From NCBI GenBank assembly GCA_021770785.1, contig JAETQH010000018.1:1-64000 (forward strand): 64,000 bases of DNA, written 5' to 3'. Source of the stretch: Lachnospiraceae bacterium. Lineage in GTDB: Bacteria; Bacillota; Clostridia; Lachnospirales; Lachnospiraceae. The position numbers and the translations under genes are program-made. The notes beneath the pieces are model-generated. The model was given only the letters and a program-made list of their open reading frames with translations. It was not told where the DNA came from and did no database searches. Numbering within the stretch: the stretch's first letter is position 1; each line of letters starts with the position of its first letter. Of this stretch, positions 1 through 64,000 are shown piece after piece.

Positions 1-1
1 G

Positions 2-2341
2 AAATCCTTCGTCTCCTTAAAAGAACTATTCGGCGGCTCCGCCTCAAAAAAAGACTTAGAAACCCAGCAAGACGCCGTGGGCAGGCAGATAAACCGTATC
101 GAAGAGCAAAACCGCGGCTTAGACCAGCTCATTCGTACCACCACCTACGGCAGCGAAGCATGGCAGATCTACCGCGATAAAATCGAGAAAAACAAAGACA
201 GCATTTCCAACTTCACCCAGTCCCTTGCCGAGCTCGCCAAAGAAATTGCAAACCTCCCTCTGGACACGCTGGATGCCAAACTGGAAAAAATCAGCAAAAA
301 GAAAGAGCAAAACAACGCCAAAATCGAAAATGCCACCACTGCCAAAAAGCAAAACAAACTCATCAACCAGCAGATGAAACTCACCAAAAAGGAAAACAGC
401 CAGACCAAAAAGGCAGCAGCAAAGACAAAAGAAAATCTCAATCTTTCCATCAAAAACTTTTCTTCCGCCAAACAAACAGACAAAAAATACGTCTCGAAAG
501 ACCAACAGAAAAAAATTGATGCGTACTATAAGCAAATCAAAACCTACACCAAAAGCAAAAAACAGATTCCCCCTGACCTCATCACCAAATTAACAGAAGA
601 AGGACACTCCAACCTTGCCCAGGCTGCCGTCAATTACAATGCCGCATTGGAAGCCAACGACACCGCCCAGGCAACTGCCGCCTTAACCGCAGAGACAACC
701 AAAACAGAGCTTGCCGGATTCGTCAAAACAAAATTTGACAACGTTCAAACTGAATACGGACGAAAACAGAATCAAATTAGCAATAAAGCCGGCACAGTAA
801 ATGCAAAAATGGAACTCGCCTCCGCAAAGGGCTACCTGGAAAGCGAAAACTGGTATCAGCAACTCGTTGCCTATCAACAACAGCAGCAGAATAGCCTGCA
901 GGCAGAAGCAACTGCACTGCAAAATCGGCTAGACAAAGCAATGGCTTCCGGCAACATCAAAAAATATTCCGACGAATGGTGGGAAATGACCGAGGCAATC
1001 CAGTCAGTCAACGGAGCCTTAGAACAAGGCGAAATCACCTTACAGGAATACAAAAATCAGCTAGAGCAAATCAAATCCGACAACTTTGACTTCCTCCAGC
1101 AGCAGATTTCCCGTCTCACCTCCGAAGCCGATTTCTTCATCGACCTGATGGCAGACAAAGATCTCACCGATGACAACGGCTTAACAGATTACGGCACCGC
1201 AACCCTGGGACTGCACTACCAGAACTACGACACCTACTTAGCACAGGCAGAAAAATACGGGGAAGAAATCGCAAGAATCAACGGGCAGTTAGCCAATGAC
1301 CCCTACAACACCACCCTCCTCTCCCAGTTACAGGAACGGGAAGACGCCCAGAGAGACTGTATCCTTGCCGCAGAAAAAGAAAAAAGTGCCATCATCGACT
1401 TAAAGAAACAGGGTTATGACGCTTTAGCCACTTCCCTTAGCAACGTAATCAGCAAATACAAAGAAACCCTCCGCAGCGCCAAGGACGCCCACGACTACCA
1501 GAAAAACATCGCAGAACAGTCGGAAAACATCACTTCCCTGCAAAGAAAAATCACCGCCTACACCTCTCTGTCCGGCAATGAAGAAATCGCTGCCAAGCTG
1601 CAACAGGCAAACAAAGAGCTTGCCGAAGCACAGGAAGATTTAGAGGAAACCATGTATGACAAATACATCTCCGACACGGAAGACATCCTTGACGATTTAC
1701 TCGACGAGCTGGAAGCATATATCGATGAGCTCATCAGCAGCGTAGACAGTGAATTTACGGCAACCAGTCTGGACAAAATGGACAAACTGATTACCGCTTC
1801 CAACGAACAGGCAGACCAGCAGGCAGACACCCCTGTATTACAGGATACCTCGCAGGAATCCGATACGAATCAGGATGCAGTGTTTCAAGAAGTTTTGTCT
1901 GACCAAGACAATGCTCTCTCCGGTGCAAAATCCAAAGAGTCGCTTTCCGAAGATTTGACCGACCGGAAGCCAGGTCTGATATCCGCCGCAAAATCCGACC
2001 AGACCTCTGCTATCTCCCGACATGACAAGACCGTCCTGTCCCAAGCTCTCCCGGAATTTTCCCTCGCGGTCTTAGAAGCAAACCTCCCGCCTATGAACCA
2101 GCTCTTCAATACCTCCCCTACCGCTTCCCTAAACAACACTTTCGAAAACAGCATTTCCCGTGAAACCGTCAATGTAGATTTAGGCGGCATTACCATGTAC
2201 GGCGTAAACGACCCCGAAGCCTTCGGCAAACAGCTTCGGGAAGAAATCTGCAAAAACGGCAGGACAACAAAATGTCTCACCGAAGCTGTCGCTTCCAAAA
2301 TAACTAATCGCGGTATCGGCACCGCAAATTTATACCGCTAA
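2..2341 (+). CDS. phage tail tape-measure-like protein, 5' truncated by window edge
   Basis: The frame is open to the left edge, so the true start lies outside; a GTG at 77 is the first in-window start codon but has no reason to be used. The visible ~779 residues are rich in Lys, Gln, Glu and Ala, with long heptad-like coiled-coil stretches and no membrane segment. The end matches what is usual at the end of siphophage tape-measure proteins of Firmicutes prophages: a short beta-strand segment with Asp-Leu-Gly-Gly-Ile and Tyr-Gly-Val-Asn-Asp, then a basic helix (about the last 55 residues). Such proteins set tail length and are threaded through the tail tube. The gene is the only plus-strand gene for 48 kb and is followed at once by a terminator and chromosomal genes, so it may be the edge of a prophage or a remnant. 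Function is inferred from architecture; a non-phage coiled-coil protein is possible. Confidence 0.6.
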   Translation, partial: KSFVSLKELFGGSASKKDLETQQDAVGRQINRIEEQNRGLDQLIRTTTYGSEAWQIYRDKIEKNKDSISNFTQSLAELAKEIANLPLDTLDAKLEKISKKKEQNNAKIENATTAKKQNKLINQQMKLTKKENSQTKKAAAKTKENLNLSIKNFSSAKQTDKKYVSKDQQKKIDAYYKQIKTYTKSKKQIPPDLITKLTEEGHSNLAQAAVNYNAALEANDTAQATAALTAETTKTELAGFVKTKFDNVQTEYGRKQNQISNKAGTVNAKMELASAKGYLESENWYQQLVAYQQQQQNSLQAEATALQNRLDKAMASGNIKKYSDEWWEMTEAIQSVNGALEQGEITLQEYKNQLEQIKSDNFDFLQQQISRLTSEADFFIDLMADKDLTDDNGLTDYGTATLGLHYQNYDTYLAQAEKYGEEIARINGQLANDPYNTTLLSQLQEREDAQRDCILAAEKEKSAIIDLKKQGYDALATSLSNVISKYKETLRSAKDAHDYQKNIAEQSENITSLQRKITAYTSLSGNEEIAAKLQQANKELAEAQEDLEETMYDKYISDTEDILDDLLDELEAYIDELISSVDSEFTATSLDKMDKLITASNEQADQQADTPVLQDTSQESDTNQDAVFQEVLSDQDNALSGAKSKESLSEDLTDRKPGLISAAKSDQTSAISRHDKTVLSQALPEFSLAVLEANLPPMNQLFNTSPTASLNNTFENSISRETVNVDLGGITMYGVNDPEAFGKQLREEICKNGRTTKCLTEAVASKITNRGIGTANLYR

Positions 2342-2395
2342 CCATCTACCCTTCCTTCCGTTTTCCCCGGTAAACCAGCAATATCACCCTAACCA

Positions 2396-2435
2396 AGACA
2401 GAGCCATGGCACTTTCACCATGGCTCTGTCTTTTT
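2396..2435 (+). terminator. rho-independent terminator of the tape-measure-like gene
   Basis: A perfect 14-bp inverted repeat (AGACAGAGCCATGG at 2396-2409 and its complement at 2418-2431) with an 8-base loop is followed by a T tract. It lies 55 bp after the phage-like stop codon and faces the end of the next gene, which is on the other strand. Confidence 0.9.
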
Positions 2436-2458
2436 CCCATAACATCGTTTCATCTATC

Positions 2459-2863
2459 TCACAGCAAACCTTTTTCCCGCAGCATCGTCTCCACCAATTC
2501 CACACACTCAAACACCATATCATCACAATGAGGTTTCTTCTCCCGCCCCAGTTCCTTATTGATGCGGAGCAAATCCGCACAGTCCAAATGCCCCTCATGT
2601 CTTTCCCTTAGACGTCTGTGATACTCATTCACTGCTGCGGGGTCATCTAACCCAAACAGGCCCAACGCCATCAGACCTCCGGTAATGGCACCGCAAACAG
2701 CCGCCCGCCGCATTCCCGCGCCAAAATTCGAAGACACCCGCATTGCCATCTCCTCACTAAGTCCTGCATCCGACGCAAAGGGCAGCACCACCGCCTGGGC
2801 GCAATTATAGTGAAGCACCGTATCCGCCCTGAGCTGTTTTGCCTTATCTACATATTTACTCAT
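2459..2863 (-). CDS. C_GCAxxG_C_C family redox-type protein
   Basis: This 134-residue protein carries the family signature: Cys in HYNCAQAV (about residue 20), the CGAITGG segment after a Gly-rich stretch (about 57-64), then two further Cys in HLDCADLL and KPHCDDMV. The family (PF09719) is widespread in anaerobes. Its conserved cysteines and occasional fusion to redox proteins suggest metal or redox work, but no reaction is established. The length is normal and all signature cysteines are present. The start is supported by AAAAGGAGAA 7 bases before the ATG. It stands alone, between two terminators and convergent with the phage-like gene. Confidence 0.85.
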   Translation of the reverse strand: MSKYVDKAKQLRADTVLHYNCAQAVVLPFASDAGLSEEMAMRVSSNFGAGMRRAAVCGAITGGLMALGLFGLDDPAAVNEYHRRLRERHEGHLDCADLLRINKELGREKKPHCDDMVFECVELVETMLREKGLL

Positions 2864-2971
2864 ACTTTTATTCTCCTTTTTTCTATTCCTGCCTAATATC
2901 TACACAAAAAACTACATATCACTTTATGCAGCATTACCGTGACAAAATCAAAAATTCTTTCCTGCTGCAAC

Positions 2972-3003
2972 AAAAAAGCAGCCAATCAAACGGCTGCTTT
3001 TTT
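2972..3003 (-). terminator. symmetric terminator downstream of sigH
   Basis: AAAAAAGCAGCC, an 8-base loop and GGCTGCTTTTTT form a 12-bp stem that has T runs on both strands and so can work in both directions. It lies 240 bp beyond the sigH stop codon and just upstream of the C_GCAxxG_C_C gene. The AT-rich 3004-3245 stretch between it and sigH holds no convincing gene. Confidence 0.8.
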
Positions 3004-3245
3004 AGGAGAAGGTATTTTTACTATGGGGTATAGCAAAAATTTTATATAATGTATTGGGGGTTTTTACAGTTATTATAATAGCACGACTCCCCGCAGAAGT
3101 GTTCATAAAATCAACAAATTTTTTATCTGTTTTTTATCTATTTTGTATAGTACTTTTTTCTTGTTTTTGCGTTTTGGAGCAAAAAACCGCACAAAAACGC
3201 CCTCATTTTTTCGTTTCTTTTTGAGTAAGCCCATTTTTATCCCCT

Positions 3246-3854
3246 TTAACGTATCTTCATCTTGATTCGCTGCAGGGCATTGTCAATGGTTTTAGGGGAC
3301 TTCCCCATTTTTACGGCTATCTGCTGGTAATTCAGCCCGGAAAGATACTCGTCTAACACTTCCCTCTCCATCTTACTGAGACGTTCCTTTAACTTTTCCC
3401 AGAACAGTTTCAAATTTTCCTGATCAATCACAATCTGCTCCGGATCGCCCATTCCCCCGGTGGTGAGGGTTTCCGCCAGGGAATGCCCCTCCTCCCCGGC
3501 TTTTGAGTAAAAAGACACATAAGAATTTAGCGGTGCATGTTTTTTCCGGTTGGAAGCCTCCACCGCCTTGTAAAGCTGCCTGGTAATACACAACTCCGCA
3601 AAAGAGAAAAAAGAAGCCTCCTTCTCCCCATCATAATCACGGACTGCCTTAAACAGTCCTATCATACCCTCCTGTATCAAATCGTCCGTCTCTCCGCCGA
3701 TTAAAAACACCGCATTGGCTTTCTTACGCACCAGAGGCTTATATTTATCCAAAATATAATCCATCAGCTTTTCGTCGCCGCCCCGCAGTTTTTCAATCAG
3801 CTGCTCGTCCGATAACTCCCGATATTCCTCCACAATCTCCTCCTGCAATATCAT
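3246..3854 (-). CDS. sigH: sporulation/stationary-phase sigma factor SigH
   Basis: A sigma-70 family protein of ~202 residues. Region 2 is visible with the family's typical DDLIQEGMIGLFKAVRDYD segment and FAELCITRQ, followed by HAPLNSYVSF; near the C terminus region 4 has a helix-turn-helix around LNYQQIAVKMGKSPKTIDNA. These are hallmarks of Spo0H/SigH, which directs RNA polymerase to early-sporulation and post-exponential promoters. Its place just after rlmB is the normal Firmicutes order. I prefer the ATG at 3854; an upstream TTG at 3869 is also in frame, and neither has a clear Shine-Dalgarno. The gene begins only ~20 bp after the rlmB stop, so it is probably co-transcribed from the cysteine T-box promoter and may also have its own. 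Confidence 0.93.
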   Translation of the reverse strand: MILQEEIVEEYRELSDEQLIEKLRGGDEKLMDYILDKYKPLVRKKANAVFLIGGETDDLIQEGMIGLFKAVRDYDGEKEASFFSFAELCITRQLYKAVEASNRKKHAPLNSYVSFYSKAGEEGHSLAETLTTGGMGDPEQIVIDQENLKLFWEKLKERLSKMEREVLDEYLSGLNYQQIAVKMGKSPKTIDNALQRIKMKIR

Positions 3855-3875
3855 TCCCGTAAAAAACAATTCCGT

Positions 3876-4616
3876 TTAAAATTTTCGCTGTCTCACAATC
3901 TCATAGGCAAGAACTCCTGCCGCCACGGAAGCATTCAGAGAATCAATATCGCCCTTCATGGGAATAGACGCAATAAAATCGCAGTTCTCCCGCACCAGCT
4001 TGCTCACACCCTCTCCCTCGCTTCCAATCACAAGACCGATAGGTCCCTTTAAATCCAGATCATACATTTCCGTTCCGCCCATATCTGCGCAGACAAACCA
4101 GATTCCTTTCTCCTTCAGTTCCTTAATAGTAGCCGTCAGGTTCGTCACCTTTGCCACCGGGGTATAGTTGATAGCCCCCGCAGAAGTCTTTGCCACCGTG
4201 GCGGTCAGTCCCACCGCCCTGCGCTTCGGTATAATGACACCGTGGGCTCCGGCTAAATTAGCAGTACGGATAATTGCTCCTAAATTGTGAGGGTCCTCGA
4301 TATTATCCAGCAGAAAAAGAAAGGGCGGCTCCCCTTTTTCTTCCGCAATCTTTAAAATATCCTCCACCTCGGCATACTCATAGGCAGCCGCAGCGGCAAT
4401 GACACCCTGGTGCTTTTTCGTCTCGGAAATCTGGTCTAGCCGCTCCTTGTCCACAAACCGGATAATCGTATCGTGCTTTCTCGCTTCCCTCACAATGGTA
4501 CGCACCGGACCGTCCTGACAGCCGTCTAATACATATAATTTATCAATGGTTTTTCCCGAACGGAATGCTTCTAACACCGCATTGCGCCCCTCTATTTTCA
4601 ATTCCTCGTATCCCAT
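3876..4616 (-). CDS. rlmB: 23S rRNA (guanosine-2'-O-)-methyltransferase RlmB
   Basis: SPOUT-class RNA methyltransferase of the TrmH/RlmB group. The N-terminal substrate-binding domain begins at EGRNAVLEAFRSG. The C-terminal SPOUT knot contains the three motifs: DNIEDPHNLGAIIRTANLAG with the motif-1 Asn/Arg, then GPIGLVIGSEGEGVS, then IPMKGDIDSLNASVAAGVL. It methylates the 2'-hydroxyl of a guanosine in the 23S peptidyl-transferase region. The ATG at 4616 is chosen because GGGACAGGAG precedes it at good spacing; an in-frame ATG 30 bp upstream has none. The gene lies 38 bp after mrnC in the conserved cysS-mrnC-rlmB-sigH run. Confidence 0.93.
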   Translation of the reverse strand: MGYEELKIEGRNAVLEAFRSGKTIDKLYVLDGCQDGPVRTIVREARKHDTIIRFVDKERLDQISETKKHQGVIAAAAAYEYAEVEDILKIAEEKGEPPFLFLLDNIEDPHNLGAIIRTANLAGAHGVIIPKRRAVGLTATVAKTSAGAINYTPVAKVTNLTATIKELKEKGIWFVCADMGGTEMYDLDLKGPIGLVIGSEGEGVSKLVRENCDFIASIPMKGDIDSLNASVAAGVLAYEIVRQRKF

Positions 4617-4654
4617 ATATGCTCCTGTCCCTTTTTTATATTCCATTCGCCTCT

Positions 4655-5089
4655 TTAAAGCTTTAAGTGCAGCCCGTCCATCCCGGCTTTCACCAGCTCC
4701 ACAATGCGCTCAAATTTATCCTGCAAATAAAGATACCCCATCAGCGCCTCAAAGCCGGTAGCCTTTCTGTAATCTGCCATGGTGGCGTTTTTTGCCATGG
4801 TGTAAGATTTGGCATTTCTGCCCCGGCGGTAAATGCCCTCCTCCTCCTCCGTCAGAAGAGGAAGAAGGATTTCCATCATTTCCGCCTGAGTGTGTGCCTT
4901 TACAATCTGGCTGGTGCGCTTGTGGAGCTCGCTGGCTTTCGTATTTCCCTTTGCCACCACCACGGAGCGGATTACCAGATCGTAAATGCCGTCACCGATA
5001 TATGCTAAGGTCAACGGCGAATAGGTGCGGATGTCTACCTCCGGTATCTGAAACTGTTCTTTTAAATAGCGGTCAATTCCCATTTCCAT
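4655..5089 (-). CDS. mrnC: Mini-ribonuclease III
   Basis: A single RNase III catalytic domain without a dsRNA-binding domain, as expected for Mini-III (144 residues). The signature YIGDGIYDLVIR holds the catalytic Asp, and ATGFEALMGYLYL holds the conserved Glu near the C terminus. In Bacillus this dimeric enzyme matures 23S rRNA ends, so pairing with rlmB is functionally coherent. The ATG at 5089 is chosen because AGGAGG lies 9 bases upstream. An in-frame ATG at 5134 would overlap cysS and would add a segment foreign to the family. Confidence 0.93.
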   Translation of the reverse strand: MEMGIDRYLKEQFQIPEVDIRTYSPLTLAYIGDGIYDLVIRSVVVAKGNTKASELHKRTSQIVKAHTQAEMMEILLPLLTEEEEGIYRRGRNAKSYTMAKNATMADYRKATGFEALMGYLYLQDKFERIVELVKAGMDGLHLKL

Positions 5090-5114
5090 GAAACATTTCC
5101 TCCTATCCCAAGTT

Positions 5115-6533
5115 TCATTCCTTATGCCATACAACGCCCTCTCTGGTGTCCTTTAAAATAATGCCTTTCGCCGCTAATTCATCACGGATAGCGTCTGCTT
5201 TGGCAAAATCCTTTTCCTTCTTGGCAGCCTTCCGCTCTTCGATTTTTGCCAGAACATAGCTTTCCAGTTCTGCATCCACGCCTTCCTTACTCTCCGTCGT
5301 CCCTGCCGTGGTGAGGTTTAAGGAAAGTACTCTGTCAAAATCCTTTAAAAGTTCCAGCTTCGTCTTGTCATTCATATCTGCCTTTAACAAATCATAGACA
5401 ATGGTGATTGCCATGGACGTATTCAAATCGTTGGAAATGGCTTCCACAAATTTTCCCTTATACAGTTCAAATTGTGCCGCATCCACCGTTCCCTCGTCCT
5501 TTAAATCTGCAATCTTTTTCACCAGCTTTTTGTAAGCGGCGCTCATGTTGTCTAACACTTCATAAGAAAACTCCAGCGGTTTCCTGTAATGGGACTGCAG
5601 GCAGAACATGCGGTATACCACCGGATCATAGCCCTTTTCCTGTAATAAAGACACGGTCAGGAAATCCCCTTTGGACTTACTCATTTTACCGGATTTATCA
5701 TTTAAGTGCTGCACATGGAACCAGTATTTGCACCACTCATGCCCCAAATAACTCTCAGACTGGGCAATCTCGTTGGTGTGATGCGGGAAAATATTGTCCA
5801 CGCCGCCGCAATGGATATCCATATACTCACCTAAATGCTTCATGCTGATACAGGAACACTCGATATGCCAGCCCGGATACCCGACGCCCCAGGGGCTCTC
5901 CCATTTCAGCGCCTGGTCCTCAAATTTGGACTTGGTAAACCAGAGGACAAAATCATTTTTATTCTTTTTGTTGGCGTCTTCCTCCACGTCCTCCCGGACG
6001 CCCACTAACAGCTCTTTTTCACTCTGGGAGGAAAACACATAGTAATCCTTTAATTTGGAAGTGTCAAAATAGACATTTCCTCCTGCCACATAGGCATAGC
6101 CTTTTTCAATCAGTACCTCCACCATGTGGATAAATTCGGGAATGCAGTTGGTGGCGGGCTCTACCACGTCCGGTGTCTTAATGTTTAATTTTCTGCAGTC
6201 CTCAAAAAAAGCGTCCGTATAGAATTTTGCAATTTCCATTACAGTCTTGTGCTCCCTCTGGGCGCCCTTTAACATCTTATCCTCTCCGGTGTCTGCATCG
6301 GAGGACAAATGTCCCACATCCGTGATGTTCATTACACGTTTTACCTCATACCCCACATAGCGGAGGGCTTTTTCTAACACATCTTCCATAATGTAGCTGC
6401 GCAGATTGCCGATATGGGCAAAATGATAAACGGTGGGTCCGCAGGTATACATGGCAATTTTGCCGTCCTCGTGGGGAATCACCGTCTCCACAGTTCTTGT
6501 CAGGGTATTGTAAAATTTAAAATTATTTTCCAT
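5115..6533 (-). CDS. cysS: cysteinyl-tRNA synthetase
   Basis: Class I aminoacyl-tRNA synthetase of normal length (472 residues), charging tRNA-Cys. The zinc-ligand Cys31 in TCGPTVYHF is followed by the HIGN signature (40-43). The other zinc ligands lie in HIECSCISM and CGGVDNIFPHH. The KMSKS loop is present as GKMSKSKGD, and the C-terminal anticodon-binding helices follow. The start has GGAG 9 bases upstream. It is the second gene of the T-box operon, 47 bp after cysE, so cysteine synthesis and charging respond to the same uncharged tRNA signal. Confidence 0.97.
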   Translation of the reverse strand: MENNFKFYNTLTRTVETVIPHEDGKIAMYTCGPTVYHFAHIGNLRSYIMEDVLEKALRYVGYEVKRVMNITDVGHLSSDADTGEDKMLKGAQREHKTVMEIAKFYTDAFFEDCRKLNIKTPDVVEPATNCIPEFIHMVEVLIEKGYAYVAGGNVYFDTSKLKDYYVFSSQSEKELLVGVREDVEEDANKKNKNDFVLWFTKSKFEDQALKWESPWGVGYPGWHIECSCISMKHLGEYMDIHCGGVDNIFPHHTNEIAQSESYLGHEWCKYWFHVQHLNDKSGKMSKSKGDFLTVSLLQEKGYDPVVYRMFCLQSHYRKPLEFSYEVLDNMSAAYKKLVKKIADLKDEGTVDAAQFELYKGKFVEAISNDLNTSMAITIVYDLLKADMNDKTKLELLKDFDRVLSLNLTTAGTTESKEGVDAELESYVLAKIEERKAAKKEKDFAKADAIRDELAAKGIILKDTREGVVWHKE

Positions 6534-6580
6534 CTGTAATCTCCATTTCTATTTTGTACTTCGGGCAGTTCCTGCCTCCT

Positions 6581-7255
6581 CTACTCTTTCATAGTACCCG
6601 TCAACGCCCGCACGGCTTTCTCTAAATCTAACACCCGGTTGATAAGCTCGCTGTTTTCCCTCTGTAAAACATTGATATCCTCCTGTACCGGGTCCGGCAG
6701 ATGGCACTGGTCCATATCGCTGCGGGGAATTTTCACATTGTCCCGCTTTACAATCCTGCCCGGCACTCCCACCACAGTACAGTTTGGCGGAACCGCTTCA
6801 ATCACCACGCTGCCTGCGCCAATTTTGGAATTTTCCCCTACGGTGAAGGAGCCGATAATTTTTGCCCCGGCGCTGATCATCACGTTATCCCCAATGGTAG
6901 GGTGGCGCTTTCCCGTTTCCTTTCCGGTGCCCCCTAGAGTAACGCCCTGATACATCGTAACATTATCCCCCACAATGGCAGTTTCTCCGATAATAACACC
7001 GCTGCCATGGTCAATGAAAAATCCTTTTCCGATGGTGGCTCCCGGATGAATCTCTATCCCGGTTTTTCTCGCTGCCCGCTGGGAAATGTAGCGCGCCCGG
7101 AAATAATGTCCTTTTAAATACTGCTTGTGTGCACGCCTGTAACTCAGCATAACACGAAAGCTCGGATAAAGCAAAACTTCCATGGGAGATTTTATCGCCG
7201 GGTCACGCTCTTTGATTACCTGAAATTCTTCCTTCATGTGACTGATAATGCCCAT
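6581..7255 (-). CDS. cysE: serine O-acetyltransferase
   Basis: A 224-residue left-handed beta-helix acetyltransferase making O-acetylserine from serine and acetyl-CoA, the first step of cysteine synthesis. Hexapeptide repeats run from about residue 65 to 175 and include the conserved HPGATIGKG, the catalytic-site DHGSGVIIGET and GTGKETGKRHPTIGD segments. After the helix comes PPNCTVVGVPGRIV, then a short coiled tail. The Shine-Dalgarno is GGAAAGGGG. It is the first gene after the cysteine T-box leader. Confidence 0.95.
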   Translation of the reverse strand: MGIISHMKEEFQVIKERDPAIKSPMEVLLYPSFRVMLSYRRAHKQYLKGHYFRARYISQRAARKTGIEIHPGATIGKGFFIDHGSGVIIGETAIVGDNVTMYQGVTLGGTGKETGKRHPTIGDNVMISAGAKIIGSFTVGENSKIGAGSVVIEAVPPNCTVVGVPGRIVKRDNVKIPRSDMDQCHLPDPVQEDINVLQRENSELINRVLDLEKAVRALTGTMKE

Positions 7256-7339
7256 TTTTTATCCCCTTTCCTATAAAAATTGACCTGTGCTCCCCGTGCA
7301 CCGCTTTGCGGCTTTCTTCCTCTGCACGGGGATTCGCAT

Positions 7340-7600
7340 AAGAAAAGCGGACAATCCCATCTCCCTAGAGACGAAATTATCCGCGGTTCCACTCTATTAA
7401 AAATCCAATGATTTTCACTCCATGCACGTAACGTGTACGGACGTACCAGACTACTGTATTCGCCTGGTCAGCTCCCGGAGGCACTTCAAAAATCTCTTTC
7501 CGAAGACTGCTTTCAGCCGGTGACAGTCTCTCTCTTTCGGACGCCTGATTTCCTACTCTTTCCGTTCTAAGCCTTTGTCTGATAAAAATATATGTGCTGA
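7340..7600 (-). promoter_or_regulatory. T-box leader, cysteine-specific, upstream of cysE-cysS
   Basis: Read on the minus strand, the leader shows Stem I with an AGAGAG-rich internal loop and a CACCGGCTGAAAG apical region. The specifier triplet is TGC (7481-7483) in the context GAAGTGCCTCC, and the invariant T-box TGGAACCGCGG lies at 7381-7391. The competing terminator is a 17-bp stem (arms 7367-7383 and 7347-7363, with G-T pairs), followed by TTTTCTT; its 5' arm overlaps the T-box as the antitermination model needs. TGC identifies cysteine. A further GC-rich hairpin (7292-7331) lies between the terminator and cysE and has no close T tract. Confidence 0.93.
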
Positions 7601-7662
7601 ATTTCTCTTCTGCCATATGACAAATATCCGGTCCCCCAGACATTTTCCGAAACTCATACTAT

Positions 7663-7691
7663 AGTTTATGCACTTTACCGGAATTTGTCAA
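7663..7691 (-). promoter_or_regulatory. sigma-A type promoter of the T-box operon
   Basis: On the minus strand TTGACA (7686-7691) and TAAACT (7663-7668) are separated by exactly 17 bases. Transcription would begin near 7656, giving a ~400-base leader that contains the whole T-box. Confidence 0.75.
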
Positions 7692-7748
7692 CGTTTTTCT
7701 ATCTTCATTTTTTTCACTCTGTAACAGTTCAGCCTTGAATGCCTGTCA

Positions 7749-9101
7749 CTACACTAGTCTGTAAAACAGCCTTCTTAAAACGATAACTGCCGCAATTGCC
7801 AGAACCACCTCCGCCGTCATCTGCGCATATGCCAGTCCGTACAATGGAAATAGCGCATTTAAAATATACAGCGCAGGAATCTCCAACACGATTTTCCGCA
7901 TGATGGCAAACACCAGCGCATTTCTTCCCATACCTACCGCCTGAAATACGTTTACCGCTAAGAAATCCACACACAGGAACGGAAGTCCCAGGCAAAACCC
8001 CCGTAGAAAACTGCTTCCGTAGCCTACAATGGCTTCGTTTTTTATAAACAGGGCAATCAGGGCTTCCGAGCCCAGATAATAACCTGCCACCACCACAACA
8101 ACACCAGTAAGACTTATTTTTCCCGCAAACAGAATGGTATCCTTCATCCTCTTATGATTCCCGCTGGAATAATTGTAGCTGACTAGCGGCATGATGCCCT
8201 GTGATAAGCCCATGGCAACATACATCGGCACCATATTGATCTTTTGGGCGATCCCCATCGCCGCCACTGCATCAGCGCCAAAGGAGGATGTAAAATTATT
8301 TAGGATTGTCATACCCGTCACATTTAAGAGGTTCTGTATGGATGCAGGAATCCCGACACCGCAGATGCCAAGCACGATTGCTTTTTGCATACCTAACATT
8401 CCCGGGCGGAGGCAGACGTAGGTACTTTTTCTTTTTACAAACAGCAATATGAAAAAATAGATACATGCCACACAGTTTGATAAAAATGTTGCCAGTCCCG
8501 CTCCTTCCGCTCCCATATTAAGCCCCCAGGGAAGAATAAAGACAGGGTCTAGCAGAATGTTCAGCAGGCATCCGCTCATTGTTCCGATGCTGGCATGAAG
8601 CGCCGCCCCTTCCGCCCTCACCAGATAGGCCAACACCACATTTAAGATGGCAGGCACGGCTCCTAAGTTGACCGTCCATTTCATATAAGCCGCTGTGGCA
8701 GCCACAGTCCCCGTGTCTGCTCCCAGCAGTGCCAGCAGCGGCTGTTTAAATACGATGCAGCACAGCGAAAACAGAACTCCGCAAAGCAGCGCACAGTAAA
8801 ACCCAAAGGCAGAACTCCGATACACAGTATCATAATCCTTTCTTCCAAGGGCACGGCTCATCATGCTAGAACTGCCCACTCCGAACAAGTTATTGATTGC
8901 ATTAAACGCCAACAGCACCGGAGCCGCCAGCGTGACCGCGGCATTCTGTATCGGTTCGTTCAGCATACCCACAAAGTACGTATCCGCCAAATTGTAGATA
9001 ACCATGACCAGCGAACTTAAGATTGTCGGTACCGCTAACTGCGCCACGGCTTTTGGAATGGGAATATTTTCAAATAATGCTATTTTTCTTTCGTCCGGCA
9101 T
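7749..9101 (-). CDS. MATE family efflux transporter
   Basis: A 450-residue polytopic membrane protein with about 12 hydrophobic segments in two homologous halves, normal for the MATE family. The start region PIPKAVAQLAVPTILSSLVM and the loops NAAVTLAAPVLLAFNAINNL and GIPASIQNLLNV, near the beginning of each half, are typical of Clostridia MATE/NorM-like proteins. They export cationic drugs or metabolites by Na+ or H+ antiport; the substrate cannot be read from sequence. The start has AGGAGG 11 bases upstream. It is followed leftward by the cysE promoter and lies 43 bp after ispF, so it is probably in the ispF transcript. Confidence 0.9.
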   Translation of the reverse strand: MPDERKIALFENIPIPKAVAQLAVPTILSSLVMVIYNLADTYFVGMLNEPIQNAAVTLAAPVLLAFNAINNLFGVGSSSMMSRALGRKDYDTVYRSSAFGFYCALLCGVLFSLCCIVFKQPLLALLGADTGTVAATAAYMKWTVNLGAVPAILNVVLAYLVRAEGAALHASIGTMSGCLLNILLDPVFILPWGLNMGAEGAGLATFLSNCVACIYFFILLFVKRKSTYVCLRPGMLGMQKAIVLGICGVGIPASIQNLLNVTGMTILNNFTSSFGADAVAAMGIAQKINMVPMYVAMGLSQGIMPLVSYNYSSGNHKRMKDTILFAGKISLTGVVVVVAGYYLGSEALIALFIKNEAIVGYGSSFLRGFCLGLPFLCVDFLAVNVFQAVGMGRNALVFAIMRKIVLEIPALYILNALFPLYGLAYAQMTAEVVLAIAAVIVLRRLFYRLV

Positions 9102-9144
9102 TTCCGGGACACCTCCTATCTTTCCTCTTCCAAGGATATCCTTT

Positions 9145-9690
9145 TTACTGTTTCACACACCCGCCGCAGGAACCGCAAGGTCTCATCTCTGAATCTGCCA
9201 CCACAACACTGCTCTCATAAATTGTAGTCAACGCACAAATTGCCTGGGAGGAAATCCCCTCTTCTGTCCCGGTAAATCCCAGACCTTCCTCCGTGGTTGC
9301 CTTGACATTAATCTGGTCCGTACTGATGTTTAAAGCTGCCGCAATATTTTTCTCCATTTCCTCAATATGAGGGCGCATTTTCGGTTTCTGGGCAATGATG
9401 GTGGCGTCAATATTTTCCACTACATACCCTTTCTCTGCAATCAGTTTTCCCACATGCTCTAACAGCTTTATGCTGGAAATACCTTTGTACTGTGGGTCTG
9501 TGTCCGGGAAATGCTTGCCGATATCCCCAAGCGCCGCCGCACCAAGCAGAGCGTCCATAATGGCGTGCAACAGCACATCTGCGTCAGAATGTCCCAACAG
9601 CCCCAGAGTATGGGGAATTTTTACCCCGCCAATTATCAAATCGCGTCCCTCTACCAATTTATGCACATCATAGCCCATTCCTACTCTCAT
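9145..9690 (-). CDS. ispF: 2-C-methyl-D-erythritol 2,4-cyclodiphosphate synthase with Cys-rich tail
   Basis: IspF of the MEP isoprenoid pathway cyclises CDP-ME 2-phosphate. [17 protein letters not shown] carries the metal-binding Asp and His, followed by [18 protein letters not shown] with a further conserved His and the [10 protein letters not shown] loop. [16 protein letters not shown] lies near the end of the normal fold. The family is usually ~157 residues; this protein has 181, and the extra ~24 residues end in CGSCGGC. Such a tail is not needed for the trimeric fold and may bind a metal or support redox control (inference). The ribosome binding site is AAAAGGAG. Confidence 0.95.
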
Positions 9691-9828
9691 TTCCTTCTCC
9701 TTTTCTTCTCATTATCTTTATTTATCCTACCATCATTTTCCCAAAATACCAACCCATAAAATTGTAAGCTTCCATCCGCTTTTTTCTTCTTCCTGCTCTG
9801 TGCTAAAATAACTTGTGCAGACAGTTCC

Positions 9829-10974
9829 TTATTCTACCGGCGGCTCGCACTTTTTGCAAGGCTCATAGCCCCGTTCCTTTGCCTCAAATAAAGAAATTTT
9901 CTCAACACCATTTTTCAGATAGGAACAATCCTCTCTGTGATATTTTTCTCCGGTTTTGGTGATATATACCATTTTTTCTTCTGTATTCTGTCCCGCCGAA
10001 CTTCCGGTGGGCTCTCCTGCCTGCCAGCTTTCCGAGGGGGTACAATTCCAGGTGATTTCCCTGCCGTCGGAAACTGCCACAACCGTTCCCTGCTCATCGG
10101 TGCGGAACACGTCAATCCCCATACTCCGAAAACGGTTCAAAACCTCCGCATGGGGATGTCCATAGGAATTTCCTTCTCCGCAGCTAATGACTGCATACTC
10201 CGGATTTACTGCATTTAAAAATTCTTCTGTAGAAGCAGTCTTACTTCCATGGTGTCCCGCCTTGTATACATCCGCAGAAATGTCTATCCCATTTTCCAGA
10301 ATATCCTCTTCCCCCTCTTCCTCCGCATCCCCCGTCAGCAGAAAACGGTTTTCCCCGTGCTCCACCAAGATGCCCACAGAAGAAGCGTTCATATCCAATC
10401 CGTAATCTTTGTTGGGGGCAATCACCGTAAAAGACGCTTCCCCCAGGGAATACGTTTCTCCCACCACGGGACAGGTCACCGGATACTCCTTTTCCTCCAT
10501 CGCCTGCACCACATCCTCATAGGTCCTAGTATCGTTCTCCACCTCCGGCATAATCACAGTGCCGCAGTCAAACTTATAGAGAACCACATCCAGACCGCCG
10601 ATATGGTCTGCATCCGGATGCGTCCCAATCACATAATCTAACCGTTCCACCCCCTGCTGCTTTAAATAACTCCAGACCGCCGTCCCCTTATCGTTATTCC
10701 CCGCATCAATTAACATATAGTATCCATCGCAGGAAATAAGAGTCGCATCCCCCTGTCCCACATCCATGAAATGCACCTCCAGCCGGCTGTCCGTTTCCTG
10801 TGGCAGTCCATTGGCAGAATGATCACGGTTTTCCCCATCTGCACCGGAAGTTATGGGGCTGTCATTTTTTCCTGCCTCGGTAAATTCTGTCTTAGAGCAG
10901 CTTCCAAAAAGAAAGCTGCCGATAACCATGACAGCAATTATCATTTTTTGCATAGATCTCTTTTGTTTTCTCAT
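9829..10974 (-). CDS. secreted lipoprotein with ComEC-like metallo-beta-lactamase fold
   Basis: A lipoprotein signal (basic start, hydrophobic stretch, lipobox LFGSC at about residues 21-25) is followed by a metallo-beta-lactamase domain: MDVGQGDATLI, the metal-binding THPDADHIGG, TGDAEEEGE and AGHHGSKTAS. This arrangement is that of the C-terminal, nuclease-like domain of competence protein ComEC, here as a free surface protein. The last ~45 residues have the form Y-I-T-x-T-G-x-K-Y-H-x-x-x-C-x-Y-L and EPCKKC, a small Cys/His module found at the end of similar secreted proteins, probably metal binding. The ATG at 10974 is chosen for GGAGG 7 bases upstream. Likely role: extracellular phosphodiesterase or nuclease; substrate unknown. 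Confidence 0.85.
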   Translation of the reverse strand: MRKQKRSMQKMIIAVMVIGSFLFGSCSKTEFTEAGKNDSPITSGADGENRDHSANGLPQETDSRLEVHFMDVGQGDATLISCDGYYMLIDAGNNDKGTAVWSYLKQQGVERLDYVIGTHPDADHIGGLDVVLYKFDCGTVIMPEVENDTRTYEDVVQAMEEKEYPVTCPVVGETYSLGEASFTVIAPNKDYGLDMNASSVGILVEHGENRFLLTGDAEEEGEEDILENGIDISADVYKAGHHGSKTASTEEFLNAVNPEYAVISCGEGNSYGHPHAEVLNRFRSMGIDVFRTDEQGTVVAVSDGREITWNCTPSESWQAGEPTGSSAGQNTEEKMVYITKTGEKYHREDCSYLKNGVEKISLFEAKERGYEPCKKCEPPVE

Positions 10975-11105
10975 TCCAAAACCTCCAAGAAGCCGCATGC
11001 CGGCTTAAGATACCCTCTGTTTTGCCTTCACCGGCAGGGTTTTCATTTCCCGAAAAAACGATACTTTATATGTTCCTTCCACAAGGTTTTTCCTGTGAAA
11101 GAAAA

Positions 11106-11131
11106 CAGACCCCGGATACTTCCGAGGTCTG
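11106..11131 (-). terminator. terminator after the tRNA pair
   Basis: On the minus strand an 11-bp stem (CAGACCTCGGA with one G-T pair) and a 4-base loop are followed by TTTTCTTT. It lies 6 bases past the 3' end of the tRNA-Met gene and ends the tRNA-Val/tRNA-Met transcript. Confidence 0.85.
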
Positions 11132-11136
11132 TGCAG

Positions 11137-11210
11137 TAGCGGAAGGGAGACTTGAACTCTCGACACCACGGGTATGAACCGTGTGCTCTAGCCAGCTGAG
11201 CTATTCCGCC
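11137..11210 (-). tRNA. tRNA-Met (anticodon CAT)
   Basis: A 74-base cloverleaf. The acceptor arm GGCGGAA pairs with TTCCGCT (one G-U at the end), the D arm is GCTC-AGCTGGCTA-GAGC, the anticodon stem CACGG/CCGTG encloses TTCATAC, and the T arm has TTCAAGT. The discriminator is A and CCA is not encoded. The G1-U72 pair and anticodon CAT suit elongator tRNA-Met; a tRNA-Ile with modified CAT cannot be excluded without comparison. Confidence 0.93.
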
Positions 11211-11256
11211 ATATTTAATTATAACAGCCTGTCTTTTTAAGAACCTTGCTGTGAAA

Positions 11257-11329
11257 TGGGACCTATAGGGCTCGAACCTATGACCCTCTGCTTGTAAGGC
11301 AGATGCTCTCCCAGCTGAGCTAAGATCCC
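11257..11329 (-). tRNA. tRNA-Val (anticodon TAC)
   Basis: A 73-base cloverleaf. The acceptor GGGATCT pairs with AGGTCCC, the D arm is GCTCAGCTGGGAGAGC, the anticodon stem CTGCC is closed around loop TTACAAG (with CAGAG, hence one mismatch), and the T arm has TTCGAGC. The discriminator is A and no CCA is encoded. It lies 46 bp upstream of tRNA-Met in the same transcript. Confidence 0.93.
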
Positions 11330-11370
11330 ATTTGTATCGGTTACTCACCGCAACCGACTTGATAAGTATA

Positions 11371-11592
11371 CTATCCAACAGAAAAAATGTCAACACTTTT
11401 TTTGCAATTTTTACAATTTTTTCTTATGCCGCTTTTCCTTCTCTTTTTCTCCTTAAAACCACTCTCCATTGTCCCTGCTTTTTCACAATTCCAGACCCGT
11501 TCTTTCCGAAACCAGTCCCCGGTTTGGGGATCCCGGAATTGCTCCTGCGTGCTCCGGGAAACACGCAGAACATTCCACTGTAATTCATTCAT
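11371..11592 (-). CDS. small basic protein, unrecognised
   Basis: A 73-codon frame with an amino-acid mix that looks protein-like rather than random: DPQTGDWFRKE and WNCEKAGT in the middle, then a Lys/Arg-rich C-terminal third with a CKNCK motif. There is no signal peptide or membrane segment. The ATG has only a weak GGTGAT ribosome binding site. It lies 42 bp upstream of tRNA-Val and downstream of a simple-sequence stretch. I do not recognise a family; it could also be a chance frame in the 400-bp gap. Confidence 0.35.
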   Translation of the reverse strand: MNELQWNVLRVSRSTQEQFRDPQTGDWFRKERVWNCEKAGTMESGFKEKKRRKSGIRKNCKNCKKSVDIFSVG

Positions 11593-11603
11593 ATTATCAC
11601 CAT

Positions 11604-11662
11604 TCTCTTTCTTCTTACTTTTTACTTACTTCTTGCTTTTTACTTTTTACTTTTTTCATTCC
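11604..11662. repeat. A/G-rich simple-sequence tract
   Basis: Read on the minus strand, imperfect units of AAAAAGTA, AAGCAAG and AAGTAAG repeat over about 55 bases just upstream of the small frame at 11371-11592. The rest of the 11330-11727 gap apart from that frame shows no gene. Confidence 0.6.
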
Positions 11663-11727
11663 CGGAAATTACTTTAAATTTTTACTGTCTCTTTTTTGCA
11701 GCCCTTATGTCAGACATAAGCTTTTTC

Positions 11728-12915
11728 TTACAATACATATTCGTCCACGTTGATTAACGTCCCGTCAAACTCCTCTGCTTCTTTCTTCTCCTCATCGCAA
11801 CCAATCCTGGCAACATTTTCGCTCACTATTTCAACCACGGCTTTCTGCTCTTTACTGCATACTATCTTTGTGCAGTTTTCAAACTCCAACAGCTCCCTAA
11901 TCTGCTCCGGTGTTATCTCCGGCGCAAGTTCCACCTTTACACAGTCTGAAACACAAATGCCCTCCGGATATGCCGCAAGCAAGGTTTCCCCCACCGTCAC
12001 GGACAGTTTTTGGCTGATGATATTTTCTTTCCGCAGCACTATTTTTCCATATTCTGCGTCTATGTTCTGCTGTAAAAATACCTGTTTCTGCTTCTCAGAC
12101 ATTCTGACGGCACCTTTTACCCGCAGGCATTCCACCTGTTCTAACAAATGCTCGCTTCCCTTAGCCAGACTTAAATCTCCCTCGATATACATCCGTGTTC
12201 CGTATTTTTTTAGTAAAGCTTCCTCTAAAACAGCATCCCCCGGCACATACTTACAGCCTTCCGGCACCACAGTAACCTCCACGTCCATGTCAAAGAGCGG
12301 CAGCGCCTCCCTCACAAGCGCCTCTGATACAACCAACTTCTTTGTCACAAAATGCACCTGTTTTTCCCGCAGCAGGGCAAGCTCTGATTTTTCATCTAAC
12401 AAAACTACCTGTTTTGCCGCATAATAGCGGGCTCCTTCCCGGACACGGTAAGCAAAATATTTGTCTATCACCGCTGTCTGCTTCAGTCTGATACAGTCAT
12501 CGGGATAACATTCCGTAACACCATTAACTTTCATTTCCGCAAGGAACGGCCGTACGCTCTCCGGTAAGCATACCCGTCCATTGACATAAATGCCCTGATA
12601 GCCTTTGAGGATTTCTTCCGTTCCCGGCTCAATGCAGAGCTTTCCGTTCACAAATAAAATGGTTTTTTTCTCCGGCTTCTCCCCTGCCCTTATTTCCATC
12701 ATGCCGTTCTGCATCTGAATGGCAACCTCTTCCTCCCCCACATTTAACACTAAATCTGCGTTCATGCAGACTGCATATTGATCCAATATCTTTTTACTTC
12801 TCTCATTTACAAATATAATATCCGCATTGATGGTTACACTCTCATAGCCTTTAAAGACGTCCTCCTTCATTTTTCTTGTATCGCAGGCATCACAGTTTAA
12901 TAAAAATTTTTTCAT
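11728..12915 (-). CDS. unrecognised repetitive protein co-encoded with an ECF sigma factor
   Basis: A 395-residue soluble protein with no signal peptide or membrane segment. It contains several loosely repeated blocks of ~45-60 residues with the pattern of a beta strand ending in Val-Asn-Gly or Val-Lys-Gly, then a short strand and a helix. Examples are ILFVNGKLCIEPGTEEILKG, IYVNGRVCLPESVRPFL and MYIEGDLSLAKGSEHLLEQ. Near the N terminus NCDACDTRK carries two Cys three apart. The pattern suggests a repeat-built solenoid, loosely like bactofilin-type proteins, but I do not recognise the family. It starts 30 bp after the sigma gene with an AGAGGA site, so the two form an operon. Lack of a membrane segment argues against a classical anti-sigma factor. 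Confidence 0.7.
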   Translation of the reverse strand: MKKFLLNCDACDTRKMKEDVFKGYESVTINADIIFVNERSKKILDQYAVCMNADLVLNVGEEEVAIQMQNGMMEIRAGEKPEKKTILFVNGKLCIEPGTEEILKGYQGIYVNGRVCLPESVRPFLAEMKVNGVTECYPDDCIRLKQTAVIDKYFAYRVREGARYYAAKQVVLLDEKSELALLREKQVHFVTKKLVVSEALVREALPLFDMDVEVTVVPEGCKYVPGDAVLEEALLKKYGTRMYIEGDLSLAKGSEHLLEQVECLRVKGAVRMSEKQKQVFLQQNIDAEYGKIVLRKENIISQKLSVTVGETLLAAYPEGICVSDCVKVELAPEITPEQIRELLEFENCTKIVCSKEQKAVVEIVSENVARIGCDEEKKEAEEFDGTLINVDEYVL

Positions 12916-12945
12916 GTTTTCCTCTCTTTCTGCCGCTTCGGCGGC

Positions 12946-13404
12946 TTACCCTTTCCATTCCTTCTGTAACTTTTTTCTTGCCGACGCTAATTTCATTCGC
13001 ACCGTTGCCGGAGGCATGGAAAAGATTTCTCCCAGTTCTCTGGAATTGTACCCTTCCATATACCTCATGGCAAATAACAGTCGTTCTTCCTCCGGCAGCA
13101 TTGCTAATAACTCTTTTTGTTCCAACTCCTCATATTCGGAAGGTTCCGCCGTTCTTTCAGGAAGTTCCTCTTCTGTTATTTCAAAACGTTCGTGGCGCAG
13201 CCTGTCATAATAGAGATTTTTTACGGTACGGTACATCCATGCCCGGCATTGCTGTTCTGTCATGTTCCGGAACAACTCTTCATGGTCTAAGGCGCGCAGG
13301 AATGCTTCCTGGACTAAATCCTCTGCTTTTGCCCTGTCGCAGGTCATGGACGTGCACCAGTCTGTCAGTTCTTTTAAGTATTTCTGGTAGATTTTTTCTA
13401 CCAT
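12946..13404 (-). CDS. ECF-type RNA polymerase sigma factor
   Basis: A 152-residue sigma factor with only regions 2 and 4. Region 2 includes DLVQEAFLRALDHEELF and WMYRTVKNLYYDRLRH. Region 4 includes LPEEERLLFAMRYMEGYNSRELGEIF, followed by the recognition helix MPPATVRMKLASARKKL. ECF factors direct transcription of small regulons in response to surface or stress signals. The ATG at 13404 is chosen for AAGGAGG 9 bases upstream; an in-frame ATG 24 bp earlier overlaps that site. No typical anti-sigma gene follows; the next gene is the repetitive 395-residue protein. Confidence 0.92.
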   Translation of the reverse strand: MVEKIYQKYLKELTDWCTSMTCDRAKAEDLVQEAFLRALDHEELFRNMTEQQCRAWMYRTVKNLYYDRLRHERFEITEEELPERTAEPSEYEELEQKELLAMLPEEERLLFAMRYMEGYNSRELGEIFSMPPATVRMKLASARKKLQKEWKG

Positions 13405-13482
13405 GTGTAAAAACCTCCTTTCCGGCATTGGCGAATACCTGTTTTGTAAATGAATGACGGTGTTTTATTGTGCTTTCATTTA

Positions 13483-13512
13483 TATAACGTTTGAAAAAGG
13501 AAAAGTGTTGCG
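13483..13512 (-). promoter_or_regulatory. candidate ECF-type autoregulated promoter
   Basis: On the minus strand GCAACACTTTT and CGTTATA are separated by 11 bases, ~80 bp before the ECF sigma start. This resembles the AAC/TTTT -35 and CGT -10 pattern of some ECF promoters of Clostridia, suggesting that the sigma factor drives its own operon. It is a pattern match only. Confidence 0.35.
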
Positions 13513-13557
13513 GAAATTTTAAATTTTTTTTGCAGTGGAGGCAGAGGGTATCAGAAA

Positions 13558-13629
13558 AGCCTGTTTTGTCCCGATGTCCGGAGATAATTGTAAAAAATCT
13601 CATCTCTTTCCATAGCTACAAAACAGGCT
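13558..13629 (-). terminator. large inverted repeat downstream of the methionine synthase gene
   Basis: Arms AGCCTGTTTTGT and ACAAAACAGGCT are separated by ~48 bases that hold a smaller GAGAT/ATCTC pairing; on the minus strand the structure is followed by TTTTC. It begins 17 bp after the metH stop and probably ends that transcript, although the T tract is short. Confidence 0.5.
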
Positions 13630-13645
13630 CTTTCTAATTCATACG

Positions 13646-16102
13646 TTAATGTTCACTGTCTTCTGCCAGCAACCGCTCCACTAATTTTACGCACTCGGCA
13701 GCGTCTTTAGAGTAACCGTCTGCTCCGATTTCTTCTGCAAAACTCTCGGTGATGGCAGCGCCGCCTATAACGATTTTGCAGGTGCATCCTTTTTCTTTGG
13801 ATAGTTCCACCACATCTTTCATCCGCATCATGGTGGTGGTCATGAGGGCGGAAAGACCGATGACTTTTGCCCCTTCTTTTATGGCAGTATCCACAATCTG
13901 CTCTGCGGGTACATCTTTGCCTAAATCAATGACATTGTAACCATAATTTTTCAGCATAAGAACCACTAAATTTTTGCCGATATCGTGAATGTCGCCTTCC
14001 ACAGTTGCCACGACGATGGTTGCCTTCCCCTCTCCGGCGCTCCGCTCTAGCATGGGCTCTAGGTATTCAATGGCGATTTTCATGGTATTGGCGGAGGAAA
14101 TCAGCTGGGGGAGGAAGTATTTTTTCTTATCGAACAGCTCACCCACTTCGTTGATGGCGGGAATTAAATGTCCGTTGATGATTTCATCCGGCTTTTCCCC
14201 CTGCTTAAGCATGCTTTTTACTTCCTCTAAAATATGCTCCTTATTGCCCTTTAAAACCGCCTGAAAGACACTGCTCCCTGTTTTTTCCTGCTGCATTTCT
14301 CCATGGGCCGCCTGGGTTGCCGCAGAAGGAACCATAACACGCTCCATTCCGGCATATTTTTCCGATAAAAAGTTCATACGCTCAATGTAGCGGATATCGC
14401 TTTCCTGTTTATTCAGCAGCATGTCCGACGCAAAGGCAGCATTCATCAAAAGCTCCTGAGAGGGGTTTGCGATTGCCATAGTAAGACCATTTGCGATTGC
14501 CATGGTAAGGAAAGCGGTATTTACATATGCCCGCTCCGGCAGACCAAAGGAAATATTAGAAAGTCCGCAGACGGTAGGCAATTCCAGTTCCTTTTTACAG
14601 TAGGAAAAGGTTTCAAAGCACTCCAATGCCGCCCTGGAGTTAGCTCCGATGGTTGCCACTAAACCGTCTACCACGATATCCTCCTTTGCCATGCCGATAC
14701 GGAGTGCCTCTGTCAGGATCCTTCGGATAATGCCGTGCTTTTCCCAAGAATCCTTTGGAAGCCCCTCGTCGGATAAAGGCAGTAAAATAAACATTGCTCC
14801 GTATTTTTTTGCGACGGGCAGCAGGCGCTCAAATTTTTCTTTCTCCAGTGAAATAGAGTTAATCAGGGCACGTCCCGGATAAATCCTGAGGGCTGCCTCA
14901 ATAATATCTACATGGCTGGAATCAATACAGAGTGGGCAGTCCACCGTGGAGGTCACCTCATAAATAGTACGGAGCATCATTTCTTTTTCGTCAATGCCAT
15001 TCATCCCCATATTGATGTCCAAAATCTGTGCACCGTTTTCCTCCTGCTCTAACGCCATGTTGCGCACCAGATTTAAGGAGCCTTCTTTTAACTCTGCCTG
15101 CAGCTTCTTTTTTCCGGTGGGATTAATGCGCTCCCCAATCACCATAAAATTGCCGTCCAGTTTGATTTCCGCCAGTTTCCGCTCGGAGGTAAGGACTCTT
15201 CGTTTTACGGCGAGAGGCTTCGGCGGGGTCATGCCCTCCACCGCCGCTTTTAGCGCCCTAATATGCTCCGGCGTGGTTCCGCAGCAGCCACCGAGAATCC
15301 CTGCGCCCTTTTCCACCAACTCTTTTCCGGCAGCTGCAAATTCTTCCGGCTCCACACGAAAAACAGTTTTCCCGTCCTCTAACTCCGGCATTCCCGCATT
15401 GGGTTTTGCCAGAAGAGGGATTGTTGCATACTCCGCCATCTGTGCCATGGGCGCAAGCATAGCGTCCGGCCCGGTAGAGCAGTTCATTCCCACTGCGTCC
15501 GCCCCAAGGCTCTGAAGCACCACCACCGCTGTGGCCGGGTCTGTGCCATAAAGAGTACGTCCGTCCTCATTATAGGTAAGGGATACCATCACCGGCAAAT
15601 CGCAGAGCTCCCGGATTGCCAGCACCGCCGCACGGCATTCCTGAAGACTCATCATGGTCTCTACCACAAATAAATCCACGCCTGCCGCTAAAATTGCCTG
15701 CACCTGCTCCTTATAAACCTCCACCAGTTCCTCAAACTGTAAGTCTCCCAGAGGGTATAACTGCTCCCCTGTCATGGTCAAATCCCCGGCGATAAACGAT
15801 TTTCCCCCGGCTGCCTCCTTCGACAGCTCCACTAAGCTGCGGTTCATCTCCTCTAATTTATCCTGCAAACCGTATTCTTCTAGCTTAATGCGGTTTGCGG
15901 TAAAGGTAGGGGCGAACAAAATATCCGTTCCCGCCTCCACATAACGTTTCTGCAAGTCCACTAACACCTGCGGATTTTCCAAAATCCACTGCTCCGGGCA
16001 GACCCCCACCGGCATTCCCGCTTTCTGCAGGTTTGTTCCTGTGGCTCCGTCTAACAATACCACCCTCTCCTCCGTAAGCGCTCTGAATTCCTCTCTCGTC
16101 AT
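13646..16102 (-). CDS. metH: cobalamin-dependent methionine synthase lacking the reactivation domain
   Basis: Domain order over 818 residues: an N-terminal homocysteine-binding barrel (DGATGTNLQKAG at the start, zinc ligands in NCSTGPDAM and GGCCGTTPEH); a pterin-binding barrel (from VIGERINPTGKKK through LDINMGMNGIDEKEM); the cobalamin cap helices; and a Rossmann cobalamin domain with the lower-ligand motif GDIHDIGKNL about 115 residues from the end. It transfers a methyl group from methyl-tetrahydrofolate via cobalamin to homocysteine. The ~330-residue AdoMet reactivation domain of classical MetH is absent, as in many Clostridia, where reactivation must come from a separate protein not seen here. 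It lies 46 bp after mnmA. Confidence 0.92.
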   Translation of the reverse strand: MTREEFRALTEERVVLLDGATGTNLQKAGMPVGVCPEQWILENPQVLVDLQKRYVEAGTDILFAPTFTANRIKLEEYGLQDKLEEMNRSLVELSKEAAGGKSFIAGDLTMTGEQLYPLGDLQFEELVEVYKEQVQAILAAGVDLFVVETMMSLQECRAAVLAIRELCDLPVMVSLTYNEDGRTLYGTDPATAVVVLQSLGADAVGMNCSTGPDAMLAPMAQMAEYATIPLLAKPNAGMPELEDGKTVFRVEPEEFAAAGKELVEKGAGILGGCCGTTPEHIRALKAAVEGMTPPKPLAVKRRVLTSERKLAEIKLDGNFMVIGERINPTGKKKLQAELKEGSLNLVRNMALEQEENGAQILDINMGMNGIDEKEMMLRTIYEVTSTVDCPLCIDSSHVDIIEAALRIYPGRALINSISLEKEKFERLLPVAKKYGAMFILLPLSDEGLPKDSWEKHGIIRRILTEALRIGMAKEDIVVDGLVATIGANSRAALECFETFSYCKKELELPTVCGLSNISFGLPERAYVNTAFLTMAIANGLTMAIANPSQELLMNAAFASDMLLNKQESDIRYIERMNFLSEKYAGMERVMVPSAATQAAHGEMQQEKTGSSVFQAVLKGNKEHILEEVKSMLKQGEKPDEIINGHLIPAINEVGELFDKKKYFLPQLISSANTMKIAIEYLEPMLERSAGEGKATIVVATVEGDIHDIGKNLVVLMLKNYGYNVIDLGKDVPAEQIVDTAIKEGAKVIGLSALMTTTMMRMKDVVELSKEKGCTCKIVIGGAAITESFAEEIGADGYSKDAAECVKLVERLLAEDSEH

Positions 16103-16148
16103 TTCCTGTTTTTCCTCTCTTTAAACCATACTTTCTCTCTGACGCATC

Positions 16149-17231
16149 TCATCTGACAATGCTTCCTCCGCCTGCCACGTAATCTCCGTCATACAAAACA
16201 ACCGCCTGTCCCGGTGTCACGGCGCGTACAGGCTCTAAAAATTCGCAATGCAGTTCATCTTCTCCCGTCCGAGTCACCTTACATGGGCTTCCCTCATGGG
16301 AATATCTTATTTTCGCCTTTAAGACCGTTCCGTCTTTGAAATCCGGCAATGCCATAAAATTCAGCCGGTCTGCAAAAAGCTCCGTTGTAAATACATCCTC
16401 GTTGCTCCCTAATACCACCTCATTTGTCTCCGGCCGGATTTCCGTCACAAACACCGGATACCCTAAAGCAATGCCAAGGCCTTTGCGCTGGCCGATGGTA
16501 TAATGGGTGATGCCCTTATGGACACCTAAAATCTCCCCGGCAGGGGAAACAAAATTTCCCGGCGGCGGAACATCCCGCCCCCGCTCCCTGTCAATAAACC
16601 CGGCATAATCGTTGTCCGGGATAAAACAAATCTCCTGGCTGTCCTTTTTATGAGCCACCGTCAAACCGATATTTTCCGCAATCTCCCTTATCTCGTCCTT
16701 GGTGTAAGCCCCCACCGGCATCAGGGTCCGTGAAAGCTGTTCCTGGGTCAGATTATAGAGGGCATAGGTCTGATCCTTTGCCGCTGTCACCGAATTTTTG
16801 ATGGCGTATCTGCCGTTATTCAACTGCTCTACTCTGGCATAATGCCCGGTGGCAATATAGTCGGCGCCGATTTCTAAGCTGCGGTTTAACAGCGCCTCCC
16901 ATTTCACATAGCGGTTGCAGGCAATACAGGGATTAGGCGTCCTCCCACGCAGATATTCTGCGGTAAAATAGTCCATGACATTCTTTTTAAATTCCTGCTT
17001 AAAATTCATCACGTAATAGGGGATTTCTAACCGCTCCGCCACTCTTCTGGCATCGTCCACCGCACTTAAACCGCAGCAGCCGCCGTTTTCCTCCTGTGTG
17101 AATTCATCCTCATCCTGCCATATCTGCATGGTAACTCCGATCACTTCATATCCCTGTTCTTTCAAAAGATACGCCGCCACAGAGGAATCCACGCCTCCCG
17201 ACATGCCGACCACTACTTTCTTTCCTGCCAT
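16149..17231 (-). CDS. mnmA: tRNA-specific 2-thiouridylase MnmA
   Basis: Adds sulfur to U34 of Glu, Gln and Lys tRNAs, using ATP and a cysteine-desulfurase-derived persulfide. The PP-loop GMSGGVDSSVAAYLL is at residues 9-23. The catalytic cysteines lie in TPNPCIACNRYVKWE and KDSQEICFIPD. The tRNA-binding segment HYTIGQRKGLGIA and the C-terminal beta-barrel (RAVTPGQAVVLYDGD) follow. The length of 360 is normal. The start has AGGAG 7 bases upstream. Confidence 0.96.
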   Translation of the reverse strand: MAGKKVVVGMSGGVDSSVAAYLLKEQGYEVIGVTMQIWQDEDEFTQEENGGCCGLSAVDDARRVAERLEIPYYVMNFKQEFKKNVMDYFTAEYLRGRTPNPCIACNRYVKWEALLNRSLEIGADYIATGHYARVEQLNNGRYAIKNSVTAAKDQTYALYNLTQEQLSRTLMPVGAYTKDEIREIAENIGLTVAHKKDSQEICFIPDNDYAGFIDRERGRDVPPPGNFVSPAGEILGVHKGITHYTIGQRKGLGIALGYPVFVTEIRPETNEVVLGSNEDVFTTELFADRLNFMALPDFKDGTVLKAKIRYSHEGSPCKVTRTGEDELHCEFLEPVRAVTPGQAVVLYDGDYVAGGGSIVR

Positions 17232-17261
17232 CTAAAGTCTCCTTTTATCCTGTCCACTAAA

Positions 17262-17299
17262 AAATAAAAGGATGTCCCGCAAAAATTCGGGGGACACCC
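17262..17299 (-). terminator. terminator of the FliD-repeat gene
   Basis: On the minus strand GGGTGTCCC (17291-17299) pairs with GGGACATCC (17270-17278) around a 12-base loop, followed by TTTTATTTTTT. It separates the repeat-protein gene from mnmA. Confidence 0.85.
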
Positions 17300-17363
17300 T
17301 CATCATTACATGCAATATCATCGCATGTTTTATTCTTTTTGACAAGCCCTTCCGTACCTTATC

Positions 17364-18644
17364 TTAAATAAGGGAATTGTACCAGTCACCAGAAGTATAG
17401 TTATTGGTATAAGAACCGCTGTCACTGTATGTGTTGGATTTTGACGCTTCTTTCTCTGCGGAGGTATCAATCTTGGAAATCTGCTTCTCTGTCTGATAAC
17501 CGAATCCGTAGCTATCCTGAAACAGAGATTTCACTCTTGCCATATCAGAGTCTTTGAACTTCTCTTCGTCAATGGAAAGGCTGTTGTCGGAACCAATGGT
17601 GATTCCCACTGCAGAAAGGGAAGTCTTATAAGAAGAAGTATTGTTTATCATGCTCTTTCTTGCAGAAAGAATACTGGTTGTTTCCGAATCCTCTGTTTTG
17701 TCTATCAGCGTATTATAATCCTTAATAAAGTTTTTGACTGCCTTATAAATTGCATCTCTGTCATAATCGGTAACAGTGCTGCCGTCCTCGTTTTTCTTTG
17801 TAACCATGTTAAATAAGGACTCTGTTCCGGTTTTGCGCAGTACCGCAAGGGTTTTATTGGCATCCTCTGCTGCCTCCTCGATGGCTCCTAAGGTCTTGGT
17901 GCTATCCTTTGAGGTGGAGGTGGATTTTATGCTGGACTTATAGCTCTCCGCTTTATCGGAGTTGCCTGCTTTCTTCTCCTCTATAGCTGCATAGCTGTCG
18001 ATACTGGTTGCTTTTGCATTTATCTGGTAAGCATAGCCGCCTGTGGACTGAAACAGGGACTGTACCCGCGCCTTGCTGGCCTCTTTAAATTTATCCTCGT
18101 CAATGGAAAGCTTATTGTCAGAACCAACGGTAATACCAATCTGGGCAAGAGCTTTCTGATTTGCCTCAGTGTAAGAAACCATGCTCTTTGCCGCCCTTAA
18201 AATACTGGTGGTATCTGATTCCGCAGCGGAATCTAACAGGCTGTTGTAATCTTCCACGAAACTCTTAACTGCCTTGTAAACCTCATCCGTATCATAGTCA
18301 ACGTAGCTGTTGCCCTTCTCATCCGTCTTGGTTTTAAATAAACTGTTTTTGCCTTTGTCTAGCAGTGCAGATGCGGAATTCTTTAAATCATCTGCCGCAT
18401 TCCTGATAGATGTCAGGGTCTGCTTACTGTCCTTCGACTCAGAGGAAGAGGAGGTCTTGCCGTCGTTCTCCACCTTCTGATAATAGGAAGAAAGCAATTT
18501 ACGGTAGCTGCCGTTCCGAATGCTCGCATAATCCGTGTAACTGATTCCTAAGAAATCTGAAGCAGCCGTGTTATTTCCGGCATTTCCCGTGCTAGAAAAC
18601 AAACTGCCCATAGAATAAGAATCATATCCTGAAATATTTGCCAT
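17364..18644 (-). CDS. protein with two tandem FliD-C-like repeats
   Basis: About 426 residues, Ser/Asp/Lys-rich, without signal peptide or membrane segment. Two ~150-residue copies of one unit are plain. Each has a helical start, TESLFNM or KNSLFKT, DYDTDEVYKAVKSFVEDYNSLLD (second copy DYDRDAIYKAVKNFIKDYNTLID), then TSIL and GITVGSDNKLSIDEDKFKEA (second copy GITIGSDNSLSIDEEKFKDS), and VKSLFQ. The ending GI-T-GSD-LSIDE is that of the C-terminal domain of the flagellar cap protein FliD. No FliD N-terminal domain and no flagellar genes are nearby. The ATG at 18644 is chosen because AAAGGAG lies 8 bases before it; an upstream in-frame GTG overlaps that site. It may be a surface or flagella-associated accessory protein. 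Confidence 0.75.
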   Translation of the reverse strand: MANISGYDSYSMGSLFSSTGNAGNNTAASDFLGISYTDYASIRNGSYRKLLSSYYQKVENDGKTSSSSESKDSKQTLTSIRNAADDLKNSASALLDKGKNSLFKTKTDEKGNSYVDYDTDEVYKAVKSFVEDYNSLLDSAAESDTTSILRAAKSMVSYTEANQKALAQIGITVGSDNKLSIDEDKFKEASKARVQSLFQSTGGYAYQINAKATSIDSYAAIEEKKAGNSDKAESYKSSIKSTSTSKDSTKTLGAIEEAAEDANKTLAVLRKTGTESLFNMVTKKNEDGSTVTDYDRDAIYKAVKNFIKDYNTLIDKTEDSETTSILSARKSMINNTSSYKTSLSAVGITIGSDNSLSIDEEKFKDSDMARVKSLFQDSYGFGYQTEKQISKIDTSAEKEASKSNTYSDSGSYTNNYTSGDWYNSLI

Positions 18645-18843
18645 ACTATCCACTCCTTTGAAAAAAATTTGCCACTCTGTGACCTGTTTGACTTCCCTGT
18701 CCCACCTTATCTGTTTCCTATTTATTCTTTATATCGTCATTTTATTCCCAAATATTAGGAATTTCAAGTGTTTCGGAAAACTTTGTGCATCTTTGCTCTC
18801 TTTTTTCACAAAAACTTGTATACATTTTTTCTGTGATACAGTC

Positions 18844-18872
18844 ATTATGTCCAAAAAATCAGAAAAGTTCAA
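18844..18872 (-). promoter_or_regulatory. candidate promoter of the FliD-repeat gene
   Basis: Minus strand TTGAAC (18867-18872), 17 bases, CATAAT (18844-18849). Transcription would start near 18837, giving a ~190-base leader. The rest of the 18654-19021 gap is AT-rich with no gene seen. Confidence 0.5.
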
Positions 18873-19021
18873 CTCTTGTTCATAGTTTATTCATATATTA
18901 CTGCTATAGTAATAACAGTAAATCATTTATAGATACTTTGTTATCATATACTTGATAGATTTTTTCATAATAGCCCGGGTATCTGTGAAGGTATTCGGGC
19001 ACTCCTCATTTTTGAGGAGCT

Positions 19022-19100
19022 TTATCAAATATCTTCCGTCTGCCAACCGGCTCTAAAAAATCTTATCAAATATCTTCAATCTGCCAGTCAATCGGCTCTA
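19022..19100 (-). repeat. imperfect tandem duplication of the ung 3' end
   Basis: The last ~38 bp of ung including its stop (19063-19100) reappear 41 bp downstream (19022-19055). Both share a 15-bp block (TTATCAAATATCTTC on the plus strand), CTGCCA and CGGCTCTA. The outer copy has lost 4 bp and lies after the stop codon, so it is not translated as ung. A small GCTCCTC/GAGGAGT hairpin follows (19002-19020). Confidence 0.8.
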
Positions 19101-19743
19101 TCCCATGGCTCTCCAGAAATTCATTTGCCTGACTGAAATGCCTGCACCCGAAAAATCCTCTGTATGCGGAAAGAGGACTTGGATGAGGTGCTTTTAAAAT
19201 CAAATGCCCGGGATTAGTCAGCATTGGTATCTTACTCTGGGCCGGTCTGCCCCAGAGCATGTAGACAACGGGTCTGTCCTGGGCATTCACCGCCTGAATA
19301 ATGGCATCAGTAAACTGCTCCCAGCCTTTTCCCTGATGGGAATTTGCCTGATGCGCCCGCACCGTCAGCACCGTGTTTAACAGCAGCACACCCTGATCCG
19401 CCCATTTTTTCAGATAGCCGTTGTTGGGTATGCTACAGCCTAAATCGTCCTTTAATTCCTGATAAATGTTCTGTAGAGAGGGCGGTATGTCCTTTTGCGA
19501 CGGCGGCACGGAAAAGCTTAAGCCATGTGCCTGATTCACGTTATGATAGGGGTCCTGCCCTAAAATCAGAACCTTCACCTCACTTAAAGGGGTAAAGTGC
19601 ATGGCATTGAAAATATCATCCGCCGGGGGATATATCACCGCCCTGCTGTACTCCTCTTTCACAAATTCAAATAGTTCTCTGTAATATGGTTTCCGAAATT
19701 CTCCCTGAAGCGCCGGAAGCCAGTCATTTGTAATCATTGCCAT
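19066..19743 (-). CDS. ung: uracil-DNA glycosylase
   Basis: Family 1 UDG removes uracil from DNA. The catalytic-water motif GQDPYHNVNQAHGLSFS is near residue 61, a Tyr/Phe pocket and the NTVLTVRAHQANSHQGKGW segment follow, and HPSPLSAYRGFFGC carries the catalytic His loop. The 225-residue length is normal. AAGGAG and AGGAG lie before the first of two nearby in-frame ATGs. It is the last gene of a run with hisF and hisH, 66 bp after hisF. Confidence 0.96.
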   Translation of the reverse strand: MAMITNDWLPALQGEFRKPYYRELFEFVKEEYSRAVIYPPADDIFNAMHFTPLSEVKVLILGQDPYHNVNQAHGLSFSVPPSQKDIPPSLQNIYQELKDDLGCSIPNNGYLKKWADQGVLLLNTVLTVRAHQANSHQGKGWEQFTDAIIQAVNAQDRPVVYMLWGRPAQSKIPMLTNPGHLILKAPHPSPLSAYRGFFGCRHFSQANEFLESHGIEPIDWQIEDI

Positions 19744-19809
19744 AGCTCCTGTTCTCCTTCCTGCCGCCCTTCTCCTGCAGTACTTTTCATGCTCTCCCTT
19801 TTTGGCCTG

Positions 19810-20571
19810 CTATAATCTCACAGAGACGCCTCTCTCCCTTAAATACTGCTTCACTTCCCCGATTTCTAACTCCTTGTAATGAAACAGCGAAGCCGCCAGG
19901 GCTGCATCCGCCTTTCCCTGGGTCAGTGCATCATAAAAATGCTCCTTTGTTCCCGCACCGCCGGAGGCAATCACCGGGATAGACACATTCTCCGCAATCT
20001 GACGGGTCAGCTCCACATCATAGCCTGCTTTGGTCCCATCACAGTCCATGCTAGTTAAGAGGATTTCTCCCGCTCCGAGGCGGTCCGCCTTCATCGCCCA
20101 CTCAACTGCGTCAATGCCGACATCCACCCTGCCGCCGTTTTTATAGATATTCCAGCCTGAGCCATCCGCACGCCTCCTGGCGTCAATGGCAACCACCACG
20201 CACTGGCTGCCGAATTTGTCTGCCGCCTCACTGATTAATTCCGGGCGGTTGATGGCGGAGGAATTAATGGAAATCTTATCCGCCCCCTCCCGAAGCAACG
20301 CTTTAAAATCCTCCACCGTACGGATACCTCCCCCCACAGTAAAGGGGATAAATACCTTTTCCGCCACCTTGCGCACCATATCCGCCACGGTATTCCTCTG
20401 GTCAGAGGTTGCTGTAATATCCAAAAATACCAGTTCGTCCGCTCCCGCCTTATCATAGGCCGTAGCAATCTCCACCGGATCCCCTGCGTCCCGCAGATTA
20501 ACAAAATTCACGCCTTTTACCACCCGTCCGTTATTCACATCCAGACAGGGAATGATTCTCTTGGTAAACAT
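19810..20571 (-). CDS. hisF: imidazole glycerol phosphate synthase cyclase subunit HisF
   Basis: A (beta/alpha)8 barrel that, with HisH, makes imidazole glycerol phosphate and AICAR in histidine synthesis. The first catalytic Asp is in [18 protein letters not shown]. Phosphate-binding loops are [12 protein letters not shown] and [12 protein letters not shown], and the second catalytic Asp is in [15 protein letters not shown] or nearby. The length of 253 is normal. GAGGAGG precedes the start. It lies 17 bp after hisH; no other his genes are in the window. Confidence 0.97.
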
Positions 20572-20588
20572 CTCTGTTCCTCCTCACG

Positions 20589-21194
20589 CTATAGTGCAGC
20601 AAAATTTTTTAATATCTGTAAGCCTACGGTGCTGCTCTTTTCCGGATGGAACTGGCAGGCAAACACATTTCCCTGCTCCACGGAAGCGTGAATATGCGCG
20701 CTGTACTCGGTGGTTGCTTTCACAATGCTTTCCTCCGCAGCCTCTAAATAATAAGAATGGACGAAATATACATAGGGCTGTGACGGCAATCCCCCAAACA
20801 GCCTGCCGTCATTCTGCAAATCCAGAGAGTTCCAGCCGATGTGCGGGATTTTCAGCCCCTCCTTATCCGGAATACGCAGAATGCGTCCCTTTAAAATACC
20901 AAGTCCTTCCACACCGCTGCTCTCCTCACTGCCCTCAAAAAGCAGCTGAAGCCCTAAGCATATGCCCAGAAACGGCGTTTCCTTCTCTGCCACTTCACAA
21001 ATCACCTTATGTAACTCATATTTTTTCAACTGAGCCATGGCATCGCCAAAGGCTCCAACTCCCGGTAAAATCACCTTATCTGCCTGTAAAATCTCTTTTG
21101 CTTCCCTGGTCACGACACACTCCTGCCCCAAGGAGAGCAGTGCTTTCTCTACACTTTTTAAATTTCCTGCATCATAATCAATGATTGCTATCAT
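20589..21194 (-). CDS. hisH: imidazole glycerol phosphate synthase glutaminase subunit HisH
   Basis: Class I glutamine amidotransferase that feeds ammonia to HisF. IIDYDAGNLKSVEKAL marks the N terminus, the nucleophile Cys is in PFLGICLGLQLLF, and the His and Glu of the triad are in FACQFHPEKSS. The length of 201 is normal. The start overlaps the previous gene's stop as ATGA (21191-21194), indicating translational coupling. Confidence 0.97.
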   Translation of the reverse strand: MIAIIDYDAGNLKSVEKALLSLGQECVVTREAKEILQADKVILPGVGAFGDAMAQLKKYELHKVICEVAEKETPFLGICLGLQLLFEGSEESSGVEGLGILKGRILRIPDKEGLKIPHIGWNSLDLQNDGRLFGGLPSQPYVYFVHSYYLEAAEESIVKATTEYSAHIHASVEQGNVFACQFHPEKSSTVGLQILKNFAAL

Positions 21195-22618
21195 TCTTCT
21201 GCCACCTTTTCCAAGCCTGCTGTCTTTAAAATACCGTAAATCCCCCTAGAGTACTCACTCCTGTCCTCTATACCATACAAAGCCAGCGCTTCTTCCTCTC
21301 CAATGCCAAAACCAGCCAGCGCTGCCACTGCCTTAGCCTTCATGCTCTCCACATTGCCTGCACAGCCATAGCTTTCTGCGTCTCCACGGTATTTTTCACA
21401 TCTTCCCACCGTACGTACCAACGCGTCTAATGCCATATCGTAGAGTTCTCCCTCCATCAGGTTCTCGTATGCGCTGTATTCTCCTGAAATCAACGCCATA
21501 ATGCGGTATTTTTCATAGGTTTCCAAATCCGTCTCCTTAATTTCCATACCAGAAACCTGCTGGTAAGCCAACTCATAATTTCCTTCGTTGTAGGCGCTCT
21601 CTGCCTCCACGAAGCTGTTGGAGTACCCCGTCAAATTCGTAGCAATCAGCACCAGCGCCAGAAAAGAGCCCGCCATAACGAAAATCAGAACAACCGGAAC
21701 CTTCGGCAGCGGCGGAGTATTGTCCGGCTCCTTGGGTGGCTTTTCCTTCTTCACCTTCTCTTTTTTCGGCTTATTGGCTTTTTTCTCTGCCCTCTCTTTT
21801 TTCTTCTGCTCTCTTTCTTCTTTCTTTTTCGCCTTTTTCTCGGCTTTCTTCTTTGCCTTCTCGTCCTCTTCCGGTTCCTCTTCCGGTGTTTCCGGCTCCG
21901 GCTCTCCGCCTCCGTCTAAGGCCTGTAAAATCGCAAGGTTGTCATCGGACAAATCCTCGATATCCGGCATGGCAGTATGCGCTATAACAGGCTTTTCCAC
22001 CTTTTTTTTGGTCTCTAATTCTTCCTCGTCCTCGCCAAAAAGGATTTTTCCAAGCTTTGCAAAAAAACCTTCCTTTTTCGGCTTTTCCTCTGTCTCTTCT
22101 CCGTCTGCCGTAAGCTCTCCCATTTCCGTATCGGCAAAATCCTGCAAACCGCTGTCTGCAAGAAATTCATGGTTTTCATCCGCATTCAGCATATCACCGA
22201 TATCTGACAAACCCTCGTCTGACTGTAACAAATCCATCAAATCCTGGTCATTGCCCGCTAAATTTTGTTCCTCCGGATATTCCTCCCCCGCTGACACCTG
22301 GTTTATCAGTGTGTCTAAGGAATCTGGTTCCTCCGGTTTTTCGTCCATTTCCTGTTTTACGCTGTTTACAATACCATCAATGTTTTCAAAAAACATATCG
22401 TCATCGGCAATACTGCTGTCTGCCGAACCGTCCTGCAGCTCCTTTTCAAACTGCTTTAAGAAATCATCCTCGCTCTCTCCAGAAAGCATATCCTGTTCAA
22501 AATCCTTCATAAAATCATCTTCTGACCGCATGATATCTCCTTTATCTCCCGCATTTTCCGAATTCCCTTTCTCCACAGAATCCAACAAACCATCTAAATA
22601 ATCCTCTGCTTTGCTCAT
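21191..22618 (-). CDS. large charged single-pass membrane protein, unrecognised
   Basis: A 475-residue protein in four parts. The strongly acidic, probably disordered N terminus (about 1-185) holds Asp/Glu-rich repeats such as SEDDFMKDFEQDM and SEDDFLKQFEKEL. A linker with FFAKLGKILFGEDEEE follows. A Lys/Glu-rich, highly charged helix spans about 250-300. One membrane segment (PVVLIFVMAGSFLALVLIAT, about 307-326) leads to a helical outer part resembling TPR repeats (EAESAYNEGNYELAYQQV). I do not recognise the family. The acidic cytoplasmic part may be a docking region. It is translationally coupled to hisH and lies 72 bp after cheV, suggesting a link to motility or envelope signalling rather than histidine synthesis. 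Confidence 0.75.
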   Translation of the reverse strand: MSKAEDYLDGLLDSVEKGNSENAGDKGDIMRSEDDFMKDFEQDMLSGESEDDFLKQFEKELQDGSADSSIADDDMFFENIDGIVNSVKQEMDEKPEEPDSLDTLINQVSAGEEYPEEQNLAGNDQDLMDLLQSDEGLSDIGDMLNADENHEFLADSGLQDFADTEMGELTADGEETEEKPKKEGFFAKLGKILFGEDEEELETKKKVEKPVIAHTAMPDIEDLSDDNLAILQALDGGGEPEPETPEEEPEEDEKAKKKAEKKAKKKEEREQKKKERAEKKANKPKKEKVKKEKPPKEPDNTPPLPKVPVVLIFVMAGSFLALVLIATNLTGYSNSFVEAESAYNEGNYELAYQQVSGMEIKETDLETYEKYRIMALISGEYSAYENLMEGELYDMALDALVRTVGRCEKYRGDAESYGCAGNVESMKAKAVAALAGFGIGEEEALALYGIEDRSEYSRGIYGILKTAGLEKVAEE

Positions 22619-22648
22619 CCTGCACCTCCATTACCCAAAACTTAATCG

Positions 22649-22675
22649 GGGGATGTGATAGGTTATCACATCCCC
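22649..22675. terminator. perfect 12-bp hairpin between cheV and the charged membrane protein gene
   Basis: GGGGATGTGATA, a 3-base loop and TATCACATCCCC. On the minus strand the structure is not followed by a T run, so it may be an attenuating or RNA-stabilising hairpin rather than a full terminator. Confidence 0.55.
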
Positions 22676-22690
22676 TTCTTTTCCTCAACC

Positions 22691-23599
22691 TTACTCCAAG
22701 CTTTTATCAATCAATTTATCAATGGCTGCTACAAGATTGCCGATTTCCGGTTTTGTCAACTGTGCATCCGCTCCTAATTTCTCCCCTTTGATTCTCATTT
22801 CCTCGTTTACTAAGGACGAGAAAATAATCAGCGGTATCCCTTTCATGTCATCATCTGTTTTTACCAGCTTTGTCAGACGGTGTCCATCCATCAGCGGCAT
22901 CTCAATGTCCGTTATGATACAATGCACCTTGTCTGTTATCTTTCCCGTCTTCTTCATCTCGGTCAACTCATCCCATGCTTCCTGTCCGTTCATGGTGATA
23001 ATCAGATTCGTATATCCTGCTTTCTTCAGACAGTCTGTAATCAGCTTGCTCAAAAGCGGGGAGTCCTCCGCAATCAAAATCGGAGAATCACACCTCTCAC
23101 GGTTTGGCAGATTGTCTACATCAGAAATCTTAAGTCCTGTCTCCGGACTGATATCCGTTACAATCTTCTCAAAATCAAGGATAATAATGAGTTTATCGTC
23201 TAATTTGATCACTCCGGTAGAGGCACTGTTTTCCTCTGTATTAATGGTAGAATCCGGTTTGATAATAGACTCCCAGGATACACGGTGAATGCCGATAACC
23301 GCATCTACATGGAATGCAATGTTTAATTTGTTAAAGTTAGTAATAATAAACAGACCCTCTCCCGCTCCGTTCTCCGGCATCCCCAGACATCTCTTTAGAT
23401 TTATGACTGTTATCATAGTATCACGCGGCATAAAGATACCTTCTACACTCGAATGGGAATTCGGCACCGGGGTAATCGGCTGATAAGTCAAAATCTCTCT
23501 GATTTTTGCAACGTTGATTCCGTAATGGCTGTTCCCCAGAGTAAATTCCAAAACCTCCAGCTCATTCGTTCCTGACTCTAAAAGTATGTTCGTATCCAT
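22691..23599 (-). CDS. cheV: chemotaxis coupling protein CheV (CheW-REC)
   Basis: The N-terminal CheW-like domain (about 10-150: VLEFTLGNSHYGINVAKIREI, then VEGIFMPRDTMITVINLKRCLG) couples receptors to CheA. The C-terminal receiver domain (about 170-300) shows ILIAEDSPLLSKLI, the phosphoacceptor Asp in HCIITDIEMPLMDGHRL, and a Lys in AQLTKPEI. The 302-residue length is normal. GGAGGAG precedes the start. CheV works in adaptation of chemotaxis. No other che genes are in the window, but the FliD-repeat protein 4 kb away also points to a motile organism. Confidence 0.95.
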   Translation of the reverse strand: MDTNILLESGTNELEVLEFTLGNSHYGINVAKIREILTYQPITPVPNSHSSVEGIFMPRDTMITVINLKRCLGMPENGAGEGLFIITNFNKLNIAFHVDAVIGIHRVSWESIIKPDSTINTEENSASTGVIKLDDKLIIILDFEKIVTDISPETGLKISDVDNLPNRERCDSPILIAEDSPLLSKLITDCLKKAGYTNLIITMNGQEAWDELTEMKKTGKITDKVHCIITDIEMPLMDGHRLTKLVKTDDDMKGIPLIIFSSLVNEEMRIKGEKLGADAQLTKPEIGNLVAAIDKLIDKSLE

Positions 23600-23681
23600 C
23601 GATATCTCTCCTCCCGTGTCTCATACAATTATTTTTCTAAAATATTGTATTTTTTAATATTATAGCACAATGGCACTGAAT

Positions 23682-24392
23682 TTACAAAGAAATTTGATAA
23701 CTTGTCCCGCCCATCATTACGCTCAATGTAAACTCCGGCGTCCCGGTTGCCGTATCCGGTATCTGGAACAATAAAACCGCCTTCTGCGTCTCTCCCGCCG
23801 GAATGTTTCCCTGATATGTGGCAAAGTCCTCCAGCAGTACGGATAATTCCGAAGATGCCTTCACGCCGTCCGCCGTATTTACCTCAAAGGACGGTATCTT
23901 CGCCAAATTATCAAATACTGCCTCCTCCGTGCCATTGTTTGTAATGGCAAAGGTAAGCACCAGAAATATCTTTCCCGGATCCGCATCCACGGCATAATAG
24001 CTGTTTTCCACATAATCAGCCGCAAGAGAAGCTCCCTCGTAGGCAACGCTGATACTCTCCGTTCCGAAAATGTCGTTAAGGGATGCCGTCTGTACCGTCT
24101 GTTCTCCCGCGACTGCTCCCTCCGGCAAAGCTGCTTCCTCCACATCCGAAACAGGCGCCTCGGTGTCTTCCTGCACCTCAGTCATGGCTTCCGCCTCTTC
24201 CACTGCGTCCATATTCACATAACTAAGCCCCTGTTCCTGTTCCGTATTAAATTTTGCCACCACATGGGCTGAGTAATTAACGATAATGTTTTCTTCACTC
24301 TCCGTCAAGGCGTAGGGTGCCTCCCCACATCCTCCAAAAAGCACTGCAGCCGTTGTAACAGCCGCCATTGTTTTGATTTTTGATATCTTCAT
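23682..24392 (-). CDS. surface lipoprotein with DUF4352/DUF5067-like Ig fold
   Basis: The N-terminal signal ends in a lipobox, LFGGC, at residues ~18-22, so the mature protein is lipid-anchored. After a Glu-rich linker (about 60-100) comes an immunoglobulin-like domain: strands around LVLTFAITNNGTEEAVFDNL, the turn GNIPAGETQKAVLLFQIP and a final SVMMGGTSYQISL. This is the pattern of extracytoplasmic Ig-fold domains common in Firmicutes lipoproteins. No enzymatic function is expected. AGGAAATCT precedes the ATG. It lies between cheV and the two-component system on the same strand, with its own gap on both sides. Confidence 0.75.
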   Translation of the reverse strand: MKISKIKTMAAVTTAAVLFGGCGEAPYALTESEENIIVNYSAHVVAKFNTEQEQGLSYVNMDAVEEAEAMTEVQEDTEAPVSDVEEAALPEGAVAGEQTVQTASLNDIFGTESISVAYEGASLAADYVENSYYAVDADPGKIFLVLTFAITNNGTEEAVFDNLAKIPSFEVNTADGVKASSELSVLLEDFATYQGNIPAGETQKAVLLFQIPDTATGTPEFTLSVMMGGTSYQISL

Positions 24393-24495
24393 AGATTTCC
24401 TCGCAAAATATCTGTAAACTATATCTTATGTTAGCATTTTTAGGAAAATATATCAACAGAAATTTATGGTTCCAACAAATTTTCCAACAAATTTG

Positions 24496-26055
24496 TTATG
24501 GTTCACTCTCTACCGCCGTTCCGGTAATGGCATCCAGTTCAAACCAAAATTCCACACCGTCCTCATAATTGATGACACCGCACTGCTGATGAAAGGATTC
24601 CATAATGGCCTTTACTATGGACAGCCCGATTCCGCTGCCCCCGTATTCCCTCGTCCGCGCCTTATCCACCTTGTAGAATTTGATCCAGATATTTTCGATA
24701 TCCTCCTGAGGTATGGGTTTTCCCGTGTTAAATACACAGACCCGCACCTTATCCTCCACCCGGCGGCAGACAATGTCAATCCTCTTTTCTCCCTGTGCGT
24801 GATGAATCGCATTGCTCAGGTAATTCGTCACAACCTCTTCCACTTTAAATTCATCCGCCCATACAAATATCGGCTTATTTTCAGAAAAATTGAGTGTTAT
24901 TTGATTCTGGCTTAAGAGAATGCCGGAAGAATTTACCACGCCCTGTATCAAATCCGTCAAATCAAACCGCTCCATGGCAATCACCTCGTTGCCAAACTCT
25001 AACTGATTTAAGGTTAAAAGCTTTTTTACCATGCGGTTCATCTTGTCCGCCTCGTCCATGATGACCTCGCAGTAAAATTCCCTACTCTGCGCATCCTCAT
25101 TAATACACTCTTTTAATCCCTCGGCATAGCCCTGTATCAGGGCAAGAGGCGTTTTTAATTCATGGGACACGTTGGATAAAAATTCTTTGCGCATCTCGTC
25201 TATCTGAATCTTTTTTTCAATATCTATCTGTAACTGGTTATTTGCGCTTTTCAGCTCGCAAATGGTCCTCTCTAGGGTCCGGGACATTTCATTCATGTGT
25301 TCCCCTAACTCGTCGATTTCATTCTTCCGCTTTGCCCTGGGCTTGTATTTTGCCTCAAAATCCAACTGCGTCATCCGCTTTGACAGGTTGGTAAGCTCTA
25401 ATAGCGGCATGGTAATACCTCTGGAAACAAATACAATCACCACTGCACTGACAATCACGGAAAATACACCCACCACCCCTAAGAAACGGTTGCTGATTTT
25501 AACACTCTCCCGGATACTCTCAAGAGCCGATCGCATTAAAATCAGATTGCCGTTAGACAGTGTGCCGTAAAGCACCAGATACTCAGAATCTAAGCGCTTG
25601 TCCCTCTGACGCTGTATGACGTAATTTTCATTCTGCAGCAATATGGTGGTTTCGTTCTGCCGCTCCCCGAAAATAATATCCATAAATTCTATCAGCATTT
25701 TCTGGGTATTATTGACGGACGACCTTAAAATCGTTCGGTCCGCACTGATAATCATAATGGTGATATTTCCGTTGGCGCACAGGTTATCAAACACTACGTC
25801 AAAATCCGTACTGTAGAGTTCTCCTGACTCGCTGGCAACATCTATAGTAGCAAAACCTTTTAACAGCGTGTTCTGCTGATTCATCACATAATATTTTTCC
25901 AGAAAAGCGGTATTCAGCACCCAGCACAGCATCAGTGTCCCCGCCACCAGACAGATAATAATCGTCACAATCTTCCGCGTCAGGGAACCGGGGTAATTCT
26001 TCTCTTTTTCTTTCTCTCTTTTATCCAATAAAATTTTATGCTCCATTGTTCTCAT
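24496..26055 (-). CDS. sensor histidine kinase (HAMP, HisKA, HATPase)
   Basis: Order: TM1 (about 27-48), an extracytoplasmic sensor of ~140 residues, TM2 (around 190-212, GVFSVIVSAVVIVFVSRG), HAMP, HisKA with H-box FLSNVSHELKTPLALIQGYAEG, and an HATPase domain with the N-box NYLSNAIHHAQGE, VCVFNTGKPIP and GSGIGLSIVKAIMES. It autophosphorylates on His and passes phosphate to the response regulator encoded 25 bp upstream. The sensor has no recognised fold, so the signal is unknown. The start is uncertain: in-frame TTG 26061, ATG 26055 and ATG 26046 all lack a strong Shine-Dalgarno; I took 26055. Confidence 0.92.
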   Translation of the reverse strand: MRTMEHKILLDKREKEKEKNYPGSLTRKIVTIIICLVAGTLMLCWVLNTAFLEKYYVMNQQNTLLKGFATIDVASESGELYSTDFDVVFDNLCANGNITIMIISADRTILRSSVNNTQKMLIEFMDIIFGERQNETTILLQNENYVIQRQRDKRLDSEYLVLYGTLSNGNLILMRSALESIRESVKISNRFLGVVGVFSVIVSAVVIVFVSRGITMPLLELTNLSKRMTQLDFEAKYKPRAKRKNEIDELGEHMNEMSRTLERTICELKSANNQLQIDIEKKIQIDEMRKEFLSNVSHELKTPLALIQGYAEGLKECINEDAQSREFYCEVIMDEADKMNRMVKKLLTLNQLEFGNEVIAMERFDLTDLIQGVVNSSGILLSQNQITLNFSENKPIFVWADEFKVEEVVTNYLSNAIHHAQGEKRIDIVCRRVEDKVRVCVFNTGKPIPQEDIENIWIKFYKVDKARTREYGGSGIGLSIVKAIMESFHQQCGVINYEDGVEFWFELDAITGTAVESEP

Positions 26056-26080
26056 TGTCAATATTTTCAGAATTTTTTCT

Positions 26081-26767
26081 CTACCGGTTATCTACCTCAA
26101 ATTTATAGCCCATACCCCAGATGGTCTTGATATAATCGCCTTTCTTCCCTATCTTGGCACGCAGCTTCTTTACATGAGTGTCAATGGTTCTCGCGTCCCC
26201 AAAATAATCGTAATTCCACACATGGTTCAGTATCTTTTCCCGGGACAGAGCAATCCCCTGATTCTCCACAAAATAGGTCAGCAGTTCAAACTCCTTAAAA
26301 CTCAAATCTACCCGCTCTCCGTCCACCGTCACCATATGGGCGGAACGGTCAATGACAATGCCACCTGCCGCCAGATGGTTTTCCTCCGTCCCCGTTTTCT
26401 GGCTCCGGCGCAGAATCGCGCCTACGCGCGCTACCAGAATTTTCGGGGAAAAGGGCTTGGAAATGTATTCGTCCACTCCTAAATCGAAGCCGTTCAGCTC
26501 GTCCTCTTCCTCTGCCTTTGCCGTCAGCATGATAATCGGTACTTTAGAAGTCTCCCTTATCTCACGGCACACGTTCCAACCGTTAATTTTGGGCATCATC
26601 ACATCTAATATCAGCAGCGCAATGTCTTTTTCCCGGTAAAAAATGTCTAAGGCTTCCTCACCGTCCCCCGCCTCTAACACCTCATAGTTTTCCCTCACAA
26701 GGAAATCCTTTACCAGCTTTCTCATTCTGCTTTCATCATCCACTACCAAAATCTTTATTTTTTCCAT
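26081..26767 (-). CDS. OmpR/PhoB family response regulator
   Basis: The receiver domain begins EKIKILVVDDESRMRKL, the phosphoacceptor Asp is in ALLILDVMMPKINGW, and Lys in YISKPFSP completes the active site. The C-terminal winged helix carries LSFKEFELLTYFVENQGIALS, then VWNYDYFGDARTIDTHVKKL. It binds DNA when phosphorylated by the adjacent kinase. The ATG at 26767 is chosen; an in-frame GTG 21 bp upstream lies inside the GTGGGAGGAG ribosome binding site. Confidence 0.95.
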   Translation of the reverse strand: MEKIKILVVDDESRMRKLVKDFLVRENYEVLEAGDGEEALDIFYREKDIALLILDVMMPKINGWNVCREIRETSKVPIIMLTAKAEEEDELNGFDLGVDEYISKPFSPKILVARVGAILRRSQKTGTEENHLAAGGIVIDRSAHMVTVDGERVDLSFKEFELLTYFVENQGIALSREKILNHVWNYDYFGDARTIDTHVKKLRAKIGKKGDYIKTIWGMGYKFEVDNR

Positions 26768-26848
26768 AAAATCATTCTCTCCTCCCACCAGCTGTCTTTT
26801 TCTATATTGAGTGTATTTTAACAGGGATTTATGAAATATCTGTGTTTT

Positions 26849-27460
26849 CTATTCCTGACCGGTGATACCCAGTTCCGCCTCCCGCTTCTCAATTGCCTCT
26901 TCCCTCTGCAAAAGCTGCGTCTCCCAGTCCTCGTAGCGATTGATTAGCTCATTTTCATAATTTAAAATATTCAGATTATTACTGCTGGCAGTAATGAAAA
27001 ACATTCCCGTCATACTGACCGCCATAATCACTGCTAAAAGCAATGTTACACGGAATTTTGTCCGGTATGCCGTTTCCCGTTTTCCTAAGGAGTTTCCTGC
27101 CTCATGAGGCAGTGTCTTCTGCGAAGTGTCTTTTGTTTTTGCCGTAACTTTCAGCTCTTTGCGGATATTTTTCTCTAACGCCTTATGGGAAACAGGTATC
27201 GGCAGCACCGCCCCTTTTGCCACATAGGGAATGGAAATCAGGTAATCCTGCAAATCCTTCAGATAAGCAAACCCTACCGCCGTCTCAAACAGCTTCTGCC
27301 GGATAATCTTATTGTAAATCTGCAGCACCATCTCCGGATTATCCATATCGGTCTTGGATTTAATATATTTCACGCCCTCGGCTTCCTTTGCCGCCTGTTC
27401 CGCCTCCGCCTCATTTTCAAATACAAATCCTGCTATCACAGCACTGTTTTTCTCTGCCAT
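26849..27460 (-). CDS. single-pass membrane protein with SPOR-like N-terminal part and coiled-coil tail
   Basis: About 203 residues. The cytoplasmic N-terminal ~100 residues contain GFVFENEAEAEQAAKEAEGV and look like a small alpha/beta module. A basic linker leads to one membrane segment (VTLLLAVIMAVSMTGMFFIT, about 140-160). The C-terminal ~40 residues form a Glu/Arg-rich helix ending in QREEAIEKREAEL. I do not recognise a named family. The ATG at 27460 has GGGGG 6 bases upstream; an earlier in-frame ATG at 27508 has none. It is upstream of the response regulator on the same strand but separated by ~80 bp. Confidence 0.65.
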   Translation of the reverse strand: MAEKNSAVIAGFVFENEAEAEQAAKEAEGVKYIKSKTDMDNPEMVLQIYNKIIRQKLFETAVGFAYLKDLQDYLISIPYVAKGAVLPIPVSHKALEKNIRKELKVTAKTKDTSQKTLPHEAGNSLGKRETAYRTKFRVTLLLAVIMAVSMTGMFFITASSNNLNILNYENELINRYEDWETQLLQREEAIEKREAELGITGQE

Positions 27461-27533
27461 AAAAAACCCCCGTCTTTTCCAAAGTATTTTCTGTTTTTCA
27501 AATTCCATTATAAAAAAGTACTGGTGGAATTAC

Positions 27534-27570
27534 AACAAAAAAACGATAAGAACACACCTATCTTACCGTT
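27534..27570 (-). terminator. terminator of the toroid-protein gene
   Basis: Minus strand ACGGTAAGA, a 9-base loop and TCTTATCGT (one G-T pair), followed by TTTTTTTG. It lies 10 bp past the stop codon. Confidence 0.85.
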
Positions 27571-27579
27571 TTCTCTCTG

Positions 27580-28500
27580 TCAGATTTTTCCCATAGCCTT
27601 AAGATAGCGCATATTATCCAGCGCAAGGGCAGCCCGCCACCAGTTGGCGCTGATTTCATATTCTTTATAGTCTGTCCCCCACTGCCATGTCACAGGATAC
27701 GAACCGTCTGCGCACTGCCCCTTCCCTATGCTGTCCGCCTGCATTTCGCATAATTCTTTTCCGGCAATCTCAAAAATCCGGCACTTCGGCTCAAAAAAAT
27801 CCACAGGTTTAAACACATATTCCCGATACCATTTTTCCGGCTCTCTGCAGACTGCCCTGTTCACGGCTCCCTGCACCTTTTCCCTGAATGCCTCCAAATC
27901 AAACAGCGAAAAATTCTCAATTTCCTCACAGTCCAACAGCAATTCCAGAAAATTTTTTACGGTGTGCATTTCCTCCGTGGGCAGTTCCATAAATTCAGAA
28001 ACCGCCTTCTTCACAATCCCGCAGGCTGTTTCATACAGCGGACTGTTTTCTTCCGAAAACCGCAGCAAAAACCCCGCTAGGCTGACTGTCGGATTGTCAT
28101 CCGGCATCCCTGTCCCGCAGGGGCAGCTCCACCAGACCGCATGGGGGTACCCGTTGTTCGCAGCCACCGTATTGTACCATTTCCCCTCAGCAAAATCTTT
28201 TCCGCTGCCAAGATATTTCAATATTCCCTCTACGATAGGATTGTTCCTGTCCGTAACATTCAGCTCCCGCAGAATATTCACTGCTGTCCAGGTGGCAGCC
28301 GGAGTAGAATCCGGATTCCAGTTGTCCGGCTCTAAGGCATAGCCAAAGCCGCCGTCCTCCTTCTGATACATGGCTAAAATCTCCAATACCTCTTCTGCTG
28401 TACCACCTTCAAAATGATACCTCCACCGCGCCAAATCCAAGGGTCTGGCATTCTGATACACAAACCGTTTCGCTTTTTGAAAGACTTCCCTTTCTCCCAT
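27580..28500 (-). CDS. alpha/alpha-toroid (terpenoid cyclase/prenyltransferase-fold) protein
   Basis: A 306-residue soluble protein with the repeated helical-hairpin turns of the six-barrel toroid fold. KEDGGFGYALEPDN is a QW-like turn, PHAVWWSCPCGTG lies mid-protein, and CADGSYPVTWQWGTDYKEY near the end. Related Firmicutes proteins are annotated as prenyltransferase-like, but the Asp-rich and zinc-binding motifs of true cyclases or farnesyltransferases are not evident, so the activity is unknown. GGAGGAG precedes the start. It is the first intact gene downstream of the BREX island. Confidence 0.75.
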   Translation of the reverse strand: MGEREVFQKAKRFVYQNARPLDLARWRYHFEGGTAEEVLEILAMYQKEDGGFGYALEPDNWNPDSTPAATWTAVNILRELNVTDRNNPIVEGILKYLGSGKDFAEGKWYNTVAANNGYPHAVWWSCPCGTGMPDDNPTVSLAGFLLRFSEENSPLYETACGIVKKAVSEFMELPTEEMHTVKNFLELLLDCEEIENFSLFDLEAFREKVQGAVNRAVCREPEKWYREYVFKPVDFFEPKCRIFEIAGKELCEMQADSIGKGQCADGSYPVTWQWGTDYKEYEISANWWRAALALDNMRYLKAMGKI

Positions 28501-28545
28501 AATATCTTCTCCTCCTAAATAATTTTTTTACGGGCAACCCCTTTT

Positions 28546-28638
28546 CTAATCTTCCCTGTTTTTTCCAAGCAGCTCCGCCTGCCTTTTTTTACTGAACCCT
28601 TTTAGCACCAAATGATAGGATTTCTCCAGCATATCCAT
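28546..28638 (-). pseudogene. short gene remnant between pglZ and the toroid gene
   Basis: A 30-codon frame (MDMLEKSYHLVLKG at the start, SKKRQAELLGKNRED at the end) that stays open a few codons upstream of its ATG. Its residue mix is protein-like, and it occupies the place where brxL would normally follow pglZ, but it is too short to assign. The remaining 28639-28773 stretch shows no gene. Confidence 0.3.
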
Positions 28639-28773
28639 CTTTTCCGCCTGCTCTCCGGGGAATTAGCTTTATTATAAGCCGGACAGATAACATTGTCTTG
28701 TATATTTGCGACATCCTGCTTTTACGCAAAAATACCGCCGGATAGTCCGAAACTGCCCACCGGTAATGATAAA

Positions 28774-31284
28774 TTATCCGAAATCATCTGCAAATGCAAC
28801 ATCCATAATGACCTCATGCCGGAATACCTCAACCTCATTACTCATGTCATATGCAACCAGATAGTAACGCCTATTCTGATCATATTTCTTATTTTTAAAG
28901 GTAAAGCGCATACGGAACAGCCGTTTTTGCACATCTTCATCCCGTTTATCTGCCACATAGATATTTTCATTAGATATGGTCTCATTGTCATCCGATTTAA
29001 AATAAAGTTTATAAGTTGCCTCTTTTACAGTTTCACCTACCGGCTCTGATTGGATAAAATCCAATGTTGTAACAAGGTTCGTTATCTTCTTAATTAAGCT
29101 GACAAGTGCAATCTGTACCGTAGTTTTTACCACAGCTCCTCTATCCATCTTAATGTCAATGACCGGAATTAACATTTCCTGCGGAGAAGAACCACCATGT
29201 ACATAGTTTAATCCGGCATTTCCTCTTGACTTAAACACATTTGTACTGCATGAATAGGAAACTATCTTATCATCCTCATTCCCAAGCAAATAACCCAAAT
29301 TCATATTACAGATACCGTCACAGGCAACCGATTCTTTTGCTACAATATATCTTCTCTTTTTTAATTTGTCCGGTTCTTCCGCCACGCTTACCTTATCACT
29401 TTCCGTTACCGAATCACGCTTATAAATAAACCCGTGGTCACTTGTAATTATGAACCGATATGTGTTCGCTCCACCTGCAACCCTTGTAATGAATGCTTCT
29501 ATTTCTGCCACCGCTTTGCTACAAGCCCAAAACACCTCGTTTTCGTTGTTCTCTCCTGTATTATCAATCACATCATGGTAAACGTAGATTATCTGTTTTC
29601 CCTTGAATATTTCTCTGAGAGCCATTCCGGTATAGTCCTTTATATCATCATATTTCACACAACAGCTATCGGACACATATTCCTGCAGCACCTGCTGCCT
29701 TGTTGCAAGATCAACCGCATATTTACCATCCACCAGTTCCTTAAAATCATCTGTCAGTTCCAGCTTTTTGTGCGGAAGCAATGCCTCCATTCCAAGACGT
29801 GTGTATGACGGAAGCACACTAAGGACTGCCTGAAGCGAAACTTTACTTTTCGGATTATCACTCAATTTCGCATATAGTTCACGCCCCACTTCATATCGCA
29901 TACCGTCTGATATGATAACTACCGTTCGCTCCTTATTGTTTTTTACATATTTATTAAAAAACTCTCTCTGCAGAGGTATCACCGATAATGCATCCTGTTC
30001 TGCCAGTCCTTCATTCCACTTAGGAAGCAGTTTTCCCAAGTATTCATTTGTATAAATATTCTCCACCAGCTCACGCAGATTCTGAAACCCGTCTTTATCT
30101 TCCAACTTGTCATAATTCATATAAAACTCTCTATAATTGGTATCTGTCAGACAATCACTCGCCTGATACCAGTCCACAATTTTTTTGAAACCGTCGGGAG
30201 CTTCGTAATTTGCTTTTGAAATGACCCAATACGCACTATGCAGCATCCGGTATATCACACCATACTTTCCGCCAAAGTGCATTTTACCTCTCATTTCACA
30301 TAGCTCTATGATATTATGGTCATCCAGTTTCGCAATCATATCCTCCGCAAGAAGTCTTTCCATCATCCAACGGATAAGAATTACGTCTATTACCGCAAAG
30401 GAATCACAATCTACCAATTTCTCCGGTTCCATTCTTTCAAAGACCTCTGCCACATCCAATATTCCGGCAACATAAGCAGATAATTCATCATACTTATCAC
30501 GATACAGCACGTTATTCATAAGATTGTCCATAAACGCTATGATATTGCCGGATTTATAGGAAATAAAATTCTGCCAGCCCTGCGGTAACTCTGTATTGAC
30601 ATGCCGTGCCGCATAGGTCACAAACATAGTAATAAGCAGTTTTTCCAGTGTCGGATTAACCGATGAAAAACCAAGCTGCTGTTCACAATACTTCCAGAAT
30701 GAATCAAGTAAATCATATTTTTCAAAATCTCTTATGTACTGATTATCTTCCAGCGTATCATCCATAAGAAGCACACGAAGCACTTCCTCAAAAGAGTTCG
30801 TCCTCGTCCTGCATATCGCACTCATAATACCAATCTGAATATTTTCCTCATTGAAGTTCTCTATCTCCAAGTCATAAAAACGCTGAATTCTGTTTTTCTC
30901 TGAAAAATATTTGATGTGTTTTTGAATAATGGGTTTATACTTCTCTTCTATTCCCAAGTCCGCGGCTAGCAAAGAAGCCCTGTCCGCATAAAAACGCTTC
31001 GAGTAAAGAAGTGTATCCTCCAGATGATTTTCCGTCACAGGCGGCTTCGGAAACGGAGCATATACCAAATAATTTGTTGCAGTATCTACCTTTTCCAGAA
31101 AATACTTCGTATAAAACTGGTTATCCGGTTTCAATAGATATACTTTCGCATTATCTAAACAAATATCATCTATCTCGTCTGCAAATTCGCCCTTTTCGTC
31201 ATACCAAAATACCAGCTTACGGCTTTCTCCAGTAAACTCTTTATTTAGCTTGTCTACTATCTGTTTCAGGTTAAGTTCTGCCAT
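28774..31284 (-). CDS. pglZ: BREX-1 phosphatase-like protein PglZ
   Basis: An 836-residue protein of the length usual for BREX type 1 PglZ. The alkaline-phosphatase-superfamily PglZ domain lies in the second half: metal-site strands VVIISDGMRYEVGRELYAKL and RFIITSDHGFIYKRDSV, with a QEMLIPVID segment after them. PglZ is one of the two genes present in every BREX type and is needed for host methylation and phage resistance; its exact reaction is unsettled. No frameshift or stop breaks it. It starts 3 bp after the nuclease gene's stop with an AGAGGTG site. This is the last BREX gene seen; brxL, normally next, is missing. Confidence 0.93.
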   Translation of the reverse strand: MAELNLKQIVDKLNKEFTGESRKLVFWYDEKGEFADEIDDICLDNAKVYLLKPDNQFYTKYFLEKVDTATNYLVYAPFPKPPVTENHLEDTLLYSKRFYADRASLLAADLGIEEKYKPIIQKHIKYFSEKNRIQRFYDLEIENFNEENIQIGIMSAICRTRTNSFEEVLRVLLMDDTLEDNQYIRDFEKYDLLDSFWKYCEQQLGFSSVNPTLEKLLITMFVTYAARHVNTELPQGWQNFISYKSGNIIAFMDNLMNNVLYRDKYDELSAYVAGILDVAEVFERMEPEKLVDCDSFAVIDVILIRWMMERLLAEDMIAKLDDHNIIELCEMRGKMHFGGKYGVIYRMLHSAYWVISKANYEAPDGFKKIVDWYQASDCLTDTNYREFYMNYDKLEDKDGFQNLRELVENIYTNEYLGKLLPKWNEGLAEQDALSVIPLQREFFNKYVKNNKERTVVIISDGMRYEVGRELYAKLSDNPKSKVSLQAVLSVLPSYTRLGMEALLPHKKLELTDDFKELVDGKYAVDLATRQQVLQEYVSDSCCVKYDDIKDYTGMALREIFKGKQIIYVYHDVIDNTGENNENEVFWACSKAVAEIEAFITRVAGGANTYRFIITSDHGFIYKRDSVTESDKVSVAEEPDKLKKRRYIVAKESVACDGICNMNLGYLLGNEDDKIVSYSCSTNVFKSRGNAGLNYVHGGSSPQEMLIPVIDIKMDRGAVVKTTVQIALVSLIKKITNLVTTLDFIQSEPVGETVKEATYKLYFKSDDNETISNENIYVADKRDEDVQKRLFRMRFTFKNKKYDQNRRYYLVAYDMSNEVEVFRHEVIMDVAFADDFG

Positions 31285-31287
31285 TAT

Positions 31288-31824
31288 CTACACCTCTATG
31301 GTTTCCATCTCATAAATTGGATACTGCGGATATTTTTCTTGCCATTCTTTTAAGTCTATCAGACAAAATTCATCAATTACCTTTCTTTGAATTTCATTTC
31401 TGGTACTGTATTTAAATGGTAACTGACGCATCATCTTCATAGTAAATCTCTTCTTTAATGCAGTATCCATACTTGGATTAGTTTCCATCAACAAAACATA
31501 TTGCACTGGTTTATCCAACTGATTTCTGTTACATGCCCACACAAGAAACATTGTTCCATAAAATTTTTTAGCTATCTTTTTCCAAAATTCTTCCCCAACA
31601 ATCTTCTGTTTGAAAGCCTCAGGATTGTCTGCATTTTTGACGTTTCCATTCTTATATTCCAAACAAATCAGCTTTTCTTTCTCCTCCACTACGAAATCAA
31701 CATCTGATAAAAATTCGGAATATAAATTTGCCAGTTCATGGGGTTCAAACACATCTAACGCATTTGAAAAATCAAACTTCATTTTTCTGTTTTCATCCCA
31801 TAAAATTTTGCTGTTTTTCTTCAT
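31288..31824 (-). CDS. predicted PD-(D/E)XK nuclease-like protein within the BREX island
   Basis: About 178 residues, no signal or membrane segment. The segment SDVDFVVEEKEKLICLEYKN places Asp43, Glu56 and Lys58 in the D-x(n)-E-x-K arrangement of PD-(D/E)XK nucleases, on two predicted beta strands. The remainder is rich in aromatic and basic residues (KKFYGTMFLVWACNRNQ). The ATG at 31824 has GGTGAG upstream; an in-frame GTG at 31836 falls in that site. It begins 15 bp after the ATPase gene, so the two are a pair. The family is not one I can name; the nuclease call rests on the motif alone. A DNA-end or phage-DNA cleavage role with the ATPase is inference. Confidence 0.6.
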   Translation of the reverse strand: MKKNSKILWDENRKMKFDFSNALDVFEPHELANLYSEFLSDVDFVVEEKEKLICLEYKNGNVKNADNPEAFKQKIVGEEFWKKIAKKFYGTMFLVWACNRNQLDKPVQYVLLMETNPSMDTALKKRFTMKMMRQLPFKYSTRNEIQRKVIDEFCLIDLKEWQEKYPQYPIYEMETIEV

Positions 31825-31839
31825 CTGTATTCTCACCGC

Positions 31840-32895
31840 CTAATCCAACATGTTCTTCTTTATCGCTTCCTCTAAAAGGCTATCATCCGCTGCAACAATC
31901 TTATTCCCTTTTAACATGCTTAAATAATTAGCAGACCGACTATAGATTTCCATTTTCTCTTCATTATCTGTCTCAAATGGTTTATATTCAGATGCTACGT
32001 CGGCAGAAGCGCGATATAAATTGTGATATAATACCTGCTCTTCTCTTTTTCTTCTAATTTCAAAATACTTTGCCAAATTGTAACTATGTGTCGCAATAAA
32101 TATCTGGATGCCAGCCTCTTCTAATTCCAACAAAATATCTACGACAAGTGGAAACAACTCAGGATTTAGATTTGCCTCCGGTTCATCCCATAAAAGTATC
32201 GTTCCTTTTTCCAAAAGCCCGTTACGGATTAATTTCCATAGCAGACCTAATTTGCGCAATCCCTCTGCCTCTAAAGAAAAATCTACCTTTCTTCCATCTG
32301 TCTTCATCACATAAAAAGTATCATCTTCCACTACGACTGTTCCGTCGATTGCTTTACTGATCTTCTCTAAAACTTTTTCCATAAAATCAGGCAGTTCCCG
32401 TGCTTCCGGTAAAGAAGCATTTACAATGATATCTACCTGCGTACCATCAAATGGCAGTTTAAATTTTTTATCTAATGCCAGAAAGCCCTTTGAATGAGAT
32501 AACATTTCTGTCGTTGGAATATATACCGATTGAATGTTCAGCCCCAGCCACTGGTCATAATCAAAGATTCCTTTCTGAGACAAGCTATTTGTAAATTTGT
32601 GTTCACCATCGGATACCTCAAAATAAGAATAATCCTCTTTTCTCCCATAATTTTTTAATAAGTCCGTATTTGACAAATTACTGGAAAAAAAATCTACAAA
32701 CTTTTTTGTTTTTCCGGCATTCGTTTGCGGTATTGACCACTGTGTTGCTGCATAAATCATTTTGAGCAAAGTCGTCTTTCCCACACCATTTTCACCAAGC
32801 AATATATTAATGCCATCGCAAAAATGTAATTGAAATGCTTCACGTTGTTGTTGAAATGCCATAACATTTAGAACTTTTATTGATTTGATTGCCAT
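31840..32895 (-). CDS. AAA/ABC-type ATPase (AAA_21-like) within the BREX island
   Basis: A 351-residue soluble ATPase. Walker A GENGVGKTT is at 34-42, a helical/beta insert without zinc hook follows, Walker B is TILLWDEPEANLNPE (about 240), and the switch His is in FIATHSYNLAKYF. This is the architecture of RecF/OLD-like ATPases found as sensors in many two-gene phage-defence modules. AGAGGTG precedes the start. It lies 38 bp after the pglX remnant and is directly followed by the predicted nuclease gene. Both reading frames are intact although their BREX neighbours upstream are broken. Confidence 0.85.
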   Translation of the reverse strand: MAIKSIKVLNVMAFQQQREAFQLHFCDGINILLGENGVGKTTLLKMIYAATQWSIPQTNAGKTKKFVDFFSSNLSNTDLLKNYGRKEDYSYFEVSDGEHKFTNSLSQKGIFDYDQWLGLNIQSVYIPTTEMLSHSKGFLALDKKFKLPFDGTQVDIIVNASLPEARELPDFMEKVLEKISKAIDGTVVVEDDTFYVMKTDGRKVDFSLEAEGLRKLGLLWKLIRNGLLEKGTILLWDEPEANLNPELFPLVVDILLELEEAGIQIFIATHSYNLAKYFEIRRKREEQVLYHNLYRASADVASEYKPFETDNEEKMEIYSRSANYLSMLKGNKIVAADDSLLEEAIKKNMLD

Positions 32896-32933
32896 GCTTT
32901 TTCACCTCTTTTTCAACATTCCTTTTCGGCACA

Positions 32934-33240
32934 TTATATCTTTGCCAATACCTGATATTTCTTTCCATCATTAGCTGTCTGCATTTTTTCATAATTGACT
33001 TTTACACCATCGTCTAAGTCAATCTCAATTCTGGACAACGCCAAGTGACCTATCTTTTCATCGTATTCTTTACATTCTTTCAGTTGCTTTTGAAGTTTCT
33101 CCTTACGTTTTGTAGCTGCTGTAACTTCTCTGGCAACGGTACTGTTATCAACCGTATCCTGCATACGGTTGATTTCACTCTCATAAATACGCTCCATCCT
33201 ATGCAGATAATCCACACGTAAATTTCCTATCTTTGTATTC
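32934..33240 (-). pseudogene. pglX: 3' remnant of the BREX methyltransferase gene pglX
   Basis: About the last 100 codons of a PglX-type adenine methyltransferase. The visible part has a coiled-coil stretch starting LRVDYLHRMERIYESEI, then KEYDEKIGHLALSRIEIDLD and a final DGVKVNYEKMQ...LLAKI-like end, which is the standard C terminus of PglX and related type IIG enzymes. The catalytic NPPY-bearing domain and ~1000 upstream codons are absent. The frame runs directly out of brxC sequence at about 33225-33245, with brxC read in another frame, so a single deletion joined the two genes. Without the methyltransferase, self-marking is not possible from this locus. Confidence 0.75.
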
Positions 33241-33645
33241 CTTTGCGTCCAAGACTTCAAACACTCTTTTCTGAGATGCTGCAATAGAATCCTTTACCGG
33301 AGCAAGCTGTTCATCCAACACCTTTGAATACGCATCGTTAAACTTCTGTAAATCATCCTGACGCTTTGTCACGGTAGAATAAAATTCTGCCGGCTGTTCA
33401 ATCTGTGTTATATCCTGCAAAAGTTTAATGCCATTTCTGACAACTTTTTTTCCCGGATAAGCTGTGCTCTCATAACGGACACTAAGGCTTTTCAAATCTC
33501 CTATGAGCTCTTGACTGTAATTCATGAACTTGTCCATCACCATATCTTCATCTTCTGATGCAAAGGAAATATGGAACAATTCTTTCATAATATCCCTGAC
33601 AGCTTTCTTCTCCTTATCAGGCACCCGAATCCTAACCTCCATCAT
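33199..33645 (-). pseudogene. brxC: internal fragment from the C-terminal half of brxC
   Basis: A 148-codon frame, overlapping the stop of the preceding brxC part as TCATGATGG. It contains helical sequence typical of the latter half of BrxC: EKKAVRDIMKELFHI, then STAYPGKKVVRNGIKLLQDI and DEQLAPVKDSIAASQKRVFE. It has no Walker motif. It runs into sequence that belongs to pglX in another frame and ends soon after. The true upstream frame extends past the ATG (FVEKLMMEVRI), so this is not a separate gene but a displaced piece of brxC. Confidence 0.75.
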
Positions 33646-35528
33646 GAGCTTCTCAACAAAGGCTTATAAAGTCTGTCATCCACAATCTGATTAAAACCAA
33701 ACGTATAACGGCCATTAAAAGCCGGATAACGATACTTCTTATCTGTAAAAATATCCTCAAAAATCATTTCCGACGCTTTATTAATGATTTCTGCCATTTC
33801 TGCACTCTGGCTCTCAATCTCTCTATTGATTTCCTGTTCTTCATCTGTCAAAAATACATAGACATTCCCATTAGGCTGTACAAGCATCTGACGCACTAAT
33901 ATCTTTAATGCCTTTTCTACTCTTTCTTTCAGTTCCACACGGTCATCTTCGATATTAGAAATCATAAGACTTGTTATATTCTCAACATTTGCCTCAACGT
34001 CATTTACATACTTAATCATAAATAAAGTCTTCAATACATTTATTGCAAATACGTCTTTCTCCTTATGCTCCGGATTAATAAAACTATTTTCATAAGCTTT
34101 CAGGATTACTCCCCGATGACTATGGTCTAAAAAATTTTCCAACGCGTCATAAAAAGCATAGAATGGGATAATAGTCCCCTCTTCATACTCCATATATGCG
34201 GCGGCTGATTCTTTGAACATCGCAAGCATGGACCGTTCTCCCTCTGATAAATGCTTACCGGAAGCTCCGTGTGTACGGATAGCAGTAAGAACACTTGCAA
34301 GCAAATTAAACTGATATGGTACAAATGGATAGACTAAAGCAAAGTCGTTTTCGTCTGCATATAATTTCTTCTCCACGCCATCATTAAAAATAATTTTATT
34401 TTTGATTGTGGTAGCTTTCTGGGCATAAATCAGACGCAATGTCTGTGCCGGCACTTCCTTTTTCTCTAAAATCCTCCTTTTGATAACTTCATCTACGTTG
34501 GCAGAGGATAATGCAAGCCTGGTATCAAAACGTCCCTGAAGCTTTGAGAAATCATTTCCCTTTACCTTTGTCACGGAATCAATATCCTGCTGGCTGGTTA
34601 CAATCACCCATGCCTTACCCATACATTCTTTTCCAAGCTCTTCCGTAACCGTCTGCAAATTCAGCATAAGCTTCGTATCTTCTCCGATATACTGTCCAAT
34701 CTCATCTACCAGGAATACTACATGATGGTTATTTCCTTTATACTCAATATATGCTTTTACTCTCTTTGCAAAATCCTCAATACTAATCTGATATGGTTCG
34801 CTTACCTTTTCACACCAATTTCTGGCAGCCGCCTCGCTCATAAAATCCATATCAGCTAATACTTGTACAACATCATCCTGAATAAAATCAAAATCCTGTC
34901 TGGACTTTTCCCAGGAATCTCCATAACCCTCATTGAACTTTTCTTTAAACTCCTGATACCTTCCCTCTTCAGTCAACTTCCTTTCCAAATCTGCAAGAAA
35001 TGGTATCGCACCACAAAATCCCTGCATTTCATTAAACACTTTCAGGAACACATTTACGATTGCATCTTTATTCTGTTTACTACCCCCATCGCTCTTTGAA
35101 TCGATATTAAAAAGTACAACATCTGTAGAAATATTTGCAGCTAATTCCATATCTGCAATTACCATAGGATCAATAATTTTAGCTTTACCGGTAAAGTTTT
35201 TACCGGGAGCAGCACTATCCCCCACAAAGTAATCAATTGCCCTATGCTCTCCAACCTCTTTATTTCCAAGCAGATAAGATAAGATTTTTAAGAAATGAGA
35301 TTTACCACTCCCAAAAAAACCGGAAATCCAAACACCCATTTTCGGCGTGTTTCCATTCATCCCTTTTTTATATGCGGAAAAGAAATCTGCAAAATGTCTT
35401 TGCAGCTCTTTTGTTACAACATATTCGTCAAGTTCCTGTGCTACATTCTCCTCTTCATCCTGACCGACAATAATAACTCCCTGTATATCACGGTCAATTT
35501 CTCTCTCAAACATTTCTCTAATCTGCAT
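33642..35528 (-). CDS. brxC: BREX P-loop ATPase BrxC, truncated after ~628 residues
   Basis: The N-terminal half of BrxC: MQIREMFEREIDRDI at the start, Walker A GFFGSGKS at 70-77, Walker B in HHVVFLVDEIGQYIG near 270, then the sensor and arginine-finger region (VTKVKGNDFSKLQGRFDTRLAL). Full BrxC is ~1100-1250 residues. Here the frame ends after FGFNQIVDDRLYKP, normally followed by another ~500 residues. BrxC is an essential ATPase of BREX, so defence is probably lost unless the truncated protein works differently. The start at 35528 is chosen for GGAGG 6 bases upstream. It lies 39 bp after brxB. Confidence 0.9.
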   Translation of the reverse strand: MQIREMFEREIDRDIQGVIIVGQDEEENVAQELDEYVVTKELQRHFADFFSAYKKGMNGNTPKMGVWISGFFGSGKSHFLKILSYLLGNKEVGEHRAIDYFVGDSAAPGKNFTGKAKIIDPMVIADMELAANISTDVVLFNIDSKSDGGSKQNKDAIVNVFLKVFNEMQGFCGAIPFLADLERKLTEEGRYQEFKEKFNEGYGDSWEKSRQDFDFIQDDVVQVLADMDFMSEAAARNWCEKVSEPYQISIEDFAKRVKAYIEYKGNNHHVVFLVDEIGQYIGEDTKLMLNLQTVTEELGKECMGKAWVIVTSQQDIDSVTKVKGNDFSKLQGRFDTRLALSSANVDEVIKRRILEKKEVPAQTLRLIYAQKATTIKNKIIFNDGVEKKLYADENDFALVYPFVPYQFNLLASVLTAIRTHGASGKHLSEGERSMLAMFKESAAAYMEYEEGTIIPFYAFYDALENFLDHSHRGVILKAYENSFINPEHKEKDVFAINVLKTLFMIKYVNDVEANVENITSLMISNIEDDRVELKERVEKALKILVRQMLVQPNGNVYVFLTDEEQEINREIESQSAEMAEIINKASEMIFEDIFTDKKYRYPAFNGRYTFGFNQIVDDRLYKPLLRSS

Positions 35529-35567
35529 TTGCGGCCTCCACTTTTCGCACAAAATTTTCCCACATTA

Positions 35568-36158
35568 TTATCGTACCAGGCGGAACGCCCGGTAATAATT
35601 GTCTTCCGGGTATTCGTTAAATATAATTAACTCCTGTTCCGTATAGGTTCCCGGATAAAATAAAACCATAGGAACACTTGCAAAATTCCCCGGCATATTA
35701 TACAAAATCTTGTTAAATACCTCCGGAGCCCGTAAGACAGGATAGCATTTTCCAATCCCTGTCAATAACACAACCGAATTTTCCGGGGTATGCTTCGCTA
35801 TATATTCCACAATCAGATTTTCCTTATCCGTAATTTTTAATGAACGCTGAATTGCATGAGTCACTTTGACAATTCCACGCTTTTCTTCCATTGCATAGCA
35901 TTTTTCCATAAATCCTTTTTGCTTAAGGTGTTCTATCATCAAATCATACAAATCATATACCACCAGTTCAAAACCTTCTGTACCTCTTTGATTTTTGTTT
36001 TTCCAATAAGTTATTCTCTCTCTGACGGTCAATTCATCTTCCGGCCTGTAATCAAATACCCAATAATTAACCTCATTCGCCTTTCCTTTTGTTTGACGAA
36101 ACGAAGGCTTTTTTATCAGAATCTCCATCTGATTCAGTCTGTCTTCTATATTGTTCAT
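35568..36158 (-). CDS. brxB: BREX protein BrxB (DUF1788)
   Basis: A 196-residue protein beginning MNNIEDRLNQMEILIKKPSF. The DUF1788 segments are visible: VNYWVFDYRPEDELTVRERI, VVYDLYDLMIEHL, SVVLLTGIGKCYPVLRAPEV and VPMVLFYPGTYTEQEL, with FNEYPEDNYYRAFRL at the end. BrxB is a core component of type 1 BREX; its biochemical role is not settled. The start at 36158 overlaps the brxA stop as TAATG, with AGGGG 8 bases upstream. The reading frame is intact. Confidence 0.92.
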   Translation of the reverse strand: MNNIEDRLNQMEILIKKPSFRQTKGKANEVNYWVFDYRPEDELTVRERITYWKNKNQRGTEGFELVVYDLYDLMIEHLKQKGFMEKCYAMEEKRGIVKVTHAIQRSLKITDKENLIVEYIAKHTPENSVVLLTGIGKCYPVLRAPEVFNKILYNMPGNFASVPMVLFYPGTYTEQELIIFNEYPEDNYYRAFRLVR

Positions 36159-36760
36159 TATCGTACCCCTGTTAAAGCTTTTACAATCGGTTCCATTTCG
36201 TGATCCATAAGCCATTGCTCCATTTCCCTATCCAGAATCGGTTTTAAAATTTTTCTCGTTTCTTTCCCTTTATCTGTTATTCCCGATTCATAAAGCATAG
36301 TTTTATAACATCTGCCAAGCCTTTTTAATGTTGCTTCTGTCCACTTAGCAACTTTTTCATCCTGTATCTGTTTATCCTTGAAAAAAATTCTAATATCGCT
36401 GTCAGCATATTCATTACTACCGATTATCATTTTTTCCCGTATGACTTCATAGACAAAATCAAAAAACAATGTGTCATATGCCATAGCAGCCGTTAAAACA
36501 AACAGCTTTTGGATTGACACATCTCCTTTAATAAAAACAGGGTAGAAAGATTCATCTAACACTTTAATTCTTGCTGTTACTGTGCTATATATCTGGTTAG
36601 ATCTGGCAGGGGTTGAAGTTGCAAAAAGATTTTCATTTTGTGCCAACTCCTTTATCTCCTCATATGATTTTCCTTCAGCCAGAAGTTTCACAACGCTTTT
36701 AAATTCCATAAACCAAAACGAGAATTTTACAGCACCAGCACTATATTCTTTTCTCTCCAT
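36158..36760 (-). CDS. brxA: BREX protein BrxA (DUF1819)
   Basis: A 200-residue, DUF1819-type helical protein. KFSFWFMEFKSVVKLLAEGKSYEEIKE is the N-terminal signature, TPARSNQIYSTVTARIKVL and LFVLTAAMAYDTLFFDFVYEV lie in the middle, and ADSDIRIFFKDKQIQ near the end. BrxA is a small DNA-binding-type protein at the head of type 1 BREX operons. The reading frame is intact. It is the first gene of the island; no regulator (for example a WYL protein) is seen upstream, where a terminator and two small genes lie. Confidence 0.92.
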   Translation of the reverse strand: MERKEYSAGAVKFSFWFMEFKSVVKLLAEGKSYEEIKELAQNENLFATSTPARSNQIYSTVTARIKVLDESFYPVFIKGDVSIQKLFVLTAAMAYDTLFFDFVYEVIREKMIIGSNEYADSDIRIFFKDKQIQDEKVAKWTEATLKRLGRCYKTMLYESGITDKGKETRKILKPILDREMEQWLMDHEMEPIVKALTGVR

Positions 36761-36954
36761 GATTGTCTATACATTCTCCTCACAACCTGATTTATTAATA
36801 AATCCATCGTAAAACAGTGTACCATATTCTTTCCAAGATTGATACAAAAAAGTACAGGCATTTATCCTAAACCTGCATACCCGATGGCAGAAGCCAGAAC
36901 TGGCTTTAGCATATATTTCTCAATCCGACAATCCAAGATACTTCTCCTAAAAAC

Positions 36955-37014
36955 CAAAAAGTGGCTTAAAACCTTGCAAAATCACTATTTTCCAAGGTTT
37001 CAAGCCACTTTTTC
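36955..37014. terminator. long bidirectional terminator between small-protein genes and brxA
   Basis: Nested stem: AAAAAGTGGCTT with AAGCCACTTTTT, and inside it AAAACCTTG with CAAGGTTT, around a short loop. T runs follow on both strands. It ends the leftward small-protein transcript 26 bp after its stop and shields the BREX operon. The 36761-36954 stretch, presumably holding the brxA promoter, shows no gene. Confidence 0.85.
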
Positions 37015-37040
37015 CCCTGTTTCGCACTTAGGCTTTTTAT

Positions 37041-37235
37041 TTACTCTTCGCAAATATCCTCTTTTTTCAAAATTCCTTTCATTGCAGCCCCCGCCGTCTT
37101 AAAGCCCGCCGCCATGGAACCCGCCGCGATACCGCTGGCAATCACAGCACTTACAGTCACAACTCCAACCGCCGCCACACCTGCGCCAAGTACTTTTAAA
37201 ACCGTTTTTCCTGTATCCCTTATCTTTTCATTCAT
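37041..37235 (-). CDS. small hydrophobic protein, unrecognised
   Basis: 64 residues: a basic start, a Gly/Ala/Val-rich hydrophobic stretch (VLGAGVAAVGVVTVSAVIAS, about 14-33) that could cross the membrane, and a charged end KKEDICEE. GGGGGG lies 7 bases before the ATG. It follows the Glu/Lys-repeat gene by 12 bp. The function is unknown; the pair may act at the membrane. Confidence 0.7.
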   Translation of the reverse strand: MNEKIRDTGKTVLKVLGAGVAAVGVVTVSAVIASGIAAGSMAAGFKTAGAAMKGILKKEDICEE

Positions 37236-37247
37236 CCTGCAGCCCCC

Positions 37248-37571
37248 CTATTTCCGAATTTCTGCATCTACAGCTTCCTCCGCATCCTGCGCCGCCTCAG
37301 TTCTCATTACTGCCTCCGCTTCTCTCGTTTTTGGCTGTGTTTCTCTCATCTTTGCCTCCGTTGCCATTCTCTCCTTAGCCTCCTCCACAGTCTCTCCCTC
37401 TTTTGTAAAAAACTTATCCACAAACTTATCCGAAATCCTATTGAATCCTTCCACAGCTCCTTCCTCTATTTTCTTATAACCGCTTACCACTCCCTCCTCA
37501 ATCTTCTTATAGCCGTTTACAACACCTTCCTCAATTTTCTTGTTCGCTTCCACTAATTTTGATGCAGCCAT
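37248..37571 (-). CDS. KIEEG-repeat small protein
   Basis: 107 residues, strongly helical and charged. An 11-residue unit repeats: KKIEEGVVNGY, KKIEEGVVSGY, KKIEEGAVEGF; it is followed by NRISDKFVDKFFTKEGETVEEAKERM, a segment common in small Firmicutes proteins of unknown role. The 11-residue period suggests an amphipathic surface-lying helix, as in apolipoprotein-like or LEA-like proteins (inference). GGAGG lies before the ATG at good spacing. Confidence 0.8.
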   Translation of the reverse strand: MAASKLVEANKKIEEGVVNGYKKIEEGVVSGYKKIEEGAVEGFNRISDKFVDKFFTKEGETVEEAKERMATEAKMRETQPKTREAEAVMRTEAAQDAEEAVDAEIRK

Positions 37572-37736
37572 CCTTTTACCTCCATTTTTGTTTTTATTTG
37601 TTTCCTGTTGATGACCATATCCTATCCCAAATATGTTTAAGAATTATTTTCGAAATGTTTGAGAAATATTAAAATCCCCTCTATCATACAAAAAACGTCC
37701 ACACATTATTCAAACATCCGCACCGCCAGTCACCCA

Positions 37737-37853
37737 AGGATTCGGGCGGCAAAAGAGGCTCCCATGAACGTATATTGGCAGCTTGCACGGAGCCCACTTT
37801 CGTGCAAGCTGCCTCAATAACCTTACGTCAGCCTCCTTTTGCCGCCCGAATCC
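37737..37853. repeat. 117-bp nested palindromic element
   Basis: Outer arms GGATTCGGGCGGCAAAA with GAGGCT (37738-37760) pair with 37830-37853, with one extra base. Inner arms GGCAGCTTGCACG (37777-37789) pair perfectly with 37801-37813 around an 11-base loop, and the stretches between show partial pairing around ACGTA. It begins 4 bp after the transporter stop. No T run follows on the minus strand, so it is not a simple terminator; it resembles a MITE- or REP-like unit. The rest of the 37572-37856 gap holds no gene. Confidence 0.7.
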
Positions 37854-37856
37854 GTC

Positions 37857-39398
37857 CTACCTAAATTCCTCCGGCACATCTCCCATCTCTTTCCATTTCT
37901 CCATAGCCTCCTCCAAACTCATCCCTTCACTCACCGCCTGTTTCCTCACGGCATTGACCGCCTGGATTTCCTTCATCCGCGCCCCGGTGAGCGTATACCC
38001 TTTCATAGCAATCAGGGTTGCCACCCATGCCGCCATGGGGACGATACAAAACAGCACCATCACCACCCCGTGCATTCCATCCGCATAGGGCGTATTGGAA
38101 TCCGGCAGGGTCTGAATCCCAATCATTGCCACCGCAATCCCGACAATAGTAGAACCCAGGGAGCTTACCAGCTTATCCACCAGAGAAAACAGCGTCCCCA
38201 TAATGCCCGGAATATAACGTCCGGAGCGGTAAGTCTCATAGTCGGAGCAGTCTGCCACCATGGGAATCGGCATATCCGCCGTAGCATAGTAAGCACCATA
38301 ACCGATACCAAAGAACAAAACAAACAATACCGAATATACATTGGGCGGAATCAGGGTTAAATTGACGGCTTCCACACCCGGTTTCCACAGGAAAAGCAGT
38401 ACCAGAACCCCCACATACATGATAAGCGCCAATCCGGTATAACGAACCAGAGATGCTTTCTGTCCATGCCTCTGGGAAGTCCGCACCGTCAGAAGAAAGA
38501 AGGGCACAGAAAAAACATAGCCCACAATCATCATCGGCAGATAGAGCCCGCCGTAATTGCCCATCATGGCGCCGTAGAGCATACAGAGCACCGTCATATT
38601 CGTGGCGATGGAAAATGCCAGTTTACAGCCTGCCCCCGCCACCATCAGGCGCTGCAATTCTTTATTCGCCTTTAAGATAGCCACATATTCCTGTAACTTT
38701 ACTTTTTCCTGCTTATTTCCCACACCGAAAAATTCCGGTCGGTCTTTTTCCCAGATTCCAATCACTGCAAGAAAAGTTAAAATTGCCGATACCACCACCG
38801 CTAACGGTATCATAAAGTCAAAAAACGACGCACTGTTATAGCCTCCGAGGCGCTCACTTAAAATCGGCGCCAGAAACTGTACCAGCCCCATACCGATAAG
38901 GCTTGCCACCGTATTAAATACGGTAAATAGCGGGCGCTGCTTCGGGTCGTTGGTCAGACAGGTCTGACCGGAACGGGTACATGCCGTCTGGAAGGTATAA
39001 CCGATGACATAAAGTGCATAAAACAACACAAAGCAGGTGTAACGCAGCCAAAGCAGATCCTCCGCAATGATTCTTGTTCCAAAATACAGCAGCAGAGAGG
39101 ATACTATCATGATACCGTTTCCTAACACCATGTAAGGACGAAATTTTCCAAACTTTGTGCTGGTTCTGTCAATCAATGCCCCGATAATGGGGTCTGTCAC
39201 CGCATCAAAAAGCCTCATCACCGTAACCATGGTGGTGGCAAACATCAACGCCAACCCCAGAACCCCATTGGCATAATAGGCAATAAAGTTCATGGTCAGG
39301 ATATAGTATACATTGGTTGCCCCATTATTCATTGGGAATAACATCAGCTGGTAGGGCTTCGCCCGGTTCAAAGATACATTCTTTTTTTCTTCACTCAT
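37857..39398 (-). CDS. GPH family glycoside/sugar:cation symporter
   Basis: A 513-residue, 12-segment member of the major facilitator superfamily, glycoside-pentoside-hexuronide group (MelB/XynB-like). The family's cation/sugar signature is seen early as RLFDAVTDPIIGALIDRT with its Asp pair, followed by GKFRPYMVLGNGIM. In the second half ADMPIPMVADCSDYETYRSGR is typical. It imports oligosaccharides or glycosides with Na+ or H+. It lies 64 bp after the GH3 gene and with GH2 makes a three-gene operon: uptake plus hydrolysis. Confidence 0.92.
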   Translation of the reverse strand: MSEEKKNVSLNRAKPYQLMLFPMNNGATNVYYILTMNFIAYYANGVLGLALMFATTMVTVMRLFDAVTDPIIGALIDRTSTKFGKFRPYMVLGNGIMIVSSLLLYFGTRIIAEDLLWLRYTCFVLFYALYVIGYTFQTACTRSGQTCLTNDPKQRPLFTVFNTVASLIGMGLVQFLAPILSERLGGYNSASFFDFMIPLAVVVSAILTFLAVIGIWEKDRPEFFGVGNKQEKVKLQEYVAILKANKELQRLMVAGAGCKLAFSIATNMTVLCMLYGAMMGNYGGLYLPMMIVGYVFSVPFFLLTVRTSQRHGQKASLVRYTGLALIMYVGVLVLLFLWKPGVEAVNLTLIPPNVYSVLFVLFFGIGYGAYYATADMPIPMVADCSDYETYRSGRYIPGIMGTLFSLVDKLVSSLGSTIVGIAVAMIGIQTLPDSNTPYADGMHGVVMVLFCIVPMAAWVATLIAMKGYTLTGARMKEIQAVNAVRKQAVSEGMSLEEAMEKWKEMGDVPEEFR

Positions 39399-39462
39399 GG
39401 TCAGCCTTTCTTTTTTTATGCAAACGCGAGAGCCATACGGCTCCCACGTTTCCTGTTTTTAT

Positions 39463-42456
39463 TTACTGATTTTTCATCTGCCTTTTGTATTCCTGAAAAT
39501 CACGATAGATTTCACTCTTTTTAAATTTACGTTTCTTAACCACCCAGAGTACCACAGACAGGCAGAATAAGAAGGTAAATCCGCAGGCTAATATCATAAC
39601 AATGGTAATAACTGTCGGTGTCGTAAGGCTGATGGTTGTGTTAGCGCCCACACCGTTCATGCCGCAGGAATTTGCAATGGCATAGAGGTTGCGGTGGCAC
39701 GCCTCTCTCATGGCATTTACCACAACCGGATCTTTTTTATATTCCGGAAGCAGATTTGTCACATAAGGCATCATGGCGTCAAAGATAGAGGTTCCTGCCA
39801 GAATGCCGTCCACTCCATTGACATAAGTCGTCAACACGTTATCGGTAATACTCATGCCTTTGCTTCCCCACTCGCCTCTCATGATATTCGTCACAAGATT
39901 CTTATTTCCGCCGGACCAGATACAGCCCCAGCGGGTGTATGCCATCATAACGCCGTTGCCATTTCCTTCTTCTAACGGCGCCTGGAACGCTTTTAGGTAA
40001 ACCTCCCTGGCTGCCTGCTCACCTAACCATACCCCAAGACCGATTCTGTCCTGCTCACAGTCGTTTAATGCAAAATGCTTCATTACTACATGGACACCTT
40101 TTTCCTGAATTGCCGCCACCTCATACTGGCTCATTTTTCCGGAAAGATAACCGTCCTCACTGTAGTATTCAAAGTTACGTCCACCGTAAGGCGTTCTGTG
40201 GATATTGTTTCCCGGTCCATAGAGACAGGAAATTTCCGCATGTAAACAGTTATTTCCAATTACTCTTCCAATCTCTGTCATCAATTCCACGTTAAAGGTT
40301 GCCGCCATGACATCCTCCGAGGTAAATGCCGTCGCCTCTAACTGGGTGGCATCCGAGCCAAGGAGGGAAGCCGTCAGTCCCTGAGGTCCATTCTCATCAC
40401 GGGTACCCGGCGCCTCTACGGATTTCACCGGCATCGTCCAGTGGAAGGCATCGCCAATCAGGCTTACCATCTCGTCAAAGGTCATCTGGTCCAACAAGGC
40501 ATCCCACTTCTCGTCTTCATAGTCAAGTCCTATCATCTGGTAAAGCTTCATGCCGTTGTCCGCACCCATTGCCGGCATTCTCTGTTCTTCATAATCCGCA
40601 GGGTTATACTGAATATCCTGCAAATCCCCAATCATCTGCTCCGATAAGGCAAGCTGTACTGCTGCCTCCGGGAAGGTTCCCGTCCAGTCATTTCTGGTGA
40701 GGTAAGTCACGCTCTGTCCGTCATTTCCCGAATACAGATTGATGTCGGATTCGGAAAGCTGGTTTTTAATCTCTGTTCCGTTTTTAGAAACCGCATAGGT
40801 AGCGCTGTCAAACTCCGGATTGTTCCACTGGTAAACCAAATCCGCATTTCCGTCGGCATCCATACGCCCCGCCGTACTTTCCACGGTATACCCCTTTGCC
40901 GCAAGGGTATTGTTTACTGCATTGTGGGCATCTGTCGCCACGGTCAGATAATAATCGCCGTCATCTAATATGTAAGTCCCGGCGCCGTAAGCGTCGTAGG
41001 ATGCCAGATCCCTCTTATCCACGTAAGCTGTCACCGTCTCAGAAGCTCCCGGAGCCAGGATACCGGTTTTGGTAAAGCCACAGAGGGCTGCCGCCGGCTT
41101 CTCCACGCCATTTTTCACATCATAAGCCGTGTACGGAGACTGCGCATACACCTGAACGGTTTCTTTTCCCGCATAAGTATCTCCCGTGTTGGTAACCTTC
41201 ACCGACACCTCAAACTGGTCGGTAGAAGCGTTGTAATTTACCTTCATATCGCTGTAGGCAAACTCAGTATAGCTGAGTCCATATCCGAAGGGGAATGCCA
41301 CCTCATCGCTGTAGGCGTAATTTCCTGCATTTCCGGTTCCCATGGCAAAATCTTCGTAGCGTGTCTCATAATATTTGTATCCCACATAAATGCCTTCCTG
41401 ATAAATCATGTAAGTGCTGGCATTTTCAGGAATGATTCCCTGTGTGTAGCCATCATAGGTCACAGGGACAAAGTTTGCCATTGCAGGGGAAGAAAAATTA
41501 TCATAACAATAGGTATCCACAAGACTTCCGGAAGGGTTAATATTTCCTGCCAAAATCTCAGCCACTGCATTAATTCCGGTAATACCCACATCTCCAATCC
41601 ACAGGCAGGCATCCACATCATAGGCGTTATCCTTTAAGAAATCCACCTGCAAGGCATTGGCAGAATTGATGAGGACAACGATTTTCTTTACCTTTCCCGC
41701 CTCTTTCATGGCTGCCACATTGCTCATCATCTCTTTTTCATTTTCATCTAATGCCAAGTAATTGGTGCTCTGGAAATCAAGGTCTGCTCCCTCGCCGCCC
41801 ACACGGGAAATCACAACGATTGCCGCATCCCCGTATTCACTGACAGAATTTTTTGCCTCTTCCGTATAGACATTCCAGGGAACCTCCGCCACCTTTTCGC
41901 TTTCTGTTGCCACCATTCCTGCGGAATTTCTCGCATAAGCGCTGCCATCTCCCTCAGAATAGAAACTCCAAAGGGTGTCATTGACCGCAAACCCGGATTT
42001 TTCCAGGGCAGTCTTTAAATTATCCGCCTTGGAAGCATCAATATTTCCGGAACCTGTACCGCCGTATACCAGATTCACGGAGGAGCCTGAAAAGCAGCTC
42101 ACCTTTGCTCCCTCCTCTAACGGCAGAGCCCCGTTTTCATTCATCAGAAGCGCCGCTCCCTCTGCCTCCACCGCCTCGCAGAGTTCTAATCCGTACTGGG
42201 TCATCTCCTCCGCCGTCTCAAAGTCAGACTGAAAATAAACGGCGCTGTCATCTTCATTCTGCAGCTTCCAGAAGGTTCCTCCCACGAAAGCCGCCACCGT
42301 GTTGTCAAACATACTCAAAAACACCGTCACAGGAATCATAACAATTGCAATGACTGCGCTTAAAAACGTGAGTCCTTTCCAGGGGCGTATCGCCTTTCTC
42401 CGCGCTTTATTGTAAGCTTTCTTTTTTGCTTTGTACTCGTTCTTATTTGTTTCCAT
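39463..42456 (-). CDS. membrane-anchored GH3 beta-glycosidase with permuted domains
   Basis: A 997-residue protein. The basic cytoplasmic start is followed by a TM (about 27-50). The GH3 C-terminal alpha/beta sandwich comes first (GAALLMNENGALPLEEGAKV, YGGTGSGNID, GYGLSYTEFAYSD), then an Fn3-like part (VKVTNTGDTYAGKETVQVYA). The catalytic barrel comes last (from about 670: DENGPQGLTASLLG, GPGNNIHRTPYGGRNFEYY, VVMKHFALNDCEQ), with the nucleophile Asp in GMSITDNVLTTYVNG. A second TM lies near 950-975 with a basic tail. This reversed order is known from rumen and gut GH3 enzymes. GGAGAAGGAG precedes the start. The two TM segments would expose the enzyme outside the cell. Confidence 0.9.
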   Translation of the reverse strand: METNKNEYKAKKKAYNKARRKAIRPWKGLTFLSAVIAIVMIPVTVFLSMFDNTVAAFVGGTFWKLQNEDDSAVYFQSDFETAEEMTQYGLELCEAVEAEGAALLMNENGALPLEEGAKVSCFSGSSVNLVYGGTGSGNIDASKADNLKTALEKSGFAVNDTLWSFYSEGDGSAYARNSAGMVATESEKVAEVPWNVYTEEAKNSVSEYGDAAIVVISRVGGEGADLDFQSTNYLALDENEKEMMSNVAAMKEAGKVKKIVVLINSANALQVDFLKDNAYDVDACLWIGDVGITGINAVAEILAGNINPSGSLVDTYCYDNFSSPAMANFVPVTYDGYTQGIIPENASTYMIYQEGIYVGYKYYETRYEDFAMGTGNAGNYAYSDEVAFPFGYGLSYTEFAYSDMKVNYNASTDQFEVSVKVTNTGDTYAGKETVQVYAQSPYTAYDVKNGVEKPAAALCGFTKTGILAPGASETVTAYVDKRDLASYDAYGAGTYILDDGDYYLTVATDAHNAVNNTLAAKGYTVESTAGRMDADGNADLVYQWNNPEFDSATYAVSKNGTEIKNQLSESDINLYSGNDGQSVTYLTRNDWTGTFPEAAVQLALSEQMIGDLQDIQYNPADYEEQRMPAMGADNGMKLYQMIGLDYEDEKWDALLDQMTFDEMVSLIGDAFHWTMPVKSVEAPGTRDENGPQGLTASLLGSDATQLEATAFTSEDVMAATFNVELMTEIGRVIGNNCLHAEISCLYGPGNNIHRTPYGGRNFEYYSEDGYLSGKMSQYEVAAIQEKGVHVVMKHFALNDCEQDRIGLGVWLGEQAAREVYLKAFQAPLEEGNGNGVMMAYTRWGCIWSGGNKNLVTNIMRGEWGSKGMSITDNVLTTYVNGVDGILAGTSIFDAMMPYVTNLLPEYKKDPVVVNAMREACHRNLYAIANSCGMNGVGANTTISLTTPTVITIVMILACGFTFLFCLSVVLWVVKKRKFKKSEIYRDFQEYKRQMKNQ

Positions 42457-42485
42457 AATCTTCTCCTTCTCCTATGTTTCACACT

Positions 42486-44501
42486 TTACACCCAGTTCTG
42501 GCTCTTCCCTTTTTTCACCTTATATTCCGGCCTTGCCTCCCTGGTCCGGTAAATCACCGCCGTATCCTTAAGCTCCCCGGCTCTCACCTCCAGATGATTC
42601 TCTGTCTCTAGCGGCACCCTGAAATGAAAAGCGTGTTCCCCCCGCTTCGTTCCCACAAGCTTTCCGTTGTTGTAGAGAGACACTTCCTTCTGATTGGAGT
42701 ACACTGTAACCTTTGACCTTTTCTCCCTGCGGTACACATAGCGTTTTCCGGAGAGATGAACAAAGGGCTCTTCGCTCCACCATGCCTTGTAAATGTAAAA
42801 GCTGTCTTTTTTTATGCGTCTGTCAAAGGTTACAAGCCCCTTGTGGTTCATGCCCGGCTCACCACCCTGATTTCTGGCATCCGCCGCAAAATCAAACATA
42901 TTCCAGACATAGGTTGCCCACAAAAACGGATATCTTTGAAAGCATTCCAGCATGTACTCGTGATACTTCGCCTGATATTCCTCCGTATGGTCTCCTCTTC
43001 TTGGGTGGGCGCTGTGGAGATTAGGCATTCCCTCCGCCCCATACTCCGAATAACCTAAGCAACGTTTCGGATATTTCAAATGATAAAATTTGAAAAACAA
43101 ATCGTTTAAAAACAGTCCCGGCACATACCAGCCCAGATACAAATTCCACGCCACAATATCGGAAATCTTCGTCACCGGATGGAAAGGGCTGCACATGGCA
43201 TAACAGGCTAAGGTGGTAGGCCGTCCGGGGTCTTCCTTTTTCACAAACGCCTGAAGTTTCCGGTGATTGTCCAGCATATCCTTCCGGTGCTTGCCGGAAA
43301 TGGTAATCTCATTGGAGAGTCCCCAGGTCACAATGCATGGGTGATTGTAATTCTGGACAATCAGCTCCTTCATCTGGAAAAAGGTATTCTCCCGTCCCGC
43401 CGGCATATGGGCGGAGATATAAGGGATTTCTGCCCAGACCACCATGCCGTATTTGTCACACAAATCATAAAAATACTGGCTGTGCTGATAATGGGCAAGC
43501 CGGATGGTGTTCGCCCCCACCTCCCGTATCAGCTCCATGTCCTGCTCCATCTGTTCACAGGAAATGGCATTTCCGATCCCTTTCCAGTCCTGGTGCCTAG
43601 ATACGCCCCGCAGGGGATAGGACTTTCCATTGAGAAAAAATCCCTTGTCCGGCTGTACGGAAATGGTACGGATACCACATTTACATTCCACCGTATCCAA
43701 GACTTCCCCATCCTTTTTTAAAAATGCCTGTAACGTATAGAGGTACGGGTCTTTTACGCCATTCCAGAGGTGTGGGTCGGACACCTCTAAAACTGCCTGA
43801 TATCTTTCTTTTTTTGCCGGTGGGACATCCGGATTTTCCTCCTCTGCCCCGGTGTGCTGTGCATGTTTCCTTTCCTGCCATATCCCCTCTTTTTCAGCCA
43901 CGACAGCTCCTTTGGCATTAAGCAGGCGGAAAAGTGTCTGCACCAAAGCTCTGTCTGCTCCGCTGGTGCAGGCTGTCACGAAAATTTTTCCGGTGGTTCC
44001 CTCCACTTTTGTGTCCACTTTGATTCCATAACTGCCGTAATAGTCCAAATCAAAATGACTGCGGTTTACGGTCAGAATTTCCACATCCCGGTAAATGCCT
44101 CCGTAAAAGGTGAAGTCCGCTTTCTGGGGATAAACCCTGTCATTGGCACTGTTGTCCACCTCCACCCGAAGCGCATTTTTCTCCGCAAGGATGTCTGTGA
44201 TGTCCGCCCGGAAGGTGGAATACCCGTTGTCGTGGGTACAGATTTCCTTTCCGTTGACAAAAACCTTCGCACTGGCATTCACTCCGTGAAATTGCAGATA
44301 AACACATTCGTCCTCCCCATACATGGGTTTCGAGAAATTTTTCTCATAAATACAGGTTCCCCGGTAATAATCATTGCCACCGTCCTGCCCGTCCACCGCA
44401 TTCCAGGTGTGGGGCAGGTCAATGGGACGCCGTTTTCCTGACGGTCCGGTAAACATCCAGTCCCGCATTAATTTTTCTGTTCTTCTCATATTGCCCCGCA
44501 T
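42486..44501 (-). CDS. GH2 beta-galactosidase/beta-glucuronidase family enzyme
   Basis: 671 residues, no signal peptide, hence probably cytoplasmic. The sugar-binding domain begins DWMFTGPSGKRRPIDLPHTW; an Ig-like sandwich follows, then the TIM barrel from FFLNGKSYPLRGVSRHQDW. The acid/base Glu is in CIVTWGLSNEITISGK and the nucleophile Glu in LGYSEYGAEGMPN. GH2 enzymes cut beta-galactosides, glucuronides or mannosides; the substrate is not clear from sequence. It is the first gene of the GH2-GH3-transporter operon, 29 bp before GH3. The start is ambiguous: the ATG at 44501 abuts AGGGAGGA, and one at 44489 is in frame. Confidence 0.9.
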   Translation of the reverse strand: MRGNMRRTEKLMRDWMFTGPSGKRRPIDLPHTWNAVDGQDGGNDYYRGTCIYEKNFSKPMYGEDECVYLQFHGVNASAKVFVNGKEICTHDNGYSTFRADITDILAEKNALRVEVDNSANDRVYPQKADFTFYGGIYRDVEILTVNRSHFDLDYYGSYGIKVDTKVEGTTGKIFVTACTSGADRALVQTLFRLLNAKGAVVAEKEGIWQERKHAQHTGAEEENPDVPPAKKERYQAVLEVSDPHLWNGVKDPYLYTLQAFLKKDGEVLDTVECKCGIRTISVQPDKGFFLNGKSYPLRGVSRHQDWKGIGNAISCEQMEQDMELIREVGANTIRLAHYQHSQYFYDLCDKYGMVVWAEIPYISAHMPAGRENTFFQMKELIVQNYNHPCIVTWGLSNEITISGKHRKDMLDNHRKLQAFVKKEDPGRPTTLACYAMCSPFHPVTKISDIVAWNLYLGWYVPGLFLNDLFFKFYHLKYPKRCLGYSEYGAEGMPNLHSAHPRRGDHTEEYQAKYHEYMLECFQRYPFLWATYVWNMFDFAADARNQGGEPGMNHKGLVTFDRRIKKDSFYIYKAWWSEEPFVHLSGKRYVYRREKRSKVTVYSNQKEVSLYNNGKLVGTKRGEHAFHFRVPLETENHLEVRAGELKDTAVIYRTREARPEYKVKKGKSQNWV

Positions 44502-44577
44502 TCCTCCCTTCTTCTGTCTTTGTGTATGCCTGTCCTGTTTCTGTATAAATCCTACAAAAATATTTCAGACACACAAA

Positions 44578-44618
44578 AAAACTTTGTAACTCTTATATAA
44601 AAGAATTTACAAAGTTTT
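44578..44618 (-). terminator. terminator after the hipBA remnant
   Basis: Minus strand AAAACTTTGTAA and TTACAAAGTTTT form a perfect 12-bp stem with a 17-base loop, followed by TTT. It lies 56 bp past the hipA-remnant stop and upstream of the GH2 gene. Confidence 0.7.
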
Positions 44619-44673
44619 GGGTAAAAATTCAATATTTTATACATAAGTGGTCAAAAAAGTGACCTAAGTGGAC

Positions 44674-45093
44674 TTATAACCAGGCAGACAACATATGGAT
44701 TACGCATTCCTTTACCTGCTCTGTGATTTCCCGGCATCTTCTCCGTTTGATGCCCGCAGCGGTTCCCACTGCCAAAAGTTCTTTTTCCCCCGGATTCCTG
44801 CCATTTCCATCTACGGTTGTGGCGTGTTCTCCATAATAGGTGCTGCTGTAGGTCATATCATAGGCTCCCCAGGCATCCGGCAGGCTGTCCGCAAAAACAC
44901 CAAACAATCCCCCGAAATAATCCTTCTGCGGGATAAATACCTGTTTTTTCAACGGGAGGGAAAAAGGGCTAATGGAAAACCCCTGGGCTATCCACTCGTC
45001 CGTATACTCAAATGCCCCTTTCCTGTCCGCGGTCAGGGCAAGCGTCCCCACATGACGCCCCCCAAGGAAAACCTCCAGACGTTTATCTGCCAT
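44674..45093 (-). pseudogene. hipA: hipA toxin gene with in-frame internal deletion
   Basis: 139 codons. The first ~75 residues are the HipA N-terminal subdomain (LEVFLGGRHVGTLAL, SPFSLPLKKQVFIP, GGLFGVFADSLPDAWG). Then the sequence jumps straight to what is normally near the HipA C terminus (AYDMTYSSTYYGEHATTV, followed by DGNGRNPGEKELLAVG). The ~250-300-residue kinase core with its ATP site and catalytic Asp is missing, so it cannot phosphorylate glutamyl-tRNA synthetase as HipA does. The deletion near 44865 kept the frame. The start overlaps the hipB stop by 11 bp, as in intact hipBA operons. Confidence 0.8.
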
Positions 45094-45361
45094 CCCGAAC
45101 CACCTCCTCTATACTTCGATATGTCACTTCCGTAAACAGGCTTCGAATTTCCTCCGTCAAATCCAGTGCCATGGCAATCTTTGTCAAAGACAGCAGGGAA
45201 ATCTGCCCGGAAGCCTCAAACCTCTTGACGGAGCCGTAACTGACCCCGCTCATTGCACTCAGTTTTTCCTGCGAGATAGAACGGCGTTTCCGGATATTTC
45301 TCACCCGCTTCGCAAGCGCCAGATTTATCTCTTCCGCTGTTTCCCATAATAAAGCTTCCAT
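45083..45361 (-). CDS. hipB: HipB-like XRE family antitoxin/repressor
   Basis: 92 residues with an XRE helix-turn-helix: LAKRVRNIRKRRSISQEKLSAMSGVSYGSVKRFEASGQISL. The final helix EEIRSLFTEVTYRSIEEV is that of HipA-linked regulators. In intact pairs it binds HipA and represses the operon. It lies just downstream of two palindromic sites that fit autorepression. The frame is intact although its toxin partner is gutted, so it may now act only as a repressor. Confidence 0.88.
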   Translation of the reverse strand: MEALLWETAEEINLALAKRVRNIRKRRSISQEKLSAMSGVSYGSVKRFEASGQISLLSLTKIAMALDLTEEIRSLFTEVTYRSIEEVVRDGR

Positions 45362-45388
45362 TCTGCTTCCCCTACTTTCCGTTTAATA

Positions 45389-45447
45389 TAGATAATATTT
45401 TATCTATTTTTACCAATTTTATTCATTTATAGATAAAATATTGTCTA
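45389..45447. promoter_or_regulatory. twin palindromic operator upstream of hipB
   Basis: TAGATAATATTTTATCTA (45389-45406) and TAGATAAAATATTGTCTA (45430-45447) share the arms TAGATAA/TTATCTA. The second is the reverse complement of the first with one change. Centres are 41 bp, about four helical turns, apart, 40-70 bp before the hipB start. This is the pattern expected for HipB operators. Confidence 0.75.
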
Positions 45448-45551
45448 TAAATATTATAAAAATAATCCTATTCGATGTCAAGCCGCCACTCTTTTCCGGT
45501 GTGCCGGCACATTGATATTCCGATTACCAATGAAACAAGACACTGCCCACG

Positions 45552-46835
45552 TCAGCCCCCGACCGCCGGAATGGGGATTAGAATTTTCAAAGAAAAGCAG
45601 CCATCCTCCGTGCTGACATTCAAAAAGCCGTCATATTTTTTTACCAGATAACGCATGCTCTTTAAGCCAAAGCCATGGTACTTCCTGTCCCCTTTGGTGG
45701 TAACCGGAAGTTCTTCCTCATAGACCAGTTCCCCTTTTAAGGGATTGATTACGTTGATTACCAGAAAATTCTGCTGTCTGTAAATCAGCACGTCAATCTG
45801 GCGTTTTTCCGCCTGTTTAAATTTTTCTACCGCCTCAATGGCATTATCCATGGCATTTCCCAAAATAGCATACAAGTCCACCGTATGGATAAAATCCATC
45901 TGGCTGCCGTCCGCCACACAGGATACTACAATGCCCCGTTCCTTACAATAAAGGCTTTTTTCCGTGAGAATGGTGTCAAGCACCTCGTTTCCCGTCTTTA
46001 CGATTGCCTCATAAATGCGGACAGAATCCTCTATTTCCTCTAAATACCTGTCCCTTTCCTCACTGCTCACATTACGGATTGCCCGTATCTGGTGCTTTAA
46101 GTCGTGGCATTTCTGGTTAATCAGAGCAATATTTTCTCTGGCTAACTCATACTGCTCCTGCTCCTTTTTCCAGAGCAGGTTCATCACCGCTAATTCCTGC
46201 CGCATCTGGCTTTTCTTAAACAATTCATTTTGAAGATAGAGCACCACCGTCAGAAGAAGCTGCGAGAGATACAGTACCTGCCATTCTCCCGACTGCATTT
46301 CCAACCCTCCGGGGCTGACCGTTAAAATCAGGAAAACACCGAAAATCAACAAGGCGGAAATCATCTGCCTCGGTCCAATCTTTTTCGGTCCTCCCTCTGA
46401 CATCCAACGGATCACGGTAAGTGCTGCAATCAGATAACCTCCGATAAAAATCAGCAGCAGTTCAAAATAGCTTCCCAACGCCGCCTGCCAAGGTATCCGA
46501 TATCCCAATACCCCATATCCCAGCCAGAGTTCATACATCAGCTGCCACAGCAGGAATGTCCAGATAGAATCATAAACTGCCGCTGACCAGGAGATTTCCC
46601 AGCAAAGGTATAAAAAAACAATAATAAGCACAAACCCGAACAGCCAGAAAAAAATTCCTAACGGCTCCTGGTATTTTTTCATAAAAGTATTTACCATGAA
46701 AAAAAAGCAAACCATCCCCGCCACGCAGCAAAGAAAACGCAGGAGGAAACTCTCCCGGCGCTGTTTTCTACAGCCGTACAGGATTCCCCCTGCTAAAAAG
46801 GCAAGCTCACAAATCCATATATTCACCATATCCAT
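45552..46835 (-). CDS. GHKL-type sensor histidine kinase (AgrC/LytS-like)
   Basis: 427 residues. About six hydrophobic segments fill the first ~200, then a coiled helix with the phosphoacceptor His in NQKCHDLKHQIRAIRN. A GHKL ATPase domain follows with the N-box YAILGNAMDNAIEAVEKF and GFGLKSMRYLVKKYDG. This architecture accompanies LytTR response regulators. The start overlaps the regulator's stop by one base, so the two are coupled. Its place between LacI and the GH2/GH42 genes suggests control of sugar use or of the surface, but no ligand is evident. Confidence 0.9.
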   Translation of the reverse strand: MDMVNIWICELAFLAGGILYGCRKQRRESFLLRFLCCVAGMVCFFFMVNTFMKKYQEPLGIFFWLFGFVLIIVFLYLCWEISWSAAVYDSIWTFLLWQLMYELWLGYGVLGYRIPWQAALGSYFELLLIFIGGYLIAALTVIRWMSEGGPKKIGPRQMISALLIFGVFLILTVSPGGLEMQSGEWQVLYLSQLLLTVVLYLQNELFKKSQMRQELAVMNLLWKKEQEQYELARENIALINQKCHDLKHQIRAIRNVSSEERDRYLEEIEDSVRIYEAIVKTGNEVLDTILTEKSLYCKERGIVVSCVADGSQMDFIHTVDLYAILGNAMDNAIEAVEKFKQAEKRQIDVLIYRQQNFLVINVINPLKGELVYEEELPVTTKGDRKYHGFGLKSMRYLVKKYDGFLNVSTEDGCFSLKILIPIPAVGG

Positions 46836-47542
46836 CAGGACATTCCTCCCACGTACTCTGTCAAAGCCTTCAAAAACGCCGTCCGGTTGCGCCTGCTGAT
46901 TTCCAGCTCATGGCCGCCCACCACCGCCACATTTTTCCTCACCTCGGTAACGTGCATCAGATTTACCATATACCAGTGATTGCATTTCACAAAAGGGTAG
47001 GGCGCTAACATTTCCTCTGCCCCTGTCATGGTGCCCCGCATTGCATACTCTCCCTCATCCGTATGGTAATGCAAAATCCGGTTTTGCACCTCCACATAAA
47101 AAATCTGCTGGATGCCGATTTTTTTCACCCCGTCCGGCAAGGTCAGCAGTATCTGCTGCTGCGCCCTCATTCGTGCCCGCTTTAACGCCCGGGTAAGCTT
47201 CATGGAAAAAGGATAATAGGTGATGGGCTTCATGACAAAATCCAAAGCCCCCACCTCATATCCGTGGATGGCATAGGACGCCATATTGGTAATAAACACC
47301 AGCACCACATCCCCATCCATCTGCCGTATCTTCGCTGCTGCCTCCATACCGTTGACTCTCGGCATTTCAATGTCTAAAAGTATCACGTCATAAAGGGGTT
47401 CGTAATGCTCTAAAATCTCCGCCCCATCCCTGAAAACAGATATTTTAAAGGCAGTATCCTGCTCTTTCTGGTACTTTTTTAAAAATTCCTGTAACTGCCC
47501 CGCAAACACCTTTTCATCTTCCACTATCGCAATATGATACAT
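46835..47542 (-). CDS. LytTR-type response regulator
   Basis: 235 residues. The receiver domain opens MYHIAIVEDEKVFAGQL with the phosphoacceptor Asp in DVILLDIEMPRVNGME and the conserved Lys in DFVMKPITYYPF. The LytTR DNA-binding domain begins near residue 135 (LPDGVKKIGIQQIFYVEVQN) and includes YPFVKCNHWYMVNL. GGGGAGAAGG precedes the start. It lies 13 bp after lacI and is coupled to the kinase gene, so one transcript probably carries all three regulators. Confidence 0.93.
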   Translation of the reverse strand: MYHIAIVEDEKVFAGQLQEFLKKYQKEQDTAFKISVFRDGAEILEHYEPLYDVILLDIEMPRVNGMEAAAKIRQMDGDVVLVFITNMASYAIHGYEVGALDFVMKPITYYPFSMKLTRALKRARMRAQQQILLTLPDGVKKIGIQQIFYVEVQNRILHYHTDEGEYAMRGTMTGAEEMLAPYPFVKCNHWYMVNLMHVTEVRKNVAVVGGHELEISRRNRTAFLKALTEYVGGMS

Positions 47543-47555
47543 ACCTTCTCCCCTG

Positions 47556-48563
47556 CTATTTTGTAGATTCCTTCAACACCACCTCATAGGGCAGCAGCGT
47601 CCGCTCTCTCACCTCCTGCCCTTCCACTAAGTCCAGTAAGGTTCGGCAGGTCACCATTCCAATCTCCCTGGCATCAAATTTCAGCGATGTAATCGAAGGA
47701 ATATTATTCTCCAGAACCGTACTGTTATAAAAAGATGCCACCCTCACATCTGCCGGGATTTTCACATGCCGCTCCCGCAGATTCTTTAATACACGGCTGC
47801 AGATGGCATCGTCCATACACAAAATACAGTCCGCTTTCCGCTCTAACGCTTCTTCCACTGCTTTATCCACCAGTACATGATTGTCCTGGTTCAAAAAAAT
47901 GATACTCTCGTCCACCGCCTCCCCCATTTCCTGATAAGCCTCCCGAAATCCCCGCAGGCGGCTCTGGGTTACCACGTGATTTTCATCTCCGCCGATAAGC
48001 GCCACCTTTTTCATCTGCTTCATCAATATAATAGAGGTCAGCTCCTTACACGCCCCCTTATGGTTGTGGTCTATCTGAATCACCCCCGAATAAGTGGCAC
48101 TGGCGCTTCCAATGGTAACAAAGGGTACTTTTTTCTGCTGTAAAAATTCTATTTGAGCATCCTCCACAAAGGTGCGCATCAGAATCACCCCGTCCACCTT
48201 CCGGTTGGCAATAATACGCACCAGCGAAGAAATATCATTTTTTTTGCAGATGGACAGTACAATGTCATATTCCATAATTCCGGCAATCTCCTGTATCCCA
48301 AACAGGCATTCCTGAAAAAAAGTCAAATCCACCACATCATATTCTCCCGGCATCACCACACAGAGGTTATAGGTCTTTGACTGGGCTAAGCCTTTCGCAA
48401 TTACATTCGGTTTATAATCATGCTCTTCGATATAAGCAAGCACCCGCTCCCTGGTTTCCTTTCCTATCCGCCCCTTTCCTGAAATGGCACGGGAAACCGT
48501 TGTTTTAGACACTCCCAATGCCTCAGCAACATCTGCGATTGTGATATTTTTCTGCTCTTCCAT
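47556..48563 (-). CDS. LacI family transcriptional regulator
   Basis: 335 residues. The N-terminal helix-turn-helix is TIADVAEALGVSKTTVSRAI with the hinge that follows, and the C-terminal part is a periplasmic-binding-protein-like effector domain (QIDHNHKGACKELTSIIL, KKVALIGGDENHVVTQSRL). It is divergent from the GH42 gene 250 bp away, whose promoter carries a CG-centred palindrome at the transcription start. GGGAG precedes the ATG. It probably represses the GH42 gene until a sugar from a beta-galactoside is present (inference). Confidence 0.94.
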   Translation of the reverse strand: MEEQKNITIADVAEALGVSKTTVSRAISGKGRIGKETRERVLAYIEEHDYKPNVIAKGLAQSKTYNLCVVMPGEYDVVDLTFFQECLFGIQEIAGIMEYDIVLSICKKNDISSLVRIIANRKVDGVILMRTFVEDAQIEFLQQKKVPFVTIGSASATYSGVIQIDHNHKGACKELTSIILMKQMKKVALIGGDENHVVTQSRLRGFREAYQEMGEAVDESIIFLNQDNHVLVDKAVEEALERKADCILCMDDAICSRVLKNLRERHVKIPADVRVASFYNSTVLENNIPSITSLKFDAREIGMVTCRTLLDLVEGQEVRERTLLPYEVVLKESTK

Positions 48564-48714
48564 ACAAATACTCCCTCATTTCTGCAGTAGAACAACTACC
48601 TGCGCAACTACCTCTATTATTGAACAATTCTTCCAAAAAAGCAATCCCTACTTTCTATCTGTTTTCGCTAAAAAAATTTGTTCATTTCCTTAGGATACGG
48701 AACCTCAAATTCTG

Positions 48715-48763
48715 TTTACAGCTCCATGGGACAATGCTATAATAAAGGTATGCAACCGGTTGT
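48715..48763 (+). promoter_or_regulatory. GH42 promoter with LacI-type operator
   Basis: TTTACA (48715-48720), 17 bases, TATAAT (48738-48743). Immediately downstream is the palindrome CAACCGGTTG (48753-48762) inside TGCAACCGGTTGTT, a CG-centred site of LacI-family type placed over the transcription start, where binding would block initiation. Confidence 0.75.
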
Positions 48764-48812
48764 TCATTTTTCAATGACAGCTGCAACTGTTATTTTTTCA
48801 GGAGGTTTTTAC

Positions 48813-50828
48813 ATGCAGACAGATAAACTTTTTTTTGGCGCAGCATATTATTCCGAATATTTACCCTATGACCGTGTGGAAGAGGATATGGCAATGATGG
48901 AACGTGCGGGAATGAATACCATCCGCATTGCAGAATCCACCTGGAGCACCTTAGAACCCCGGGAGGGTGTGTTTGATTTCACCCACATTGACCGTATGTT
49001 AGAGGCAGCTGCCGGACATGACATTTCCGTTATCATCGGCACCCCCACCTATGCGATTCCTACCTGGCTGGTAAAAAAATATCCCGATATTCTGGCTTTC
49101 ACCGTAAACGGCCAGGAAATTTACGGGCGCAGGCAGAATATGGATATCACCCACCCCGGCTACTTAGAGCACTGCGAAAAAATGATTCGCGCCCTGATGG
49201 AACACATCAGGGATGTTCCCCATATTATCGGTTTTCAGCTGGACAATGAAACTAAAAGCTACGGCACTGCCGGACCAAGAGTGCAGGCGATGTTTGTGGA
49301 TTACTTAAAAGAGAAGTTTCCGGATATCAATGATTTCAACCACGAATTTGGTCTTGATTACTGGAGCAACCGGGTCAATGACTGGACAGACTTCCCTGAT
49401 GTAAGGGGCACCATCAACCAGAGCCTTGCAGCAGAGTTTCAAAAATTCCAACGCTCCCTGGTCACCCGTTTTTTAAGCTGGCAGTCCGATATTGTAAGAG
49501 AATACGCAAGAGCGGACCAGTTTATCACCCAGAATTTTGACTACGCCTGGATCGCTTATTCCTTCGGCTATCAGCCGGAGGTCAACCAGTATGAAGCGGC
49601 AGAATGTATGACGGTGGCAGGCGCCGATATTTACCACCCCTCCCAGGCCAATCTGACCGGGGCGGAAATTACCGTCTGCGGCAATATTTCCCGCAGCCTG
49701 AAAAAGGACAATTATCTGATTTTAGAGACGGAGGCCCAGGGCAACATTGAGTGGCTGCCTTACCCGGGTCAGCTCAGACTACAGGCCTACAGCCACATTG
49801 CCAACGGTTCTAACAGCGTGATGTACTGGCACTGGCATTCCATCCACAATGCCATCGAAAGTTACTGGAAAGGTGTGCTCTCCCACGATTTTTCCGAAAA
49901 TGAGACTTACCGGGAAGCCTGCACTATTGGGGCAGAATGGCAGCGCATCGGCTCTCGTCTAAAGAATTTAAAAAAGGAGAACCACGTTGCCGTTTTGTTA
50001 GATAACGCTTCCCTCACCGGGCTTTCCCATTTTCCTTTGCACAGCACCGGGGAAAATAGCTACAACACAGTTATGCGTTGGCTTTCCGATGCGCTTTACC
50101 GCATGAATATTGAGTTTGACATGGTTTCCTCCGCAGAGCGGGATTTTTCCGGCTACGAATGCCTGATTGTGCCTGCCCTCTACAGTGCGCCGGAAGCGCT
50201 GCTTACTGCCCTGAATACTTATGTCAGGGATGGGGGAAACCTGATTACAACCTTCCGCAGCGGTTTTTCTGATGAATATTTAAAAATTTATGCCGACACA
50301 CAGCCCCATATTCTTAAAGAATGCTTAGGAATCCACTATGACCAGTATACTTATCCGGACCATGTGGAAGTGGCGCTAGCAGAGGGTGAAAATATCCGCA
50401 GCGCAGCATCGGAATGGATGGATTTTGTCTTCTGCGATACGGCGGAAACGGTAGCGTTTTATGACCATCCGGTTTATCACCGCTATGCTGCAGTGACGAA
50501 AAATTCCTTCGGGAAGGGGACGGCACTGTATCTGGGGACGATGTTGGGTGAGAAAATGCTGGAGCGGATTTTAGGTGATTATTTCAGGGAAATTCAGCTT
50601 TCGGAGGCCGACCTTTCTGAGGGTGCGCTGCATTTTCCGGTAATCTGCAAAAAAGGGGTTAATGATTTCGGGAAAACGGTAAGGTATTATTTTAATTTTT
50701 CAGGGGATGAGCAGAGCTTTGTCTACGGGCAGGAATCCGGGACGGAATTAATTTCCGGAAAAGCCGTTTCTGGCGGGGAGAGGATTGTCTTGAAAGCCTG
50801 GGATTTGATAGTGGTGGAAAGCTTGTAG
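48813..50828 (+). CDS. GH42 beta-galactosidase
   Basis: About 671 residues, cytoplasmic. The TIM barrel starts FFGAAYYSEYLPYDRVEEDM. The acid/base Glu follows Asn in HIIGFQLDNETKSYG, and the nucleophile Glu is in YLILETEAQGNIEWLPYPGQ. The trimerisation domain (from about 400, KKENHVAVLLDNASLTGL) and a C-terminal beta domain follow. GH42 enzymes cut beta-galactosides, including arabinogalactan- or milk-derived oligosaccharides. The start at 48813 is chosen for AGGAGG 7 bases upstream; an in-frame ATG 135 bp earlier lies before the promoter. It is one of only two complete plus-strand genes and is convergent with the L,D-transpeptidase gene. Confidence 0.93.
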   Translation: MQTDKLFFGAAYYSEYLPYDRVEEDMAMMERAGMNTIRIAESTWSTLEPREGVFDFTHIDRMLEAAAGHDISVIIGTPTYAIPTWLVKKYPDILAFTVNGQEIYGRRQNMDITHPGYLEHCEKMIRALMEHIRDVPHIIGFQLDNETKSYGTAGPRVQAMFVDYLKEKFPDINDFNHEFGLDYWSNRVNDWTDFPDVRGTINQSLAAEFQKFQRSLVTRFLSWQSDIVREYARADQFITQNFDYAWIAYSFGYQPEVNQYEAAECMTVAGADIYHPSQANLTGAEITVCGNISRSLKKDNYLILETEAQGNIEWLPYPGQLRLQAYSHIANGSNSVMYWHWHSIHNAIESYWKGVLSHDFSENETYREACTIGAEWQRIGSRLKNLKKENHVAVLLDNASLTGLSHFPLHSTGENSYNTVMRWLSDALYRMNIEFDMVSSAERDFSGYECLIVPALYSAPEALLTALNTYVRDGGNLITTFRSGFSDEYLKIYADTQPHILKECLGIHYDQYTYPDHVEVALAEGENIRSAASEWMDFVFCDTAETVAFYDHPVYHRYAAVTKNSFGKGTALYLGTMLGEKMLERILGDYFREIQLSEADLSEGALHFPVICKKGVNDFGKTVRYYFNFSGDEQSFVYGQESGTELISGKAVSGGERIVLKAWDLIVVESL

Positions 50829-50849
50829 GATAGCACGGGCTTTTGGAGC

Positions 50850-52682
50850 CTACTGACCGGATGTTGGGTCAGTAGGCTGCTGCTCTGTCGGCTGCGCATT
50901 CGAATCAGTGGGCTGCTGCTCTGTCGGCTGCGCATTCGAATCAGTGGGCTGCTGCTCGGCAGGCTGGGTATTCGGATCCACCGGCTGCTGCTCGGCAGGC
51001 TGGGTATTCGGATCCACCGGCTGCTGCTCGGCAGGCTGGGTGTTCGGATCCACCGGCTGCTGCTCCGTCGGCTGGGTATTCGGGTCCACGCCTGCTTTCA
51101 GGGCGGCCAGGGCGGCTTCTGCTGCCGTCAGAATGTTATAATTGGTGACATAGGCTTTTGCACTGTCCGGGAGAGCGTCATAGAGGTTTCGGGCCCCGGT
51201 AATGACAGGTTCACTCTCTAAGGTAACGATGCCTATGGTGTTAATCATGTTGATAACGGTTGTAGCATCCTGCTGCTGGACAGCTTTGCTTTCTGTGCCT
51301 GGAAGTTCGTAAACTAATACGGCGTAGCCTTTGTCGATGGCACCGTAAATTTTTTCTGCTACGGATAAAGGCAGATTGATACAGCCGTGGGAGCCGTTGG
51401 TTTTATAAATATTGCCGCCGAATTTGCTGCGCCAGGTGGCATCATGCATCCCCACGTCTCCGGCAAAAGGCATCCAGTATTTTACCGGGGTCTCGTAATT
51501 TTCTCCCCTTAAAACCGCATCCATGGTTTTATAGGTCAGTCCAAAGGCTCCTGTTGGCGTTGCATTTCCATTGGAGACTTTTCCTGAAACAAAATCACTT
51601 TCCACTACCAGGGCGCCGTCTTTATAGAGAAACAGGTGCTGCGCTGTCAGGTTGATTTCCACATAGGATTCTCCGTAGTCCTTGTCGCCATGGCTGTTTG
51701 CCCGCTGGGAATAGACAGGTTCCCTGTTGATTGTTCCACCCTGTGCCAAATCGGCTAAAATCTGCCCGATTTCCTCTTCCCTGTCAATTCTCCAGCCATA
51801 AAATCCGTTGGAGATGGTTACTGTTTTTCCATAGGAGGTATCAAATTCCTTGGGCTGATAGGCGGTGTTATATTTTTTTCCAAGCTCTTTGACATATTCC
51901 TCCACCGCTTCCCTGTCAATCTGCGGCTCGTTATCCTCTGCCGAAAGCCATATATGTATGGTATCTCCGTCTAAGGTCTCTGATTTTTCACCAAAATCAT
52001 AGTTGATGACCGTTGCGGCATATTGATTCATCTGTTCGATGCAGGAAAGAAGTTTTTCGTTATCATCTAAAACTTCAGGATTTTGATAGCAGCCTGCCTC
52101 TTCTAAATCCAGTTCATCTGCCAAAACAGTGATTGCCTCTTCCACCGCCTTCACCAACGCCTCCTCGTTGATGGCTGTGCCGTAATCCGCCGGTTTCAGT
52201 TCATATCCGTTTTTCCTGGAGTATTCTGATATTCCCGCATTTTCCGGCTCTCTCTGGTTTTCTTTTTTCATGCAGGACAGCTTTTTCACGCTCTGTTCTA
52301 GCGCCTCTTCCTCATAGGTAACCACCCGCTCTAGTTCTAGTTTTTCCTTCCGAAGCCAGATGGCAGGCCAGAAAAATCCGTTCTGTTCCTCTAACAGCTC
52401 CTCAATTTCTCCCTGAAATACCGGGGCTAAGGAAATACTCTGTCCGGCAATTTCCTCCGCTGCGCCCTCCCGCATGACTAACTGCAGAGAATACCCTTCC
52501 ACTTCCTGTCGAATTATTTCCTCCACTTTTTCTATTCCGTAACCGCCCACTGAAATACCGTCAATGGTTGTTCCAAAACAAAAATGCTTCTGAAAAAATG
52601 CGGCAAATGCCACGTAAACTATAACAAATACTGTCAGCGGGATAGCGATAAACAATACTATACGGGTCTTTTTATTTTGCAT
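50850..52682 (-). CDS. L,D-transpeptidase (YkuD) with peptidoglycan-binding domains and Pro/Gln repeat tail
   Basis: 610 residues: short cytoplasmic start, TM (about 7-28), a long extracellular part with two helical PG_binding_4-type domains (IDGISVGGYGIEKVEEII at the first), and a YkuD catalytic domain (about 345-465). The YkuD domain has the sequence HLFLYKDGALVVESDFVSGK and the active-site Cys/His in NGSHGCINLPLSVAEKIY. A helical FIVAR-like segment (YDALPDSAKAYVTNYN) follows, then six 12-residue repeats. The enzyme makes 3-3 peptide cross-links in peptidoglycan. The start has AAGGAAA upstream and follows a ~210-base leader. Confidence 0.93.
   Translation of the reverse strand: MQNKKTRIVLFIAIPLTVFVIVYVAFAAFFQKHFCFGTTIDGISVGGYGIEKVEEIIRQEVEGYSLQLVMREGAAEEIAGQSISLAPVFQGEIEELLEEQNGFFWPAIWLRKEKLELERVVTYEEEALEQSVKKLSCMKKENQREPENAGISEYSRKNGYELKPADYGTAINEEALVKAVEEAITVLADELDLEEAGCYQNPEVLDDNEKLLSCIEQMNQYAATVINYDFGEKSETLDGDTIHIWLSAEDNEPQIDREAVEEYVKELGKKYNTAYQPKEFDTSYGKTVTISNGFYGWRIDREEEIGQILADLAQGGTINREPVYSQRANSHGDKDYGESYVEINLTAQHLFLYKDGALVVESDFVSGKVSNGNATPTGAFGLTYKTMDAVLRGENYETPVKYWMPFAGDVGMHDATWRSKFGGNIYKTNGSHGCINLPLSVAEKIYGAIDKGYAVLVYELPGTESKAVQQQDATTVINMINTIGIVTLESEPVITGARNLYDALPDSAKAYVTNYNILTAAEAALAALKAGVDPNTQPTEQQPVDPNTQPAEQQPVDPNTQPAEQQPVDPNTQPAEQQPTDSNAQPTEQQPTDSNAQPTEQQPTDPTSGQ
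50871..51086 (-). repeat. six tandem 36-bp repeats in the transpeptidase gene
   Basis: Each unit encodes D-(P/S)-N-(T/A)-Q-P-(T/A)-E-Q-Q-P-(V/T). Units 2-4 and units 5-6 are nearly identical at DNA level, suggesting recent duplication. The unit is a multiple of three, so copy changes keep the frame. It forms a flexible, Pro/Gln-rich wall-spanning tail. Confidence 0.92.
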
Positions 52683-52899
52683 ATCTCTATTTCCTTTCCT
52701 CTTCTAGTAGTATGCCATGTGTTTCACACAAGGCATTCGCCTTAGACGATTTATGCGCACTTCGGTGCGTATCATATCTATGACATTATCTTATGAAACG
52801 CCGGTAAAAATATGACAGCCATGTCTCATTCTCCCAGGCACACATCCCTGATTCTTTTATACATCATCAGCATGTCTGGCATACAGTCGCATATCCTTC

Positions 52900-52927
52900 A
52901 TTATACCCGCCGTCCCTTCCTTGTCAA
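52900..52927 (-). promoter_or_regulatory. strong promoter of the L,D-transpeptidase gene
   Basis: Minus strand TTGACA (52922-52927), 16 bases, TATAAT (52900-52905), both consensus. The ~210-base leader to 52683 can form hairpins, notably TACGCACCGAAGTGCGCATA (around 52753-52772) and AAGGCGAATGCCTT. No T-box or known riboswitch motif is recognised. The 52683-53131 gap otherwise holds the divergent promoter listed next. Confidence 0.8.
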
Positions 52928-53070
52928 CAACTTGCGGCAACTTTAACATTCTTAATAATTCCGTAAAATCTCTTCCAATTTTATCCTTGTATAAATGCAC
53001 AAAAAAAACGGCAACCCCTTAAGTTTTTCTTAAATTTTAGATAATCTTTCTTAAAAAAATAAGAAGGTAA

Positions 53071-53099
53071 TTGTTTCTCTAAATTGACTGTGCTATAAT
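53071..53099 (+). promoter_or_regulatory. promoter of the PAP2-like gene
   Basis: TTGTTT (53071-53076), 17 bases, TATAAT (53094-53099), ~30 bases before the GTG start. Confidence 0.7.
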
Positions 53100-53131
53100 C
53101 GCAAAAGTAAAAAACAAAAGGAGTGAACAAC

Positions 53132-53845
53132 GTGAAAACAGCAGCAAAAGAAACTTTCTATGCTTTTATCGAAAAAAATAAACACGGACTTTTGTTACTT
53201 TATTTTCTCATTTATCTCCCCTGGTTCGGACATCTTGAGAAAACGGTAACCACGCATTTCCATGTGATACATGTGGCGTTAGACGATTACATCCCTTTCT
53301 GCGAATATTTTATCATTCCCTATTTTCTATGGTTTGGTTACATCGCATGGGGATTGGGATACTTTTTCCTGAAAAATAAAAACGAATATTTCAAACTGTG
53401 TACGGTGCTTTTTACGGGAATGACGATTTTCCTCATTATTTCCACCATTTATCCCAACGGGCACTATTTAAGGCCTACGGAATTTGAGCGCAATAATATT
53501 TTCGTACATATGGTAAAATGGCTGTATGCAACCGATACCGCTACGAACCTTTTCCCCAGTATCCATGTGTACAATTCCATTGCCGTCAACATGGCCGTAT
53601 GGCACAGTGAGAATTTCAAAAAAAATAAGGCATTCCGCTTCGGCTCTGCCGCTTTGATGATGAGCATTATCTTATCTACCATGTTTTTAAAACAGCACTC
53701 TGTCTTTGACGTGGCAACGGGTATTATCCTTGCCGTATTTATGTATACTTTAGTTTACAGCAATAATGCCGTATTTTCCCTGCCCAGAGAGCGCAGATAT
53801 GAAACGTGTGCTGCAAGGCGCACAAAGAAATTGCATCGTGTGTAA
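53132..53845 (+). CDS. PAP2-type membrane phosphatase
   Basis: About 237 residues with six hydrophobic segments. The PAP2 active-site motifs are visible: NLFPSIHVYNSIAVNMA and MFLKQHSVFDVATGI, with the His and Asp expected for lipid phosphate or undecaprenyl-pyrophosphate phosphatases. The first motif (KxxxxxxRP) is weak, so activity is probable but not certain. The start is GTG 53132, 9 bases after AAAGGAG; another in-frame GTG at 53123 overlaps that site. It stands alone with its own promoter and terminator. Confidence 0.82.
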   Translation: MKTAAKETFYAFIEKNKHGLLLLYFLIYLPWFGHLEKTVTTHFHVIHVALDDYIPFCEYFIIPYFLWFGYIAWGLGYFFLKNKNEYFKLCTVLFTGMTIFLIISTIYPNGHYLRPTEFERNNIFVHMVKWLYATDTATNLFPSIHVYNSIAVNMAVWHSENFKKNKAFRFGSAALMMSIILSTMFLKQHSVFDVATGIILAVFMYTLVYSNNAVFSLPRERRYETCAARRTKKLHRV

Positions 53846-53866
53846 GTTACACGGTGCAATTTTTCT
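53831..53866. terminator. terminator overlapping the PAP2 gene end
   Basis: TTGCATCGTGT and ACACGGTGCAA (one G-T pair) around a 7-base loop, then TTTTTCTTT on the plus strand. The PAP2 stop codon lies in the loop. An A-run on the other side lets it serve the convergent guanine deaminase gene as well. Confidence 0.88.
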
Positions 53867-53888
53867 TTGCTTAAGCAGCCGGCTTATT

Positions 53889-55175
53889 TTAAAAGCATTC
53901 CTTCCCATCTACAAACTTCCGCACAATCCGGCAGCCCTTTTCCTCATAAATCATCCGCTCCAAACGTTCTTCCACCGCCAGGCTTCTCATGCTTTTTACC
54001 GCCTCATCACTGACCACCACCGCATCAAAGGCATACCCCTCTAAAAAGGAGCCTGTCTTCCCGAAATAACTGCCTCCCCCTAAGGTGGCAAGATAAAAAA
54101 CCTCGGCAAAAGTCAGTGGTTTTGCCTCCTTATCCACCAGCCGCCAGTACATTTTAGAACACTGAATCGCAAAGCTCACAGCTTTTGCCATAGAAAGGCC
54201 TGCCCCTCCTGCCACGTCCGTGCCGATTCCCACATCTATCCCCAACTCTAAATATTTCCGGACAGGGGCAATGCCTGAGGACAAATTCAGATTCGATTCC
54301 GGACAATGCGCCACATAAACACCCCGCCGTCTCATCAAATCCATTTCCTCGTCGCTGCAATACACACAATGTGCCATCACTGCCGGATATTCCTTCGTTC
54401 CCAGCATACAGAACAAATCGTAAGCCCCCGCATAGCTGTCCGCCCCCTGCACAAGTTCTTTTACCCATGCCACCTCAGAAGGATTTTCCGAAAGATGGGA
54501 CTGCACCTTAAGCCCATGCTTTTTCTGCAGCCCGGAAAGCCCCCGCATCAGTTCATCACTACAGCAGGGAATAAACCGCGGCGTCAGTATCGCCATGGTA
54601 CGTCTGTAATTTTTCTCCGAAACCCGGGCAAGCCACTCTTTTGTCTCTTCTAAGGATGCCGCTGCATGTTCCTCACAAAGCCCCTCGCCGCCGTTTCTAT
54701 CCATGTTGACTTTCCCCACACAGGTGATAAGCCCGCTTTCCTCTAACTGGTCCATCAGCTCTAACGTTGCTTCTTTGTGCAGCGTGGCAAAAATGCAGGC
54801 TCTCGTGGTAAAACTCCGCTTTAGATCCTCCACGAACATGCGGTAAGCCTTTTTCGCATACTCCAAATCCTGATATTTCGCCTCTTCGGGAAACGTGTGC
54901 GTTTGCAGCCAATCTAACAGCTCCAAATCCATTCCCAGTCCCCGGAAGGTATACTGTGGCGCATGTAAATGCAAATCCGTCATTCCCGGTATCACCAAAT
55001 CGTCACCGCAGTCTATCAGCGGAAAGCTCCGGTATTTCTCCGGCACCTCGGCAAATACACCCATACAAATGCCCTCTGCGCACACCACATACGAATCCGG
55101 CATGCAGCAAAGGGTTTTGTCCTCTCTCGAAAAGCCAATATTACCTTTTAAAACAAAATTTCCGTCTATCCTCAT
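53889..55175 (-). CDS. guaD: guanine deaminase
   Basis: A ~428-residue amidohydrolase converting guanine to xanthine. The zinc site starts with PGMTDLHLHAPQYTFRG, the GuaD-typical substrate region FPEEAKYQDLEYAKKAY follows, then VQSHLSENPSEVAW, VMAHCVYCSDEEMDLM and GIGTDVAGGAGLSMAKA with the last Asp ligand. All zinc ligands are present. The start at 55175 (MRIDGNFVLKG) lies just after the preceding gene's stop and has AGAGAG; an earlier in-frame start overlaps that gene. It is the last gene of a run from the methyltransferase at 60 kb. Confidence 0.93.
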   Translation of the reverse strand: MRIDGNFVLKGNIGFSREDKTLCCMPDSYVVCAEGICMGVFAEVPEKYRSFPLIDCGDDLVIPGMTDLHLHAPQYTFRGLGMDLELLDWLQTHTFPEEAKYQDLEYAKKAYRMFVEDLKRSFTTRACIFATLHKEATLELMDQLEESGLITCVGKVNMDRNGGEGLCEEHAAASLEETKEWLARVSEKNYRRTMAILTPRFIPCCSDELMRGLSGLQKKHGLKVQSHLSENPSEVAWVKELVQGADSYAGAYDLFCMLGTKEYPAVMAHCVYCSDEEMDLMRRRGVYVAHCPESNLNLSSGIAPVRKYLELGIDVGIGTDVAGGAGLSMAKAVSFAIQCSKMYWRLVDKEAKPLTFAEVFYLATLGGGSYFGKTGSFLEGYAFDAVVVSDEAVKSMRSLAVEERLERMIYEEKGCRIVRKFVDGKECF

Positions 55176-55207
55176 ATTCTCTCTTTCTGTTATTTCTGAA
55201 TCCACGG

Positions 55208-56386
55208 CTACCACAATTTGAAAATCTGAATCGCAGATTTCACCACTTTGTAGGGAATCGTCTCTAGTTCCCTCGCAGCGTTCTTTAATTCTTTGCGGAT
55301 TTCAATATGCTGCGGACAGTGGCTCTCACATTTTCCGCAGCCGATGCACTGAGAAGCGCTGCTGGTATCCTTCCGAAAAGCCGTGCATTGCAGGTAATCC
55401 TGCCGCCCGGATCTTTTTCCCTCGGAATACATGGCATTGTAACAGCGGAAGGTTCCGGGAATATCCACTCCCTTCGGGCAGGGCATACAATAGCTGCAGC
55501 CGGTGCACCCCACCTTTACATTCTTTTCAATTTCCTTTTTCACCTGTTCCACAAGGGCAAAATCCTCTTCCGTCATACAGCCCACCGGAGACTCGGATGC
55601 CGTCTTCACATTCTGTTCCACCATCTCCATGGAGTTCATGCCGGAAAGCACGCAGGTCACCTCCGGCTGGTTGTAAAGCCATTTTAACGCCAATTCCGCA
55701 GGGGTGCGCTGCTTTTCATCTTTGTGGAACAGTTCCTTGGCGCTCTCCGGCAGCAGATTCACCAGACGGCCGCCCCGAAGCGGCTCCATAATAATAACCG
55801 GAAGCCCTTTTTTATTGGCATACCTTAAGCCTTCCACTCCTGCCTGGGAATGCTCATCCATGTAATTATACTGAATCTGGCAAAAATCCCAGTCATAGGC
55901 ATCCACCAGTTTCTGAAACATATCCGAATTTCCGTGATAGGAAAAACCGATATTCCGAATCTCTCCGGAGGCAAGCTTTTTCTCAATCCACTCCGCCATT
56001 CCCATCTGTTTCAATCGCTCCCAGGTAGGGATATCCGTAAGCATATGCATCAGATAATAGTCTATATAAGTTGTTTTCAGGCGTTTTAATTCCTCCTGAA
56101 ACATTTTTTCCACGCCGTCCATGGATTTTATCAGATAATGGGGCAGCTTAGTAGCAAGATAAATCTTTTCCCTGCACCCGTTTCTGTGCAGAATCTCTCC
56201 CACTGCCGCTTCGCTTCCCGGATAAACATACGCCGTATCCAAATAGTTCACGCCGGACTCAATGGCTGCCATCACCTCTTTTTCCGCTTTGTCAATGTCA
56301 ATGCTGCCGCCTTTTTTGGTAAAACGCATACAGCCATAGCCTAACACAGAAATATCATTCCCTTTTTTGTTCTTACGATACTGCAT
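55208..56386 (-). CDS. aldo/keto reductase with C-terminal 4Fe-4S domain
   Basis: 392 residues. The N-terminal NADPH-dependent TIM barrel has VLGYGCMRFTKKGG, the catalytic Asp and Tyr in VNYLDTAYVYPGSE, Lys in YLATKLPHY and His in YLMHMLTDIP. The C-terminal ~100 residues hold two Cys clusters, CTGCSYCMPCPKGVDIPG and CIGCGKCESHCPQHIEI, typical of a bacterial 2[4Fe-4S] module fused to aldo/keto reductases of anaerobes. The substrate is unknown. The start overlaps the nadE stop as TAATG, with AGGAGG upstream. Confidence 0.92.
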   Translation of the reverse strand: MQYRKNKKGNDISVLGYGCMRFTKKGGSIDIDKAEKEVMAAIESGVNYLDTAYVYPGSEAAVGEILHRNGCREKIYLATKLPHYLIKSMDGVEKMFQEELKRLKTTYIDYYLMHMLTDIPTWERLKQMGMAEWIEKKLASGEIRNIGFSYHGNSDMFQKLVDAYDWDFCQIQYNYMDEHSQAGVEGLRYANKKGLPVIIMEPLRGGRLVNLLPESAKELFHKDEKQRTPAELALKWLYNQPEVTCVLSGMNSMEMVEQNVKTASESPVGCMTEEDFALVEQVKKEIEKNVKVGCTGCSYCMPCPKGVDIPGTFRCYNAMYSEGKRSGRQDYLQCTAFRKDTSSASQCIGCGKCESHCPQHIEIRKELKNAARELETIPYKVVKSAIQIFKLW

Positions 56387-58308
56387 TACTGCCTCCTTTT
56401 CAATTTTTCCACTTCCTCTAACCAGACCGCCCCACAGGCATCTGACGGCATTCTTAAATCGCCTCTCGGAGACACCGCCACACTTCCCACCTTCGGACCG
56501 TCCGGCAGGCAGGAACGCTTAAACTGCTGGGCGAAGAATCTGCGGTAAAAGATTTCCAGCCATTTTAAAATCGTCTCTTCGTCATACACTCCGCAAAAAG
56601 CCAGCTTTGCCAGCCGATACACCTTTGCCGGGGAGAAACCCAGACGCAGCATGTGGTACAAATAAAAATCATGCAGCTCGTAGGGTCCCACCAAATCCTC
56701 GGTTTTCTGGGAAATCTGCCCCTCCTCCGGCGGAAGCAGCTCCGGGGAAACCGGGGTGTCCAACACATCAAGCAGCACCTGCTCTAACTCTTTATCCTGA
56801 CAGGTATCCGCATAATATTGCACCAGATGGCGCACTAAGGTTTTCGGCACGGAAGCGTTTACCGCATACATGGACATATGATCCCCGTTGTAGGTCGCCC
56901 AGCCCAACGCTAGCTCCGACAAATCTCCGGTTCCAATCACCATGCCGCCGGATTTGTTGGCAATATCCATCAAAATCTGGGTACGCTCCCTGGCCTGCCC
57001 GTTCTCGTAGGTCACATCATGGATATCCGGATTCTGATTGATATCCCGGAAATGAACATTCACCGCCTCCCGGATATCTACTTCCATAAAATCCGCCTGC
57101 AAGCTGTGAATGAGCTTCACCGCATTGTCGTAGGTGCGGTCTGTAGTTCCAAAGCCCGGCATGGTAACCGCCTTAATCTGCTTATGGTTCATTCCTAGCA
57201 AATCGAAGGCACGCACCGTTACCAGCAGCGCGAGGGTGGAATCCAGTCCGCCGGAAATCCCCACCACCGCTGTTTTACAGTTCGTATGCTCTAACCGCTT
57301 CTTTAAGCCGTTTGCCTGAATCGCAAGGATTTCCTCGCAGCGCATATCCCGGTCTGTTTTTCCGGTGGGAACAAAGGGCATTGCCTGAATATAGCGGGAA
57401 AGCTCCGTCTTTTCTATTTTTAAGGAAAATTCCGTCTCCTTATAATCCTTCCATTCCGGCTCGAAGGTAGTCATCCGCCGTCTCTCGCCCTCTAACCGCT
57501 GTACGTCAATTTCCGAGTAAATCGTCTCACCTGTAAATTCTTTGGACTCCTTTAAAATAACACCGTTTTCCGCTATCAGGTTATGTCCGCTGTATACCAC
57601 GTCCTGGGTAGATTCCCCGTCTCCCGCACTGGCATAAATGTAACCGCAGAGAAGTCTTGCCGACTGGCTTTTTACCAGTTCCCTGCGGTAGGCAGATTTT
57701 CCGGTAATCTCATTGGAGGCGGAAAGGTTAACAATGACACTGGCTCCGTTTCTTGCATGGCGGATACTCGGCGGCTCCGGCGTCCACAAATCCTCGCAGA
57801 TTTCCACAGCAATTTTTAACTCCGGCATGGCTGCACAGGTAAATATCTGGCTGGTGCCAAAGGGAACTTTCCAGTCTTTTTCAAGCTGCAGTTCCACCAC
57901 CTCTTTCATTCCTCCGGTGAAATGGCGCGCCTCATAAAATTCATTGTAATTGGGCAGATAGGTTTTCGGTACAATGCCTAACACCTTTCCCCCACACAAG
58001 GCAGCCGCCGCATTGTATAGTTTTCCCCTGTGGGCTAAAGGCAGCCCCACAAAGACAATGGCATCTATCTCTGCCGTGGCAGCCGCAATGGTGAAAAGCT
58101 CTTCCCTTGCCTCCCGGAGCAGCTTTTCCTGCAAAAACAAATCCCCACAGGTATATCCGGTGATGCAAAGCTCCGGGAACACAATGATTTTTGCCCCCTG
58201 CTCCGCCGCATTTTCCATCAAATCACAAATCTGTTTTCCGTTGTATTTCGTGTCGGCAACCCTTATCTTCGGCGTCACTGCCGCAACCTTTACAAATCCC
58301 TGTTCCAT
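56386..58308 (-). CDS. nadE: glutamine-dependent NAD+ synthetase
   Basis: About 640 residues. The N-terminal nitrilase-type glutaminase (Glu in IIVFPELCITGYTCGD, Lys in VPKTYLPNYNEFYEA, Cys in KIAVEICEDLWTPEPP) is joined to a C-terminal synthetase with the PP-loop GISGGLDSTLALLVT and GTGDLSELALGWATYNGDH. It amidates deamido-NAD to NAD. The start at 58308 is chosen for GGAGGA upstream; an earlier in-frame start overlaps hslO. It is co-transcribed with hslO and the aldo/keto reductase gene. Confidence 0.96.
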   Translation of the reverse strand: MEQGFVKVAAVTPKIRVADTKYNGKQICDLMENAAEQGAKIIVFPELCITGYTCGDLFLQEKLLREAREELFTIAAATAEIDAIVFVGLPLAHRGKLYNAAAALCGGKVLGIVPKTYLPNYNEFYEARHFTGGMKEVVELQLEKDWKVPFGTSQIFTCAAMPELKIAVEICEDLWTPEPPSIRHARNGASVIVNLSASNEITGKSAYRRELVKSQSARLLCGYIYASAGDGESTQDVVYSGHNLIAENGVILKESKEFTGETIYSEIDVQRLEGERRRMTTFEPEWKDYKETEFSLKIEKTELSRYIQAMPFVPTGKTDRDMRCEEILAIQANGLKKRLEHTNCKTAVVGISGGLDSTLALLVTVRAFDLLGMNHKQIKAVTMPGFGTTDRTYDNAVKLIHSLQADFMEVDIREAVNVHFRDINQNPDIHDVTYENGQARERTQILMDIANKSGGMVIGTGDLSELALGWATYNGDHMSMYAVNASVPKTLVRHLVQYYADTCQDKELEQVLLDVLDTPVSPELLPPEEGQISQKTEDLVGPYELHDFYLYHMLRLGFSPAKVYRLAKLAFCGVYDEETILKWLEIFYRRFFAQQFKRSCLPDGPKVGSVAVSPRGDLRMPSDACGAVWLEEVEKLKRRQ

Positions 58309-58348
58309 TGAATCCTCCACACCAAACGGTTTTTTCCGTTTTCCTGTT

Positions 58349-59224
58349 CTATTTTCCGGCACGCATTTCTTTTAATTCCTCTACGGTAAACTCATAAGCC
58401 TTATTACAGAACTGGCACTTAACCTCGATGGATTCCCCATCGCCGATAATATCGTCCAAATCCTTTTTACTTAAAGTCGCAATAGCTCTTGACACCTTTT
58501 TCTTAGAACAGTCGCACCGGAATGCCGCATCCATCTTATCGGTAATCTCTACCCCGAACTCTCCTAAAATTTCCTCTAAAATCATCTCCGGCGTTTTGCC
58601 ATCCTCTAACATCTCCGTCACAGAAGCAATCTCCGTGATTTTCTTCTCTAATTTTTCCACCACCTCGTCACTGGTGAAGGGCATCAGCTGAATAATAAAG
58701 CCCCCCGCCTGCCTTACGGATAAATTTTTATCCACCAGCACGCCAAGCCCCACAGCAGACGGTATCTGCTCTGAAGTGGCAAAATAATAGGTCAAATCCT
58801 CTGCAATTTCCCCGGTCTGTAGCGCAATCTGCCCCACATAAGGCTCCTTTAGCCCCATATCCTTAATCACGCTCATCACCCCAAGTCCTAAGGCGCCGCC
58901 CACATCTAATTTTCCCTGGGCGTTGGGGGGCAGTTCCACATCAGCTGCCATGGGGAATCCCTTGACCTCCCCCTTGGAATTTGCCGTCACCGTCAGTCCT
59001 TTTGCCGGACCGCTGCACTGTATCTGCACCGTCAGAAGGTCTTTTTCCCCCTTCATCATCGTTCCCATCATGGCAGCGCTGGAGAGAAGTCTTCCCAATG
59101 CTGCCGTAATCACAGGGCTGGTGCCGTGGTCACGTCTCGCCTCCTCCACCATCTCCTTTGAAGTAATGGCAAACGCCCTTATCTGGCTGTCCGCCGCCGT
59201 CGCTCTTACAATATAATCACTCAT
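58349..59224 (-). CDS. hslO: redox-regulated chaperone Hsp33
   Basis: About 291 residues. The N-terminal domain starts SDYIVRATAADSQIRAFA, with GRLLSSAAMMGTMMKGEKDL and GLGVMSVIKDMGLKEPYVG. The C-terminal zinc switch has the four Cys in FRCDCSKKKV and VKCQFCNKAYEF. Oxidation releases zinc and activates holdase function. The start at 59224 has GGAGG 5 bases upstream; the in-frame GTG/ATG options further up lie in the methyltransferase gene. The gene overlaps the methyltransferase end by 8 bp. Confidence 0.95.
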   Translation of the reverse strand: MSDYIVRATAADSQIRAFAITSKEMVEEARRDHGTSPVITAALGRLLSSAAMMGTMMKGEKDLLTVQIQCSGPAKGLTVTANSKGEVKGFPMAADVELPPNAQGKLDVGGALGLGVMSVIKDMGLKEPYVGQIALQTGEIAEDLTYYFATSEQIPSAVGLGVLVDKNLSVRQAGGFIIQLMPFTSDEVVEKLEKKITEIASVTEMLEDGKTPEMILEEILGEFGVEITDKMDAAFRCDCSKKKVSRAIATLSKKDLDDIIGDGESIEVKCQFCNKAYEFTVEELKEMRAGK

Positions 59225-60008
59225 TTTTTCCTCCGTTCTTCCCCTGCTCTCTGGCAATCACATAAATCCGCTCACTGTCCTCTTTCACCGGTTCTCTGGT
59301 AAACGCATCATAAGCAGCCACAAACTCAAGCCCTGCTTCCTCCAACAGGTTTTTCACCGTCCCCAGCCCATAAGCCCGCTGATAATGCGTCTCCTGATAT
59401 CTCCGGTACAGCTCTCCCTTTTCCCTGATAAACAGCGTCAGATCATACTCATTCACCCCGCTGTCCTCATCAAAGTAGTTTTCCCAGATAAAACTGCCCT
59501 CTTCCCGGCTCTCGCTGATCGTATTCTCTCCCAGAAGCTCCCTGTACTTATATAAAGTGTTCAAATCAAAAACAAAAATTCCTCCGGGGTCCAAATAATT
59601 ATTCACAAGACGAAACACTTGCAGCAATTCCTGTTCCTGCAGGATATAATTCATCGAGTCGCAGATACTCACCACTCCCCGCACCGTCCCATAAAGCTCA
59701 AACTCCCGCATATCCTGAAGCAAATACAAAATCGAAGTGTTTTCTCCGCCAGGAACCTCTTCTTCTTCATACTCCGCCGCCCTGGCAATCTTAAGCATTT
59801 CCTCCGAGTTATCCACCCCAATCATGTCAAAGCCCGCCTCGCAAAGCAGCCGTGTCAGTTTTCCCGTCCCACAGCCCAAATCCAAAAGCAGTCCGTCCTC
59901 TATCCCGTATTCCTTTAAAAGACCCGTAATATAAACACACCATTCCTCATAAGGAACATTGTCCATAAACAAGTCATAAACCTCCGCAAAACTACTGTAA
60001 GCCTCCAC
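59217..60008 (-). CDS. class I SAM-dependent methyltransferase
   Basis: 263 residues. Motif I is GLLLDLGCGTGKLTRLL, followed by FDMIGVDNSEEMLKIARAAE (motif II acid) and GVVSICDSMNYIL. YSSFAEVYDLFMDNVPYEEW at the start is typical of a Firmicutes family often encoded near hslO; the substrate is unknown. The start codon is GTG with only a weak GAGAAG site. It heads a run of five leftward genes. Confidence 0.9.
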   Translation of the reverse strand: MEAYSSFAEVYDLFMDNVPYEEWCVYITGLLKEYGIEDGLLLDLGCGTGKLTRLLCEAGFDMIGVDNSEEMLKIARAAEYEEEEVPGGENTSILYLLQDMREFELYGTVRGVVSICDSMNYILQEQELLQVFRLVNNYLDPGGIFVFDLNTLYKYRELLGENTISESREEGSFIWENYFDEDSGVNEYDLTLFIREKGELYRRYQETHYQRAYGLGTVKNLLEEAGLEFVAAYDAFTREPVKEDSERIYVIAREQGKNGGKNE

Positions 60009-60128
60009 GTTCTTCTCACTTTCCGTTCATGACATATTTTCTCGCTATTAACATTGTTATACTATCAATTTTCGGGGGGAAAATCAAGAAGTTATAGTTT
60101 TCCACTTACTTTCACAAATTATAAAATA

Positions 60129-60320
60129 TCAGCGTAAGTACACCTTCTGCCAATCAATTTGAATTTTCCTTACCGATGATTTATTCTTTGTTGGCATAAA
60201 CCCACCATCGCCTTTGTAATCCCACATCTTACTTATTGACAATGTCTGTCTTGCAAAATCAAAGTCAGATGGTGTAATTGCAGGCGTCTCTGCTTTTGTC
60301 AAGTTAAATCTAAAAAATAT
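60129..60320 (-). pseudogene. tyrosine-recombinase (phage/ICE integrase) fragment
   Basis: An open stretch of ~60 codons without a start, ending at TGA 60129-60131. It carries AITPSDFDFARQTLSISKMW, then DYKGDGGFMPTKNKSSVRKI and QIDWQKV, the part of Tn916/phage-type integrases just after the first catalytic Arg. Upstream (GMR-GE region) and downstream catalytic parts are gone. The flanking 60009-60128 and 60321-60482 stretches hold no other gene. It marks an old integration or excision near the accessory island. Confidence 0.65.
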
Positions 60321-60482
60321 TTATGACCAGTTTATAAAGATTTACATATGAAATGAGCCTTGACAGAAATATTTATATTTCAATGCCTCGGCTCTTTCTT
60401 CACTTTTGATCTTTACGAAATTTTATCATAACACTGCAATATTTACAATTTTCTTTTGTAATTCCCAAATTTACAGTTCTAC

Positions 60483-61076
60483 TCAATTCAGATTTTTCTT
60501 TTGCATATCAGAAACACCTGTCAAAGCACAGATATCCCCAAAATACCAGTCATCACATTCATCAAAATACATCAATTCTTTTCTCTTTTTAAATATCCGA
60601 AATGGTCTGCTAGCTGAATTATCATATATATGGCAAATATCACAAACCCTAATCAAATTTTTAACCAATGCCAACGCCCTGTCATATCTTGTTATTATTT
60701 TCTCTTCCGGTACATCATGCCCGCCAGCTTCTACCCTTGCCTTCACACGCCATACATTAATCATCGGATCTGCCGTAAGAATATAATAGCAGCGTATAAA
60801 ATACCCTTTTCCCTTTGCCCTTTCTAACAATTTTAAATTCCGCTCTGTTGACATCACCGTTTCAAAGCAAAATTCCCTCATCTGCTCCATATGCTCTTCC
60901 CGCTGTTTTTCGGCCAATTGTGCCGCTTCTAAATCGGAACACTTTAAGTATTTCTTAATTTCATCTGCATTTATATAGTCTATTGGAGGTTTTAGCAATT
61001 GTGTAAACGTACTCTTACCAGAACCGTTCGGACCTGCGAAAACAACGATCTCAGGATTCTTTTGAAACTCGCTCAC
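60483..61076 (-). CDS. zeta-toxin-like P-loop kinase
   Basis: 197 residues. Walker A AGPNGSGKSTFTQLL is at 15-29. A conserved DYINADEIKKYL supplies the Asp that, in zeta toxins, contacts the UDP-N-acetylglucosamine substrate. FETVMSTERNLKLL and YYILTADPMINVWRVKARVE with Arg follow. Zeta toxins phosphorylate cell-wall sugar precursors; related proteins may act otherwise. It overlaps the upstream antitoxin gene by 26 bp. No in-frame break is seen. Confidence 0.88.
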   Translation of the reverse strand: MSEFQKNPEIVVFAGPNGSGKSTFTQLLKPPIDYINADEIKKYLKCSDLEAAQLAEKQREEHMEQMREFCFETVMSTERNLKLLERAKGKGYFIRCYYILTADPMINVWRVKARVEAGGHDVPEEKIITRYDRALALVKNLIRVCDICHIYDNSASRPFRIFKKRKELMYFDECDDWYFGDICALTGVSDMQKKNLN

Positions 61077-61272
61077 TGTAACGCTCCTTTCTCATCCTTT
61101 TTCCTACTTCCGTTCGGGTTCCATCCTCATTTTCCCGATATATGATTTGGCTTTCCCTGTCATATATAACTGTTGGAATTCCTAATGCCCTGTTCTTCTC
61201 TAACTCGATTCTTACTGCCGCATTCGCACGCTTGATAACTGTCTCATCAGATATATATTCTTCTCTCTTCAT
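61051..61272 (-). CDS. antitoxin-like partner of the zeta toxin
   Basis: 73 residues. SDETVIKRANAAVRIELEKN and ALGIPTVIYDRESQIIYREN are the usual two halves of a small protein that precedes zeta-type toxin genes in Firmicutes. The protein lacks a DNA-binding domain. It lies 32 bp after the Rad50-like gene, so the toxin pair may share its transcript. Confidence 0.8.
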   Translation of the reverse strand: MKREEYISDETVIKRANAAVRIELEKNRALGIPTVIYDRESQIIYRENEDGTRTEVGKRMRKERYSERVSKES

Positions 61273-61304
61273 ATCCTACACCTTCTTTCCTCGTCAAAAT
61301 CCCT

Positions 61305-63665
61305 TTACAAATCCTGAACATCTACGGTTCGGTTTTGCAGACCATATTTTTCAAACTTATATCGAATATAGTCTGAAAAATCTTCTTCATGCGTAGACAA
61401 AATAAACTGGTATTCTTTAAAATCTGTCCTTAAAACTTCACAAAAGGATGCAACATTCAATTCGTCCATAGTCTGAATCGGATCATCAATAAATACACAT
61501 CTTATACTGTCCTGTGCATATATTTTATTTAATGTAAGAGCAATAGAGATAGCCACAGCGGATAATTGTCCGGAACTCAAGGTATATAATATATCATGTC
61601 CCTGTCTTCCTTCTGCCTCAAAGCGAATCCTCTCCCCACCAATAATATTCATCCATATGCCCAAGCCACCTTGATAATTTTGCAAAATCCTTCCTGTATA
61701 CAGATAAAAAGGAATCTTTAGTTGATTTACCAATTTTTCTCTATACATGCCCAAGTCATTTTTTACCTTATTTTTCAATTCCTTCAAATTCTTTTCCGTT
61801 CCGTCAATTCTACTTGCCCTTTTACGTAACTTCTCCAGTTCATCTTCCTGATCTGATAATGTTTTTCTCTTACTTCCATAATATTCCTGCTCAATATATA
61901 ATATTTTTTCATGTTCATCTTCTGTGGAAATATACTGCACCTTATCTTGTTGATTATTATAATTTAAAGAAAAGACATTTTTATACTGATATTTTTCTTT
62001 ATTACTATAATATTCATCTGGTAATCCAGATTTATTTTGTTCCAGTACCTTTATAAATTCATTCACAATCTCATCTGCTTGGTCAAACGCATCTTCTCCA
62101 ATCACATACTCCATTGGTATGGCATAATTTCTTCCGCTTTCGCAAAACTCTTTGTGATCGCCTATCACCAGATTCCAATTCTTATATATTTGCCGACAAG
62201 CATCATTTAAATAGCATTCATTCTGTTTCAAATACTCTTCAATTCGTTCCTTGCAGTATGAATCATAGATTTTTTTCAAATCAATGCTTTTCTGATCTAT
62301 CAACTTCTGGAAATCTCCCTTGCCGTTTTCAATCACCTGCCGATATGTATCCAACTTCTGTATTACTTCTGACTTGTTTCCATATGGCTGACCACATAAG
62401 GGGCATTTGCTATCTGACAATTCACCGTAATTTTTATCCAGCAATGCTTCCCACTCTTTCTTTATTTTCTCCTGCAGCTTCACAATACTGTCCCTGGCTT
62501 CATCTTCCTCTTTAATATTCTTTCTGTAACTTTTAATCTCTTCTTTGATTTGTGATGTCTGTTCCAAGTTTAAATCCAAGCTCAATAATTCCTTTAGTTT
62601 TTCATAATCATACTTTTCATAATCACAATCTCCATTTTCTGTTTCGGCCAACTTTAAAATCCTTTCAATATCATAATATTTCTGCATGTTTTCTTTTAAG
62701 GCATCCATATCATTTAAATGGCCATTCAGATACAAATACTTCTTTAACTTTTCTCTATCGTCTATCCTTTCCTTAATCCAATCATTTTTCATATCCTTTT
62801 TGTATAATTCTATTTCCCTAGAAAACATTCCCACAGCCCTAATACATTCAGCCATCTCCATTAACTTTTCCTGATTCGCTATTACAGGGTGTTTGTGATT
62901 CCATACTGGCGAATTTTCTTCATTTCCAACTAAATCTTTATATTGGATATGAGATTCGTTGTTTTTCCCCTCCAATTCCTCCTTCAGTTTCTGGACATCA
63001 TTTGTTTTAGCTTCGACATCCTTTGAATATTTTTTATTCATACTTTGAAATATCTTCAAAGCCCTATCAATTTTTTTATAATTATCTTCTTCCTCCTGAA
63101 TACCAAATAGTTTCTGTATCTCCCTGCTTCTGTCGCTCTCAGACTTTGATAAGAACCTCAGCCTGTCTTCCTGCGCTATATAATAAAATTGATTATAATA
63201 ATTCAAGACAGACTCTCCTATATAATGCACTATCTCTTTATTTGCTTTTTCCACCGTTTCATCTTTACAAATGATTTCCCCATTCCAGACTATGGTTGTG
63301 CTTGTTCTTTCTCCTATCTTTGATGGATTATTTTCAACGCCTCTTCCTTCACGAAGCTCTCTTGTAATTTCAAGCCGGCCTTTTTCTCCTGAATAAAGAA
63401 TTCCTTTTACATATGCCGTCGTCCCATCAGAGGGATTTTTTATTAAGCAATCCTCATCAAAAACTATATTTGATTTACTTATCCCATTTTCAGAAACCCT
63501 CTGCACATTACCAGTAAACAAATATTCCATTGCGTCAAATGTGCTTGTTTTTCCATACCCATTCGGTCCATCAAGCATAATAAGGCTCGCATTTTCTGCA
63601 TCTATCACTGCATGTGCAAATAATTTAAAATTATGCATTTCCAAGCTTTCAAGGCGAAATCCCAT
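61305..63665 (-). CDS. Rad50/SbcC-like zinc-hook ATPase, Lamassu LmuB-like candidate
   Basis: About 786 residues. The N terminus MGFRLESLEMHNFKLF leads to Walker A GPNGYGKTS at 33-41 and a Q-loop near QFYYIAQEDRLRFL. Two long coiled-coil arms surround the zinc hook CPLCGQPYG (about 415-425). The C-terminal half has the ABC signature TLSSGQLSAVAISIA, Walker B CVFIDDPIQTMDE and the His of ILSTHEEDF. The start at 63665 has GGAGG 7 bases upstream and overlaps the preceding stop as TAATG. No SbcD nuclease gene is adjacent on the left. Tight coupling to a small upstream gene recalls LmuC-LmuB of Lamassu or ABC-three-component defence systems (inference). Confidence 0.8.
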   Translation of the reverse strand: MGFRLESLEMHNFKLFAHAVIDAENASLIMLDGPNGYGKTSTFDAMEYLFTGNVQRVSENGISKSNIVFDEDCLIKNPSDGTTAYVKGILYSGEKGRLEITRELREGRGVENNPSKIGERTSTTIVWNGEIICKDETVEKANKEIVHYIGESVLNYYNQFYYIAQEDRLRFLSKSESDRSREIQKLFGIQEEEDNYKKIDRALKIFQSMNKKYSKDVEAKTNDVQKLKEELEGKNNESHIQYKDLVGNEENSPVWNHKHPVIANQEKLMEMAECIRAVGMFSREIELYKKDMKNDWIKERIDDREKLKKYLYLNGHLNDMDALKENMQKYYDIERILKLAETENGDCDYEKYDYEKLKELLSLDLNLEQTSQIKEEIKSYRKNIKEEDEARDSIVKLQEKIKKEWEALLDKNYGELSDSKCPLCGQPYGNKSEVIQKLDTYRQVIENGKGDFQKLIDQKSIDLKKIYDSYCKERIEEYLKQNECYLNDACRQIYKNWNLVIGDHKEFCESGRNYAIPMEYVIGEDAFDQADEIVNEFIKVLEQNKSGLPDEYYSNKEKYQYKNVFSLNYNNQQDKVQYISTEDEHEKILYIEQEYYGSKRKTLSDQEDELEKLRKRASRIDGTEKNLKELKNKVKNDLGMYREKLVNQLKIPFYLYTGRILQNYQGGLGIWMNIIGGERIRFEAEGRQGHDILYTLSSGQLSAVAISIALTLNKIYAQDSIRCVFIDDPIQTMDELNVASFCEVLRTDFKEYQFILSTHEEDFSDYIRYKFEKYGLQNRTVDVQDL

Positions 63666-64000
63666 TACTCTTCCTCCACATACCATTTATTTAAAAGGCT
63701 GTCTATCTGTTCTTCTGTATAATCCTTTATTTCTTCAATTCCTTTTATATCCATATCTTTTATGGATTCCCAAATCCCTCTATATTTTTCTTCCAAACTG
63801 TTCTCTATTTCTTCCATTAACTTTGGCTTCTCCTGCTGCTTAGCAATATCTGCTGGTAAGAATGGAAGTTTAATATATAATTTCATTATAAATTTTATTC
63901 CTATATCGCTAAAATTTATTTCCCCTTCACGCAGGCCAACTACAACTTGCTGCATATAATTCCAAATTGCGTTTCTATCTGTTTGTTTCTCAAGAAATTC
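63665..64000 (-). CDS. protein coupled to the zinc-hook ATPase, 5' end outside window
   Basis: The last 111 codons are visible and the frame is open through the right edge. The sequence includes EFLEKQTDRNAIWNYMQQVV, then REGEINFSDIGIKFIMK and a charged helical end (EEKYRGIWESIKDMD, DSLLNKWYVEEE). No motif is recognised. Its stop overlaps the ATPase start (TAATG). By position it could be the middle component (LmuC-like) of a Lamassu/ABC-three-component system, or the end of a larger effector. Confidence 0.6.
   Translation of the reverse strand, partial: EFLEKQTDRNAIWNYMQQVVVGLREGEINFSDIGIKFIMKLYIKLPFLPADIAKQQEKPKLMEEIENSLEEKYRGIWESIKDMDIKGIEEIKDYTEEQIDSLLNKWYVEEE

Follow-up and report, generated by a model that had tools for sequence, protein, structure and literature searches.

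An intact gene pair matching the candidate defence system HEC-02 within a decayed BREX-1 operon of a Lachnospiraceae bacterium

Do defence genes that are embedded in a larger defence operon depend on that operon? The locus described here is a natural experiment on this question, as a catalogued but apparently uncharacterized candidate module outlives the operon that carries it. It is located in the window, i.e., the whole stretch of 64,000 nucleotides of Lachnospiraceae DNA that was analyzed. A first-pass annotation had proposed that an ATPase and an adjacent predicted nuclease form an independent abortive or nuclease defence module, still working after the surrounding BREX operon decayed.

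A BREX-1 operon in decay

All genes of the locus lie on the minus strand, in the order brxA, brxB, truncated brxC, brxC fragment, pglX tail, ATPase, nuclease and pglZ. Intact are brxA (36158..36760; Pfam BrxA, E = 1.5e-59), brxB (35568..36215; Pfam BrxB, E = 5.5e-34) and a pglZ of type A, that of BREX-1 (28774..31284; 836 aa; TIGR02687, E = 2e-157). From brxC, only the N-terminal half (33642..35552; positions 1-603 of 1190 in model PDLC02471) and a remnant of the internal helical part (33199..33645; BREX_BrxC_helical, E = 3.3e-25; BrxC model positions 854-968) are left, and a whole-assembly search yielded no other BrxC stretches. The pglX ghost described in the first-pass annotation is real: 32934..33284 matches only the C-terminal ~90 residues of PglX models (PADLOC PglX, E = 3.3e-28, positions 1078-1170 of 1174; NF033452, positions 1122-1209 of 1210). 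Across the whole assembly, a single further PglX match of 17.8 bits was obtained, and the BrxL query gave only a stretch of 20% identity. A working BREX-1 needs intact brxC, pglX and brxL. Because brxC and pglX are present only as fragments and brxL was not found in the assembly, BREX is very likely dead in this genome, provided that the assembly is correct. The latter comprises 246 contigs with an estimated contamination of 6.9%, and it is the sole source for the two brxC-pglX deletions.

Downstream of brxA and brxB, within the former single operon, two intact frames separate the pglX remnant from pglZ, as had been noticed before. They encode the ATPase (31840..32895, minus strand; 351 aa) and the nuclease (31288..31836, minus strand). 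The nuclease frame comprises 182 aa when read from a GTG at 31836 and 178 aa from an ATG at 31824, which is 15 bp from the ATPase stop. The GTG was rejected as the true start, as a ribosome-binding-like sequence is placed to fit the ATG. Direct reading of the sequence shows a GGTGAG-like site 5' of the nuclease and a GAGGTG-like site 5' of the ATPase. The intactness of the pair in the window is in itself no evidence of selection, since the frames of pglZ, brxA and brxB have stayed open as well.

Identity of the ATPase and the nuclease

The ATPase contains a Walker A motif (GENGVGKT, with K40), a Walker B motif (LLWDEP, with D237/E238) and a switch histidine (H270), features that were correctly read at first pass; K40, D237, E238 and H270 are invariant in 17 aligned ATPase sequences. 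The AlphaFold model (pTM 0.83) has Septu PtuA (8eea) as top Foldseek match (E = 1.8e-12), followed by Rad50 and retron effectors, and retron PtuA, Eco8 OLD and AriA are among the matches of a profile search. Judged by sequence and model, the protein is an ABC ATPase of the OLD/PtuA type with Rad50-type relatives. An AAA+ identity was rejected and the earlier designation as 'AAA' ATPase needs correction: fold and profile point to ABC/OLD, and the 'AAA' derives only from the label of Pfam profile AAA_21 (E = 2.5e-19).

In the nuclease, Asp43, Glu56 and Lys58 are located where they had been reported and, together with V42, E47 and K87, are invariant in a set of closer sequences (19/19). A broad alignment (n = 18), in which relatives share 12-35% identity with the window protein, retains Asp or Glu at position 43 (18/18), E56 (18/18), K58 (17/18, Arg once) and K87 (18/18). 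The structure prediction of the 178-residue protein (AlphaFold pTM 0.77, mean pLDDT 75.5) gave a fitting order of elements: D43 stands just before a strand (44-47), E56 and K58 are within the next one (52-59), and K87 is in a long helix (78-98) that precedes strand 107-114. The structural matches, however, are weak, with a best Foldseek E of 0.033, none below 0.001 and a query TM-score of at most 0.37 among the 50 rows shown. Around 37 of these 50 rows are PD-(D/E)XK enzymes (Can2, Cdn1, Mus81, Hjc/Hje, BspD6I, HincII, RecU, MGME1 and an arenavirus endonuclease), although many rows represent chains of the same ~10 proteins. The family profile pairs the motif with D33, E46 and K48 of the Hjc resolvase (1gef), its catalytic residues, at an E of only 0.34. 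A ferritin match of the same profile, better than Hjc at E = 0.012, was considered chance because it lacks the E-x-K, and so was the single NCBIfam match (E = 0.096). The window nuclease has no Pfam match; among the 18 nuclease sequences, two match NERD (best E = 7e-05) and one matches DUF6661 (E = 2e-17). On the basis of sequence and model, the nuclease likely belongs to the PD-(D/E)XK superfamily, with moderate structural support.

The nuclease family, which could not be named at first pass, is that of HEC-02B, and by sequence the pair matches HEC-02, a candidate defence system already catalogued in PADLOC. This assignment uses single-protein PADLOC models: the ATPase matches HEC-02A (PDLC04213, E = 6e-102, positions 1-334 of 337) and the nuclease HEC-02B (PDLC04217, E = 1.1e-56, positions 2-167 of 169). 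Other ATPase models score far more weakly on the window ATPase, i.e., AriA (3.2e-20), AbiLi (3.5e-16), GajA (7.3e-15), PD-T4-4_A (7.1e-11) and PtuA (1.8e-10). The nuclease matches only HEC-02B models and, weakly, PDC-S01; AriB, the TOPRIM partner of AriA, does not appear, nor does a PD-T4-4_B label at E 0.1, for which the model set may have no entry. PARIS and Gabija were rejected as identities of the pair, as neither scores nor partner fit. In PADLOC-DB, the A/B labels of PDLC04145 and PDLC04146 seem swapped: PDLC04146 (labelled HEC-02B) matches ATPases and PDLC04145 (labelled HEC-02A) matches nucleases. HEC-02 was reportedly named in a preprint of Payne et al. 2024. PMC12988326 gives HEC as 'Hma-embedded candidate'. 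In the window, the two genes adjoin each other in the HEC-02 order, and both proteins match nearly the whole of their models; unlike the Hma embedding behind the name, the host operon is a decayed BREX-1. No phage assay or other activity test of HEC-02 was found in the literature that was searched.

The pair in other genomes and operons

The closest relatives of the window pair are those of a Clostridia bacterium (L053) and an uncultured Roseburia (L054), each with a nuclease of 84% identity; across the three pairs, protein identity amounts to ~82-88%. In L053, only a pglZ stub follows the pair, and in L054 the pair is located between tgt and yajC. DNA similarity between window positions 27501-37000 and L054 is limited to 31310-32910, i.e., the pair itself, whereas for L053 it continues into the 5' part of pglZ. 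None of 20 tgt loci of the family carries the pair (drawn from 143 matching genomes out of 150, one of them the window's own); in 18 of these loci yajC occurs within ~350 bp of tgt, in another the distance is ~1 kb, and in the last no yajC was found. Among the three pairs, NG86 gives dN/dS values of 0.05-0.065 (ATPase) and 0.06-0.10 (nuclease), and YN00 gives 0.05-0.11 and a higher 0.19-0.25, respectively; given NG86 dS values of 0.8-1.7, these ratios are only indications of purifying selection. From these sequences, the pair in L053 and L054 is apparently under purifying selection. Because both genomes keep the pair, the former next to a pglZ stub and the latter in the tgt-yajC interval, it appears not to require BREX. 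A dependence on BREX was rejected, as L054, L056 and L059 carry the pair without it. The proposal of an independent module of ATPase and predicted nuclease thereby stands in part: the pair is found outside BREX, intact and with low dN/dS where no working BREX is present, but an abortive or phage-directed action is suggested by analogy only. The related pairs of the window, L053 and L054 represent three settings, so that one assay could be run with closely similar proteins.

A genome-contig search with a four-sequence nuclease alignment yielded 18 loci from 142 pattern matches. An ATPase frame lies 5' of the nuclease in 17 of the 18 (L065 has only a fragment, and at L063 the contig holds 329 bases before the nuclease). 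Starting from the ATPase, an adjacent nuclease is found in seven of eight plasmid records (all except Sulfuricystis), one of two phage-collection records and eight of 12 genome regions. The remaining ATPases (1/8, 1/2 and 4/12, respectively) have no recognizable adjacent nuclease or are broken, and the ATPase may thus sometimes work with other partners. One genome (G592) contains four HEC-02A-like loci (L039, L040, L041 and L043), with a recognizable nuclease only at L041 and a stop interrupting the match at L043. At L004/L009 (12254-12535), the HEC-02B frame loses similarity after ~50 residues, an IS4-like transposase (identified by eye) is encoded on the opposite strand and the upstream ATPase, at 306 aa, is shorter than its relatives.

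The host operons are diverse, and the neighbourhood search beyond BREX islands did recover the pair in type I R-M operons and without any recognized host operon. In BREX-1, the slot between brxC and pglX is occupied in L066-L070 and on plasmids of Methylomonas koyamae (L007) and Sphingobium sp. (L050). The slot before pglZ is occupied in the window and in L061, whose contig begins just before the ATPase so that upstream genes are unseen; L053 and L057 also have the pair in this slot, before a pglZ stub (in L057 a short one of 38 residues, 53% identity, E = 7e-6). In Polaromonas (L048), the pair is part of a BREX-2 operon, where it is flanked by pglX and by a gene of 1240 residues that lies upstream of pglZ. 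In type I R-M operons, the pair is inserted between hsdM and hsdS (L058) or after hsdS, upstream of hsdR (L055). The other 18 of 32 tree rows (e.g., L054, L056, L059) have no recognized host operon. Such rows are called free if, in the stretch examined, tblastn with BREX-1 and BREX-2 queries was empty (all 18) and at most weak matches to the type I R-M subunits of L055 and L058 were obtained; these weak matches concern two of the 18 loci (L046: one, E = 0.001; L009: two, 1e-5 and 4e-4), and some stretches are short (L062, 3.7 kb; L037, 5.7 kb; L060 and L064, 7.6 kb).

In the tree of 32 ATPases, the label restriction operon or free changes at least six times. The loci of the brxC-pglX slot form one group (100/100), whereas three changes are needed for the pre-pglZ slot. 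Left out before counting were L008 and L034, which duplicate the contigs of L057 and L059, as well as L035, L038, L039, L040, L043, L045, L051, L052, L063 and L065, because no partner was found, the ATPase was broken or cut, the frames were odd or the phage scaffold was unverified. As a portable cassette, the pair moves as a unit between defence operons. The interval between pglX and pglZ of BREX-1 looks like a general cargo site: it holds an AbiL-like ATPase and RloB in L070, Schlafen and GmrSD in L067 and a YhcG PDDEXK protein in L007, and is short and empty in L068. HEC-02-bearing BREX-1 operons also contain further intergenic cargo, namely ABC ATPases, Schlafen, GmrSD and a RloB/AbiL-like pair (L066, 6515-8177 and 14110-15291; L067, 14184-17712; L069, 6447-8544; L070, 5655-7627).

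The genome of the window itself encodes a second, diverged HEC-02 pair (L032; contig C163, 9560-11093; HEC-02A, E = 3.1e-131; HEC-02B model PDLC04221, E = 3.7e-55), which adjoins a DUF4143 protein; the 18 kb examined around it contain no BREX genes. Two distant pairs are present near a gene with a maf-like start, in L042 (8590-10157) and L010 (5075-6666), possibly a recurrent landing site, and a Mitsuokella pair (L059, 8983-10519) is situated inside an apparent heptose/LPS biosynthesis cluster; these neighbours were named by eye. The distribution is patchy, which is what one would expect for a mobile module: within the genus, the nuclease occurs in one genome out of 62, that of the window, and within the class PDLC04217 matches five out of 391, again including that of the window. 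A phylum-wide search for HEC-02A matched every one of 398 genomes as well as the 14 controls, and only the strongest matches were used because ABC ATPases cross-match. Among viral contigs, no relative was confirmed with either the nuclease alone (two pattern matches) or the alignment (297), and the nuclease query found none in the phage collection.

Proposed mode of action and related systems

The pair is probably a two-gene cassette of the HEC-02 type in which, by analogy, an OLD-like ABC ATPase gates an abortive PD-(D/E)XK nuclease. HEC-02A is predicted to dimerize on ATP and would serve as sensor and gate. HEC-02B, a small single-domain nuclease, is predicted to bind the ATPase and, once the cell is infected, to be released or activated, with abortive infection through cleavage of host nucleic acid as the most likely outcome. 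Reported precedents for such an outcome are the translation shut-down by WonAB (PMC12137116) and the tRNA cleavage by PARIS. The cassette settles between genes of BREX-1, BREX-2 or type I R-M operons or in non-defence positions, and a restriction-type operon may supply it with a promoter as well as a companion defence. We infer that the two proteins form a complex, how they are activated, what they target and their phage phenotype by analogy with WonAB, Septu and PARIS-like systems, at the level of their descriptions rather than their sequences. Judging by the model, the nuclease fold is as compatible with DNA as with RNA; by analogy, RNA is somewhat more likely the target.

PD-(D/E)XK enzymes are mostly DNases. 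One could therefore imagine a restriction-like accessory, in which the ATPase places the nuclease on invading DNA for cleavage while the cell is spared, acting as a back-up nuclease to BREX. The Foldseek neighbours Hjc, Mus81 and BspD6I are in line with this, as is the repeated placement of the pair inside restriction operons. On the Sulfuricystis plasmid, the lone ATPase adjoins an N-6 DNA methylase on the opposite strand, and on the Paracoccus p7 plasmid (L046), a type ISP R-M gene is located ~5 kb from the pair; some REase effectors are, moreover, treated as auxiliary restriction factors in PMC12839542. Nonetheless, we consider a DNA-targeting accessory unlikely: no target-recognition or modification subunit is a constant companion of the pair, the tblastn searches for type I R-M gave only weak matches in two of 18 free loci, and genomic DNA stays intact on activation of WonAB, the nearest studied system (PMC12137116). 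The repeated insertion in BREX-1, BREX-2 and type I R-M operons would also be explained if HEC-02 were a guard of restriction operons, the ATPase sensing inhibition or loss of the host's restriction machine, e.g., by a phage anti-restriction protein, and firing a host-killing nuclease. This idea appears rather improbable to us; if it held, the pair in genomes like that of the window would be a stand-alone alarm freed from its ward.

The two genes are adjacent and mobile, occur on plasmids and probable mobile elements and are kept while their neighbours decay, all of which would suit a toxin-antitoxin or addiction module that stabilizes its own locus and has no phage function. The ATPase family and the recurrent placement in restriction operons rather match defence modules, and for WonAB a simple antitoxin role is excluded, as the toxicity of WonB requires WonA (PMC12137116), which makes an addiction module highly unlikely. 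Finally, the pair could consist of decaying genes in a dying BREX island that are unbroken so far by chance. The decay may be recent, with pglZ, brxA and brxB likewise open in the window. Yet the catalytic residues are invariant, and L053 and L054 keep both genes, with NG86 dN/dS values of ~0.05-0.10, where BREX is a stub or was not found, so that we regard chance survival as the least probable explanation. The gated, abortive nuclease remains the preferred reading, and it can be compared with several known systems.

Septu (PtuA-PtuB) shares the two-gene design of ATPase and nuclease, and its PtuA (8eea) is the best Foldseek match of the window ATPase. PtuB is an HNH nuclease, in contrast to HEC-02B with its PD-(D/E)XK motif. 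PARIS (AriA-AriB) likewise combines an OLD-type ATPase with a separate nuclease and is linked to restriction systems. It differs in that AriB is a TOPRIM protein (PMC12839542), which HEC-02B is not, and in the score of the AriA model on the window ATPase (3.2e-20 vs. 6e-102 for HEC-02A). PMC12839542 further describes OLD-ABC ATPases that are paired, among others, with PD-(D/E)XK nucleases inside BREX loci, the same combination and setting as in the window, and proposes a back-up role. That role is an inferred one for BREX, whereas close relatives of the window pair were found without a working BREX; this comparison is by description.

Closest in design is WonAB from the WASA-1 prophage of V. 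cholerae, also a two-gene system of an OLD-like ABC ATPase and a PD-(D/E)xK nuclease (PMC12137116, as for all that follows on WonAB). Both genes and both active sites are required for its abortive action, as are the catalytic Lys and the ATPase motifs, and on activation translation is inhibited, with RNA as the suspected target. The Walker A Lys and the Walker B Glu are 266 residues apart in WonA vs. 198 in the window ATPase, which, compared by residue numbers only, suggests larger inserts in WonA. WonAB is closely related to an operon of OLD-ABC and a novel REase modelled from Anaerovibrio lipolyticus (Selenomonadaceae; SHI83489.1 and SHI83462.1), and the homologues of this operon encompass all WonAB homologues. 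HEC-02 is also found in Selenomonadaceae: eight of the 18 nuclease loci carry Selenomonadaceae or Selenomonadales titles. Next to these systems, what is new here is the intact pair in a decayed BREX operon, together with its BREX-less relatives, its several host operons and a set of similar, testable pairs.
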